Positions 1 through 22,891 of a stretch of DNA of 22,891 nucleotides are shown one piece after another (positions within the stretch are counted from its first letter, which is position 1; the number at the start of each line of letters is the position of its first letter). The stretch covers positions 1 to 22,891 of the IMG/VR virus record IMGVR_UViG_3300032323_003024. One strand, written 5' to 3'. A program made the position numbers and the translations under genes. Origin of the DNA: a virus. Below the pieces are notes generated by a model, which saw only the letters and a program-made list of their open reading frames with translations, did not search any database and was not told the origin of the DNA.

Positions 1-2
1 GC

Positions 3-302
3 ACTCCTATTAATGGTAGTAAAGCTAGATGGGATCTCAATATTGAAGAGATTTCAACGATGTTATCTACTATTAATCCGGAATATTGGCCAAAAGAACC
101 TGTTAAATCATATTTTAATATGCTAGTAGCTTTTTGGCTAGACTCAATCAAAGCACGTGATGCTAGAGATTGGGATGCTAATGAAGTAGCTATTGACAAC
201 ATTGATAAACTTATAACAACTGGAACTGATGAAATGCCTAGCTTAGCTGATGTATTTAGCGGTGGTATCATTGCAAAATTTCCAAAAGAGTTTGTAGGAT
301 AA
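3..302 (+). CDS. Hypothetical phage protein, 5' end outside window
   Basis: The reading frame is open from base 3, and the first internal ATG at position 60 has no convincing ribosome binding site. The gene therefore most likely begins upstream of the window and is seen here as its C-terminal 99 or so residues. The visible part is acidic and tryptophan-containing (NPEYWPKEP, RDWDANE) and ends in KFPKEFVG. It has no signal peptide, membrane segment or metal-binding motif. I do not recognise the family. It is followed after 4 nt by a small membrane gene, in a run of short genes leading to fibre genes, so a virion-assembly or lysis-associated role is only a guess from position. Confidence 0.6.
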   Translation, partial: TPINGSKARWDLNIEEISTMLSTINPEYWPKEPVKSYFNMLVAFWLDSIKARDARDWDANEVAIDNIDKLITTGTDEMPSLADVFSGGIIAKFPKEFVG

Positions 303-306
303 ACTT

Positions 307-552
307 ATGTTAGTAAGTAAATCGTCATCAGAAAATATAGAGCATGAAAGTTTACCAACTCATGTAGAACTGTGTTTTCAAAGAGTTGCTATTCTCAATA
401 AACGAATATTCGATATTGAGAACAGTCATATTAAACTCAATGAAGAATTAGATTCGTTACGTCTGTTTATTATAAAATCAATTAGTACTGCTACAGCAGT
501 TTTAACAACTGTTGTATCTTTAACTATTATTATATTAGATAGGATGAATTAG
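307..552 (+). CDS. Small coiled-coil protein with C-terminal membrane anchor
   Basis: This 81-residue protein has a helical region with heptad-like spacing at about residues 20-50 (VAILNKRIFDIENSHIKLNEEL). A single hydrophobic segment follows at about 58-78 (ISTATAVLTTVVSLTIII). The layout, a cytoplasmic coiled coil followed by one C-terminal membrane helix, resembles XhlA-type haemolysin or holin-accessory proteins of phages, but no diagnostic motif settles this. AGGAT lies a few bases before the ATG. It sits 4 nt after the previous gene and 1 nt before the next, so all three are probably co-transcribed. Function unknown; a lysis accessory role is one possibility. Confidence 0.75.
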   Translation: MLVSKSSSENIEHESLPTHVELCFQRVAILNKRIFDIENSHIKLNEELDSLRLFIIKSISTATAVLTTVVSLTIIILDRMN

Positions 553-553
553 T

Positions 554-913
554 ATGAGTGAACAGTTTAACAACTCTATATTGAATTTAGCTAGACAACA
601 AATATCTGAAGAATATATTAAAAGCAAGTCGGAAGATCTTGCTAATTGGTTATTAGAATGCGATAGAGTATGGAAAGAAGAAGGTGTTATGCTTCCATAT
701 CCAACGTATTCATTTTACCCAAGTGAAGAAGATATTATTGCTCGAGCTAAATTGTTAAGTGGTGCTTCTATTGAAGAATCAGTTGAAGAACCAAATGAAG
801 AATTAATTGATGCTGCAGAAAAAGTTAGTGTAAACGAAGAAATTAGTATTATAAAAGAGACTATAGCAAAACCTATTGTCACTTATAAGAAAAAAAGAAA
901 GTGGATTAAATAA
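554..913 (+). CDS. Hypothetical acidic phage protein
   Basis: This soluble protein of 119 residues has a helical N-terminal half ([20 protein letters not shown]), a [18 protein letters not shown] stretch around residues 48-66, a very acidic middle ([17 protein letters not shown]) and a basic tail ending KKKRKWIK. There is no signal peptide or membrane helix. Its stop codon overlaps the start of the collagen-like gene by one base (TAATG), which implies translational coupling to a fibre gene. It could be a fibre assembly or attachment protein, but I do not recognise the family. Confidence 0.75.
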
Positions 914-1482
914 TGTTTCCTTTCTTATTTCAACCAATACGTAAACTTAGAAGATTGCCAAGAGCATTACCGCTACGACCAATCTATCCAGCGTGTTCAT
1001 TTAATTCTATAGGTGGAGCTGGTGATGACATTATTATTAATGGTGGTACTGGACCTGCAGGACCTCCGGGACCTGCAGGACCTCCTGGCCCTCAAGGAAT
1101 ACAGGGAATACCAGGTGAACAAGGACCACAAGGAATACAAGGTGAGCCAGGACCACAAGGCGAACAAGGACCTCCAGGTGAAGATGGCGAAGTGTCGCCT
1201 GTACCAGTAACAATAGTAAATGAAACACCTTATCAAATAGTTGAAGGTGATTATCTTTTAGCGGTTGATTTTGGTGGAATTCCAGGTGATGTAATATTAC
1301 CAGACACTCCTACGCTTGGTGATGTTTATATCGTTAAAGATACTAGTGGTAATGGAAGTTTATCACCTATTACAATAATATCAAATGGACCTCTTATCGA
1401 TGGAACTGGCACTGCAATTATTAACACCGACTTCGGATCATTAACATTTATATACACAGGCTTAGATTGGAGCATAGTATAA
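913..1482 (+). CDS. Collagen-like phage fibre protein
   Basis: This 189-residue protein has a short basic N-terminus (residues 1-25), a run of about 16 Gly-X-Y triplets at residues 44-91 ([16 protein letters not shown] and onward) and a beta-rich C-terminal domain (about 95-189) ending in LDWSIV. Collagen-like triplets form trimeric rods in many phage tail fibres, with a neighbouring globular domain acting as the trimerisation or tip module. The C-terminal domain resembles that of the fibre-like protein at 1729-2211, sharing the VYI-K-(5-7)-G and terminal W-(S/N)-(I/V) pattern. It starts inside the stop codon of the preceding gene (TAATG). A virion-surface or receptor-contact role is likely; trimer formation is inferred from the family. 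Confidence 0.85.
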
Positions 1483-1501
1483 TGAATATAAAGGAATTAA
1501 C

Positions 1502-1717
1502 ATGTACAAAAGATTAGATGTATACCCAAATGGTGCACCAATACCAGCATCGCTACCAGAAAGTTATCAACCAGCTGGATATGGTAATGCCCCAAAGGGA
1601 CAAAACTGCTTAACTTGCAAAGCATTCAATTTGGATACTAAAGTGTGTTCTGCTTGGAATGCACCAGTAAAATATAGATGGTGGTGTGTTGCGTGGCAAT
1701 CACGTGCCACTGCATAA
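1502..1717 (+). CDS. Mini Cys4 protein resembling high-potential iron-sulfur protein
   Basis: This 71-residue protein has four cysteines in a C-x2-C-x9-C-x12-C order (Cys36, Cys39, Cys49, Cys62) surrounded by aromatic residues (CLTCKAF, VCSAW, RWWCVAW). That order and the closing WC-x2-W resemble HiPIP, which binds a [4Fe-4S] cluster through C-x2-C...C...(W)C, although the spacing here is shorter and there is no signal peptide. The N-terminal third is proline-rich. The start is supported by AAAGGA eight bases upstream. It lies between two fibre genes, an odd place for an electron carrier; the motif could instead hold zinc or form disulfides in a structural protein. The gene is secure and the cofactor is inference. 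Confidence 0.75.
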   Translation: MYKRLDVYPNGAPIPASLPESYQPAGYGNAPKGQNCLTCKAFNLDTKVCSAWNAPVKYRWWCVAWQSRATA

Positions 1718-1728
1718 AGGATACCATA

Positions 1729-2211
1729 ATGGCATACACTAGACAGCCAAATTCAGTATTAGCAGGCAGAGCATTAAAACAAAATCCTCCGCCAACACCA
1801 TTATCTCCTGCAGGAATATTACCTGTAAAATTTGATGTTGACATAGCTACTACAACTTCTTTAGGCGTTGTTCAAGTTGGTAGTGGAATTAATGTAAACG
1901 CAAATGGTGTTATTTCTGTTAATAATAGTGGAAGTGGTTTAATTAACGTTAAACTTACAGCTGTAAATTATAATGCTTTGCAAACCGATTACTATATTGG
2001 TTGCACTAATGAGAAAGATGATAAAGTAACAATTACATTACCACTTGGTGTTATTGGTAAAGTTTACATTATCAAGAATCAAGACAATGGTGGTTCAGTT
2101 AAAGTAACTGGTTCAGCAGGTCAAAAAATAGATAACTTTACTACGTTAAATTTAAGTAATGAATCGGGCATTATGCTAGTATTCGATGGAACCCGCTGGA
2201 ACGTAATTTAA
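1729..2211 (+). CDS. Fibre-like protein with C-terminal tip domain
   Basis: I chose ATG 1729 because AAAGGAT lies just upstream; the frame is open further upstream but would overlap the preceding gene. The 160-residue product has a proline-rich N-terminus (NPPPTPLSPAGILP), a short repeat common in tail-fibre shafts (TTSLGVVQVGSGINVNANG, about residues 42-60), and a C-terminal beta domain (about 75-160) with LPLGVIGKVYIIKNQDNGG and a final TRWNVI. The fibre-type shaft motif and the tip shared with the collagen-like gene point to a virion surface fibre or head decoration. No chaperone or adhesin partner is visible nearby. Confidence 0.75.
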   Translation: MAYTRQPNSVLAGRALKQNPPPTPLSPAGILPVKFDVDIATTTSLGVVQVGSGINVNANGVISVNNSGSGLINVKLTAVNYNALQTDYYIGCTNEKDDKVTITLPLGVIGKVYIIKNQDNGGSVKVTGSAGQKIDNFTTLNLSNESGIMLVFDGTRWNVI

Positions 2212-2235
2212 TATTGGCCATATGGATAATAATTG

Positions 2236-2264
2236 TTTACAACAGGAAATTAGTGTGGTATAAT
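2236..2264 (+). promoter_or_regulatory. Sigma70-like promoter, TTTACA type
   Basis: TTTACA (2236-2241) and TATAAT (2259-2264) are separated by exactly 17 nt, with TGTGG before the -10 acting as an extended -10. The 9-mer TTGTTTACA recurs at the promoters near 18921 and 21459, which supports function. It would drive the small gene at 2340. A CCATATGG palindrome (2218-2225) lies just upstream. Confidence 0.7.
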
Positions 2265-2339
2265 TAATTTATAGATTATAAAAATTATAAACATAATCTA
2301 TATATGTTTAACAATAACACAATGAAGGGATGGTGTATC

Positions 2340-2525
2340 ATGACACTAGAGCAAGAAAATCAAAGTGAATTACTTAAACTAGCAGACGACATGGCAGCTG
2401 CTGCAGTATCATTTAACTCACATGGTTATGATAGTTTTTTACGTGCAAGAGCAGCATTAAAGACTTACATAAAAGAACATTGCATGCAATGCAATGATGT
2501 AAATTGTAGTTGTAAGATTAAATAA
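2340..2525 (+). CDS. Small hypothetical protein with C-terminal Cys cluster
   Basis: The start at 2340 is preferred over the in-frame ATG 2304 because AAGGGA lies about nine bases before it. The 61-residue product is a helical protein (NQSELLKLADDMAAAAVSF) with a cysteine-rich C-terminus, HCMQCNDVNCSCK (about residues 47-59), whose C-x2-C...C-x-C pattern could bind a metal ion. It has its own promoter at 2236-2264, unlike its upstream neighbours, which suggests separate timing. I do not recognise the family. Confidence 0.7.
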   Translation: MTLEQENQSELLKLADDMAAAAVSFNSHGYDSFLRARAALKTYIKEHCMQCNDVNCSCKIK

Positions 2526-2547
2526 ATTGGTTTTGTCAGTGATATAT

Positions 2548-2580
2548 ACCATATGGTGTTAGGGCCATAGCGCGTTATGG
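2548..2580. repeat. Paired palindromes, possible operator or hairpin
   Basis: ACCATATGGT (2548-2557) is a perfect 10-bp palindrome. CCATAGCGCGTTATGG (2565-2580) is a 16-nt palindrome with a single G-T mismatch. They lie 7 nt apart between two small genes and upstream of the one at 2618. A further CCATATGG occurs at 2218-2225 beside a promoter. They could be protein-binding sites or small RNA hairpins; there is no U-tract, so a terminator is unlikely. Confidence 0.4.
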
Positions 2581-2617
2581 TATGTACCATTGTAAACCAT
2601 TTATTAAGGAGTTAATC

Positions 2618-2761
2618 ATGAATGAAGGTGGTAAAGGATGCAAACCACGTCCTTTTAGTGTTACGCAAGACGAGTACGATAATCGCTGGGATGCGATCTT
2701 TGGCAAAGACAAAGAAGTAAAACCCGCAGAAGAAGAAAAGCAAGATTCAGAAGAATCTTAA
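2618..2761 (+). CDS. Small conserved phage protein (GKG-x-KPRPFSV type)
   Basis: This 47-residue ORF starts after a strong AAGGAG Shine-Dalgarno (2606-2611). The N-terminal pattern GGKGCKPRPFSVTQDEY followed by WDAIFGK is, as I recall, a recurring small conserved protein of marine phages whose function is unknown. The C-terminus is highly charged (EVKPAEEEKQDSEES). It ends immediately before the promoter at 2765. No enzymatic motif is visible. Confidence 0.8.
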   Translation: MNEGGKGCKPRPFSVTQDEYDNRWDAIFGKDKEVKPAEEEKQDSEES

Positions 2762-2764
2762 CCC

Positions 2765-2793
2765 TGTACAGCGGGTAATTTTTGTGATATAAT
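2765..2793 (+). promoter_or_regulatory. Promoter, TGTACA-RCGGG type, leaderless for 2800
   Basis: TGTACA (2765-2770), 17 nt, then TATAAT (2788-2793), with TGTGA before the -10. CCCTGTACA and CGGGT are shared with the promoter at 15434. The ATG of the phosphoesterase begins at 2800, six bases after the -10, where transcription itself should start. Confidence 0.7.
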
Positions 2794-2799
2794 AATATT

Positions 2800-3693
2800 A
2801 TGAAAATAGCACTCGCATCAGATCTCCATTTAGAATTCGATAACATCGTTTTAAAGAACGAACAAAACGCTGACGTATTAATTTTGAGTGGTGATATCTG
2901 TGTTGCTAAAACAATTGAGAAATTTATTCCGTTTTTTGCAAACTGCTCTAATGAATTTCCATATGTAGTTTATGTTGCTGGTAATCATGAGCACTACGGT
3001 TACGATTTTAAATATACAATTCGTGATATTAAAAACGCACTAGCAGCTCTTCCAAATATTCATCTATTAGATAAAGAAACATTTACGCTTGACGATGTTA
3101 CTTTTATTGGTGGTACATTATGGACTGATATGAATGAAGAAGATTCTTTGACTATGCTTCATGTTAAAAGAGCTATGAGTGATTATCACGTCATTGAAAA
3201 TAGTAATCGCATGGTACAAAGAAAAGTACCACTATATGAATTGAATCCTAATTATACTGAAGATGGTAAAAATGGTGGAATGTATAAACTTAACGAAAAA
3301 GGTTACAACATTTGCATCGGTGAAAAGATCAAAGAAGAACCAGCTAAGTTTGCGCCAGAGGATACTGTCGACGATCATCGTAAGATGTTAGAGTACATTG
3401 AGTTGTGTACTGCAGAAAGTGATCAAAAGTTTGTAGTGGTGGGTCATCATGCACCAAGTAAATTAAGTACACATCCACGCTATCAACATGATACGACTAT
3501 GAATGGCGCTTACAGCTCAGACTTAATTGAGTTTATCATGAACAGACCATGTATTAAGTTATGGACTCACGGACATACGCATGATGTGTTTGATTATATG
3601 ATTGGCACTACACGAGTTAGTTGTAATCCACGAGGTTACAGTGGATATGAACGACGCGCTGATAATTTTGAATTGAAATATTTGGAGGTATAA
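2800..3693 (+). CDS. Calcineurin-like metallophosphoesterase
   Basis: The 297-residue protein carries the ordered metal-binding motifs of the calcineurin-like phosphoesterase family: SDLHLEF (Asp8, His10), LSGDI (Asp32), AGNHEHYG (about 60-67), VVGHHAPS (about 213) and THGHTHD near residue 258. These ligate a two-metal centre that hydrolyses phosphoester bonds. An insert of about 60 residues (roughly 130-190) separates the core motifs. The substrate cannot be deduced; phage members may act on nucleotides, RNA ends or DNA. There is no Shine-Dalgarno and the -10 lies only six bases upstream, so the mRNA is probably leaderless. Its stop overlaps the next start (TAATG). Confidence 0.9.
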   Translation: MKIALASDLHLEFDNIVLKNEQNADVLILSGDICVAKTIEKFIPFFANCSNEFPYVVYVAGNHEHYGYDFKYTIRDIKNALAALPNIHLLDKETFTLDDVTFIGGTLWTDMNEEDSLTMLHVKRAMSDYHVIENSNRMVQRKVPLYELNPNYTEDGKNGGMYKLNEKGYNICIGEKIKEEPAKFAPEDTVDDHRKMLEYIELCTAESDQKFVVVGHHAPSKLSTHPRYQHDTTMNGAYSSDLIEFIMNRPCIKLWTHGHTHDVFDYMIGTTRVSCNPRGYSGYERRADNFELKYLEV

Positions 3694-3983
3694 TGGCTAA
3701 GAAAAAAACTGAACTAGTAATGGTAGAAACTATACAACAATTTAGACAACGCTACGTTGTTGAAGTACCAGTTGGTAAAAAGGATTGGGCATTAGATACT
3801 GTTGTATCTGAACAAGCCAAAGAGTTTTCTCAATTGAATATTGGTGAAACCATTGTATCTCATCGAGTTATCTCTGAAGAAGAAGCATTTGAGTTATGTG
3901 ATGAAGATAATAAGTATTGTGGAGTTTGGGATAAGCAAGCAAAGATTGACGCATTCTTTACATTAGAAAAAGATTTAAAATGA
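3693..3983 (+). CDS. Hypothetical phage protein
   Basis: This 96-residue soluble protein has a basic start (MAKKKTELVMVETIQQFRQRYVVEVPVGKKDWALDTV has the sense of a small alpha/beta fold) and a C-terminal acidic half (EEEAFELCDEDNKYCGVWDK). It looks like a conserved hypothetical of T4-like marine phages, but I cannot give it a function. It is coupled on both sides: its ATG overlaps the phosphoesterase stop, and its own end overlaps the next gene by 4 nt (ATGA). Confidence 0.8.
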   Translation: MAKKKTELVMVETIQQFRQRYVVEVPVGKKDWALDTVVSEQAKEFSQLNIGETIVSHRVISEEEAFELCDEDNKYCGVWDKQAKIDAFFTLEKDLK

Positions 3984-4585
3984 AAGTCTACATAAACAAT
4001 TACAAGAGTCATTGGATTAGTCCATACACTATTGTTGAGTATATGTTCTTTTGGACTGAGTGGTCTAAATGCGCACGTAAAAAAGGTTTTGTACCAGATA
4101 ATGAATGGGTACACGCACCAGCTTGGTCAGACAAATTAGCTAACATCATTGAACCAATTAGCCACATCATTAAATTTGTATGGGAAAAAGTAGATCGTAA
4201 AATCGATTATGTGAAGATTGATCGTTGGGATACTTGGTCGATGGATTCTACATTAGCTAAGATTATTCTGCCAATGTTAAAGCAACTAAAAGCTAGCAAA
4301 GGTGGATCACCAAACGTAGAAGATGAAGACGTTCCTGAGTACTTGAGAAGTCATATGGCTCAGCCAAAAGAATATGAATGGGATACAGATGATCTCTGGC
4401 ATATGCGTTGGCAATGGGTTATGGATGAAATGATCTTTGCATTTGAGAAATTGAATAAGGATGATTGGGAACAAGAATTCTATAAAGATAAAGAATGGGA
4501 TAAAGAAGGTTGGACTAAAGTTAATGATCGCATTCAAAATGGATTAACTTTATTTGGCAAATATTTTAGAGCGTTGTGGGATTAA
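3980..4585 (+). CDS. Conserved phage protein of unknown function (Trp-rich)
   Basis: The 201-residue product is unusually rich in tryptophan and charged residues (DRWDTWSMDSTLAKIILP at about 81-98; WDTDDLWHMRWQWVMDEM at about 134-151). A virtually identical layout, with YVKID-R-DTWSMD-TLA-IILPMLKQLKA and a later DEDVPEYLR, is one I recall as a conserved hypothetical in marine T4-like phages. There is no membrane segment or signal peptide. Overlap with the previous gene (ATGA) indicates coupling. A role in virion assembly or DNA metabolism is undetermined. Confidence 0.8.
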   Translation: MKVYINNYKSHWISPYTIVEYMFFWTEWSKCARKKGFVPDNEWVHAPAWSDKLANIIEPISHIIKFVWEKVDRKIDYVKIDRWDTWSMDSTLAKIILPMLKQLKASKGGSPNVEDEDVPEYLRSHMAQPKEYEWDTDDLWHMRWQWVMDEMIFAFEKLNKDDWEQEFYKDKEWDKEGWTKVNDRIQNGLTLFGKYFRALWD

Positions 4586-4586
4586 A

Positions 4587-4892
4587 ATGGTTGAATTTAT
4601 ATTAGGTTTTATTTTAGGCGCATTCTTATTTGCGATTCATATACAAATCAAAAAGTTTCAAGCGTTGCGTGAACTAGAAACTAGCGTTAGTGAATCGTTA
4701 GAGCGTTTAAGAGACAGAATTATCCCATCACGCATTGAAGAAGAAAATGGTATGCTTTATTTGTATAATAAAGAAACCAATGAGTTTCTAGCTCAAGGTA
4801 AAACCTTTAGTGAACTTGAGCAAAATGTGAAAGAGAAGTTTCCTAATAAATTGTTTAATGTACCACAAGAGGAGTTAAATAAGTATGAATGA
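4587..4892 (+). CDS. Membrane-anchored coiled-coil protein
   Basis: I set the start at ATG 4587, one base after the previous stop, because the product then opens directly with a hydrophobic helix (VEFILGFILGAFLFAIHI, residues 2-19). The 4554 alternative would overlap its neighbour. A charged helical stretch follows (about 22-55, LRELETSVSESLERLRDR), and then a small domain with GMLYLYNKETNEFLAQGKTF at about 61-80. This is a 101-residue type-II-like membrane protein. I do not recognise the function. It overlaps the next gene by 8 nt. Confidence 0.75.
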   Translation: MVEFILGFILGAFLFAIHIQIKKFQALRELETSVSESLERLRDRIIPSRIEEENGMLYLYNKETNEFLAQGKTFSELEQNVKEKFPNKLFNVPQEELNKYE

Positions 4893-5124
4893 TAGAGAGA
4901 TATTTTTTAAATCATTGGTTATTATTACAGCATCAGTAACTTTGCTAATGGGTTTAATAATTGCTGCTAATATTATTAACACTGGTTACGTAAAAGACTT
5001 AGTTAAATTGTCTCTTGAAAAAGGACAAAATCCAGTGTATGTAAAATGCGCTATGGAGACTAATACATCTCAAGAATGTAAGACAATGATGACGGTGATT
5101 GCAGTATCTAAATCAGATAAATAG
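4885..5124 (+). CDS. Small single-pass membrane protein
   Basis: This 79-residue protein has one hydrophobic segment at about residues 10-32 (LVIITASVTLLMGLIIAANII). The remaining approximately 45 residues hold two cysteines (KCAMETNTSQECKTMM), probably outside the cytoplasm, where a disulfide could form. GAGG lies before the ATG. It overlaps the preceding membrane protein gene by 8 nt, so the two could act as a pair in the inner membrane. The family is not recognised. Confidence 0.75.
   Translation: MNDREIFFKSLVIITASVTLLMGLIIAANIINTGYVKDLVKLSLEKGQNPVYVKCAMETNTSQECKTMMTVIAVSKSDK
5116..5123 (+). promoter_or_regulatory. Possible T4-type late promoter (NATAAATA)
   Basis: GATAAATA matches the NATAAATA late-promoter pattern of T4-like phages, and the phage encodes a gp33-like coactivator. 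It lies five bases before the ATG of the PAAR gene, so initiation would fall at about the start codon. An 8-mer in AT-rich DNA is expected several times by chance, hence low confidence. Confidence 0.4.
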
Positions 5125-5128
5125 ATAC

Positions 5129-5458
5129 ATGCCAGGAATAGCAAGAGTCAATCAAGATAGAGCCGGTGGTCTTATCACCGGCAATTTAGCACCTACAGTA
5201 TTTGTAAATGGTCAACCCATTGCTGTAAAAGGTGCTAGTGTGCAAGGACATGGATTAGGTTCTCATGCTGGACCAGTTATAGATGGATCTTCTAAAACAG
5301 TATTTGCTAATGGAATTGGTGTTGCTAGAATAGGTGATTTAGCTACATGCGGCGATGCAATCTCAACTGGATCTGGTAACGTTAACGCCGGTGGTGTAGT
5401 GCCAATTGGTGCTAGTGTGTTAGGTATTTCACAATTAGGACAAGAGGCATTAAGTTAA
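5129..5458 (+). CDS. PAAR-domain tail spike tip protein
   Basis: The 109-residue product is a PAAR-repeat protein: RVNQDRAGGLITG near the N-terminus, VFVNGQPIAVKGASVQGHG, then VFANGIGVARIGDLATCGDAI and a glycine-rich end. PAAR proteins form the sharp cone capping the spike of contractile tails (gp5.4 in T4), and here His and Cys residues are available for the apical metal. I chose ATG 5129 because the upstream in-frame start would overlap the preceding gene by 26 nt. No Shine-Dalgarno is visible, and a late-type promoter lies directly upstream. The gene is followed after 1 nt by a fibre-like gene. Confidence 0.85.
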   Translation: MPGIARVNQDRAGGLITGNLAPTVFVNGQPIAVKGASVQGHGLGSHAGPVIDGSSKTVFANGIGVARIGDLATCGDAISTGSGNVNAGGVVPIGASVLGISQLGQEALS

Positions 5459-5459
5459 T

Positions 5460-6479
5460 ATGGCATTCGTTTTTAAAGATGGCGCATCTTCATCATTAGT
5501 TGTTGCAATTAGCAACACTGAAACTTCTATGGTTTTAGAATCAGTTGCTTCCTTTCCTCAAGGAATGATAGCAGGTGATCATACAGTTGTTACTATTTCT
5601 AACTCAGATAATACATTAAGAGAAGTTGTAAAAGTAACAGCAATCAACTATACTACAAAAACATTAACAGCCCAACGAGGATATGATTCAACTATAGCAT
5701 TGAATTGGCCTGCAAATAGTAAAGTTGAAATAAGAGCTGGATCTACTTTATTAAAAGAACTAGGAATATCGTACTCTCCAAAAGTATTCCTTGGTAAAAA
5801 GGTGTTCCCAACATCGCTTCCTCTCATTGGTCAGCCAAATCCTCCTGTCATTTATCATTTAAATGAAGATACATCTTTAGACATTTTAAATAGTGATTTT
5901 AGAAAATATCGTATAGAAATACAAAATATATACGCTACTGATGGTAACACCGCAATTACTATTTTTCCAACAGTTTTTACCCCAGAACCTAGAGGTACTA
6001 CGGCGCCACTGGCTGGAATTTATCCTAGAATTATTAATAGTTTATCCTTTTCTTATATTCCAACAAGTACAACTGTTGGTTTCACTGAAGCACGCTGGCT
6101 TGACTCATCAACACAGCGATATGTTCAAACAAATTTTGGTGGTTTTCCAATATTAGCGCCAACTTCACCTGGTGTAAATCAGTTTGATAGTATTATTGAT
6201 GTTGATGTGCAAAGGCTGATAAACAATACTAATCAGCCTTTAGCATCAGTTTTTAGAATAAAAATGAATATAAGCACTACTGGGAATTGGAATTTTAATA
6301 ATAATTCATTAATGTATAACACTACATATAATGCAACACATACTAACGTTGATAATTTTGGAACACCTCCAGTTAATCCTAATATGAAACTTATTGGTTT
6401 TTCAATATTTTCTCCAAAGGGAATAGCTGGTGTTGGCGGGATTGATTTACCATCAGCAACACTGTATGGTATAAGATAA
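5460..6479 (+). CDS. Putative tail fibre or baseplate-attached receptor-binding protein
   Basis: The 339-residue protein starts with a domain typical of phage tail appendages (about residues 1-95): FKDGASSSLVVAISNTETSM, FPQGMIAGDHTVVTI, REVVKVTAINYTTKTLTAQRG and KVEIRAG. A long beta-rich, asparagine- and threonine-rich region follows, likely the receptor-facing part. The N-terminal domain probably docks to the baseplate. It directly follows the PAAR tip gene and is the last plus-strand gene before a bidirectional terminator. No endosialidase or lyase motif is apparent. Function as a fibre is inferred from the N-terminal domain and location. Confidence 0.75.
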   Translation: MAFVFKDGASSSLVVAISNTETSMVLESVASFPQGMIAGDHTVVTISNSDNTLREVVKVTAINYTTKTLTAQRGYDSTIALNWPANSKVEIRAGSTLLKELGISYSPKVFLGKKVFPTSLPLIGQPNPPVIYHLNEDTSLDILNSDFRKYRIEIQNIYATDGNTAITIFPTVFTPEPRGTTAPLAGIYPRIINSLSFSYIPTSTTVGFTEARWLDSSTQRYVQTNFGGFPILAPTSPGVNQFDSIIDVDVQRLINNTNQPLASVFRIKMNISTTGNWNFNNNSLMYNTTYNATHTNVDNFGTPPVNPNMKLIGFSIFSPKGIAGVGGIDLPSATLYGIR

Positions 6480-6483
6480 TTAA

Positions 6484-6505
6484 AAAGGACTCCTAAGAGT
6501 CCTTT
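6484..6505. terminator. Bidirectional rho-independent terminator
   Basis: AAAGGACTC (6484-6492), loop CTAA, GAGTCCTTT (6497-6505) form a perfect 9-bp stem. It is followed by GTTTTTA on the plus strand and, read on the minus strand, by TTTTAATTA. It sits exactly between the convergent ends of the fibre gene (6479) and the minus-strand operon (6510). Confidence 0.9.
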
Positions 6506-6509
6506 GTTT

Positions 6510-6731
6510 TTACTTATTATCTTCTGCCTTTTTCTTTACAGAATCAGGAGCTTTTCTTACTTTCTCAGGTGGTTTAACAACCGCCTTTTTTTCTACGTCT
6601 GATTTTGGTGCTTGTTTACACTGAATCTTAGTAGCGTTCTTTTTATTAGAACAGTCAACACCTTTAGTAGGTGCAGAAGCGAAGGCAAGTGAAGATGCCA
6701 ACATCATTGTAACAAATAAACTCTTTTTCAT
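6510..6731 (-). CDS. Small secreted cationic protein at end of lysis operon
   Basis: Start ATG at 6731 is chosen because AAAGGA precedes it and the product then opens with a textbook signal peptide (MKKSLFVTMMLASSLAFASA, cleavage after residue 20). The longer frame would overlap the endolysin by 71 nt. The mature part (about 53 residues) has two cysteines near its N-terminus (DCSNKKNATKIQC) and a lysine/proline-rich tail (KPPEKVRKAPDSVKKK) with a strong net positive charge. There is no lipobox or membrane anchor. It directly follows the endolysin, so it may help disrupt the outer membrane as cationic disruptin-like peptides do, but this is speculative; it could also be a periplasmic binding protein. 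Confidence 0.75.
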   Translation of the reverse strand: MKKSLFVTMMLASSLAFASAPTKGVDCSNKKNATKIQCKQAPKSDVEKKAVVKPPEKVRKAPDSVKKKAEDNK

Positions 6732-6741
6732 TTTTATTCCT

Positions 6742-7374
6742 TTAAGCAGATAAAACGTGTACTGCATGATTATAGTGATTAACACGATCAGCAAGACCAA
6801 TAGTACCACCATTGATTCGCTTAGTCATACCTTCAAAATCACCGGCATCAGCAAATGTATTTAAATCATTTGAATACCAGAACCAGCAAGCAGAGTGTAC
6901 TGCACCACGTGGAGTCTCAAGATATTCTGCAGCTTGCTCAACAGTAATCTCAGCAGATTGTGCAAAGGCTGTATAGTTACTACGGCCAGTTAACTGAATC
7001 AAACCACGACCACAGAATCTCCAACCATCACCTGAAGCTGGATCACCATTACCCATACGATTTGCATAAACTAAGTTAGCAATCTTTTCCGGTTGACGAT
7101 GATATTCAGTTGCATCACGGCCAGCACCAATGAAATACTTTTTGAAGATGTTATTCAATCCATCTGATGAGTAGTTTAAGTTCTCTTTAAGAACTGCATA
7201 ACCACCAGATTCGTGTGCCGTTTGTGCTAGAAAAGAAGCAACTCTACCAACAGTTGTAATTTCAAACACTGGCAATAATTCTACTAATTCATTATACCAT
7301 GTTCCAACACCATATGCGGCGTTAGGTATAACTTGTTGTAGTTTTTCTTGCGTAAAATTAAATTCAAAAGACAT
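6742..7374 (-). CDS. GH19-family endolysin
   Basis: The 210-residue protein matches the glycoside hydrolase 19 (chitinase-like) endolysins of phages: FLAQTAHESGGY (Glu55), LKENLNYSSDGL (Glu64), YHRQPEKIANLVYANRMGNGD (about 91-111, quoted only as pattern), GWRFCGRGLIQLTGRSNY (about 117-134), CWFWYSNDLN and RINGGTIGLADR. In phages this fold cleaves the peptidoglycan glycan strand; Glu55 and Glu64 are candidate catalytic acids. There is no signal peptide, so it would need a holin to reach the periplasm, and two holin-like genes begin this operon. AAGGAAATAAT precedes the ATG. It follows the cyclase gene by 18 nt. Confidence 0.92.
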   Translation of the reverse strand: MSFEFNFTQEKLQQVIPNAAYGVGTWYNELVELLPVFEITTVGRVASFLAQTAHESGGYAVLKENLNYSSDGLNNIFKKYFIGAGRDATEYHRQPEKIANLVYANRMGNGDPASGDGWRFCGRGLIQLTGRSNYTAFAQSAEITVEQAAEYLETPRGAVHSACWFWYSNDLNTFADAGDFEGMTKRINGGTIGLADRVNHYNHAVHVLSA

Positions 7375-7392
7375 ATTATTTCCTTATTAACG

Positions 7393-9423
7393 TTATTTAC
7401 TTGTAGCTCTATAGACACCATCCCAATTTGCTGGTAAGCCTTCATTTATGCGCTCTAGCATATTGATATAGTATTGTTTTAAATCAGTATCATCTTCTGC
7501 TAGTTTTTCGCAGTGGCGTTTAGCTGATGTCCAATCGCCGGCATAATACTTATCTAAAAATGTTTGATGTTTCCAATTTGATTCACCGAGTGTAAATATT
7601 TTGATACCTTCAGTTTTACCTTTAACAGCAATGCAATCTAGTTCTATTACTGGATACTCATCTTTAACGTATTCGGCAGTTAGACTACCTAATACCATTT
7701 TAACTCCGTAGGGCTTGGACTGTCCTTCCAATCTACTAGCCAAGTTAACCGAATCTCCGAGGCAAGTATAGTCAAAGCGTTGGTCTGAACCCATATTTCC
7801 AACAACAACGGTGCCTGTATTAATACCAAGACCCATACCAAACGCAGGAATACCTTCTTTAGCAATTTCATTATTAAATTCTTCTAAACTATTCATCATC
7901 TGCAACGCTGTACGCACTGCCATCTTGGCATGTTGTGGTTCATCTAGTGGTGCATTCCAAAATGCCATTTGAGCATCACCAATATACTTATCTAGAGTAC
8001 CATTATTTTCAATAATCTTCGCTGTCATCGCTGTCATATAGCGATTCATAATTTTAGTTAAGCCCTGTACGTCTTTGCCATAGTGTTCTGAAATTGTAGT
8101 AAATCCTCGAACATCTGTAAACATAATCGAGAGTTCTCTTGAATCACCACCGAGCTGTAACAATTCTGGGTTTCGTTGAAGTTTTTCAACCAATGCTGGG
8201 CTGAGGTATGTTCCAAATTGTTTTTTGATTTGGAGCTTTTGGCGCAATTCAACAAGGAATTTGACAACGTATCCGTGGAAACTAACGAGCGTGAGGGTGA
8301 GTATAGGGAATACAGCATCAAGTAAATAGCTTGATCGAACAAATAATTCAATACCGGCATAGTACGTAGCTCCTGATAAAAGTAATGCAAATACATAACC
8401 ATGCGTAAATCTCGTTAGAATTAATGTGATAATACAAATTGCAATAATGTATAGTAACTCTGCACCTAACGCCCAATCAGGTCTCGATATATTTTTACCT
8501 TCAATTAACGTATCCAAGATTGCTGCTTGAAGATAATGCGGATACACTCCACCTGTTGCAGTAGCTACTGGATTATTGAGTCCCTTTGCAGTAAGACCAA
8601 CAATAACAATACCACCATTAAAATCTTTTGGTAACTTTGCTGCAGAGTGTTCAATTGGTTGACTAGACCAATCAATCCAAACTCTACCAACTTCATCTGT
8701 TTGTATTTTTCTAAACTGTGGAATGCGTACTGCTTCAATTAAACCTTCATTAACTTTTACTTGGAAACTTGGATCGCCACTTGCAACTCTTAATGTTTCA
8801 AGTGTGATGGAAGGATAGAGTTGTCCATTTGATTGTACAACCATTGGTACTCGTCTGGTGACGCCATCGATTTCTGGCAATGTGTTAACAACGCCAATCC
8901 CAGCAGCACTACTATTAAACTCTTTAATATTAGGTTGAATGCTTTCATAAACTATTCCTGCATTTTCTCCACCTATGACTGATACGCCAGGTCTAAATGG
9001 AATTCCCTTTTGAGGACCAGTTGATCCGGCTTGTGGTAATACAACTGGATACTGTTTAAGTACAGACGTTAACTTATCATCTTGACCAAAGCGATCACGC
9101 TCAGGCATATAAACATTAAAAACAACCAGCCCAGCACCACGCTGATACAGATCACTAATGAGTTGGGCATATTGTCCGCGAGGGAATGGAAATTGTCCCT
9201 TTTGTTCGAGTGTTTGTTCATCAATATTCACCACATGTATTTGTTGAGAAGTTACTTTGGGTTGACTTGTTACTAAGGTATCAAAGTATCGCAGTCGGAT
9301 AGATTCCACAAATGATGGATCCACAATGCGTATAGACAACAAAAGCACTAGGGTTACTAGTGCTAACCACGGAGATAGTAATTTCTTACTTTTGAATAAT
9401 GCTAATAGTCGTTGTGCCACCAT
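7393..9423 (-). CDS. CHASE2-domain class III adenylate cyclase
   Basis: The 676-residue protein has an N-terminal membrane helix (about 16-34), an extracytoplasmic CHASE2 sensor domain (about 40-310, including VNIDEQTLEQKGQFPFPRG), three membrane helices (about 320-390) and a C-terminal class III nucleotidyl cyclase domain (about 425-610). Catalytic residues are intact: metal-binding Asp437 (FTDVRGF) and Asp483 (YIGDA), adenine-selecting Lys479 and Thr553 (DYTCLGD), and transition-state Asn560 and Arg564 (NLASRLE). ATP-to-cAMP conversion is thus predicted. A short C-terminal extension (about 615-676) looks TPR-like. It overlaps the FecR gene by 38 nt; FecR-CHASE2 pairs are common in bacterial genomes. 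AAAGGTGAAC precedes the ATG. Such a full sensor cyclase is very unusual in a phage. Confidence 0.93.
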   Translation of the reverse strand: MVAQRLLALFKSKKLLSPWLALVTLVLLLSIRIVDPSFVESIRLRYFDTLVTSQPKVTSQQIHVVNIDEQTLEQKGQFPFPRGQYAQLISDLYQRGAGLVVFNVYMPERDRFGQDDKLTSVLKQYPVVLPQAGSTGPQKGIPFRPGVSVIGGENAGIVYESIQPNIKEFNSSAAGIGVVNTLPEIDGVTRRVPMVVQSNGQLYPSITLETLRVASGDPSFQVKVNEGLIEAVRIPQFRKIQTDEVGRVWIDWSSQPIEHSAAKLPKDFNGGIVIVGLTAKGLNNPVATATGGVYPHYLQAAILDTLIEGKNISRPDWALGAELLYIIAICIITLILTRFTHGYVFALLLSGATYYAGIELFVRSSYLLDAVFPILTLTLVSFHGYVVKFLVELRQKLQIKKQFGTYLSPALVEKLQRNPELLQLGGDSRELSIMFTDVRGFTTISEHYGKDVQGLTKIMNRYMTAMTAKIIENNGTLDKYIGDAQMAFWNAPLDEPQHAKMAVRTALQMMNSLEEFNNEIAKEGIPAFGMGLGINTGTVVVGNMGSDQRFDYTCLGDSVNLASRLEGQSKPYGVKMVLGSLTAEYVKDEYPVIELDCIAVKGKTEGIKIFTLGESNWKHQTFLDKYYAGDWTSAKRHCEKLAEDDTDLKQYYINMLERINEGLPANWDGVYRATSK

Positions 9424-10480
9424 TGTTCACCTTTTGATATAGAGGAGTTCCATCCTGTGTTATATTTATAGCCAGATCAGATTCCCTATTCACAATTATT
9501 TGGGCAGTATGTGTACCTTGTTTAGTTAATATAAGTCTATCATTTTCATCGATACCATAACGTAATCCAGAAGCTTCACTCCAGCCAGGAAGCATAGTAG
9601 TTTGTTCTAGTAAAACTTCTTGACTTGCGGCCAACGCCTTTGTACTTTCATCTAAGATGTTAGGCAATAAATCATTGTCTAATTCATTTAAACCCAATAG
9701 ATCATACTTCAATTCATCTTTATCTAGTGCATCGTACTTTAATAAATCTCTATCTAAAAAGTTTATATCAATCGCCGTTTTATTTTCTGACTTACGTTCT
9801 TCATCCGCTACTTCTTTTGGTGGAGTAATAATGAGTAAGTTATTAATGTTCGCTTGATCTATTGACACTATAACAGGTTTTGATGGCGGTTGATTACTAT
9901 CAGCAACTAATGTAGTTTGATACGCTACATCCATTAACACAGAACCAGCGTTAGTAGAAACTTGAATAGCACCTGTTACGCATGCTTTGTTATCGCATGA
10001 TGGTAACAACATAATTAGTGAACGACCTAATTCATCAACAGTCATAGAGAAGTCAGTACCTCTCACAGCGATTGTTGCTGTAGGTGTTTTAATATCTACT
10101 GCTTGTGGATTTGATTTGGCAATTTGACCACTAGCATACCGAGCAGTCCCCAGTACGACTTTCATAGCGAGTTTGCCTGAACCTTTTTTAGGATCATACA
10201 CGAAGTCATCTATCACGAGCTTTGATTGCTCTGTGATATTGACTGTCGTGTTGTCCTCAAAAGTTAACTTGGCTTTAGCCTTAGCTGTAACAATAGTATC
10301 ATTCATTTCAACTCCACTGCCTACTTTACTAGGAATAGAGTTTTTGTTTCTTACAATTTCAGTTGGACCAGTTTGCTCTGAAACTTTACCAACAGCAGCA
10401 AAATTAGTTTGACTGATTAATAGTAATATTATTAAGATTGCCAGTTGAGTTAACTGTAATGCTTTGTTGTAGTGTACCAC
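9386..10480 (-). CDS. FecR-domain periplasmic protein with curlin-like tail
   Basis: The start is GTG at 10480, supported by GGAG nine bases upstream, and the product opens with a signal peptide (hydrophobic residues 13-23, likely cleavage after NFA at residue 28). Residues about 40-150 form a FecR domain: VGSGVEMNDTIVTAKAKAKL, FEDNTTVNITEQSKLVIDD, VVLGTARYASG and the family hallmark VRGTDF (139-144). A Leu/Asp-rich repetitive linker follows (about 240-280, DLLKYDALDKDELKYDLL). The C-terminus (about 326-364) has curlin-like strands (INITQDG, TTTISIIQK) echoing the neighbouring curlin gene. It overlaps the curlin gene by 77 nt and the cyclase by 38 nt. It probably acts outside the inner membrane as ligand or scaffold for the CHASE2 cyclase; a role as amyloid nucleator is possible. 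Confidence 0.88.
   Translation of the reverse strand: MVHYNKALQLTQLAILIILLLISQTNFAAVGKVSEQTGPTEIVRNKNSIPSKVGSGVEMNDTIVTAKAKAKLTFEDNTTVNITEQSKLVIDDFVYDPKKGSGKLAMKVVLGTARYASGQIAKSNPQAVDIKTPTATIAVRGTDFSMTVDELGRSLIMLLPSCDNKACVTGAIQVSTNAGSVLMDVAYQTTLVADSNQPPSKPVIVSIDQANINNLLIITPPKEVADEERKSENKTAIDINFLDRDLLKYDALDKDELKYDLLGLNELDNDLLPNILDESTKALAASQEVLLEQTTMLPGWSEASGLRYGIDENDRLILTKQGTHTAQIIVNRESDLAINITQDGTPLYQKVNNGGTTTISIIQK
9463..9470 (-). promoter_or_regulatory. Possible internal late promoter for cyclase
   Basis: On the minus strand these bases read TATAAATA, the exact T4 late-promoter core. It lies within the end of the FecR gene, about 40 nt before the cyclase start at 9423. It could give the cyclase and endolysin extra late transcription. 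One 8-mer match in AT-rich DNA is weak evidence. Confidence 0.3.
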
Positions 10481-10997
10481 TCTGTGTCACTCCAATTGTA
10501 TTAGTATCGCCAGTAGCATTAATGATAGCACTTGTTACTCCACTGTTAGTTGAAGTATGAGTGATTGTATTTGAGCTACCGATTACATTAATTTCACTGT
10601 GATGATTTGCACCAGTACCTAAGTTTTGAGTGATAGTGTTATCGTCACCTGACACAACTTGTTTAATAGTAGAACCAGAACATCCAGCAGATGATGTAGT
10701 TCCACAGTTAACAGTTTGAATGTTACCACTACCAGTAGTATCAATAACTACGTTTGTAGAAGCGCCATTAACTACTAAATTAAGTTCATTGTTGCTGCCG
10801 ATCTGATCGATCGTTACAACGTTAGAACCACTTCCAATATATGCCGGGTCTAATGAATTACCAATTCTATTACCACTACCGTCTTGAGTAATAGTAATAG
10901 TTGATGAATCACCAACTTGCTCGATATATACGTCATTTGCATAAACTGAAGACGAAATCACACATAACAAGGCGATGAGTATGTTTTTACTTTGCAT
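10404..10997 (-). CDS. csgA-like: Curlin-repeat (CsgA/CsgB-like) amyloid subunit
   Basis: The 197-residue protein has a signal peptide (MQSKNILIALLCVISSSVYA) and then tandem beta-helix-like repeats with N-x-I-x-Q-x-G spacing: DVYIEQVGDSSTITITQDG, NVVTIDQIGSNNELNLVV, STIKQVVSGDDNTITQNLG, SEINVIGSSNTITHTS and NLNNITINQSN. This resembles the S-x5-Q-x-G-x-N-x-A-x3-Q repeat of curlins, which are secreted unfolded through CsgG and assemble into amyloid fibres on the cell surface. Two cysteines (98, 106) flank a short insert between repeats, which is unusual for curlins. The gene overlaps CsgG by 11 nt, as expected for a dedicated substrate. Whether it is the major subunit or a nucleator cannot be told. 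Confidence 0.87.
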   Translation of the reverse strand: MQSKNILIALLCVISSSVYANDVYIEQVGDSSTITITQDGSGNRIGNSLDPAYIGSGSNVVTIDQIGSNNELNLVVNGASTNVVIDTTGSGNIQTVNCGTTSSAGCSGSTIKQVVSGDDNTITQNLGTGANHHSEINVIGSSNTITHTSTNSGVTSAIINATGDTNTIGVTQSGTLQQSITVNSTGNLNNITINQSN

Positions 10998-11793
10998 TTC
11001 CTATGTTTTCCTTGTTTGGTTTTGGTTTGAATTTCCAAATACCTTTCTTTTCTCCGTCCATAATCATTTCATACACTGCTTGTTCAATTGCTACTCTAAC
11101 AGCGTACGTTGTAGGTTCGTTAAGTGCAGTACCACTTTCTAATTCGAGTGATTTAGTTCCCTGATCAACAAACCTTAGTACTCCAACATTATGAGCTGTA
11201 CTGTAAATCGTCTTACTCACAGCATTGCTCAACAAAATCTCTCCACTATTCACGCTTATTAAGCGAAGAGATATAACAACTTCATCTACACGATATTGCT
11301 CACTTCCACCAATTCCTAAAAATCTAGCGCCATTACCACCAGATCTAATATTAGTATCATAACCTATAATACCACCTTCAAGCATGACACCTGCTACTAT
11401 CAATGGCTTTAATGGTTTAGCTTCTTTTCCTTCGTAAACTTCACGTTGATTACGAATCAATTGTCTTTCTTTTATAAGATTGTCTAAACCTACACGTTCA
11501 ACAACCCTAAACCAATTCTTACTATCTTGTAAAGATTTAATTAGAAATGTTTCACCACCTTGAGTAACTGCAGATGAGAATAATGCTAATCTATCACTAG
11601 ATTTCTTTTGTCCAGTTTGATCTTTAAAACTATAAACCGCAATTGCAATTGGTGGTCCATCTAATTCAGGTAATTTTTCTATCATACTCTGGCGCGGAGT
11701 TAACTTAACTGGTTCTTCCTGTGCTAATTTCATATGAATATTAGCACATCCAGTTAATACTACTACAGAGAGTAATAAAAACAAATTACGCAT
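10987..11793 (-). CDS. csgG: CsgG-family outer-membrane secretion lipoprotein
   Basis: The 268-residue protein is a clear homologue of CsgG, the nonameric outer-membrane pore of the curli (type VIII) system, and is close to its usual length (277 in E. coli). It has a lipoprotein signal with lipobox LTGC (Cys16) and the CsgG core motifs AVYSFKDQTGQ (52-62), LIKERQLIRNQRE, MLEGGIIGYDTNIRSGG, GARFLGIG, QYRVDEVVISLRL and SGEILLSNAVSKTI. In the constriction loop, Phe72 matches E. coli mature Phe56, but the Tyr51 and Asn55 positions differ (Ser/Asp and Leu), and the loop is one residue longer, so pore selectivity may differ. Its ATG overlaps the stop of the barrel gene (TAATG). Confidence 0.95.
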   Translation of the reverse strand: MRNLFLLLSVVVLTGCANIHMKLAQEEPVKLTPRQSMIEKLPELDGPPIAIAVYSFKDQTGQKKSSDRLALFSSAVTQGGETFLIKSLQDSKNWFRVVERVGLDNLIKERQLIRNQREVYEGKEAKPLKPLIVAGVMLEGGIIGYDTNIRSGGNGARFLGIGGSEQYRVDEVVISLRLISVNSGEILLSNAVSKTIYSTAHNVGVLRFVDQGTKSLELESGTALNEPTTYAVRVAIEQAVYEMIMDGEKKGIWKFKPKPNKENIGNAK

Positions 11794-13646
11794 TAGAATT
11801 TAATTTTTAAGTTCGCGCTTACAATATTACTTGTTGTATTGTTAATCCAATTTTTACCTAGGCCAACAGTAAACATGAGATTATCTTCGATTTTAGACAC
11901 ATTTAAAACGGCTTCTTTTACACCACTTGTAGTTCTTGCAAACTCAGTGGTAATTTTAGCATCATAAACTTTAGCACTGTATGATACACCAACTTCACCA
12001 ACTGTGCCGGTTGTATTTTTAGCAATCATTGATTGCGCTGACTCAACACTTCCGCTTTCAGTTACTGCAGGTGTATTAACTTTATAAACAGAACCACCAA
12101 CGAATGGGCGGAATCCTTCAACTGATGGTGTGTATGCTCTTGTGCTTAACCAAGTCATATTGCTTTTATTTGAATAATCATTTGCAAATGGACCAATGGT
12201 TCTATTGTAACGTGATGTAGTATTAACTCTAGCTAAATCGTTTTGAATTGTGAATCCGTTTAACTCAACATCAGCGTATACACCAACGTGTGTTCCAGTT
12301 AATGAAGCGTTATTTGTATCACGACCATCTAATCTACTAGAAATTTTATTGACTTGAAAACCAACGATCAAATCTGGATTAACGTCAGTTTCATATGCAA
12401 AACCTGCAATTGAAGTAGTTGCTCCATAACTGTTTTGGCCAGCGTACTTAATTCCAGTAACATTAATCGCCATTCTTCCATGCTCAGATGCAACACCGTA
12501 CTTAGCACTATTGCGATTTAAGTTACGATAAATTCCAGATCTAATAATATCAAATTGCTCAGCTTGGTCTGCCCGGCCAGAAAAACTATCGTTAGCAGTA
12601 GATGTAGCAATAACGTTAAATGATTCAGTCGTTTGAGTTGTAGAACCCTCTGTAGTAACTATTGAATCATCACTGTACGTGGTTGTTGTTACTGGTGTAG
12701 TTGAGATAGTTCTAATCCAAGGGGTATTAACACTCGTTGTTATAGTTCTATCAATTGTTTGCAATCCACTTACTTTACTATTTGCATAGTTAAATGATGC
12801 TGTAGAAGTAGGACTTTGATTTGCATCAACTATTTCTGCAACAATAATATGATTGTATGATGTAGTACTTACAACTGTTGGTGCACTTGGAGTACTTGGT
12901 GGAGGTGCTGAAGGCGCAGTATCATTGTTTGGAGCAACTGCACCAAAAGTTTGGCCATTCTTCGTTGTACTTCCTTGCACTTCATCAATGTATAGGATTG
13001 GACTTAATGCTGTATCACCTAAATTGAATACACCGAAACCTAATAAGTAATCACCGCTTTCAGTAACATTGAATGTTGCAACTTGCCAACCAGTAGCGCC
13101 ATAAGAACCAGTGGAGTAATCACCTGTACCAGGATTAGTAAAACCTAATAAAGCGTATTGGCTATTATAGTTATTAACGACTGTTGTGCCAGTGCTATTC
13201 ACTTTTGTTAATGTAGCAATTGAACCATCATTAAATGGAACGTAGTCAACGCTAACATATTGCCACGCTAAACTGAATTGTGTTCCAGCAGTTAATGTAA
13301 CTGTGCGTGTTACGTAACCAGCAGTTGTTGGAGTTGGATTACCACCACCACCGCTTTGTGCTTGTTGTTGTAGTAATGTAGTGATGCCTGATACGCTAGT
13401 GCTGTTCAATCCTAAAGCACTAGTCATATTATTAAACGATCCATTAGTGATTTGTAGTGTACCCATGTAACTACCATATGGATTAATAACCCATGCATTA
13501 GGACCAGCTTGTAGTGTTTGTGTTCCAGTTGCAGTTAATGTTGAGCTCGTCCAACCGGTGATATTACCGTCTTCAAATCCTAAGTTCTGAGCGTGTGCTG
13601 AAAATGCTAATGTAGCTAATGCAGCAAAAATTGTTTTCTTAAACAT
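11793..13646 (-). CDS. Large secreted outer-membrane beta-barrel protein
   Basis: The 617-residue protein opens with a signal peptide (MFKKTIFAALATLAFSAHA). A beta-sandwich-like domain follows (about 20-235, starting NLGFEDGNITGW, as in carbohydrate-binding or PEP-CTERM-type proteins), then a proline-rich hinge (about 240-262), a Thr/Ser-rich stalk (about 265-360) and a C-terminal barrel (about 375-617). The barrel shows alternating strands (GFAYETDVNPDLIVGFQVNK) and ends in aromatic Phe (NLKIKF), the usual barrel-assembly signal. This is autotransporter-like. Its place between csgF and csgG, with AGGAA before the ATG and a one-base overlap into csgG, makes it part of the module: perhaps an anchor, adhesin or outer-membrane partner of the fibre. 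I do not recognise a named family. Confidence 0.8.
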   Translation of the reverse strand: MFKKTIFAALATLAFSAHAQNLGFEDGNITGWTSSTLTATGTQTLQAGPNAWVINPYGSYMGTLQITNGSFNNMTSALGLNSTSVSGITTLLQQQAQSGGGGNPTPTTAGYVTRTVTLTAGTQFSLAWQYVSVDYVPFNDGSIATLTKVNSTGTTVVNNYNSQYALLGFTNPGTGDYSTGSYGATGWQVATFNVTESGDYLLGFGVFNLGDTALSPILYIDEVQGSTTKNGQTFGAVAPNNDTAPSAPPPSTPSAPTVVSTTSYNHIIVAEIVDANQSPTSTASFNYANSKVSGLQTIDRTITTSVNTPWIRTISTTPVTTTTYSDDSIVTTEGSTTQTTESFNVIATSTANDSFSGRADQAEQFDIIRSGIYRNLNRNSAKYGVASEHGRMAINVTGIKYAGQNSYGATTSIAGFAYETDVNPDLIVGFQVNKISSRLDGRDTNNASLTGTHVGVYADVELNGFTIQNDLARVNTTSRYNRTIGPFANDYSNKSNMTWLSTRAYTPSVEGFRPFVGGSVYKVNTPAVTESGSVESAQSMIAKNTTGTVGEVGVSYSAKVYDAKITTEFARTTSGVKEAVLNVSKIEDNLMFTVGLGKNWINNTTSNIVSANLKIKF

Positions 13647-13654
13647 TTAATTTC

Positions 13655-14092
13655 CTAAAATGCGAATGAGGCGATAGGTACTGTGATGTCTGTCCTATTA
13701 CCATTAGTTTCTGTAATCGTTAGTGTTACGTCTGTACCAGTTTTAACCCATGAAATAGCTGTGCCTTGAAAACTCATATCACCTGAGGTGGCACCACTGT
13801 CTGCAAACATTGCATCTGCAAGTTGCTTTGAAAGTTGAGCATAAATTCTTGACTCAACGTTAACTAAAAATTTAGCAAGGTTAGTATTTCTTGCCGCACG
13901 ATCGGCTGCATCTTGAGCAGCTCTTTCATTATCTCTGAGTTTTTGTGTACGTGTAGCTTCTAGTTGTTCAATGGTTAGAACGTGAGTAGAGTAACCCACA
14001 CCACTAAAAGCTGGGGAATTAAATTGATGAACTAGTTCTGAGGCATTAGCACAATTAACTAGTAGTAGACTTAGTAGAACCCTTTTTAGCAT
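13655..14092 (-). CDS. csgF: CsgF-like curli assembly factor
   Basis: I chose ATG 14092 because the product (145 residues) then begins with a compact signal peptide (MLKRVLLSLLLVNCANA). The mature start, SELVHQFNSPAFSGVG, matches the CsgF N-terminal pattern QF-(R/N)-x-P-x-F-x-G, the segment that plugs into the CsgG channel in E. coli. HVLTIEQLEATR then parallels the LLNSAQAQN segment. An Ala/Arg-rich helix follows (about 57-75), then ESRIYAQLSKQLADAMF and a C-terminal beta pair (DVTLTITETNGNRTDITV) like the CsgF tail. CsgF forms a second constriction on CsgG and anchors the nucleator. The gene overlaps the holin-like gene upstream by 38 nt, and the weak GAAGA upstream suggests coupled translation. 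Confidence 0.85.
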   Translation of the reverse strand: MLKRVLLSLLLVNCANASELVHQFNSPAFSGVGYSTHVLTIEQLEATRTQKLRDNERAAQDAADRAARNTNLAKFLVNVESRIYAQLSKQLADAMFADSGATSGDMSFQGTAISWVKTGTDVTLTITETNGNRTDITVPIASFAF

Positions 14093-14333
14093 CAGCTTTA
14101 TCTTCTTGGTCGCGTAATGATAGAATAACATTAACCTTTTGGTTTAGACGAATTAAGTCATTATCTAACATACGAATACGATCAATCAAATCAACTAACA
14201 CTTTACTTGCTTCACTTGTAACAGGTTTAATTTCTGTTGTTACCCATTGCCAAACGTAATACACAAAGTAGCCAAGACCACCAGCGGCTACAATTGGAAA
14301 ACCATACTTATTAATTAATGATACGATATCCAT
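14055..14333 (-). CDS. Holin-like membrane protein, copy 2
   Basis: This 92-residue protein has one hydrophobic helix near the N-terminus (YGFPIVAAGGLGYFVYYVW, about 10-28), a long cytoplasmic helix (DLIDRIRMLDNDLIRLNQKV) and a charged tail. It is clearly paralogous to its upstream neighbour (both have GFPI, GYFV and a later D-R-I/V...DVIRID-like helix). Such GFPI-type single-helix proteins occur near lysis genes in marine T4-like phages and are probably holins or holin regulators. It shares base 14333 with the upstream gene's stop (TAATG) and overlaps csgF by 38 nt. Confidence 0.75.
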   Translation of the reverse strand: MDIVSLINKYGFPIVAAGGLGYFVYYVWQWVTTEIKPVTSEASKVLVDLIDRIRMLDNDLIRLNQKVNVILSLRDQEDKADAKKGSTKSTTS

Positions 14334-14608
14334 TAATCTCTCCTAGCGTCGGACTGCTCAGCGCGAGCAATACGATCTAAGTCTGGTGGAATACCTAAGG
14401 CGTGAGATACTTTAGTATCGATTCTTATAACATCATGATTCATGGCTGCTACACGTTTATCGAGAGCAACAATAATACCCATCATGCTTTTTACAGAAGA
14501 GGTTACACCGGCTAAGATAAACTTTAGTGTAAGGAAGACGAAATATCCGGCTGCGATTGCTGCTGCAATTGGAAAGCCTACTTCAGCTACTAATTTAAAG
14601 AATTCCAT
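14333..14608 (-). CDS. Holin-like membrane protein, copy 1 (operon leader gene)
   Basis: This 91-residue protein has a hydrophobic helix (VGFPIAAAIAAGYFVFLTLKFIL, about 10-32) and an amphipathic helix with DKRVAAMNHDVIRIDTKVSHALG (about 49-71), closely parallel to the following gene. Paired holin-like paralogues may act as holin and antiholin, but which is which cannot be told. It is the first gene of the ten-gene minus-strand operon, about 35 nt after the TATAAATA promoter. The endolysin, its natural partner, is eight genes downstream. Confidence 0.75.
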   Translation of the reverse strand: MEFFKLVAEVGFPIAAAIAAGYFVFLTLKFILAGVTSSVKSMMGIIVALDKRVAAMNHDVIRIDTKVSHALGIPPDLDRIARAEQSDARRD

Positions 14609-14642
14609 TAATAATCCAGTATAAAATTGTTGTGATCTACCC

Positions 14643-14656
14643 TTATTTATAAATAA
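14643..14656. promoter_or_regulatory. Palindromic divergent late promoter
   Basis: TTATTTATAAATAA is a perfect 14-nt palindrome containing the T4 late core TATAAATA on both strands (plus 14648-14655; minus 14644-14651). It lies midway between the divergent starts at 14608 (minus) and 14687 (plus). It is flanked by near-concentric TTGTGAT (14630-14636) and ATCACAA (14662-14668), which could form a long hairpin or two TGTGA-type half-sites. No better promoter is visible for the ten-gene operon. Confidence 0.6.
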
Positions 14657-14686
14657 AAGGAATCACAATGATAAAAAAGGAAAATT

Positions 14687-14950
14687 ATGAGTGATATAGA
14701 TTTTGACTTTGGCTTTACAGCCATGAATGAAGACGAGCTTGATGCAGTACAAACAGTAACTGCTCAGGTAGAAGCTAGTGTAAGTGAAGTGGAAAAACTT
14801 CAAGCAAAGGTAGCGTCTTTACGTAATGCAATTGAACCATTATTAAAGAATTTAGAGTTAAATCCCGATAAGGCATATATCCATTGGCCTGATCGTACCT
14901 CAAAAGTTAAGGCTTTTAGGGCCCATCTTGACAAAATAGTCAAATCTTAA
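14687..14950 (+). CDS. Conserved T4-like phage protein (FDFGFTA type)
   Basis: The 87-residue protein starts MSDIDFDFGFTAMNEDELDAVQ, continues with a coiled-coil segment (about 28-50, VSEVEKLQAKVASLRNAI) and ends PLLKNLELNPDKAYIHWP, then KVKAFRAHLDKI. This signature is one I recall as a small conserved protein in marine T4-like phages, of unknown function. AAGGAAAATT precedes the ATG. It is divergent from the curli-lysis operon, shares its palindromic promoter, and is followed by a strong terminator, so it is probably transcribed alone. Confidence 0.8.
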   Translation: MSDIDFDFGFTAMNEDELDAVQTVTAQVEASVSEVEKLQAKVASLRNAIEPLLKNLELNPDKAYIHWPDRTSKVKAFRAHLDKIVKS

Positions 14951-14975
14951 AACCCTTATAAATCAATAACTTATG

Positions 14976-15003
14976 AAAAACCGCTAAAAAAGGCGGTTTT
15001 TTT
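14976..15003 (+). terminator. Rho-independent terminator
   Basis: AAAAACCGC (14976-14984) and GCGGTTTTT (14993-15001) form a 9-bp stem with an 8-nt loop, followed by further T residues to 15003. It closes the single-gene unit at 14687-14950. Confidence 0.9.
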
Positions 15004-15021
15004 CATATCATGAAATGGCCT

Positions 15022-15109
15022 GCAAGCCATATCCCGCAAACCTGTCCAGGTACCATAGCCCGCAAGCCATAACGGGTAACCATTTCCCGCCTATTTACTT
15101 TTACCCGTT
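15022..15109 (+). repeat. Operator-like repeat cluster overlapping a promoter
   Basis: GCAAGCCATA occurs twice, at 15022-15031 and 15062-15071, exactly 40 bp apart. CCCGCAA and its variants occur three times. AACGGGTAA (15071-15079) and TTACCCGTT (15101-15109) are perfect inverted repeats. One arm lies just upstream of the -35 and the other inside the spacer of the promoter at 15094-15122, a classic operator position. The CGGGT core also appears in the spacers of TGTACA-type promoters. Confidence 0.5.
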
Positions 15110-15122
15110 TTTGGTGTATAAT
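15094..15122 (+). promoter_or_regulatory. Sigma70-like promoter, TTTACT type
   Basis: TTTACT (15094-15099), 17-nt spacer, TATAAT (15117-15122). TTACCCGTT lies inside the spacer as one arm of an inverted repeat. It drives the gene at 15154, which has a normal 5' leader with AAAGGAAAGG. Confidence 0.65.
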
Positions 15123-15153
15123 ATCTCTATACAGTGAAAAAAGGAAAGGTAAT

Positions 15154-15429
15154 ATGAATATAACAAATAGTCAGTTAAATGCATTAAGTGTTGATGAACT
15201 AAGCCGTTTAAACAGAATGGTAGTATCATTGATCAAGATCAAACAAGCTGATGATAATCGTATGGCGATCTATAGTTTTAGAGCAGGCGATCGAGTTAAG
15301 TTTAGTTCGCCAAGATCAGGTGTATCTTACACAGGTGAAGTTACCGAAGTAAAGCGTACTAAAGTTGTAGTAAAAACACCTGCGGGCAATTATTTAGTTC
15401 CAGCATCAATGCTAAATAAATGCGCATAA
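15154..15429 (+). CDS. Small SH3/KOW-like conserved phage protein
   Basis: The 91-residue protein has a helical N-terminus (LNALSVDELSRLNRMVVSLI) and a C-terminal barrel-like segment (FRAGDRVKFSSPRSGVSYTG then GEVTEVKRTKVVVKTPAGNY, about 44-82). Its repeated GDRVKF / GEVTEV / VVVKT pattern is typical of KOW or SH3-like folds that bind nucleic acid or ribosomal proteins. AAAGGAAAGG precedes the ATG. It is transcribed from the operator-bearing promoter at 15094. A nucleic-acid-associated role is inference. Confidence 0.75.
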   Translation: MNITNSQLNALSVDELSRLNRMVVSLIKIKQADDNRMAIYSFRAGDRVKFSSPRSGVSYTGEVTEVKRTKVVVKTPAGNYLVPASMLNKCA

Positions 15430-15433
15430 GCCC

Positions 15434-15462
15434 TGTACAACGGGTTAAATTTGTGGTATAAT
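15434..15462 (+). promoter_or_regulatory. Promoter, TGTACA-RCGGG type
   Basis: TGTACA (15434-15439), 17-nt spacer beginning ACGGGTTAA, TGTGG, then TATAAT (15457-15462). The upstream CCC and CGGGT match the promoter at 2765. A micro-ORF starts six bases after the -10; the main gene begins at 15517. Confidence 0.75.
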
Positions 15463-15468
15463 ATTACT

Positions 15469-15492
15469 ATGGTTGTATTTGAAAGAGTTTAA
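15469..15492 (+). other. Leaderless 7-codon micro-ORF
   Basis: ATG at 15469 lies six bases after the TATAAT box and opens a frame of seven codons (MVVFERV) ended by TAA at 15490-15492. It stands upstream of the Shine-Dalgarno of the next gene (TTGGAG, 15502-15507). It could be a leader peptide or chance; the matching -10-to-ATG distance at 2800 and 20220 is the main reason to record it. Confidence 0.3.
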
Positions 15493-15516
15493 TTTAATTT
15501 ATTGGAGATTTATATA

Positions 15517-15969
15517 ATGGCTAGAATTGCAAAACCTTTTACAGCAGAATTCGTACAAACATTTGAAGCTAAGTTCTTTGAAATGTTCCCTTCAGTTAAG
15601 ACTGATGGTCTATTAACACGTAAACAAGTAGTATCAACTATGCGTGTTCTTGGTACTGATGAATACCCTATGTGGTTGCTACAGGAAAAAAATCGTAAAG
15701 ATCGTGGTGTGTACAAACTCGCTGAGTATATTCCACCAACTCCTAAAGCACCTAAACAAGTTGCTAATAAAGCGATCAAGGGTAAGTCTTCAGGTCCGTC
15801 AATTAACTCACAGCGCTGGGCCTCAGGCAAAGCACCTTTGAAAACATCTCAAGTTAAACCTAAGATGGAATCTAATCCTGGTGCCTTTGATGACTCAGTA
15901 ACTTATGAAGATGTTGCTTCATTACGTAGTGAATTTGGCTTAGGCGAGTTCCGCAACACATTAGATTAA
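15517..15969 (+). CDS. Hypothetical phage protein with basic disordered middle
   Basis: ATG 15517 is chosen over TTG 15502 because GGAG (15504-15507) is placed correctly for it. The 150-residue product has a helical N-terminal domain (about 1-65, FTAEFVQTFEAKFFEMFPSV, LTRKQVVSTMRVLG, YPMWLLQEK). A lysine/proline-rich, probably disordered, middle follows (about 70-120) and then an acidic C-terminus (SVTYEDVASLRSEFGLGEF). The N-terminal region resembles a small winged-helix or DNA-binding fold, but the resemblance is loose. Function unknown. Confidence 0.75.
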   Translation: MARIAKPFTAEFVQTFEAKFFEMFPSVKTDGLLTRKQVVSTMRVLGTDEYPMWLLQEKNRKDRGVYKLAEYIPPTPKAPKQVANKAIKGKSSGPSINSQRWASGKAPLKTSQVKPKMESNPGAFDDSVTYEDVASLRSEFGLGEFRNTLD

Positions 15970-15980
15970 TTTTTTGATGA

Positions 15981-16087
15981 GTACTTCCATCCACGACGCT
16001 TCTAAAGCATGACGGAACGGGGTACATATTGAATCTGACCACAACTCGTGAGAGTTGCCATAGGTCTCCGCACGGAGTAAGCGGACT
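15981..16087 (+). ncRNA. Structured leader RNA candidate
   Basis: The 133-nt gap between two genes is richer in G+C than its surroundings and folds well. GTAC-TTCC (15981-15988) pairs with GGAA (16014-16017) and GTAC (16022-16025), enclosing GCTT-cta-AAGC (15998-16008). CAACTC-GTGA-GAGTTG (16042-16057) is a perfect stem with a GNRA tetraloop. CTCC-gcac-GGAG (16066-16077) competes with TCCGC/GCGGA (16067-16085). It ends just before the GAGGT ribosome site of the gene at 16103, so it could be a riboswitch-like leader or a small RNA. No known class matched. Confidence 0.4.
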
Positions 16088-16102
16088 TATTATGAGGTAC
16101 TT

Positions 16103-16345
16103 ATGTTTGATAAAGAAGTAATTAGAACAAAGTTACGTAGTGGTAACTGTACAGTAGTGTTTACAAAAAGTGATGGCACTGAGCGTAAGATGTTATGCAC
16201 TTTGCAAGAGAACGCAATTCCCGCAGCAGAACCAAAGAAAACTGATCGCGTTAAAAAAGAAAACGACGATGTGCTAGCAGTGTGGGATTTAGAAGCCAAC
16301 GGATGGCGCTCATTTAGATTTGATTCAGTCACTCAGTTTATTTAA
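16103..16345 (+). CDS. Small beta-barrel protein, WYL_2-like
   Basis: This 80-residue protein has LRSGNCTVVFTKSDGTERKM (about 11-30), MLCTLQENAIPAAEP, and then DDVLAVWDLEANGWRSFRFD (about 55-74). That layout, including the VWDLE-x2-GWRSFR ending, resembles the small WYL_2 (DUF2693-like) proteins common in T4-like phages, thought to adopt an SH3-like fold and to bind nucleic acid. GAGGT stands five bases before the ATG. Its leader contains a strongly folded segment that may regulate it. The family call is from memory. Confidence 0.75.
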   Translation: MFDKEVIRTKLRSGNCTVVFTKSDGTERKMLCTLQENAIPAAEPKKTDRVKKENDDVLAVWDLEANGWRSFRFDSVTQFI

Positions 16346-16374
16346 TGTACAGCGGGCATTGAATGTGTTATAAT
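16346..16374 (+). promoter_or_regulatory. Promoter, TGTACA-RCGGG type
   Basis: TGTACA (16346-16351), spacer of 17 nt beginning GCGGGC, then TATAAT (16369-16374) preceded by TGTGT. It starts at the very end of the preceding gene and drives the gene at 16403. Confidence 0.7.
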
Positions 16375-16402
16375 AGTTGTATAGTATAAACAAAGGATAA
16401 TA

Positions 16403-17590
16403 ATGGGAATTAAAATCGACGGCAAAGCTTTTAAAGCACCAAAGAAACGTGTTACTAATCCACTTATGTTGGATGAAAAGTATACAGGTGAAGAACCACT
16501 TTGGCATGGCGTAGAGTTCAGAGATGAGTCAGAGCGTAAGATCGCCATTATGCGTACTATGCACTATTATAACTATTTCAATAACGGTCGCGTCTTCAAA
16601 AAGGATGTGATTAAATATGCGAAGGATGAACTAAAGTATGATAAAGAAAAATTGGAATTGCTTTCAATCTCTCCTGATTGGGCTTGTAAGATTCAATCCG
16701 GATCTCTTCTCCGTATGCGCAGCAGGGGCTTTCATCTTAGGGACAGCGAGTTTCAGGTAATTCACGACAACATCAAACAGATGATTGATCTCGGTGTTGA
16801 AAAGATCAAACAAAATATTGTTGATGAAGAAGATCCTAACTTCAAAGCTAAAGCGCCTGTTGTAAGCGTACAAGATCGCATCAAGATTAAGACAAACGAA
16901 ACAGTAATCACTGAGCTCGAAGGTTTGCTTGATGAGTGGATCAAGGGTGAATCGCCATCAGTTGACGTCATTGAATTGATGAAAGCAGCCTTATTACCTA
17001 CTCAATCGGTCAAATATGTGGTAGATTGGGCAGAAAAACGATTGTTTGAGTTGCAAGAAGCTATAGATAAATTAGATCCACAATTAGTGGAAGCCTATAG
17101 TCATCTATCAACAAAAAGAAAAAAGGATTTCGTAGGCTGGTACGAGGGTATTATTGCAGATGCGAAGCGCTTCGGTGCTAACACAAAAACTGTACGTAAG
17201 ACCCGTGTTAAGAAACCCACCTCAGTAGAGAAACAACTCTCTAAACTGAAATACTTAAAGGAGTCGCCCGAAGATAAATTAGTTTCTATCAATCCGTCTC
17301 AGATTATCGGTGCAACAGAACTTTGGACTTATAACATCAAGTACAAAGCGTTAACAAGATATATCGCTGAGTCAGGCGCTGGATTCGAAATCAAGGGTAC
17401 GACCCTCACTAAGTACGATCAATCCACATCACTAACGCGTAAACTACGCAAGCCTGAACAGACACTGGCTGAAGTACTCACGTCATCAAAGACAAAGGCA
17501 GTAAAATGTTTTGATGCATTGACTACTAAGCCAAGTGTACCTAATGGACGGATGAATGAAGATACAATCATTCTGAAGGCAAACAAATAA
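16403..17590 (+). CDS. Large hypothetical conserved phage protein
   Basis: The 395-residue protein has a highly basic N-terminus (KIDGKAFKAPKKRVTNP), a helical central region (about 110-245, with LEGLLDEWIKGE and VDWAEKRLFELQEAIDKL), and a lysine/arginine-rich C-terminal half (KTVRKTRVKKPTSVEKQL at about 261-278; YNIKYKALTRYIAES at about 310). It looks like a nucleic-acid-associated protein of T4-like phages. There is no Walker, nuclease or polymerase motif, and I cannot assign a name. AAAGGATA precedes the ATG. It lies just upstream of the hydrolase and replication genes. Confidence 0.75.
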   Translation: MGIKIDGKAFKAPKKRVTNPLMLDEKYTGEEPLWHGVEFRDESERKIAIMRTMHYYNYFNNGRVFKKDVIKYAKDELKYDKEKLELLSISPDWACKIQSGSLLRMRSRGFHLRDSEFQVIHDNIKQMIDLGVEKIKQNIVDEEDPNFKAKAPVVSVQDRIKIKTNETVITELEGLLDEWIKGESPSVDVIELMKAALLPTQSVKYVVDWAEKRLFELQEAIDKLDPQLVEAYSHLSTKRKKDFVGWYEGIIADAKRFGANTKTVRKTRVKKPTSVEKQLSKLKYLKESPEDKLVSINPSQIIGATELWTYNIKYKALTRYIAESGAGFEIKGTTLTKYDQSTSLTRKLRKPEQTLAEVLTSSKTKAVKCFDALTTKPSVPNGRMNEDTIILKANK

Positions 17591-17592
17591 CG

Positions 17593-18162
17593 ATGGTAAA
17601 AACATTACGTAAACCTAGTACATGGATAGTAATATTATTAATTGGAATTCTGTCAGTATCAATTATTCCAGCAGTTAAGCAAATTGAAGTTCCACTTGAT
17701 GAAACGGATGTATTTTGTTTAACGAGGAACGCCTATTACGAAGCTAAAGGCGATTCTCAAATGAGTCAGATCGCAGTAACACACGTAGTTTTGAATCGTA
17801 TGAATGATCCAAAATTTCCAAAGAAAGCGTGTGAAGTAGTATACCAAAAGAACAAAGTTGACGCTGAGTCAACAGTGTGTCAGTTCTCTTGGTATTGCGA
17901 TAAGCGTATGATGTCTCGTGTTATTGATCCAATAGGATGGAATCAATCATACCAAGCTGTAGAAAAAGCTATAAAGATTTATTATCACCGAGGTGTAGAC
18001 GTGACTGAGGGATCAACCTTCTATCATGCATACTATGTTAATCCAGGCTGGCACCGATTAGAAAAAGTAACAAAGATTGGTAGCCACATATATTATAAAG
18101 TGAATGAAGAATGTCAGAACAACCAGAAGGCGTGTACACGAAAAAATCTTTCTCGGATTTAA
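17593..18162 (+). CDS. SleB-type cell-wall hydrolase with N-terminal membrane segment
   Basis: The 189-residue protein has a hydrophobic N-terminal segment (about 11-27, WIVILLIGILSVSIIP) and a SleB/Hydrolase_2 catalytic domain: CLTRNAYYEAKGD with candidate catalytic Glu50, AVTHVVLNRM, CEVVYQ, TVCQFSWYCD, and later TEGSTFYHAYYVNPGWHR and IGSHIYYKV. Relatives cleave peptidoglycan as lytic transglycosylases or amidase-like enzymes in spores, bacteria and phages. The hydrophobic segment could be an uncleaved signal anchor. It is a second lytic enzyme, placed with replication genes rather than with the endolysin operon, and overlaps gp33 by 52 nt. Confidence 0.88.
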   Translation: MVKTLRKPSTWIVILLIGILSVSIIPAVKQIEVPLDETDVFCLTRNAYYEAKGDSQMSQIAVTHVVLNRMNDPKFPKKACEVVYQKNKVDAESTVCQFSWYCDKRMMSRVIDPIGWNQSYQAVEKAIKIYYHRGVDVTEGSTFYHAYYVNPGWHRLEKVTKIGSHIYYKVNEECQNNQKACTRKNLSRI

Positions 18163-18347
18163 TTGAGAAGCGTGTAAGAGAAGATCGATCTTCATATCTT
18201 GATGCTATCATTGACGTATGCAAAGAAAGAATGACAGATCCTGAAGATGTAGTGAAGTTATTGAGTAATCCCATTAAAGCTAAGTTAGAAGCTGAGGGTA
18301 TGAATCTTGGTTATTTAAAGAGGACAAATGAATTACCGTTCGAATGA
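18111..18347 (+). CDS. 33: gp33-like late-transcription coactivator
   Basis: This 78-residue protein matches the short gp33-type late-promoter coactivators of T4-like phages: a helical SFSDLIEKRVREDRSSYLDA, then IIDVCKERMTDPEDVVKLL and PIKAKLEAEGMNLGYLKR. In T4, gp33 joins RNA polymerase to the gp45 sliding clamp and, with the gp55 sigma factor, activates late promoters (TATAAATA). T4 gp33 is longer (112 residues). In T4 the local order is 59-33-dsbA-32; here it is 33-59-32, which supports the call. The gene overlaps its neighbours on both sides (52 and 20 nt). Confidence 0.8.
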   Translation: MSEQPEGVYTKKSFSDLIEKRVREDRSSYLDAIIDVCKERMTDPEDVVKLLSNPIKAKLEAEGMNLGYLKRTNELPFE

Positions 18348-18948
18348 ACCGTTTGACGCTTATAAGATTTACATTGCTTGTAAGCTTCACTTTGAATCTA
18401 AAACATATGATTACTTCAAATACAACGGCAAGTCAAGCGTAACACCTAAATCATTCTTTGCAAGACGTGATAAGTTCTTCTTTGCAAAGGTAGTAAAGAA
18501 GTATGGACTAGATGAGTTACCTTACTTCTTTGCGTGTAACTTCGCTAAGCACGGAACAAAATGGATCGGCAGTATGCATGATGATGGCGCTGACGAAACG
18601 TATAAGCAATACAAATCATTATTAGAATCATTCACATATCGATTTAAAAACGATATAGATAAGTTATTAAGCGAAACAGACTTCAAGAGTCTCTTTGTTA
18701 TTGAAGATGGGCAACATCCCGCATTAGTTACCAAATTAATACGAGAAGAAATCCCACTTGAAACTTTTGTAGTGTTGAATCGCTTTTTGAACTTCATGCC
18801 TAAGTTCGATGAGAATATAAAGGATCCAATCATTTGGCCTGACTTATCTCAGAAGATACGTAAGTATGATAAGTTCATTTCGGTGAATAACTCTAAAGTT
18901 GCAGAGGCATTAAAAGATTGTTTACAATCAAATGTTTCTGTGATATAA
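18328..18948 (+). CDS. 59: gp59-like helicase loader
   Basis: The 206-residue protein matches T4 gp59 (217 residues), which loads the gp41 helicase onto gp32-coated forks. Aligning segments include DAYKIYIACKLHFESKTYDYFKYNG (about 10-34, quoted as pattern), ARRDKFFFAKVVKKYGLDEL, FFACNFAKHGTKWIG, IPLETFVVLNRFLNFMPKFDE and IWPDLSQKIRKYDKF. AGAGGACAA precedes the ATG. It overlaps gp33 by 20 nt, and the promoter of gp32 lies in its own 3' end. Confidence 0.9.
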   Translation: MNYRSNEPFDAYKIYIACKLHFESKTYDYFKYNGKSSVTPKSFFARRDKFFFAKVVKKYGLDELPYFFACNFAKHGTKWIGSMHDDGADETYKQYKSLLESFTYRFKNDIDKLLSETDFKSLFVIEDGQHPALVTKLIREEIPLETFVVLNRFLNFMPKFDENIKDPIIWPDLSQKIRKYDKFISVNNSKVAEALKDCLQSNVSVI

Positions 18949-18949
18949 T
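18921..18949 (+). promoter_or_regulatory. Promoter of gene 32, TTTACA type
   Basis: TTTACA (18921-18926) within ATTGTTTACAAT, 17-nt spacer, TATAAT (18944-18949) preceded by TGTGA. It overlaps the end of the gp59 gene and lies 47 nt before gene 32, whose leader carries AAGGAAAA. Confidence 0.75.
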
Positions 18950-18996
18950 AGTTATTCCATACTCTGTAAAATATGTTAATATAAGGAAAACATACG

Positions 18997-19896
18997 ATGT
19001 CTTTAGATCATTTACGTAAAAATCGCATGAGCGATATCAATAAACTCGTTGCAGCCGCTGAAAAAGTTGGTGGTAACGCAGGTCAACAACAAGCCTCTTA
19101 CGAGGATAATCGATTTTGGAAACCAGAAGTAGACAAAGCAGGTAACGGCTTCGCTGTTCTTCGCTTCTTGCCTACACCAGCAGGTGAAGACCTACCGTGG
19201 ACTCGTTATTGGGATCATGGCTTTCAAGGTCCAGGCGGCTGGTACATTGAGAAGTCATTGACTTCGATTGGTCAGAACGATCCAGTTGGTGAAGTAAACA
19301 CTAAGCTTTGGAATTCTGGTTTGGATAGCGATAAGGAAATTGCACGTAAACAGAAGCGTCGTCTTCACTATGTTGCTAACGTACTTGTGGTAAGCGATCC
19401 AGCACATCCTGAGAACGAAGGTAAGGTATTCCTATACCAGTTTGGTAAGAAGATCTTTGATAAGATGATGGATGTAATGCAACCTCAGTTCCAAGACGAG
19501 GAGCCAGTTAACCCATTCGATCTTTGGGAAGGCGCTAACTTTAAACTTAAGATTCGTAACGTTGAGGGCTATCGTAACTATGATAAGTCTGAGTTCGATA
19601 AGAAGTCTGCAGTCTCTGCTGATGAATCCGAGTTGGAAGCAATTTACTCTAAGGTGTACTCATTGAAGGAGTTTACTGATCCTTCTAAGTACAAGTCTTA
19701 CGACGAGTTAAAGGCTAAATTGGAACGCGTATTGGGTGGTACTGCACCACGTACTACTGCGGAATCAATTACTCTTGACGAAACAGCGTCAGCTCCAAGT
19801 GTAGGTAAATCAAAGTTTGCACCAGTTCAAGCCAGTGCAGATGATGGTGATGATGACACAATGAGTTACTTTAGTAAGTTAGCTAACGAGGCATAA
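18997..19896 (+). CDS. 32: gp32-like single-stranded DNA-binding protein
   Basis: The 299-residue protein matches T4 gp32 (301 residues): an N-terminal basic self-interaction segment (SLDHLRKNRMSDINK), the core KRRLHYVANVLVVSDPAHPE, EGKVFLYQFGKKIFDKM, DLWEGANFKLKIRNVEG and NYDKSEF, and an acidic C-terminal tail (DDGDDDTMSYFSKLANEA) that recruits partners. T4 uses His64, Cys77, Cys87 and Cys90 to bind zinc; the matching segment here (EKSLTSIGQNDPVGEVNTKL) has no cysteine, so zinc binding is lost, as I recall for cyanophage homologues. Codons are C/G-ending more often than in most window genes, consistent with high expression. Confidence 0.93.
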   Translation: MSLDHLRKNRMSDINKLVAAAEKVGGNAGQQQASYEDNRFWKPEVDKAGNGFAVLRFLPTPAGEDLPWTRYWDHGFQGPGGWYIEKSLTSIGQNDPVGEVNTKLWNSGLDSDKEIARKQKRRLHYVANVLVVSDPAHPENEGKVFLYQFGKKIFDKMMDVMQPQFQDEEPVNPFDLWEGANFKLKIRNVEGYRNYDKSEFDKKSAVSADESELEAIYSKVYSLKEFTDPSKYKSYDELKAKLERVLGGTAPRTTAESITLDETASAPSVGKSKFAPVQASADDGDDDTMSYFSKLANEA

Positions 19897-20184
19897 TTGT
19901 CCGGTAGGTACAAGAAAAAGAACTGCCCCAACTGTGGTGTTGAGCACCGTGGTCGGGGCTTTTTCTGTTCTGTGGCTTGCTCGAATTCTCATAGAGAAGT
20001 CAAGCCAGAGACCAGAGCAAAGATCTCTGAGATCCAACAGGAATACGCCAAGCAAACCGCAGCGAGACAGGTGAAGCGTGGACAGGATAATGAGAAGCGG
20101 GCTAAAGGTGAATATGTGCTACAAGAAGATGATTGGTTAATCATACCTCCAGGCGGGGATGAAGACGACGGGTTAATCTTATAG
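19897..20184 (+). CDS. Zinc-finger protein following gp32
   Basis: The start is TTG immediately after the gene 32 stop, supported by GAGG (19888-19891) five bases before it. The 95-residue protein begins SGRYKKKNCPNCGVEHRGRG and continues FFCSVACSNSHRE, giving a C-x2-C...C-x3-C treble-clef-like zinc site (about residues 9-28). A helical segment follows (ETRAKISEIQQEYAKQ, resembling NUMOD3-like DNA-binding repeats), and the C-terminus is acidic (PPGGDEDDGLIL). A DNA-associated function is likely; no nuclease motif is visible. Confidence 0.8.
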   Translation: MSGRYKKKNCPNCGVEHRGRGFFCSVACSNSHREVKPETRAKISEIQQEYAKQTAARQVKRGQDNEKRAKGEYVLQEDDWLIIPPGGDEDDGLIL

Positions 20185-20213
20185 TGTACAACGAGCATGA
20201 ACTGTGATAGAAT
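20185..20213 (+). promoter_or_regulatory. Promoter, TGTACA-RCGRG type, leaderless for 20220
   Basis: TGTACA (20185-20190), 17-nt spacer beginning ACGAGC, then TAGAAT (20208-20213) preceded by TGTGA. The ATG at 20220 lies six bases after the -10 with no Shine-Dalgarno, as at 2800. Confidence 0.65.
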
Positions 20214-20219
20214 AGAAGA

Positions 20220-20375
20220 ATGGAAGACATAAAAGAAATCGAAGAGTTCTTAGAGTACTATAAGGATAGGGATAACATGCCCTGTCCGGAACATGAACCT
20301 ATTCGATTCGCCGCATGGGTTAGGGATTTTAGATATTATAAGGCTATGATAAAACGTGAAGACGACAAGCGCTGA
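20220..20375 (+). CDS. Small charged hypothetical protein
   Basis: This 51-residue ORF begins six bases after its promoter's -10 box, so its mRNA is probably leaderless. It is helical and highly charged: MEDIKEIEEFLEYYKDRDN at the start, then RFAAWVRDFRYYKAMIK and DDKR at the end. I do not recognise it. It overlaps the next gene by 20 nt in another frame. Confidence 0.65.
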   Translation: MEDIKEIEEFLEYYKDRDNMPCPEHEPIRFAAWVRDFRYYKAMIKREDDKR

Positions 20376-20577
20376 TAAAGTAAATGGTTGTTTACTTCGT
20401 GTAGATCTCGATAAGTGGGTCTTTCGAGTCTATGATGAGAACTATAACATCAAGGACTATGAGATATTCCATAGTGATTTAGTCATCACAATCGACGACA
20501 CTGATGCCTTCTTCTATGAGCGTGAGGACGGACGATTAGTTCTAGATCATAGCCCAGAAACACTAGGGAAAGCATAA
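20356..20577 (+). CDS. Small hypothetical protein (GTG start)
   Basis: The only sensible start is GTG 20356, inside the previous gene. The 73-residue protein is beta-rich and acidic (CLLRVDLDKWVFRVYDENYN, FHSDLVITIDDTDAFF, DGRLVLDHSPETLGKA). It looks like an early-type phage protein; function unknown. It ends 1 nt before the next ATG. Confidence 0.6.
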   Translation: MKTTSADKVNGCLLRVDLDKWVFRVYDENYNIKDYEIFHSDLVITIDDTDAFFYEREDGRLVLDHSPETLGKA

Positions 20578-20578
20578 C

Positions 20579-20722
20579 ATGATAGTAAAATACAATAATA
20601 ATCAATGTTATCTCGAAGCGTATGGGCTAAAATCCATGCCTTTTCCCATACAAGACATGAATAAGAATAAAGAACTATTCAGTATTCTCATCAACATTCC
20701 AGTAGTAGGAACGGTACAATAA
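20579..20722 (+). CDS. Very small hypothetical protein
   Basis: A 47-residue ORF (MIVKYNNNQCYLEAYGLKS at the start, ILINIPVVGTVQ at the end) starts 1 nt after its neighbour and ends 1 nt before the next ATG. It lacks a clear Shine-Dalgarno and may be translated by coupling. No family recognised. Confidence 0.5.
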   Translation: MIVKYNNNQCYLEAYGLKSMPFPIQDMNKNKELFSILINIPVVGTVQ

Positions 20723-20723
20723 C

Positions 20724-20828
20724 ATGAAAAAAGAAACTCTAATCACCTGGCTAATCTTATTTGCTATATTCCTAGTCCCATTAGGTCTATCAAAGTTAGT
20801 CGATATCATCATCTGGTTGGTATATTAA
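20724..20828 (+). CDS. Tiny single-pass membrane protein
   Basis: A 34-residue ORF consists almost wholly of hydrophobic residues (ITWLILFAIFLVPLGLS, then KLVDIIIWLVY). It lies 1 nt after the preceding gene and its stop overlaps the next ATG (TAATG), so it is very probably translated. Such peptides often modify a host membrane protein, but the role here is unknown. Confidence 0.6.
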   Translation: MKKETLITWLILFAIFLVPLGLSKLVDIIIWLVY

Positions 20829-21058
20829 TGAGAAACTGGAAAGAATGTCCGCATGACATACACTTATACTACAATCAGGAAGACGGCCGGATCATCGGTC
20901 AAATACATGTAATAGCAAATACTAAGATCTTTGTCTCTAGAATACTCACAAATGTCTATAATAACGAGATCTTCCTAGGTCAATATATCTCATTAGAACA
21001 TGCTCAGAGATCAGTAGAACAATACTGGGATATACAAGATAGAACGCTACTAGAATAA
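20828..21058 (+). CDS. Small conserved hypothetical protein
   Basis: The 76-residue protein begins inside the previous stop (TAATG). It has a beta-rich core (HLYYNQEDGRIIGQIHVIAN, IFVSRILTNVYNNEIFLGQY) followed by a helix (SLEHAQRSVEQYWDIQDR). The LGQYISLEHAQR...VE-x2-WD pattern resembles small T4-like phage proteins of unknown function. It is followed by a 56-nt gap before the next gene. Confidence 0.7.
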   Translation: MRNWKECPHDIHLYYNQEDGRIIGQIHVIANTKIFVSRILTNVYNNEIFLGQYISLEHAQRSVEQYWDIQDRTLLE

Positions 21059-21114
21059 ACACGGGTGCAGTAGTAGCATACGAGATTTAAAAAGCCATAG
21101 AAAAGGTGATAGAG

Positions 21115-21339
21115 GTGTCAAATAAACAGATAAGCAAAGTGATAGTCTATTACACAGACGGATCATTCGAAGAACTAACGAAGCCTACACTATGGGCGAA
21201 TCCAAGCCCAGTGCCAGGCCCCTATACGTTATTCAATAATAGGTGTATGGTGTGCGGAGGCGAACACGGAGCTAACATGGCATGCCCTAAGATAAGCCCT
21301 AGATGCTATGGCGTAGGACTGGAAGATCCAGGCAAGTAA
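21115..21339 (+). CDS. Small cysteine-rich protein (GTG start)
   Basis: GTG 21115 is preferred to GTG 21106 because AAAGG (21102-21106) is spaced eight bases from it; neither is certain. The product, about 74 residues, has a beta-like N-terminus (QISKVIVYYTDGSFEEL), a proline-rich middle (NPSPVPGPYTLF) and a C-terminal cysteine set (NRCMVCGGEHGANMACPKIS and RCYG) with C-x2-C...C...C spacing suitable for zinc. It is the last gene before a strong terminator. Function unknown. Confidence 0.65.
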   Translation: MSNKQISKVIVYYTDGSFEELTKPTLWANPSPVPGPYTLFNNRCMVCGGEHGANMACPKISPRCYGVGLEDPGK

Positions 21340-21358
21340 CCCTATTATACTATAACAC

Positions 21359-21386
21359 AACCCATTGATTCTAATGGGTTTTTTTT
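21359..21386 (+). terminator. Rho-independent terminator
   Basis: AACCCATT (21359-21366), loop GATTCT, AATGGGTT (21373-21380) form a perfect 8-bp stem followed by a T-run to 21386. A second arm, AATCAATGGGTT (21407-21418), is the exact complement of AACCCATTGATT (21359-21370) and could pair with it instead. Confidence 0.9.
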
Positions 21387-21458
21387 CGACCAGAAATTCC
21401 TATACAAATCAATGGGTTATGCTCATATTTCACGATATAAAATAGGCTGCAAAAGTTG

Positions 21459-21487
21459 TTTACAGACTGTCAAGACTATGGTATTAT
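21459..21487 (+). promoter_or_regulatory. Promoter of the ATPase gene, TTTACA type
   Basis: TTTACA (21459-21464) within TTGTTTACA, 17-nt spacer, TATTAT (21482-21487). It follows a terminator and precedes the ATPase gene, whose leader contains AAAGGAAA. Confidence 0.7.
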
Positions 21488-21516
21488 AGCTATATTAAAT
21501 CAAATAAAGGAAATAA

Positions 21517-22446
21517 ATGACTACTAAGACTAACAACGTAATGATCAGTTTTGACAAGGCTTCTGGTAAGTTCAAGTGCTCTATTAACGGCAACAAATTT
21601 ACTACTAGCAAGCAGGATTACATCGAGTACATGTTCAAGAAAATCACTGGTGTTAAGGCTACTTTTGCTGAGATCTCAGAGCAGCAAAAACCTCAGGTAT
21701 CAGACAAGTTTGGTATCAATGAGCGCTTTGGCTTCGTTGAAAAGCTAGTAAACATGGTTAGCTCTGGTGTACAACCATCTGCTGTCATTACTGGTCAGGG
21801 CGGTCTTGGTAAGACTTACACGGTTATGAAGACTCTTCAGGCTGCGGGTATCCAGGACTATAACGAAGTAGTCCGCAAGTTGGCCATCGGGTCTCGTATC
21901 GATATGTCTAAGTTATATGTTACCATTAAGGGTTATTCTACTCCTAAGGGTTTGTTCAGAACTTTGTTTGAGAACAACCGTGCAGTTATCGTGTTTGATG
22001 ACTGTGACTCAATCCTTAAAGATCCAGTAGCCTTGAATCTTTTGAAGGGCGCCCTAGACTCATACGGTAAGCGTATTATTAGCTGGAACGCAGAGTCTTT
22101 CGGTAAGGACGATGATCTACCACGTTCTTTCGAGTTCAAAGGTAAGGTTATCTTTATTAGCAATATGGATCAGGACAGCATCGATCAGGCCATCAGATCA
22201 CGCTCTATGATGATTGACTTGTCTATGACAGACGACCAGAAGATCGATCGTATGGAATTCATCGCTAAGTCAGACGAGTTCTTGCCTGAGTATACTGCTG
22301 AAGAGAAGGCCGACGCCCTAGGTTTAATCCGTGAGATCAAGGACGAAGTCAAGGAGATCAGCCTACGTACTCTAATCTCAGTCACCAAGATTAGGTCTGC
22401 TAATAAAGACTGGAAAGATCTAGCAACTTATGTATTGTGTAACTAA
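21517..22446 (+). CDS. AAA+ family ATPase
   Basis: The 309-residue protein is an AAA+ ATPase with Walker A GQGGLGKT (about 93-100), Walker B VIVFDDCD (about 157-164), a sensor-1-like VIFISNMD and arginine-finger-like AIRSRSMM. The N-terminal approximately 80 residues are a separate small domain. Related phage ATPases serve in replication or remodelling, but the partner is not known; it is not one of the T4 clamp-loader or helicase proteins by sequence. It has its own promoter and leader, and C/G-ending codons suggesting high expression. Confidence 0.85.
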   Translation: MTTKTNNVMISFDKASGKFKCSINGNKFTTSKQDYIEYMFKKITGVKATFAEISEQQKPQVSDKFGINERFGFVEKLVNMVSSGVQPSAVITGQGGLGKTYTVMKTLQAAGIQDYNEVVRKLAIGSRIDMSKLYVTIKGYSTPKGLFRTLFENNRAVIVFDDCDSILKDPVALNLLKGALDSYGKRIISWNAESFGKDDDLPRSFEFKGKVIFISNMDQDSIDQAIRSRSMMIDLSMTDDQKIDRMEFIAKSDEFLPEYTAEEKADALGLIREIKDEVKEISLRTLISVTKIRSANKDWKDLATYVLCN

Positions 22447-22459
22447 TAGGGGATAATAG

Positions 22460-22612
22460 ATGAACGCTAGAGAGTTTGCTATAGAGTTACTGGATTCAGG
22501 TATATTAACCCCTGATGCTTTATTAAACGAATGCCTACAATATATGGCCACACATGAGATCGAGGAAGTATTAGAAACCCTAGGATTCTCATTAATCGAC
22601 GAAGAGGAATAA
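22460..22612 (+). CDS. Small acidic hypothetical protein
   Basis: A 50-residue ORF follows the ATPase by 13 nt with AGGGGAT before its ATG. It is helical and acidic (NAREFAIELLDSGILTPDAL, LNECLQYMATHEIEEVLE, ending LIDEEE). It could be a small adaptor of the ATPase operon. No family recognised. Confidence 0.7.
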   Translation: MNAREFAIELLDSGILTPDALLNECLQYMATHEIEEVLETLGFSLIDEEE

Positions 22613-22616
22613 AGAT

Positions 22617-22769
22617 ATGTTTTCATTCTATGTAGTATACAAGACGGGTAGTAAGTATGTGGAAACGGGCCTAACTAAAAGACAGGCGCTCAAGCGGTAT
22701 AACGCCTTTAGTAAGTCTTTATATCAGGACGATGTGTCTCGATTCGGGTACATAGAGGTCCACGCCTAA
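22617..22769 (+). CDS. Small basic hypothetical protein
   Basis: A 50-residue ORF begins 4 nt after the previous stop, without a clear Shine-Dalgarno. It reads MFSFYVVYKTGSKYVETG, then LTKRQALKRYNAFSKS and RFGYIEVHA, a small alpha/beta protein with basic character. No family recognised. Confidence 0.65.
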   Translation: MFSFYVVYKTGSKYVETGLTKRQALKRYNAFSKSLYQDDVSRFGYIEVHA

Positions 22770-22852
22770 AAACGGCGGTTTATAATAGAGATATTCAGAT
22801 GGCTGGCTACTAGGGGTTTAGTGGCGTTACTGTTAATAAGAAAGGTAGAACT

Positions 22853-22891
22853 GTGATTAAGAATGGACCGCTGTTTTTTAAAAAATTTTCC
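22853..22891 (+). CDS. Possible partial gene at right edge (GTG start)
   Basis: GTG 22853 is preceded by AAAGG (22841-22845) at a good distance and opens a frame (VIKNGPLFFKKFS) that runs off the window. A TATAAT at 22781-22786 lies upstream but lacks a good -35. Only 13 codons are visible, so the call is tentative. Confidence 0.4.
   Translation, partial: MIKNGPLFFKKFS

Follow-up and report, generated by a model that had tools for sequence, protein, structure and literature searches.

The closest described systems are the T8SS (curli) modules of pelagiphages. A 2022 paper (PMC9599517) reports an adenylate cyclase and FecR within these modules, in passages that also describe module transfer from Myoviridae to Podoviridae and call the genes preceding the module histidine kinase. 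In HTVC008M (KC465899), a Pelagibacter phage, and Melnitz (MZ577097), a Methylophilales phage, the module runs CsgF, CsgG, curlin, FecR, optionally a second curlin, and cyclase. Phage curli genes are discussed in PMC7029224 and PMC9004378 in passages that do not use the word cyclase, and a literature search on phage CHASE2 cyclases, judged by its listings, turned up no publication that mentions CHASE2 in a phage.

Bacteria offer several partial parallels. According to the relevant passages of each source, the CHASE2 cyclases CyaD1, CyaD2 and CyaK of S. meliloti respond by way of NsrA, an outer-membrane barrel (PMC13001267), a Campylobacterota cAMP cluster places FecR next to a CHASE2 adenylate cyclase (PMC9239204), and the Burkholderia BiofilmReg locus places FecR next to a CHASE2 histidine kinase (PMC5192318). 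The FecR-CHASE2 passages of PMC9239204 and PMC5192318 describe no link to curli or to phages.

The stretch of DNA analysed here (the window) is a virus contig of 22,891 bases, T4-like in that it encodes gp32 and gp59 homologues. It carries CsgF, CsgG, curlin, FecR and adenylate cyclase together, as in the pelagiphage set and in the same order. In contrast to HTVC008M and Melnitz, an autotransporter barrel here separates CsgF from CsgG, the cyclase is followed by an endolysin, and the leading ORFs lack a kinase domain, unlike the histidine kinases named in the pelagiphage modules. With the Campylobacterota and Burkholderia loci it shares a periplasmic FecR-domain protein adjoining a CHASE2 sensor, although the output of the Burkholderia system is a histidine kinase instead of a cyclase. 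The combination of a phage CHASE2 cyclase with curli genes is already on record in related viruses, and the wiring of the parts described here is partly new. Apparently new are a curlin-like tail on FecR, a T4-type late promoter, the barrel of a 617-aa ORF, and the failure to detect a cAMP-binding domain in 14 phage records.

Results

The minus strand at positions 7393 to 9423 encodes a 676-aa protein composed of a CHASE2 domain and a class III adenylate cyclase domain; the plus strand of this interval contains stop codons throughout. The CHASE2 domain occupies residues 24-334 (Pfam, E-value = 8e-40; 137.5 bits against a cut-off of 26.3) and the Guanylate_cyc domain residues 430-605 (E-value = 8.9e-21; 74.7 bits against 21.9), and PHROG 35576 matches the full-length protein (E-value = 1.9e-287). 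The best solved-structure matches of the catalytic half are the adenylate cyclases 6fht, 1wc1, 2w01 and 3r5g, with E-values down to 1.5e-34.

Class III adenylate cyclases convert ATP to cAMP as dimers, and their hallmarks are two metal-binding aspartates, a substrate lysine plus a threonine, aspartate or serine, and a transition-state asparagine and arginine. D437, K479, D483, T553, N560 and R564 are all present in the window cyclase. We take D437 and D483 to be the metal-binding residues, K479 and T553 the substrate residues, and N560 and R564 the transition-state residues. CHASE2 sensors typically exhibit one membrane helix before the CHASE2 domain and three after it. The hydropathy profile reveals one span at about 13-40 and one long span at 316-362, in which a third C-terminal helix is not resolved. 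A first-pass annotation of this DNA had described a complete, membrane-bound CHASE2 sensor cyclase with these six residues; the Pfam matches and the residue check bear out the complete enzyme, and the CHASE2 score above its cut-off agrees with the sensor domain, the hydrophobic spans with membrane attachment.

The same annotation held that such a protein is not normal phage cargo and proposed a search of virus databases for CHASE2-cyclase fusions. A scan of IMG/VR found at least 591 relatives of the window cyclase, of which the best 80, with 59-90% identity, were retained. By tblastn, relatives were also found in four Melnitz and two HTVC008M records, at only 38-39% identity over most of the length, and these carry a cyclase annotation in both phages. 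Together with the passages of PMC9599517 cited above, these matches contradict the idea of unusual cargo. Two matches labelled Acinetobacter "phage MD-2021a" (H7 and H8) were dropped; the neighbours of H8 are cellular (mfd, isc cluster) and it looks bacterial. The resulting set of 83 phage cyclases consists of the window, L002-L081, L082 and L083, includes near-identical copies and some cut at contig ends, and leaves out L001, which is the window itself, and L084, which is the Acinetobacter match.

In these 83 copies D437, K479, D483 and R564 are invariant. Position 553 is threonine in 79 copies, aspartate in three and serine in one, and position 560 is asparagine in 80/83, with serine in L068, L072 and Melnitz. 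This conservation and the family E-values rule out chance. The most conserved parts are the linker (396-428) and the catalytic domain, with a mean column identity of 0.91 for the linker and 0.87 for the catalytic core, against 0.74 for CHASE2. Comparison of the window cyclase with L056 gives dN/dS values of 0.072/0.228, and four close pairs give 0.006/0.106, 0.026/0.277 (L050/L052), 0.009/0.109 and 0.027/0.394; the near-identical pair L025/L064 exhibits a few non-synonymous and no synonymous changes, and two further pairs are identical. Selection on the phage cyclase is purifying. Given this selection and the lysine and threonine at the substrate positions, the CHASE2 membrane cyclase probably makes cAMP.

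The nearest bacterial sequences, missed by a single-protein scan of genome contigs and found by a scan with alignment A1, are mostly from Alphaproteobacteria and 31-38% identical over most of the length. The alphaproteobacterial cyclases (Bradyrhizobium and others) exhibit the same domain order from end to end and the same catalytic residues as the phage proteins, with serine or threonine at position 553; among 80 bacterial relatives D437, K479, D483, N560 and R564 are kept in all, and position 553 is serine in 75 and threonine in five. In an unrooted tree of 22 of the 83 phage and 27 of the 80 bacterial sequences, all phage sequences fall on one side of a branch with support 100/100, and the phage clade sits on a long branch. 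This fits one old acquisition of the phage cyclases. The first-pass annotation had read long residence from base composition shared with the window. The composition is indeed shared (gene GC 0.385; 1-kb windows of the contig range from 0.318 to 0.439), but it does not date the residence, for which the single long-branch phage clade is the better argument.

A FecR neighbour is common in the alphaproteobacterial loci. Among the bacterial loci with room, a FecR-domain ORF lies directly upstream of the cyclase on the same strand in 21/69, and one occurs somewhere in 35 of all 80. Unlike the phage loci, those of Alphaproteobacteria have no CsgG nearby (0/80 bacterial loci within 10 kb), and their FecR domains often belong to proteins of more than 1,000 aa; by eye, no curlin-like tail is seen on the bacterial FecR neighbours. 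Across the bacterial loci (L085-L164) the FecR neighbours are often the N-terminal parts of 1,000-3,000-aa proteins, which suggests that in bacteria large secreted adhesins are what FecR-CHASE2 pairs monitor. No bacterial curli locus with both FecR and cyclase was seen in three regions inspected.

In the window, the minus strand reads small ORF, small ORF, CsgF, 617-aa ORF, CsgG, curlin, FecR, cyclase, endolysin and a further small ORF, and the module ORFs abut or overlap. CsgF (13655 to 14131; Pfam CsgF, 4.9e-16) and CsgG, the outer-membrane curli pore (10987 to 11793; Pfam CsgG, 5.6e-53), flank the 617-aa ORF. A CsgA/B-like curlin fibre subunit follows (10404 to 10997; Pfam Curlin_rpt, 8.2e-07; NCBIfam CsgA, 1.6e-06, below cut-off). 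Directly downstream of the cyclase is a GH19-like endolysin (6742 to 7374; phrog_181, E-value = 1.2e-76). The Pfam scan took in 20 of the 38 listed ORFs of the window, in which there was no tRNA and no Rfam match at the gathering threshold. Besides the endolysin, the plus strand encodes a second cell-wall hydrolase (PF07486, 17593-18162) and a calcineurin-like phosphoesterase (phrog_1649, 2800-3693). For the latter, cAMP phosphodiesterase activity is not supported, its NCBIfam match reaching 22.1 bits where the cut-off is 225; the eukaryotic-type phosphodiesterase profile PF00233 matched no control.

The module is linked across phages. CsgG, CsgF, curlin, FecR and both small ORFs accompany the cyclase in 44 of the 46 loci with at least 7 kb available upstream; a 617-aa-type ORF is present in ten of these 46 and an endolysin in seven. 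Conversely, FecR and the cyclase are found in all 14 CsgG loci having 8 kb downstream, in two of which (L180, L192) the cyclase lies on the strand opposite to the CsgG module. In the two exceptions among the 46 (L054:9995-12007 and L043:8912-10924) the cyclase is separated from FecR and the curli genes, its neighbours are other genes of phage or host-like type, and it may move on its own. Stand-alone ORFs of about 120 aa at L182:8491-8865 and L184:7883-8239 weakly match the cyclase profile (E-value = 2.5e-10 and 2.6e-05); by eye they resemble the cyclase tail after the catalytic domain, which hints at a shared module.

The first module gene (14333 to 14608, minus strand) and the next (14055 to 14333, minus strand) both match phrog_18771. 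By position we infer that they correspond to the histidine kinase genes of PMC9599517. That name looks wrong, since the ORFs are 91-92 aa long and neither Pfam nor NCBIfam detects a kinase family in them; they resemble small membrane proteins, perhaps of the holin type, and match a holin family weakly (phrog_4898, E-value = 0.0012).

The 617-aa ORF (11793 to 13646, minus strand) models as an autotransporter with an N-terminal passenger region. Its AlphaFold model (mean pLDDT 62.6, about 80-90 in the barrel) exhibits a 12-strand C-terminal barrel after a pore helix and a poorly modelled passenger half. The top Foldseek match is the NalP translocator (TMt 0.80), and a homologue in L075 matches Pfam Autotransporter (2.9e-12). 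In several phages the N-terminal part of this protein type is fused to curlin-like repeats as judged by eye, Pfam detecting none in L048. The second curlin protein of HTVC008M, annotated as "hypothetical protein" (L083:10598-11923), combines PA14 with curlin repeats and is possibly a fibre-borne lectin. Additional domains are therefore displayed on fibres or barrels by these phage curli modules, a pattern that speaks more for an adhesive surface than for a pore alone.

The FecR-domain protein (9386 to 10480, minus strand; Pfam FecR) is predicted to be periplasmic. Its model (mean pLDDT 73.5) begins with a helix at residues 2-25 and goes straight into strands; a cytoplasmic N-terminal anti-sigma domain is absent from it, so that a sigma-factor route is unlikely for the phage protein. 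The body matches the anti-sigma signalling domains of PupR and BDI_1681 (6ovk, Z = 15.5; 4m0n, Z = 14.2), and residues 27-122 match a cell-surface anchoring domain (5ix9, Z = 10.6). The C-terminal part consists of a low-confidence stretch and six strands, and the structural alignment barely covers residues after 208. In alignment A2, built from 33 of the 54 distinct FecR ORFs, the final 31 columns of the tail match the end of curlin with an hhalign score of 23.9 (E-value = 6e-05, probability 64%), against at most 14.0 for 100 column-shuffled tails. Q363 (of 364 in the window protein) is invariant in 33/33 and Q342 is found in at least 90%, whereas Pfam Curlin_rpt matches 0/33 members. FecR thus ends in a probable curlin-like repeat, a feature unmentioned in the FecR passages of PMC9599517.

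The methods of PMC9004378 give the T4-type late motif as 5'-TATAAAT-3'. The form TATAAATA occurs on the minus strand before the module (14644 to 14651), 36 nt before the first ORF, and a motif search located a second minus-strand copy at 9463 to 9470, about 40 nt before the cyclase begins. Among the phage loci, TATAAATA is present in 24 of 50 distinct 100-nt stretches upstream of the first small ORF, for which a background of 136 per 2,554,488 strand-bases predicts about 0.3. The corresponding counts are 0/48 for the second small ORF, 1/48 for CsgF, 0/11 for the 617-aa type, 0/49 for CsgG, 0/48 for curlin, 0/50 for FecR, 2/63 for the cyclase and 0/9 for the endolysin, all stretches being anchored on mechanically chosen first start codons. 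Loosely matched late-motif sites in the window are not enriched (44 against 66 expected). The motif predicts expression of the module late in infection.

Discussion

With moderate confidence, we propose that an active CHASE2 cyclase pairs with FecR in a late phage curli module and makes cAMP acting on a host protein. The pairing is backed by the module linkage (44/46 and 14/14 loci) and by the FecR-CHASE2 neighbours of bacteria (21/69), and the curli/FecR module, with which the first-pass annotation had not connected the cyclase, likely gives this enzyme its input. Curlin would exit through CsgG/CsgF, with the autotransporter barrel exposed at the outer membrane. FecR, anchored in the periplasm, would read fibre export or the state of the outer membrane, its curlin-like repeat linking fibre to sensor; it would then change the CHASE2 conformation, and the conserved linker would relay this to the cyclase dimer. 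cAMP production would coincide with the assembly of adhesive curli by the infected cell, and cAMP would act on a host protein such as a CRP-type regulator, adjusting the cell during virion production. We infer enzyme activity, the FecR-CHASE2 contact, the signal and the host target. A host target is proposed since the phages yielded no cAMP receptor: 14 phage records were scanned, each with a single CHASE2 cyclase, and a cNMP-binding domain was detected in 0/14, some of them fragments, while the control matched in 11/14 genomes. The NsrA-dependent cyclases of S. meliloti provide a working analogue for the proposed phage pathway. Several observations count against the proposal, namely the failure of Curlin_rpt to match FecR, the serine replacing asparagine in Melnitz, L068 and L072, the separated cyclases of L043 and L054, and the opposite orientation in L180 and L192. 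A more specific version, which we advance tentatively, is an amyloid-status pathway: the FecR repeat would engage unexported or growing curli and control the cyclase, and a lytic phage would report the state of its fibres to the cytoplasm of its dying host as cAMP.

The first two ORFs, with their holin match, and the endolysin on the same strand after the window cyclase fit a different reading, in which the module is mainly a lysis-timing device: the small membrane proteins would work together with the CsgG/F pore and the endolysin, and the cyclase or its cAMP would set when lysis occurs; a passage of PMC9004378 proposes a role in lysis for the curli pore of Melnitz. We consider it unlikely, as the endolysin is a neighbour in so few loci (7/46), the curlin subunits, the PA14-curlin fusion of HTVC008M and the autotransporter point to surface display, and FecR and a cyclase would be needless for a pore alone.

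The phage cyclase could instead be an unregulated source of cAMP shifting host carbon metabolism, with CHASE2 and FecR as inherited bystanders. The stronger conservation of catalytic core and linker than of CHASE2 would suit this, as would the cyclases kept away from FecR in L043 and L054, but it appears doubtful because the copies keep CHASE2 and almost all of the loci have FecR linked (44/46). Phage defence makes use of cyclic nucleotide signals, but that cAMP or another nucleotide serves as a decoy or regulator against nucleotide-based host defence is highly improbable, as the nucleotide defences known to us use other molecules, the module bears no sign of defence, and a membrane sensor architecture would be needless.

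Conclusion

For curli in phages of streamlined aquatic bacteria, the published passages offer two ideas, sibling capture and lysis control. The late promoter, the curlin-like tail of FecR and the strictly conserved cyclase make the purpose of phage curli experimentally addressable. If FecR binds curlin and gates the cyclase, and cAMP is made late in infection, this would be a rare transmembrane signalling pathway carried by a phage.

Follow-up and report, generated by a model that had tools for sequence, protein, structure and literature searches.

In viral genomes, the gene for a FecR-domain protein is inseparable from two partners, a curlin gene upstream and a gene for a CHASE2-domain adenylate cyclase downstream, and the encoded protein ends in strands that are curlin-like in motif. 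We tentatively propose, with somewhat less than even confidence, that this FecR protein acts in the periplasm, within a curli (type VIII) secretion module that the phage encodes, and couples the export of the fibre to the cyclase. The window (the whole stretch of 22,891 nt that was analysed) is a fragment of a T4-like phage, a virus of water bacteria, and encodes CsgG, CsgF, and curlin together, and hence a type VIII (curli) secretion module. The genes of its operon and their two overlaps are as follows.

7393..9423, minus strand: CHASE2 domain and class III adenylate cyclase, 676 aa (PF05226, 8e-40; PF00211 Guanylate_cyc, 8.9e-21)
9386..9423, minus strand: overlap of 38 nt between the FecR 3' end and the cyclase start
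9386..10480, minus strand: FecR-domain protein, 364 aa, GTG start, with an N-terminal hydrophobic helix at residues 2-22 (AlphaFold2 model)
10404..10480, minus strand: overlap of 77 nt between the curlin 3' end and the FecR signal-peptide region
10404..10997, minus strand: curlin (CsgA/B-like) subunit, 197 aa (PF07012 Curlin_rpt, 8.2e-7, three stretches)
10987..11793, minus strand: CsgG outer-membrane curli pore (PF03783, 5.6e-53; solved CsgG chains matched to 6e-51)
11793..13646, minus strand: 617-aa secreted protein with an autotransporter-like C terminus, between CsgF and CsgG, with no Pfam match
13655..14131, minus strand: CsgF (PF10614, 4.9e-16)

Where a viral locus extends 900 nt or more upstream of FecR, curlin is the gene immediately upstream in 153/154 cases; CsgG and CsgF are found upstream in 136/136 loci that extend 3.5 kb or more, and downstream a CHASE2 adenylate cyclase follows in 90/91 loci that reach 4.5 kb or more in that direction, these counts being taken over loci that are not all independent. 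The 82 sequences gave 68 unique FecRs (L052 is absent, its FecR being cut at the contig end); sets of 37 tails, 64 proteins, and 62 tails, each drawn from these 68, were used. The gene module as such is already published: phage-encoded curli have been reported across the ocean (PMC9599517, consulted in part), and the Pelagiphage/Melnitz type VIII module, in the available parts of its accounts (PMC9599517, PMC9004378, and PMC7029224), shares with the window the gene order CsgF, CsgG, curlin, FecR, an optional second curlin, and adenylate cyclase. The window differs in having no second curlin and in carrying, between CsgF and CsgG, the barrel-like protein of 617 aa, whose relatives in other viral loci follow FecR and precede the cyclase. 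The same parts of these accounts make no mention of the FecR tail, anchor fold, or adhesin parallel described below, and none of these was found in the literature searched, nor was any work joining the retention domain, adhesins, and FecR or dealing with 5IX9. A megablast search of the region against phages gave no match.

The phage modules are described, in the available part of PMC9599517, as being without CsgC, CsgD, and CsgE, and profile scans recognised no CsgE-like gene in the window operon. Together with the curlin-like last strands of the tail, this would suit a FecR that stands in for the absent CsgE/CsgC as an escort or gate in the periplasm, its tail holding curlin unfolded or delivering it to CsgG and the link to the cyclase being secondary. 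We consider such a role unlikely, given the cyclase downstream in nearly all loci and the occurrence of the bacterial FecR-CHASE2 pair without curli. Two holin-like ORFs and a GH19 endolysin, encoded on the same strand, flank the window operon. This bracketing would accord with a function of the CsgG/CsgF pore in lysis timing, as proposed for phage Melnitz (PMC9004378, in the part available), with FecR and the cyclase timing the pore. The 83 viral sequences (82 loci and the window) include a single GH19 relative, that of the window itself, and a role of the pore alone sits badly with the conservation of the curlin genes; we therefore rate this account as very improbable.

The downstream partner has the residues of a working enzyme: D437, K479, D483, and R564, which we take to be the two metal aspartates, the purine lysine, and the transition-state arginine, are present in 86/86 viral cyclase relatives, the window included, and the Asn at position 560 is Ser in 27/86. 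By this residue pattern the viral proteins would be active class III adenylate cyclases.

The FecR protein itself is readily recognised. Residues 61-149 match the FecR domain (PF04773; 1.1e-11; 45.4 bits against a gathering cut-off of 24), which is matched by 68/68 members when the search threshold is applied, and the protein matches phrog_37870 at 4.1e-92; its profile recovered nothing credible among PDB sequences. Structure prediction points to two folds in its N-terminal half.

10181..10402, minus strand: fold of an adhesin cell-surface anchoring domain, FecR residues 27-100 (5ix9)
9821..10237, minus strand: FecR/PupR-type cell-surface signalling domain, FecR residues 82-220 (6ovk and 4m0n)

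For the first, the predicted model aligns with 5ix9 over 74/76 residues (VIA-align Z 10.8; rmsd 2.1) and is matched to it by Foldseek (prob 1.00; TMt 0.80); for the second, the model matches 6ovk with Z 8.1 and 4m0n with Z 7.1. Most of residues 91-126 have an AlphaFold2 pLDDT of <50. The fold search itself labels 5ix9 only a "cell surface anchoring domain"; we take it to be the Marinomonas primoryensis domain. Residues 27-100 are thus predicted to adopt the RTX-adhesin anchoring fold, shared with the retention/anchoring domain at the N terminus of large RTX adhesins (5ix9; PMC13090378, consulted in part); unlike these, the phage FecR carries a signal-type helix at its N terminus and lacks adhesin repeats. 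The Pfam FecR domain and the PupR fold match also favour the function implied by the gene name and by a suggestion in print of a possible iron link (PMC9599517, in the part available), namely, iron-responsive regulation of an ECF sigma factor. However, only a short stretch lies ahead of the hydrophobic helix, leaving no room for the cytoplasmic anti-sigma domain, and no sigma factor or TonB receptor was found among the window genes scanned by profile. We accordingly reject an ECF anti-sigma regulator, and an iron-responsive role of this type is scarcely credible.

Relatives of the FecR front half in Rhodospirillales are RTX or cadherin adhesins, and in bacteria the module either forms part of RTX adhesins or is a protein by itself, in many cases next to CHASE2. 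Among 46 bacterial loci, of which 24 were searched as genomes, CHASE2 was encoded within 3 kb of FecR at 10/39 places in the 24 genomes against 0.28 expected, one of the ten being a phage-like contig (G001). By analogy, the adhesin-front FecR proteins beside CHASE2 support the idea of a fibre combined with a cAMP sensor. Comparable pairs have been described: in Campylobacterota (PMC9239204), a secreted FecR-domain protein lies beside a CHASE2 cyclase or kinase, as here, and the Burkholderia BiofilmReg operon (PMC5192318) likewise has FecR and CHASE2, but as a LysM-FecR protein with a histidine kinase; unlike the window, neither cluster is described with curli genes in the available parts of these sources. 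CsgF was present in only 4/385 Alphaproteobacteria genomes, and the 18-kb stretches around the four contained no ORF matched at E 1 by the viral FecR or cyclase HMMs, which are limited in reach (the FecR HMM missed FecR in 3/8 neighbourhoods where Pfam had one).

The C-terminal half of the phage protein is built differently.

9653..9757, minus strand: acidic Leu/Asp repeat with leucines every 5 residues, FecR residues 242-276
9392..9568, minus strand: predicted C-terminal six-stranded beta domain with curlin-like last strands, residues 305-363
9449..9475, minus strand: first curlin-like kernel LAINITQDG, residues 336-344 (Q342 in 127/128)
9392..9412, minus strand: second curlin-like kernel TTISIIQ, at the C terminus, residues 357-363 (Q363 in 127/128)

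The acidic stretch is real, with leucines spaced by five, and the first-pass annotation had suggested that it may be a spacer. Leu 242, 247, and 252 occur in 128/128 unique FecRs and Leu 262, 267, 272, and 276 in 126-127/128, so that it is far too conserved a repeat for a passive spacer; most of it has an AlphaFold2 pLDDT of <50.

The same annotation held that the tail echoes curlin repeats, and this is borne out in motif and in the freshwater profile but not at the family level. Two hydrophobic-x-hydrophobic-x-Q (psi-x-psi-x-Q) kernels, the second C-terminal, occur in 120/128 unique FecRs against 0/2950 background ORFs, the pattern having been formulated after the tails had been seen. The published curlin repeat expression is found in the last 60 aa of 40/68 window-clade and 0/60 HTVC-clade FecRs, whereas the strict form N-x-psi-x-psi-x-Q is present in the last 12 aa of 59/60 marine and 2/68 window-clade proteins. 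In profile comparison, the tail scored 23.0 against freshwater curlin, above the maxima of 100 column shuffles (15.4), 100 parity shuffles (18.9), and 116 other windows (14.2; background families with <8 members or labelled curlin excluded). The marine replicate was mixed: marine tails scored 11.8 against marine curlin 1, equalled or exceeded by 11/60 shuffles, and matched freshwater curlin weakly, 2/60 shuffles reaching the score. One window from the FecR body scored 22.0 against marine curlin 1, showing that profile to be noisy. A curlin repeat-unit HMM gave noise-level scores on the tails, and Pfam Curlin_rpt (PF07012) matched 0/37 tails and 0/68 full FecR proteins at E up to 10, which rules out the tail as an annotated curlin repeat. 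By sequence, then, the tail is curlin-like in motif and is not a proven curlin repeat.

Predicted alone, the tail forms a compact six-stranded domain (pLDDT 91) with a 2-residue hairpin turn. It matched no solved fold (best Z 3.0 in the PDB fold search; best Foldseek E 0.22), and its only good match in a viral structure search was another phage FecR; curlin itself gave one weak match among PDB sequences. A beta-solenoid is not evident in this prediction, and simple beta-solenoid co-polymerisation with curlin is not supported. Overall, the earlier interpretation is partly supported: the tail's likeness to curlin in motif and profile and the FecR-curlin-CHASE2 gene linkage stand, whereas recognition as a curlin repeat by Pfam and the mere spacer do not. 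The lack of a family-level match, the noise-level unit HMM, the compact model of no known fold, and the mixed marine replicate are what would be expected if the curlin likeness were convergent, the tail being an unrelated small beta domain (for dimerisation or envelope docking) and FecR only a co-sensor of the CHASE2 cyclase. We find this rather doubtful, since the two-kernel pattern, its second member ending the protein as in curlin, is so frequent in the FecRs and absent from the background, and since the bacterial FecR-CHASE2 partners that were inspected showed no such tail. Of the five FecRs that the viral model recovered from bacterial CHASE2 neighbourhoods, none ends in two kernels and one has a single kernel; one bacterial CHASE2 partner is just 158 aa, a signal peptide and a FecR domain. 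The tail therefore appears to be an addition found with curli. The window tail, used by itself as a tblastn query, gave no phage relative; a tail-profile search of 385 Alphaproteobacteria genomes gave no match and also missed HTVC008M and the G001 contig, so that this absence shows nothing.

In the coupling model that we prefer, a bacterial module, an anchoring-type fold followed by a FecR/PupR-type domain, used before RTX/cadherin adhesins or alone, would have gained the Leu/Asp repeat and the small C-terminal beta domain in phages. The N-terminal half would stay periplasmic and report to the CHASE2 domain of the neighbouring cyclase, and the last strands, copying the curlin kernel, would engage curlin, nascent or already exported, at the CsgG pore; when the fibre is exported or anchored, FecR would then be altered and would in turn alter CHASE2, so that cAMP goes up or down in the infected cell. 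Gene adjacency, the cyclase residues, the tail kernels and profile score, the anchor and PupR folds, the bacterial adhesins, and the CHASE2 enrichment argue for coupling. The Pfam negatives, the noise-level unit HMM, the mixed marine replicate, the compact tail model, and the post hoc kernel pattern argue against it, as does the expectation that curlin polymerises outside whereas FecR would lie in the periplasm. There is a likeness to the minor curlin CsgB, an anchor and nucleator (PMC10192328, consulted in part), in that FecR would be a cell-bound template with a curlin-compatible edge; unlike CsgB, its tail has only two kernels, no tandem repeats, and a predicted compact domain rather than a solenoid.

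More speculatively, and improbable as a whole, the phage might build an amyloid fibre on its host and monitor it: FecR would be an adhesin-type anchor, and its tail, mimicking curlin, would cap or seed the fibre by way of the CsgG pore, with export, anchoring, or tension read by CHASE2 as cAMP. If true, a virus would here have turned a bacterial adhesin-monitoring module into an amyloid-to-second-messenger sensor. Published accounts treat FecR as a vague iron-type regulator; should it form a bridge from curlin to the CHASE2 cyclase, the module could be tested as a sensor of the fibre, and a FecR protein could be the CHASE2-domain ligand, which the available part of PMC5192318 gives as unknown. 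That bacterial adhesins encoded next to CHASE2 share this N-terminal module suggests a wider rule, in which FecR domains may signal the condition of fibres at the surface, and the phage module hints that a virus may couple surface-fibre production to a signal inside the cell.

The conservation of the tail is not supported as a by-product of gene overlap: in many other loci the FecR/cyclase overlap is 4 nt or absent, and the tail is still kept. At the other end of the gene, the reported 77-nt overlap with curlin (10404-10480) is genuine, its coordinates and reading frames being correct. Synonymous constraint in the overlapped stretch was not significant (p = 0.10; 6 columns), and in the marine HTVC008M clade the junction ranges between an overlap of 41 nt and a gap of 86 nt. 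FecR has an in-frame start 76 or 58 nt ahead of the curlin gene end in 69/78 close viral loci and at -52 to -79 in the remaining 9, and 49/78 have no alternative FecR start from -44 to +60; these recurring in-frame starts indicate that the curlin/FecR overlap is not an artefact.

The window, a virus record of 22,891 bases, carries T4-like genes, such as that for a gp32-like ssDNA-binding protein (phrog_224), and a minus-strand operon encoding, in order, two small membrane ORFs, CsgF, a 617-aa barrel-like protein, CsgG, curlin, the FecR-domain protein (FecR), a CHASE2-adenylate cyclase, and a GH19 endolysin. Further features of the window are as follows:

913-1482 and 5099-5458, plus strand: protein of the tail-fibre type, collagen-like, and PAAR protein (phrog_281, 2.1e-20)
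6742-7374, minus strand: GH19 endolysin (phrog_181, 1.2e-76)
11793-13646, minus strand: barrel-like secreted protein, with CsgF on one side and CsgG on the other
14055-14608, minus strand: tandem pair of small, paralogous membrane ORFs, each assigned to phrog_18771, with a weak match to a holin in one (E 0.0012)

The small membrane ORF pair and the endolysin bracket the curli operon on the same strand, and this bracketing may tie its expression to lysis. Relatives of the barrel-like protein sit between FecR and the cyclase in other loci (e.g., L071, L072, L073, L074, and L081); in L073, the protein at this place carries a discoidin (F5/8 type C) domain.

Across viral loci, curlin lies directly upstream of FecR in 153 of the 154 with at least 900 nt of upstream sequence, CsgG and CsgF are upstream in 136 of 136 with at least 3.5 kb, and the cyclase is downstream in 90 of the 91 with at least 4.5 kb of downstream sequence, these being counts of loci and not of independent events, as a phage or its near-identical kin may contribute more than one locus. 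In some loci, the downstream cyclase is on the opposite strand (15/59 in the window clade, i.e., FecRs close to that of the window). The gene set itself is already published: PMC9599517 describes pelagiphages with CsgF, CsgG, CsgA/B, FecR, and the cyclase, and PMC9004378 and PMC7029224 describe CsgG/CsgF in phages. The phage module additionally occurs on a contig assigned to a Flavobacteriaceae MAG (L084/G001:C62), which is probably a binned phage contig and has one in-frame stop within its CHASE2 match.

In the window, the first 77 nt of FecR overlap the curlin gene, and its last 38 nt overlap the cyclase gene. The stretch coding for the last curlin strand (10404-10480) supplies, in the frame of FecR, the hydrophobic core of its signal peptide. 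The curlin overlap, recorded in the first-pass annotation, was borne out in relatives drawn from viral contigs (best 80 of 498 kept): among 78 close loci with a definable upstream curlin ORF, an in-frame FecR start, counted from the end of that ORF, falls at -76 or -58 in 69 and between -52 and -79 in the remaining 9, and 49 offer no alternative start from -44 to +60. The junction is variable in the marine (HTVC008M-type) clade; hence, the overlap is common, yet not required.

The first-pass annotation had further proposed that FecR ends in strands echoing the curlin repeats, whose kernel is given as N-x-psi-x-psi-x-Q (psi, hydrophobic; PMC10192328); these strands belong to the C-terminal domain (tail; residues 305 to 363). 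Two psi-x-psi-x-Q motifs, the second C-terminal, are present in 61/68 unique window-clade and 59/60 unique marine-clade FecRs and in 0/2950 background ORFs, by a pattern formulated after the tails had been seen. The strict kernel within the last 12 residues is found in 59/60 marine but only 2/68 window-clade FecRs (background, 3/2950), and the published repeat regex matches the last 60 aa of 40/68 window-clade and 0/60 marine FecRs (background, 52/2950). Profile-profile comparison of the window-clade tail with curlin gave a score of 23.0 (P 0.0007; HH probability 26%), exceeding 100 column shuffles (maximum, 15.4), 100 parity shuffles (maximum, 18.9), and 116 windows from other families (maximum, 14.2). 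Against the likeness, a Pfam search found the curlin repeat in none of the tails, tail scores with a repeat-unit HMM were at noise level, and a curlin HMM scored the CsgF C terminus as high as FecR. The marine replicate is mixed: the marine tail scored 23.5 with marine curlin 2 (reached by 0/60 shuffles), 11.8 with marine curlin 1 (11/60), and 18.3 with freshwater curlin (2/60), and one FecR body window scored 22.0 with marine curlin 1. The likeness is specific at the motif level, with common descent not proven.

AlphaFold2 modeled FecR (64 sequences) with a pLDDT of 66 overall and 80 to 89 in the tail, and with low values across most of residues 91 to 126 and 214 to 273. The tail alone (62 sequences) yielded a six-stranded model (pLDDT 91; pTM 0.78) in which two strands are connected by a 2-residue turn. 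This turn may be a hairpin and would then differ from the arcs of curlin. The tail matched no solved fold. A Leu/Asp linker (9653-9757) has a leucine every 5 residues, with Leu 242, 247, and 252 in 128/128 FecRs and Leu 262, 267, 272, and 276 in 126 to 127; this repeat is nearly invariant despite its low AlphaFold2 confidence. The front half does match solved folds: residues 82 to 220 match the PupR signaling domain (Z 8.1), and residues 27 to 100 match the "cell surface anchoring domain" 5ix9 (Z 10.8; 74/76 residues), the Marinomonas domain. Such N-terminal anchoring domains of large adhesins are described as periplasmic retention domains (PMC13090378).

The closest bacterial relatives, mostly from Rhodospirillales, have the same two domains near the N terminus of proteins that reach about 3000 aa, and the four scanned contain RTX repeats or cadherin domains. 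In 24 such genomes, all picked for having FecR, 10 of 39 FecR places have CHASE2 within 3 kb (0.28 expected), one of the ten being the phage-like contig in G001. A functional link between FecR and CHASE2 is likely. The viral model found FecR in 5/8 bacterial neighborhoods; none of the five has the two-kernel ending, a single kernel occurs in one, and one is only 158 aa. Hence, the FecR domain seems enough to pair with CHASE2, whereas the linker and tail, which occur with curli, look like additions. The 158-aa minimal FecR, from Limnohabitans (L223 3216-3692, same gene as L112), directly follows a CHASE2-cyclase gene, which it overlaps by 4 nt, and would make a simple system for probing FecR-CHASE2 contact.

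We infer that FecR would reside in the periplasm beside the CsgG pore, where its tail could touch curlin during export or at the fibre base, a contact we consider slightly less probable than its absence. Its front half would signal to CHASE2, with cAMP conveying the message; this whole proposal, that FecR couples curlin to the cyclase via cAMP, is more tentative still. Of its elements, the gene linkage, domains, and motifs are observed, and the location of FecR, both contacts, and the direction of signaling are inferred. FecR-CHASE2 clustering, like the gene set, is already in print (PMC9239204, PMC5192318); the FecR tail, the anchoring fold in the phage protein, and the adhesin-CHASE2 parallel were not met in the parts of the open-licence literature searched.

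The catalytic cyclase residues D437, K479, D483, and R564 are conserved in 86/86 relatives. The Asn of the NLA.R motif (residue 560 in the window cyclase) is replaced by Ser in 27 of the 86 viral relatives.

What the first reader, a model, noticed from the sequence alone, without database searches (positions are those of the whole stretch)
10404..14092. Phage-encoded curli (type VIII) secretion module: CsgF, barrel protein, CsgG, curlin
The sequence shows four tightly overlapping genes. One is an unmistakable CsgG with lipobox and core motifs. One is a CsgF with the QF-x2-P-x-F-x-G start of the CsgG plug. One is a secreted curlin-repeat protein. The fourth is a large outer-membrane barrel protein between csgF and csgG. 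In bacteria these proteins secrete and anchor amyloid fibres. Here they lie in a T4-like phage genome, so an infected cell may make an outer-membrane pore and possibly a surface amyloid. I recall csgG/csgF being reported in some marine myophages, but not with a dedicated curlin and barrel protein. CsgE appears absent.
Basis: partly seen in the sequence, partly recalled or inferred. Interest (0 to 1): 0.95.

Follow-up and report, generated by a model that had tools for sequence, protein, structure and literature searches.

The report
Phage curli module with swappable adhesin
A virus of bacteria carries genes that would make its infected host build curli-type amyloid secretion pores and display a sticky protein on its surface; the core of this gene set is already known from ocean phages, but here and in dozens of related phages it also includes an autotransporter whose exposed domain is swapped between amyloid and outer-membrane anchors.

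Summary
A late operon on the minus strand (14608 to 6742) encodes two small membrane proteins (smA, smB), CsgF, an outer-membrane barrel protein, CsgG, a curlin-repeat protein, a FecR-domain protein and a CHASE2 adenylate cyclase, then a GH19 endolysin. The flanks are T4-like (gp32, gp59, gp33).

The core is known. HTVC008M and Melnitz have the same genes in the same order, and published work reports CsgGF, curlin, FecR and cyclase in pelagiphages. So 'not with a dedicated curlin' is wrong.

Four things appear unreported in the papers I could read:
1. The barrel is a classical autotransporter (helix plus 12 strands; best PDB matches NalP, EstA, EspP). It recurs in the module: 8 of 26 loci.
2. 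The window's exposed domain is about 50% identical to domains fused elsewhere to curlin repeats or to unrelated barrels. Such cargo often includes F5/8-C or PA14 carbohydrate-binding domains.
3. smA/smB, called 'histidine kinase' in print, are 91-residue proteins found with the module and not in true bacterial csgG loci.
4. The FecR protein ends in a curlin-like C-terminal motif.

Best reading: late in infection the cell displays an adhesin, with trans-envelope cAMP feedback. No function is proven.

The parts
14644..14651 (-). TATAAATA, T4-type late promoter consensus, 36 nt upstream of smA
   Evidence: exact match, one of three in the window; across relatives the motif lies within 200 nt upstream of 15% of smA/smB and 13% of csgF genes against 1.4% of random stretches and 0-1% for csgG, curlin and FecR
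14333..14608 (-). smA, 91 aa, N-terminal membrane segment plus short coil; phrog_18771
   Evidence: phrog_18771 8.9e-36; 16-row alignment; not in true bacterial csgG loci
14055..14333 (-). smB, 92 aa, paralogue of smA
   Evidence: phrog_18771 9.2e-37
13655..14131 (-). CsgF (likely start ATG at 14092), CsgG-associated plug/chaperone
   Evidence: Pfam PF10614 4.9e-16; phrog_35372 1.6e-50
11793..13646 (-). classical autotransporter: signal peptide 1-20, passenger 21-254, stalk about 258-358, helix 361-374, 12-strand barrel 391-616, C-terminal F617
   Evidence: AlphaFold model, Foldseek NalP/EstA/EspP/Hbp; conserved in relatives; passenger swap
10987..11793 (-). CsgG lipoprotein, outer-membrane curli secretion channel
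   Evidence: PF03783 5.6e-53; PDB CsgG 1.3e-66
10404..10997 (-). secreted curlin-repeat protein
   Evidence: PF07012 8.2e-7, three stretches; signal peptide visible in the sequence; alignment
9386..10480 (-). FecR-domain periplasmic protein with curlin-like C-terminal strand
   Evidence: PF04773 1.1e-11; model resembles the PupR cell-surface signalling domain; C-terminal motif shared with curlins
7393..9423 (-). CHASE2 sensor plus class III adenylate cyclase
   Evidence: PF05226 8e-40, PF00211 8.9e-21; metal Asp437/Asp483, Lys479, Asp551, Asn560, Arg564 all present
6742..7374 (-). GH19-type endolysin at the end of the same transcription unit
   Evidence: phrog_181 endolysin 1.2e-76
6484..6505 (.). 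two-way terminator-like hairpin closing the operon and the facing tail-fibre gene

Best explanation
This is the phage type VIII (curli) module of T4-like phages in a variant that carries an autotransporter. Shown by sequence: CsgG/CsgF channel, a secreted curlin, an autotransporter with an exchangeable exposed domain, a periplasmic FecR-domain protein, a CHASE2 adenylate cyclase with an intact active site, two small phage-only membrane proteins, and a late-type promoter. Inferred: late in infection the phage makes its host cell build curli-type fibres and display an adhesin (here on the autotransporter; in relatives on curlin tails). The displayed domain tethers the infected cell to glycan-bearing surfaces or to neighbouring host cells, so released virions meet new hosts. 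FecR and the CHASE2 cyclase form a trans-envelope sensor that reads the state of surface assembly, perhaps through FecR's curlin-like tail, and reports it as cAMP to the host's own cAMP receptors.
For: Domain hits for every component. Barrel fold = classical autotransporter (Pfam Autotransporter in relatives). Linkage: of 26 CsgG loci with at least 9 kb on each side, 26 have CsgF, curlin, FecR and cyclase, and 23 have smA/smB. Eight of the 26 have an autotransporter and 6 a cargo-curlin fusion, none both. The window's passenger is 48-55% identical over 210-302 residues to domains on unrelated barrels and on curlin-repeat proteins (L205, L213, L218), while its own barrel is 52-60% identical to barrels with unrelated passengers. 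Among 50 proteins from this slot, 12 carry F5/8-C and 9 PA14 domains. FecR and curlin share a C-terminal motif: 114/138 and 127/204 against 31/1470 other ORFs. FecR lies within 3 kb of 13 of 54 alphaproteobacterial CHASE2 hits, 0.25 expected. Published precedent: outer-membrane barrel NsrA feeding CHASE2 cyclases (PMC7529298) and FecR-CHASE2 clusters in Campylobacterota (PMC9239204). Late promoter.
Against: No functional data. Passenger residues 21-254 are modelled with low confidence (pLDDT below 50) and have no Pfam hit; carbohydrate binding is inferred from relatives' cargo. 12 of 26 loci show neither an autotransporter nor a recognised cargo-curlin fusion. The Melnitz authors saw no clumping of infected cells (PMC9004378). 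No cNMP-binding protein was found in 20 phage records with the module or the barrel, so the cAMP target is unknown. The FecR tail matches curlin repeats only weakly by profile (best E 0.018) and is modelled with low confidence.
Confidence: 0.5

Rival explanations
1. Superinfection exclusion or surface masking: fibres and the displayed domain cover receptors and keep competing phages off the infected cell.
For: Surface-displayed, exchangeable passengers fit diversification against competitors; PMC9599517 proposed it.
Against: A late-type promoter is late for exclusion; exclusion proteins are usually single small genes; it does not explain the carbohydrate-binding cargo or the cyclase.
Confidence: 0.2
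2. Lysis control: the CsgG/CsgF pore (or smA/smB as a holin pair) depolarises the envelope to time lysis with the neighbouring endolysin.
For: GH19 endolysin gene follows the cyclase in the window; GH19 near the module in a few relatives; weak holin similarity of smB (phrog_4898, 0.0012 over 18 residues); proposed for Melnitz (PMC9004378).
Against: Does not need curlin, FecR, cyclase or carbohydrate-binding cargo, all conserved; GH19 is within reach in only 1 of 26 CsgG loci.
Confidence: 0.13
3. Nutrient import: the CsgG channel lets larger molecules into the periplasm for phage production.
For: Suggested for pelagiphages (PMC7029224, PMC9599517); CsgE gate not found.
Against: Conserved CsgF plug, secreted curlin and cargo proteins point outwards; no transporter in the module.
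Confidence: 0.05
4. Assembly artefact: a bacterial curli operon joined to a phage contig.
For: None beyond the bacterial ancestry of CsgG, FecR and cyclase.
Against: Same module in isolates HTVC008M and Melnitz and in hundreds of viral contigs, several with T4 Gp23; smA/smB not seen in true bacterial csgG loci.
Confidence: 0.01

Closest known systems
Pelagiphage T8SS/curli module (HTVC008M; uncultivated pelagi-myo- and podophages, PMC9599517 and PMC7029224)
   Same: smA-smB-CsgF-CsgG-curlin-FecR-cyclase in the same order, near gp32/gp59
   Different: window has an autotransporter between csgF and csgG, lacks the second curlin, and its CsgG is only 47-49% identical
Methylophilales phage Melnitz module (PMC9004378)
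   Same: same genes, all annotated except smA/smB; closest gp32 at 57%
   Different: no autotransporter; Melnitz has a second curlin-repeat gene in the slot
Bacterial curli (type VIII) systems
   Same: CsgG, CsgF, curlin repeats; Hyphomonas sp. TMED17 also has FecR and CHASE2 cyclase next to csgG (L081)
   Different: no smA/smB and no module autotransporter found around the true bacterial csgG genes examined; CsgE not found in the window
Classical autotransporters (NalP, EstA, EspP)
   Same: signal peptide, passenger, helix, 12-strand translocator
   Different: about 10-17% identity; phage-encoded; passenger shared with curlin-repeat proteins
Sinorhizobium NsrA - CyaK/CyaD CHASE2 cyclase signalling (PMC7529298)
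   Same: outer-membrane barrel plus inner-membrane CHASE2 cyclase as a trans-envelope cAMP relay
   Different: phage has separate FecR and curli parts; homology of the barrel to NsrA not tested

Membership tests
Type VIII (curli) secretion system | CsgG lipoprotein channel | tested here: met
   PF03783 5.6e-53; PDB CsgG 1.3e-66; lipobox
Type VIII (curli) secretion system | CsgF | tested here: met
   PF10614 4.9e-16 over 128 of 132 positions
Type VIII (curli) secretion system | secreted protein with curlin repeats | tested here: met
   PF07012 8.2e-7, signal peptide
Type VIII (curli) secretion system | amyloid fibre formation | not testable with these tools
   needs Congo red, thioflavin T or electron microscopy
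Phage curli/FecR/cyclase module | CsgF-CsgG-curlin-FecR-cyclase order with smA/smB | tested here: met
   window order and 26-locus census
Classical (type Va) autotransporter | signal peptide, passenger, helix, 12-strand C-terminal barrel ending in an aromatic residue | tested here: met
   F617
Classical (type Va) autotransporter | Pfam Autotransporter (PF03797) match of the window's own protein (a convenience of annotation, not a defining trait) | tested here: not met
   no family for the window protein; 4 of 50 slot proteins match. Filing rests on structure, not on this profile
Classical (type Va) autotransporter | passenger exposed on the cell surface | not testable with these tools
   needs surface labelling or protease shaving
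Class III adenylate cyclase with CHASE2 | two metal Asp, purine Lys/Asp, transition-state Asn/Arg | tested here: met
   all six in the window; both metal Asp, the purine Lys and the Arg 112/112 in relatives
Histidine kinase (published name of the genes before csgF) | kinase or ATPase domain | tested here: not met
   smA and smB are 91-92 aa with no such domain
Holin (smA/smB) | match to a holin family | tested here: inconclusive
   only phrog_4898 at 0.0012 over 18 residues

The most novel reading that the evidence does not exclude
The module is a self-sensing display system: FecR, through its curlin-like tail, caps or contacts the growing amyloid (or the autotransporter) and switches the CHASE2 cyclase, so that a lytic phage uses cAMP made in response to surface assembly to reprogram its host, while swapping adhesin domains freely between amyloid and autotransporter carriers.
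Probability: 0.2. Interest if true: 0.88.

Novelty: new variant of a known kind. Interest (0 to 1): 0.66.

Why it matters
Phage curli genes have been a puzzle since HTVC008M: proposals range from clumping hosts to a lysis pore. Finding that the variable slot of the module carries adhesin-like cargo, that the same cargo rides either on curlin repeats or on an autotransporter, and that the module spans T4-like phages with contigs up to 364 kb, narrows the purpose to surface display and gives direct tests. It would also mean that lytic phages can remodel the outer surface of a dying cell and carry their own cAMP sensor for it.

Tried and rejected
Profile search of the barrel alignment against PDB sequences: no hit at E up to 1; only the fold search worked. 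CsgF by phmmer against PDB gave chance hits only. FecR tail by curlin-repeat profile: weak, best 0.018, so I used a C-terminal motif with shuffled controls. An adjacency test with the phage FecR profile on short bacterial loci was too insensitive and was replaced by Pfam FecR coordinates. First count of barrels by alignment A1 included proteins that matched only through the window's own passenger (L205, L213, L218, L243 have curlin tails); recounted with a barrel-only profile. Search for a phage cAMP receptor: none in 20 records. Search for csgG in the contigs that have the barrel without curli: none, though that search had no positive control. NsrA paper PMC5952392 is not held.
Full report
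What is there. On the minus strand, from 14608 down to 6742, lie smA, smB, csgF, a large barrel gene, csgG, a curlin gene, a FecR-domain gene, a CHASE2-adenylate-cyclase gene and a GH19 endolysin gene. Neighbours overlap by a few to about 80 nt or lie 8-18 nt apart. The four genes of the finding are confirmed: CsgG 5.6e-53, CsgF 4.9e-16, Curlin_rpt 8.2e-7; CsgG also matches solved CsgG structures at 1.3e-66. The window is a 22.9 kb IMG/VR fragment with gp33, gp59 and gp32 on the other strand; its gp32 is closest to Melnitz (57%) and HTVC008M (56%).

Transcription. An exact TATAAATA, the T4-type late promoter, lies 36 nt upstream of smA, and a two-way terminator-like hairpin at 6484-6505 closes the operon. 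In relatives the motif lies within 200 nt upstream of 41/272 smA/smB and 19/147 csgF genes, against 0/144 csgG, 1/198 curlin, 2/135 FecR and 1.4% of random stretches. The operon is therefore probably late; this is an inference from a motif.

What is already known. HTVC008M and Melnitz have the same order without the barrel. PMC7029224 reported CsgF/CsgG in pelagimyophages and suggested 'sibling capture'. PMC9004378 proposed a lysis pore and saw no clumping. PMC9599517 reported CsgA/B, FecR, cyclase and a 'histidine kinase' before csgF in myo- and podophages and no CsgE. So the core is known and the dedicated curlin is not new.

Census. In 26 CsgG loci with at least 9 kb on each side, CsgF, curlin, FecR and cyclase are in 26/26 and smA/smB in 23/26; in 32 smA/smB loci the cyclase is in 32 and CsgG in 28. 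These loci were the best hits of their scans, so they are biased towards the window's relatives. The module occurs in contigs up to 364 kb; six of 17 tested carry T4 Gp23, among them those of 364, 343 and 337 kb. In 80 csgG loci from bacterial genomes, smA/smB occur in five, all on MAG contigs with the phage gene order and most under 11 kb (L135 is on a 142 kb contig), which I take to be phage contigs in bacterial bins. The one long chromosome-like contig with FecR and cyclase beside csgG is Hyphomonas sp. TMED17, which lacks smA/smB and the barrel. smA and smB have 91-92 residues, an N-terminal hydrophobic segment and no kinase domain, so 'histidine kinase' is very probably a misnomer, if these are the genes meant.

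The barrel. The model of the 617-residue protein has a helix (361-374) and exactly 12 strands (391-616), with block-mean pLDDT of about 81-94 in the barrel. The best solved matches are autotransporter translocators: EstA 2.1e-9, NalP 2.9e-9 (TM 0.77 by target length), EspP, Hbp, BrkA. Passenger residues 21-254 are poorly modelled. A scan with the barrel alignment found 40 loci, nearly all inside a curli module, with the gene either between csgF and csgG or after FecR. With a barrel-only profile there are 46 distinct autotransporter proteins over 350 aa in 62 loci, 51 of them with csgG in the same locus (some loci are overlapping stretches of one contig). Freshwater cyanophages DSL-LC02/03 carry a relative beside lysozyme/endolysin genes, without detectable csgG.

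Cargo swapping. The window's passenger is 47-55% identical to the N-termini of eight proteins whose C-termini differ, while its barrel is 52-60% identical to barrels of L004-L007 and L021 that have unrelated passengers, about 20%. In L205, L213 and L218 the same domain is followed by curlin repeats, in L147, L219, L221, L250 and L146 (74% identical) by a barrel. Proteins in the FecR-to-cyclase slot are commonly an N-terminal domain plus curlin repeats, e.g. PA14 + curlin in HTVC008M and F5/8-C + curlin in L010. Of 50 slot proteins scanned, 12 have F5/8-C, 9 PA14, 16 Curlin_rpt and 4 Autotransporter. In the 26-locus set 8 have an autotransporter, 6 a cargo-curlin fusion, none both, 12 neither; some other loci (L033, L034) have both. 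The simplest reading is that the module displays exchangeable, often carbohydrate-binding, domains on one of two carriers.

Signalling arm. The cyclase has all six catalytic residues; a second class in relatives has Ser in place of the transition-state Asn. The FecR model matches the PupR cell-surface signalling domain. FecR and curlin share the C-terminal motif [ILVT]x[ILVT]x?Qx(0-3)end: 114/138 and 127/204 against 31/1470 other ORFs. In 27 alphaproteobacterial genomes 13 of 54 CHASE2 hits have FecR within 3 kb, 0.25 expected. PMC9239204 reports CHASE2 cyclase-FecR clusters in Campylobacterota, and in S. meliloti the outer-membrane barrel NsrA feeds CHASE2 cyclases. I therefore read FecR plus cyclase as an envelope sensor, not an iron regulator. 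No cNMP-binding protein was found in 20 phage records, so cAMP would act on host receptors.

How it works, and how sure. Shown: components, order, linkage, passenger exchange; the barrel fold is a prediction with high local confidence. Inferred: late expression, surface exposure, amyloid, glycan binding, cAMP signalling, benefit. I give adhesin display with cAMP feedback 0.5, superinfection exclusion 0.2, lysis control 0.13, uptake 0.05, artefact 0.01.

Novelty. A new variant of a known kind: the curli module is known, while the autotransporter, the shared cargo, the phage-only smA/smB pair and the FecR tail appear undescribed in the open papers searched. Subscription papers were mostly not searchable.

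Noticed in passing
913-1482: Collagen-like protein with GPPGPxGPPGPQG repeats near the left end of the window, among phage genes on the plus strand.
   Followed up: no
17593-18162 and 18111-18347: A cell-wall-hydrolase-like protein (phrog_938 endolysin) overlaps gp33; with GH19 at 6742-7374 the window holds two lysin-like genes.
   Followed up: no
L064 7143-8792, L065 6933-8792: Freshwater cyanophages DSL-LC03 and DSL-LC02 carry a relative of the autotransporter directly after endolysin/lysozyme genes and have no detectable csgG.
   Followed up: partly
L146 12898-17232, L155 12997-16365: Giant autotransporters (1445 and 1123 aa) with repetitive TGNVTN passengers in the same slot of the module.
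   Followed up: partly
cyclases of relatives, e.g. motif SYDVLGDAVSTAAR: A second class of module cyclases has Ser in place of the transition-state Asn (48 of 112), so part of the family may be catalytically altered.
   Followed up: partly
L066, L067, L068, L135, L145: Bacterial MAG contigs (Rhodobacteraceae, Flavobacteriaceae, Sphingobacteriales, Flavobacteriales bins) carry the phage-type module with smA/smB: probably phage contigs in bacterial bins.
   Followed up: partly
OR851715.1 (Salmonella phage S.Kent 1-2-1, 1499 bases): A 1.5 kb 'phage' record that encodes a CsgG relative; probably a bacterial csgG fragment filed as phage.
   Followed up: no
L268 15859-17835, L163 15144-17018: Large non-secreted proteins in the FecR-to-cyclase slot; the slot scan found one amidoligase-like and one HATPase-like member, which may be these two; role unknown.
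   Followed up: no
L153, L213, L015: A second cyclase-like gene lies upstream of csgF in some loci.
   Followed up: no
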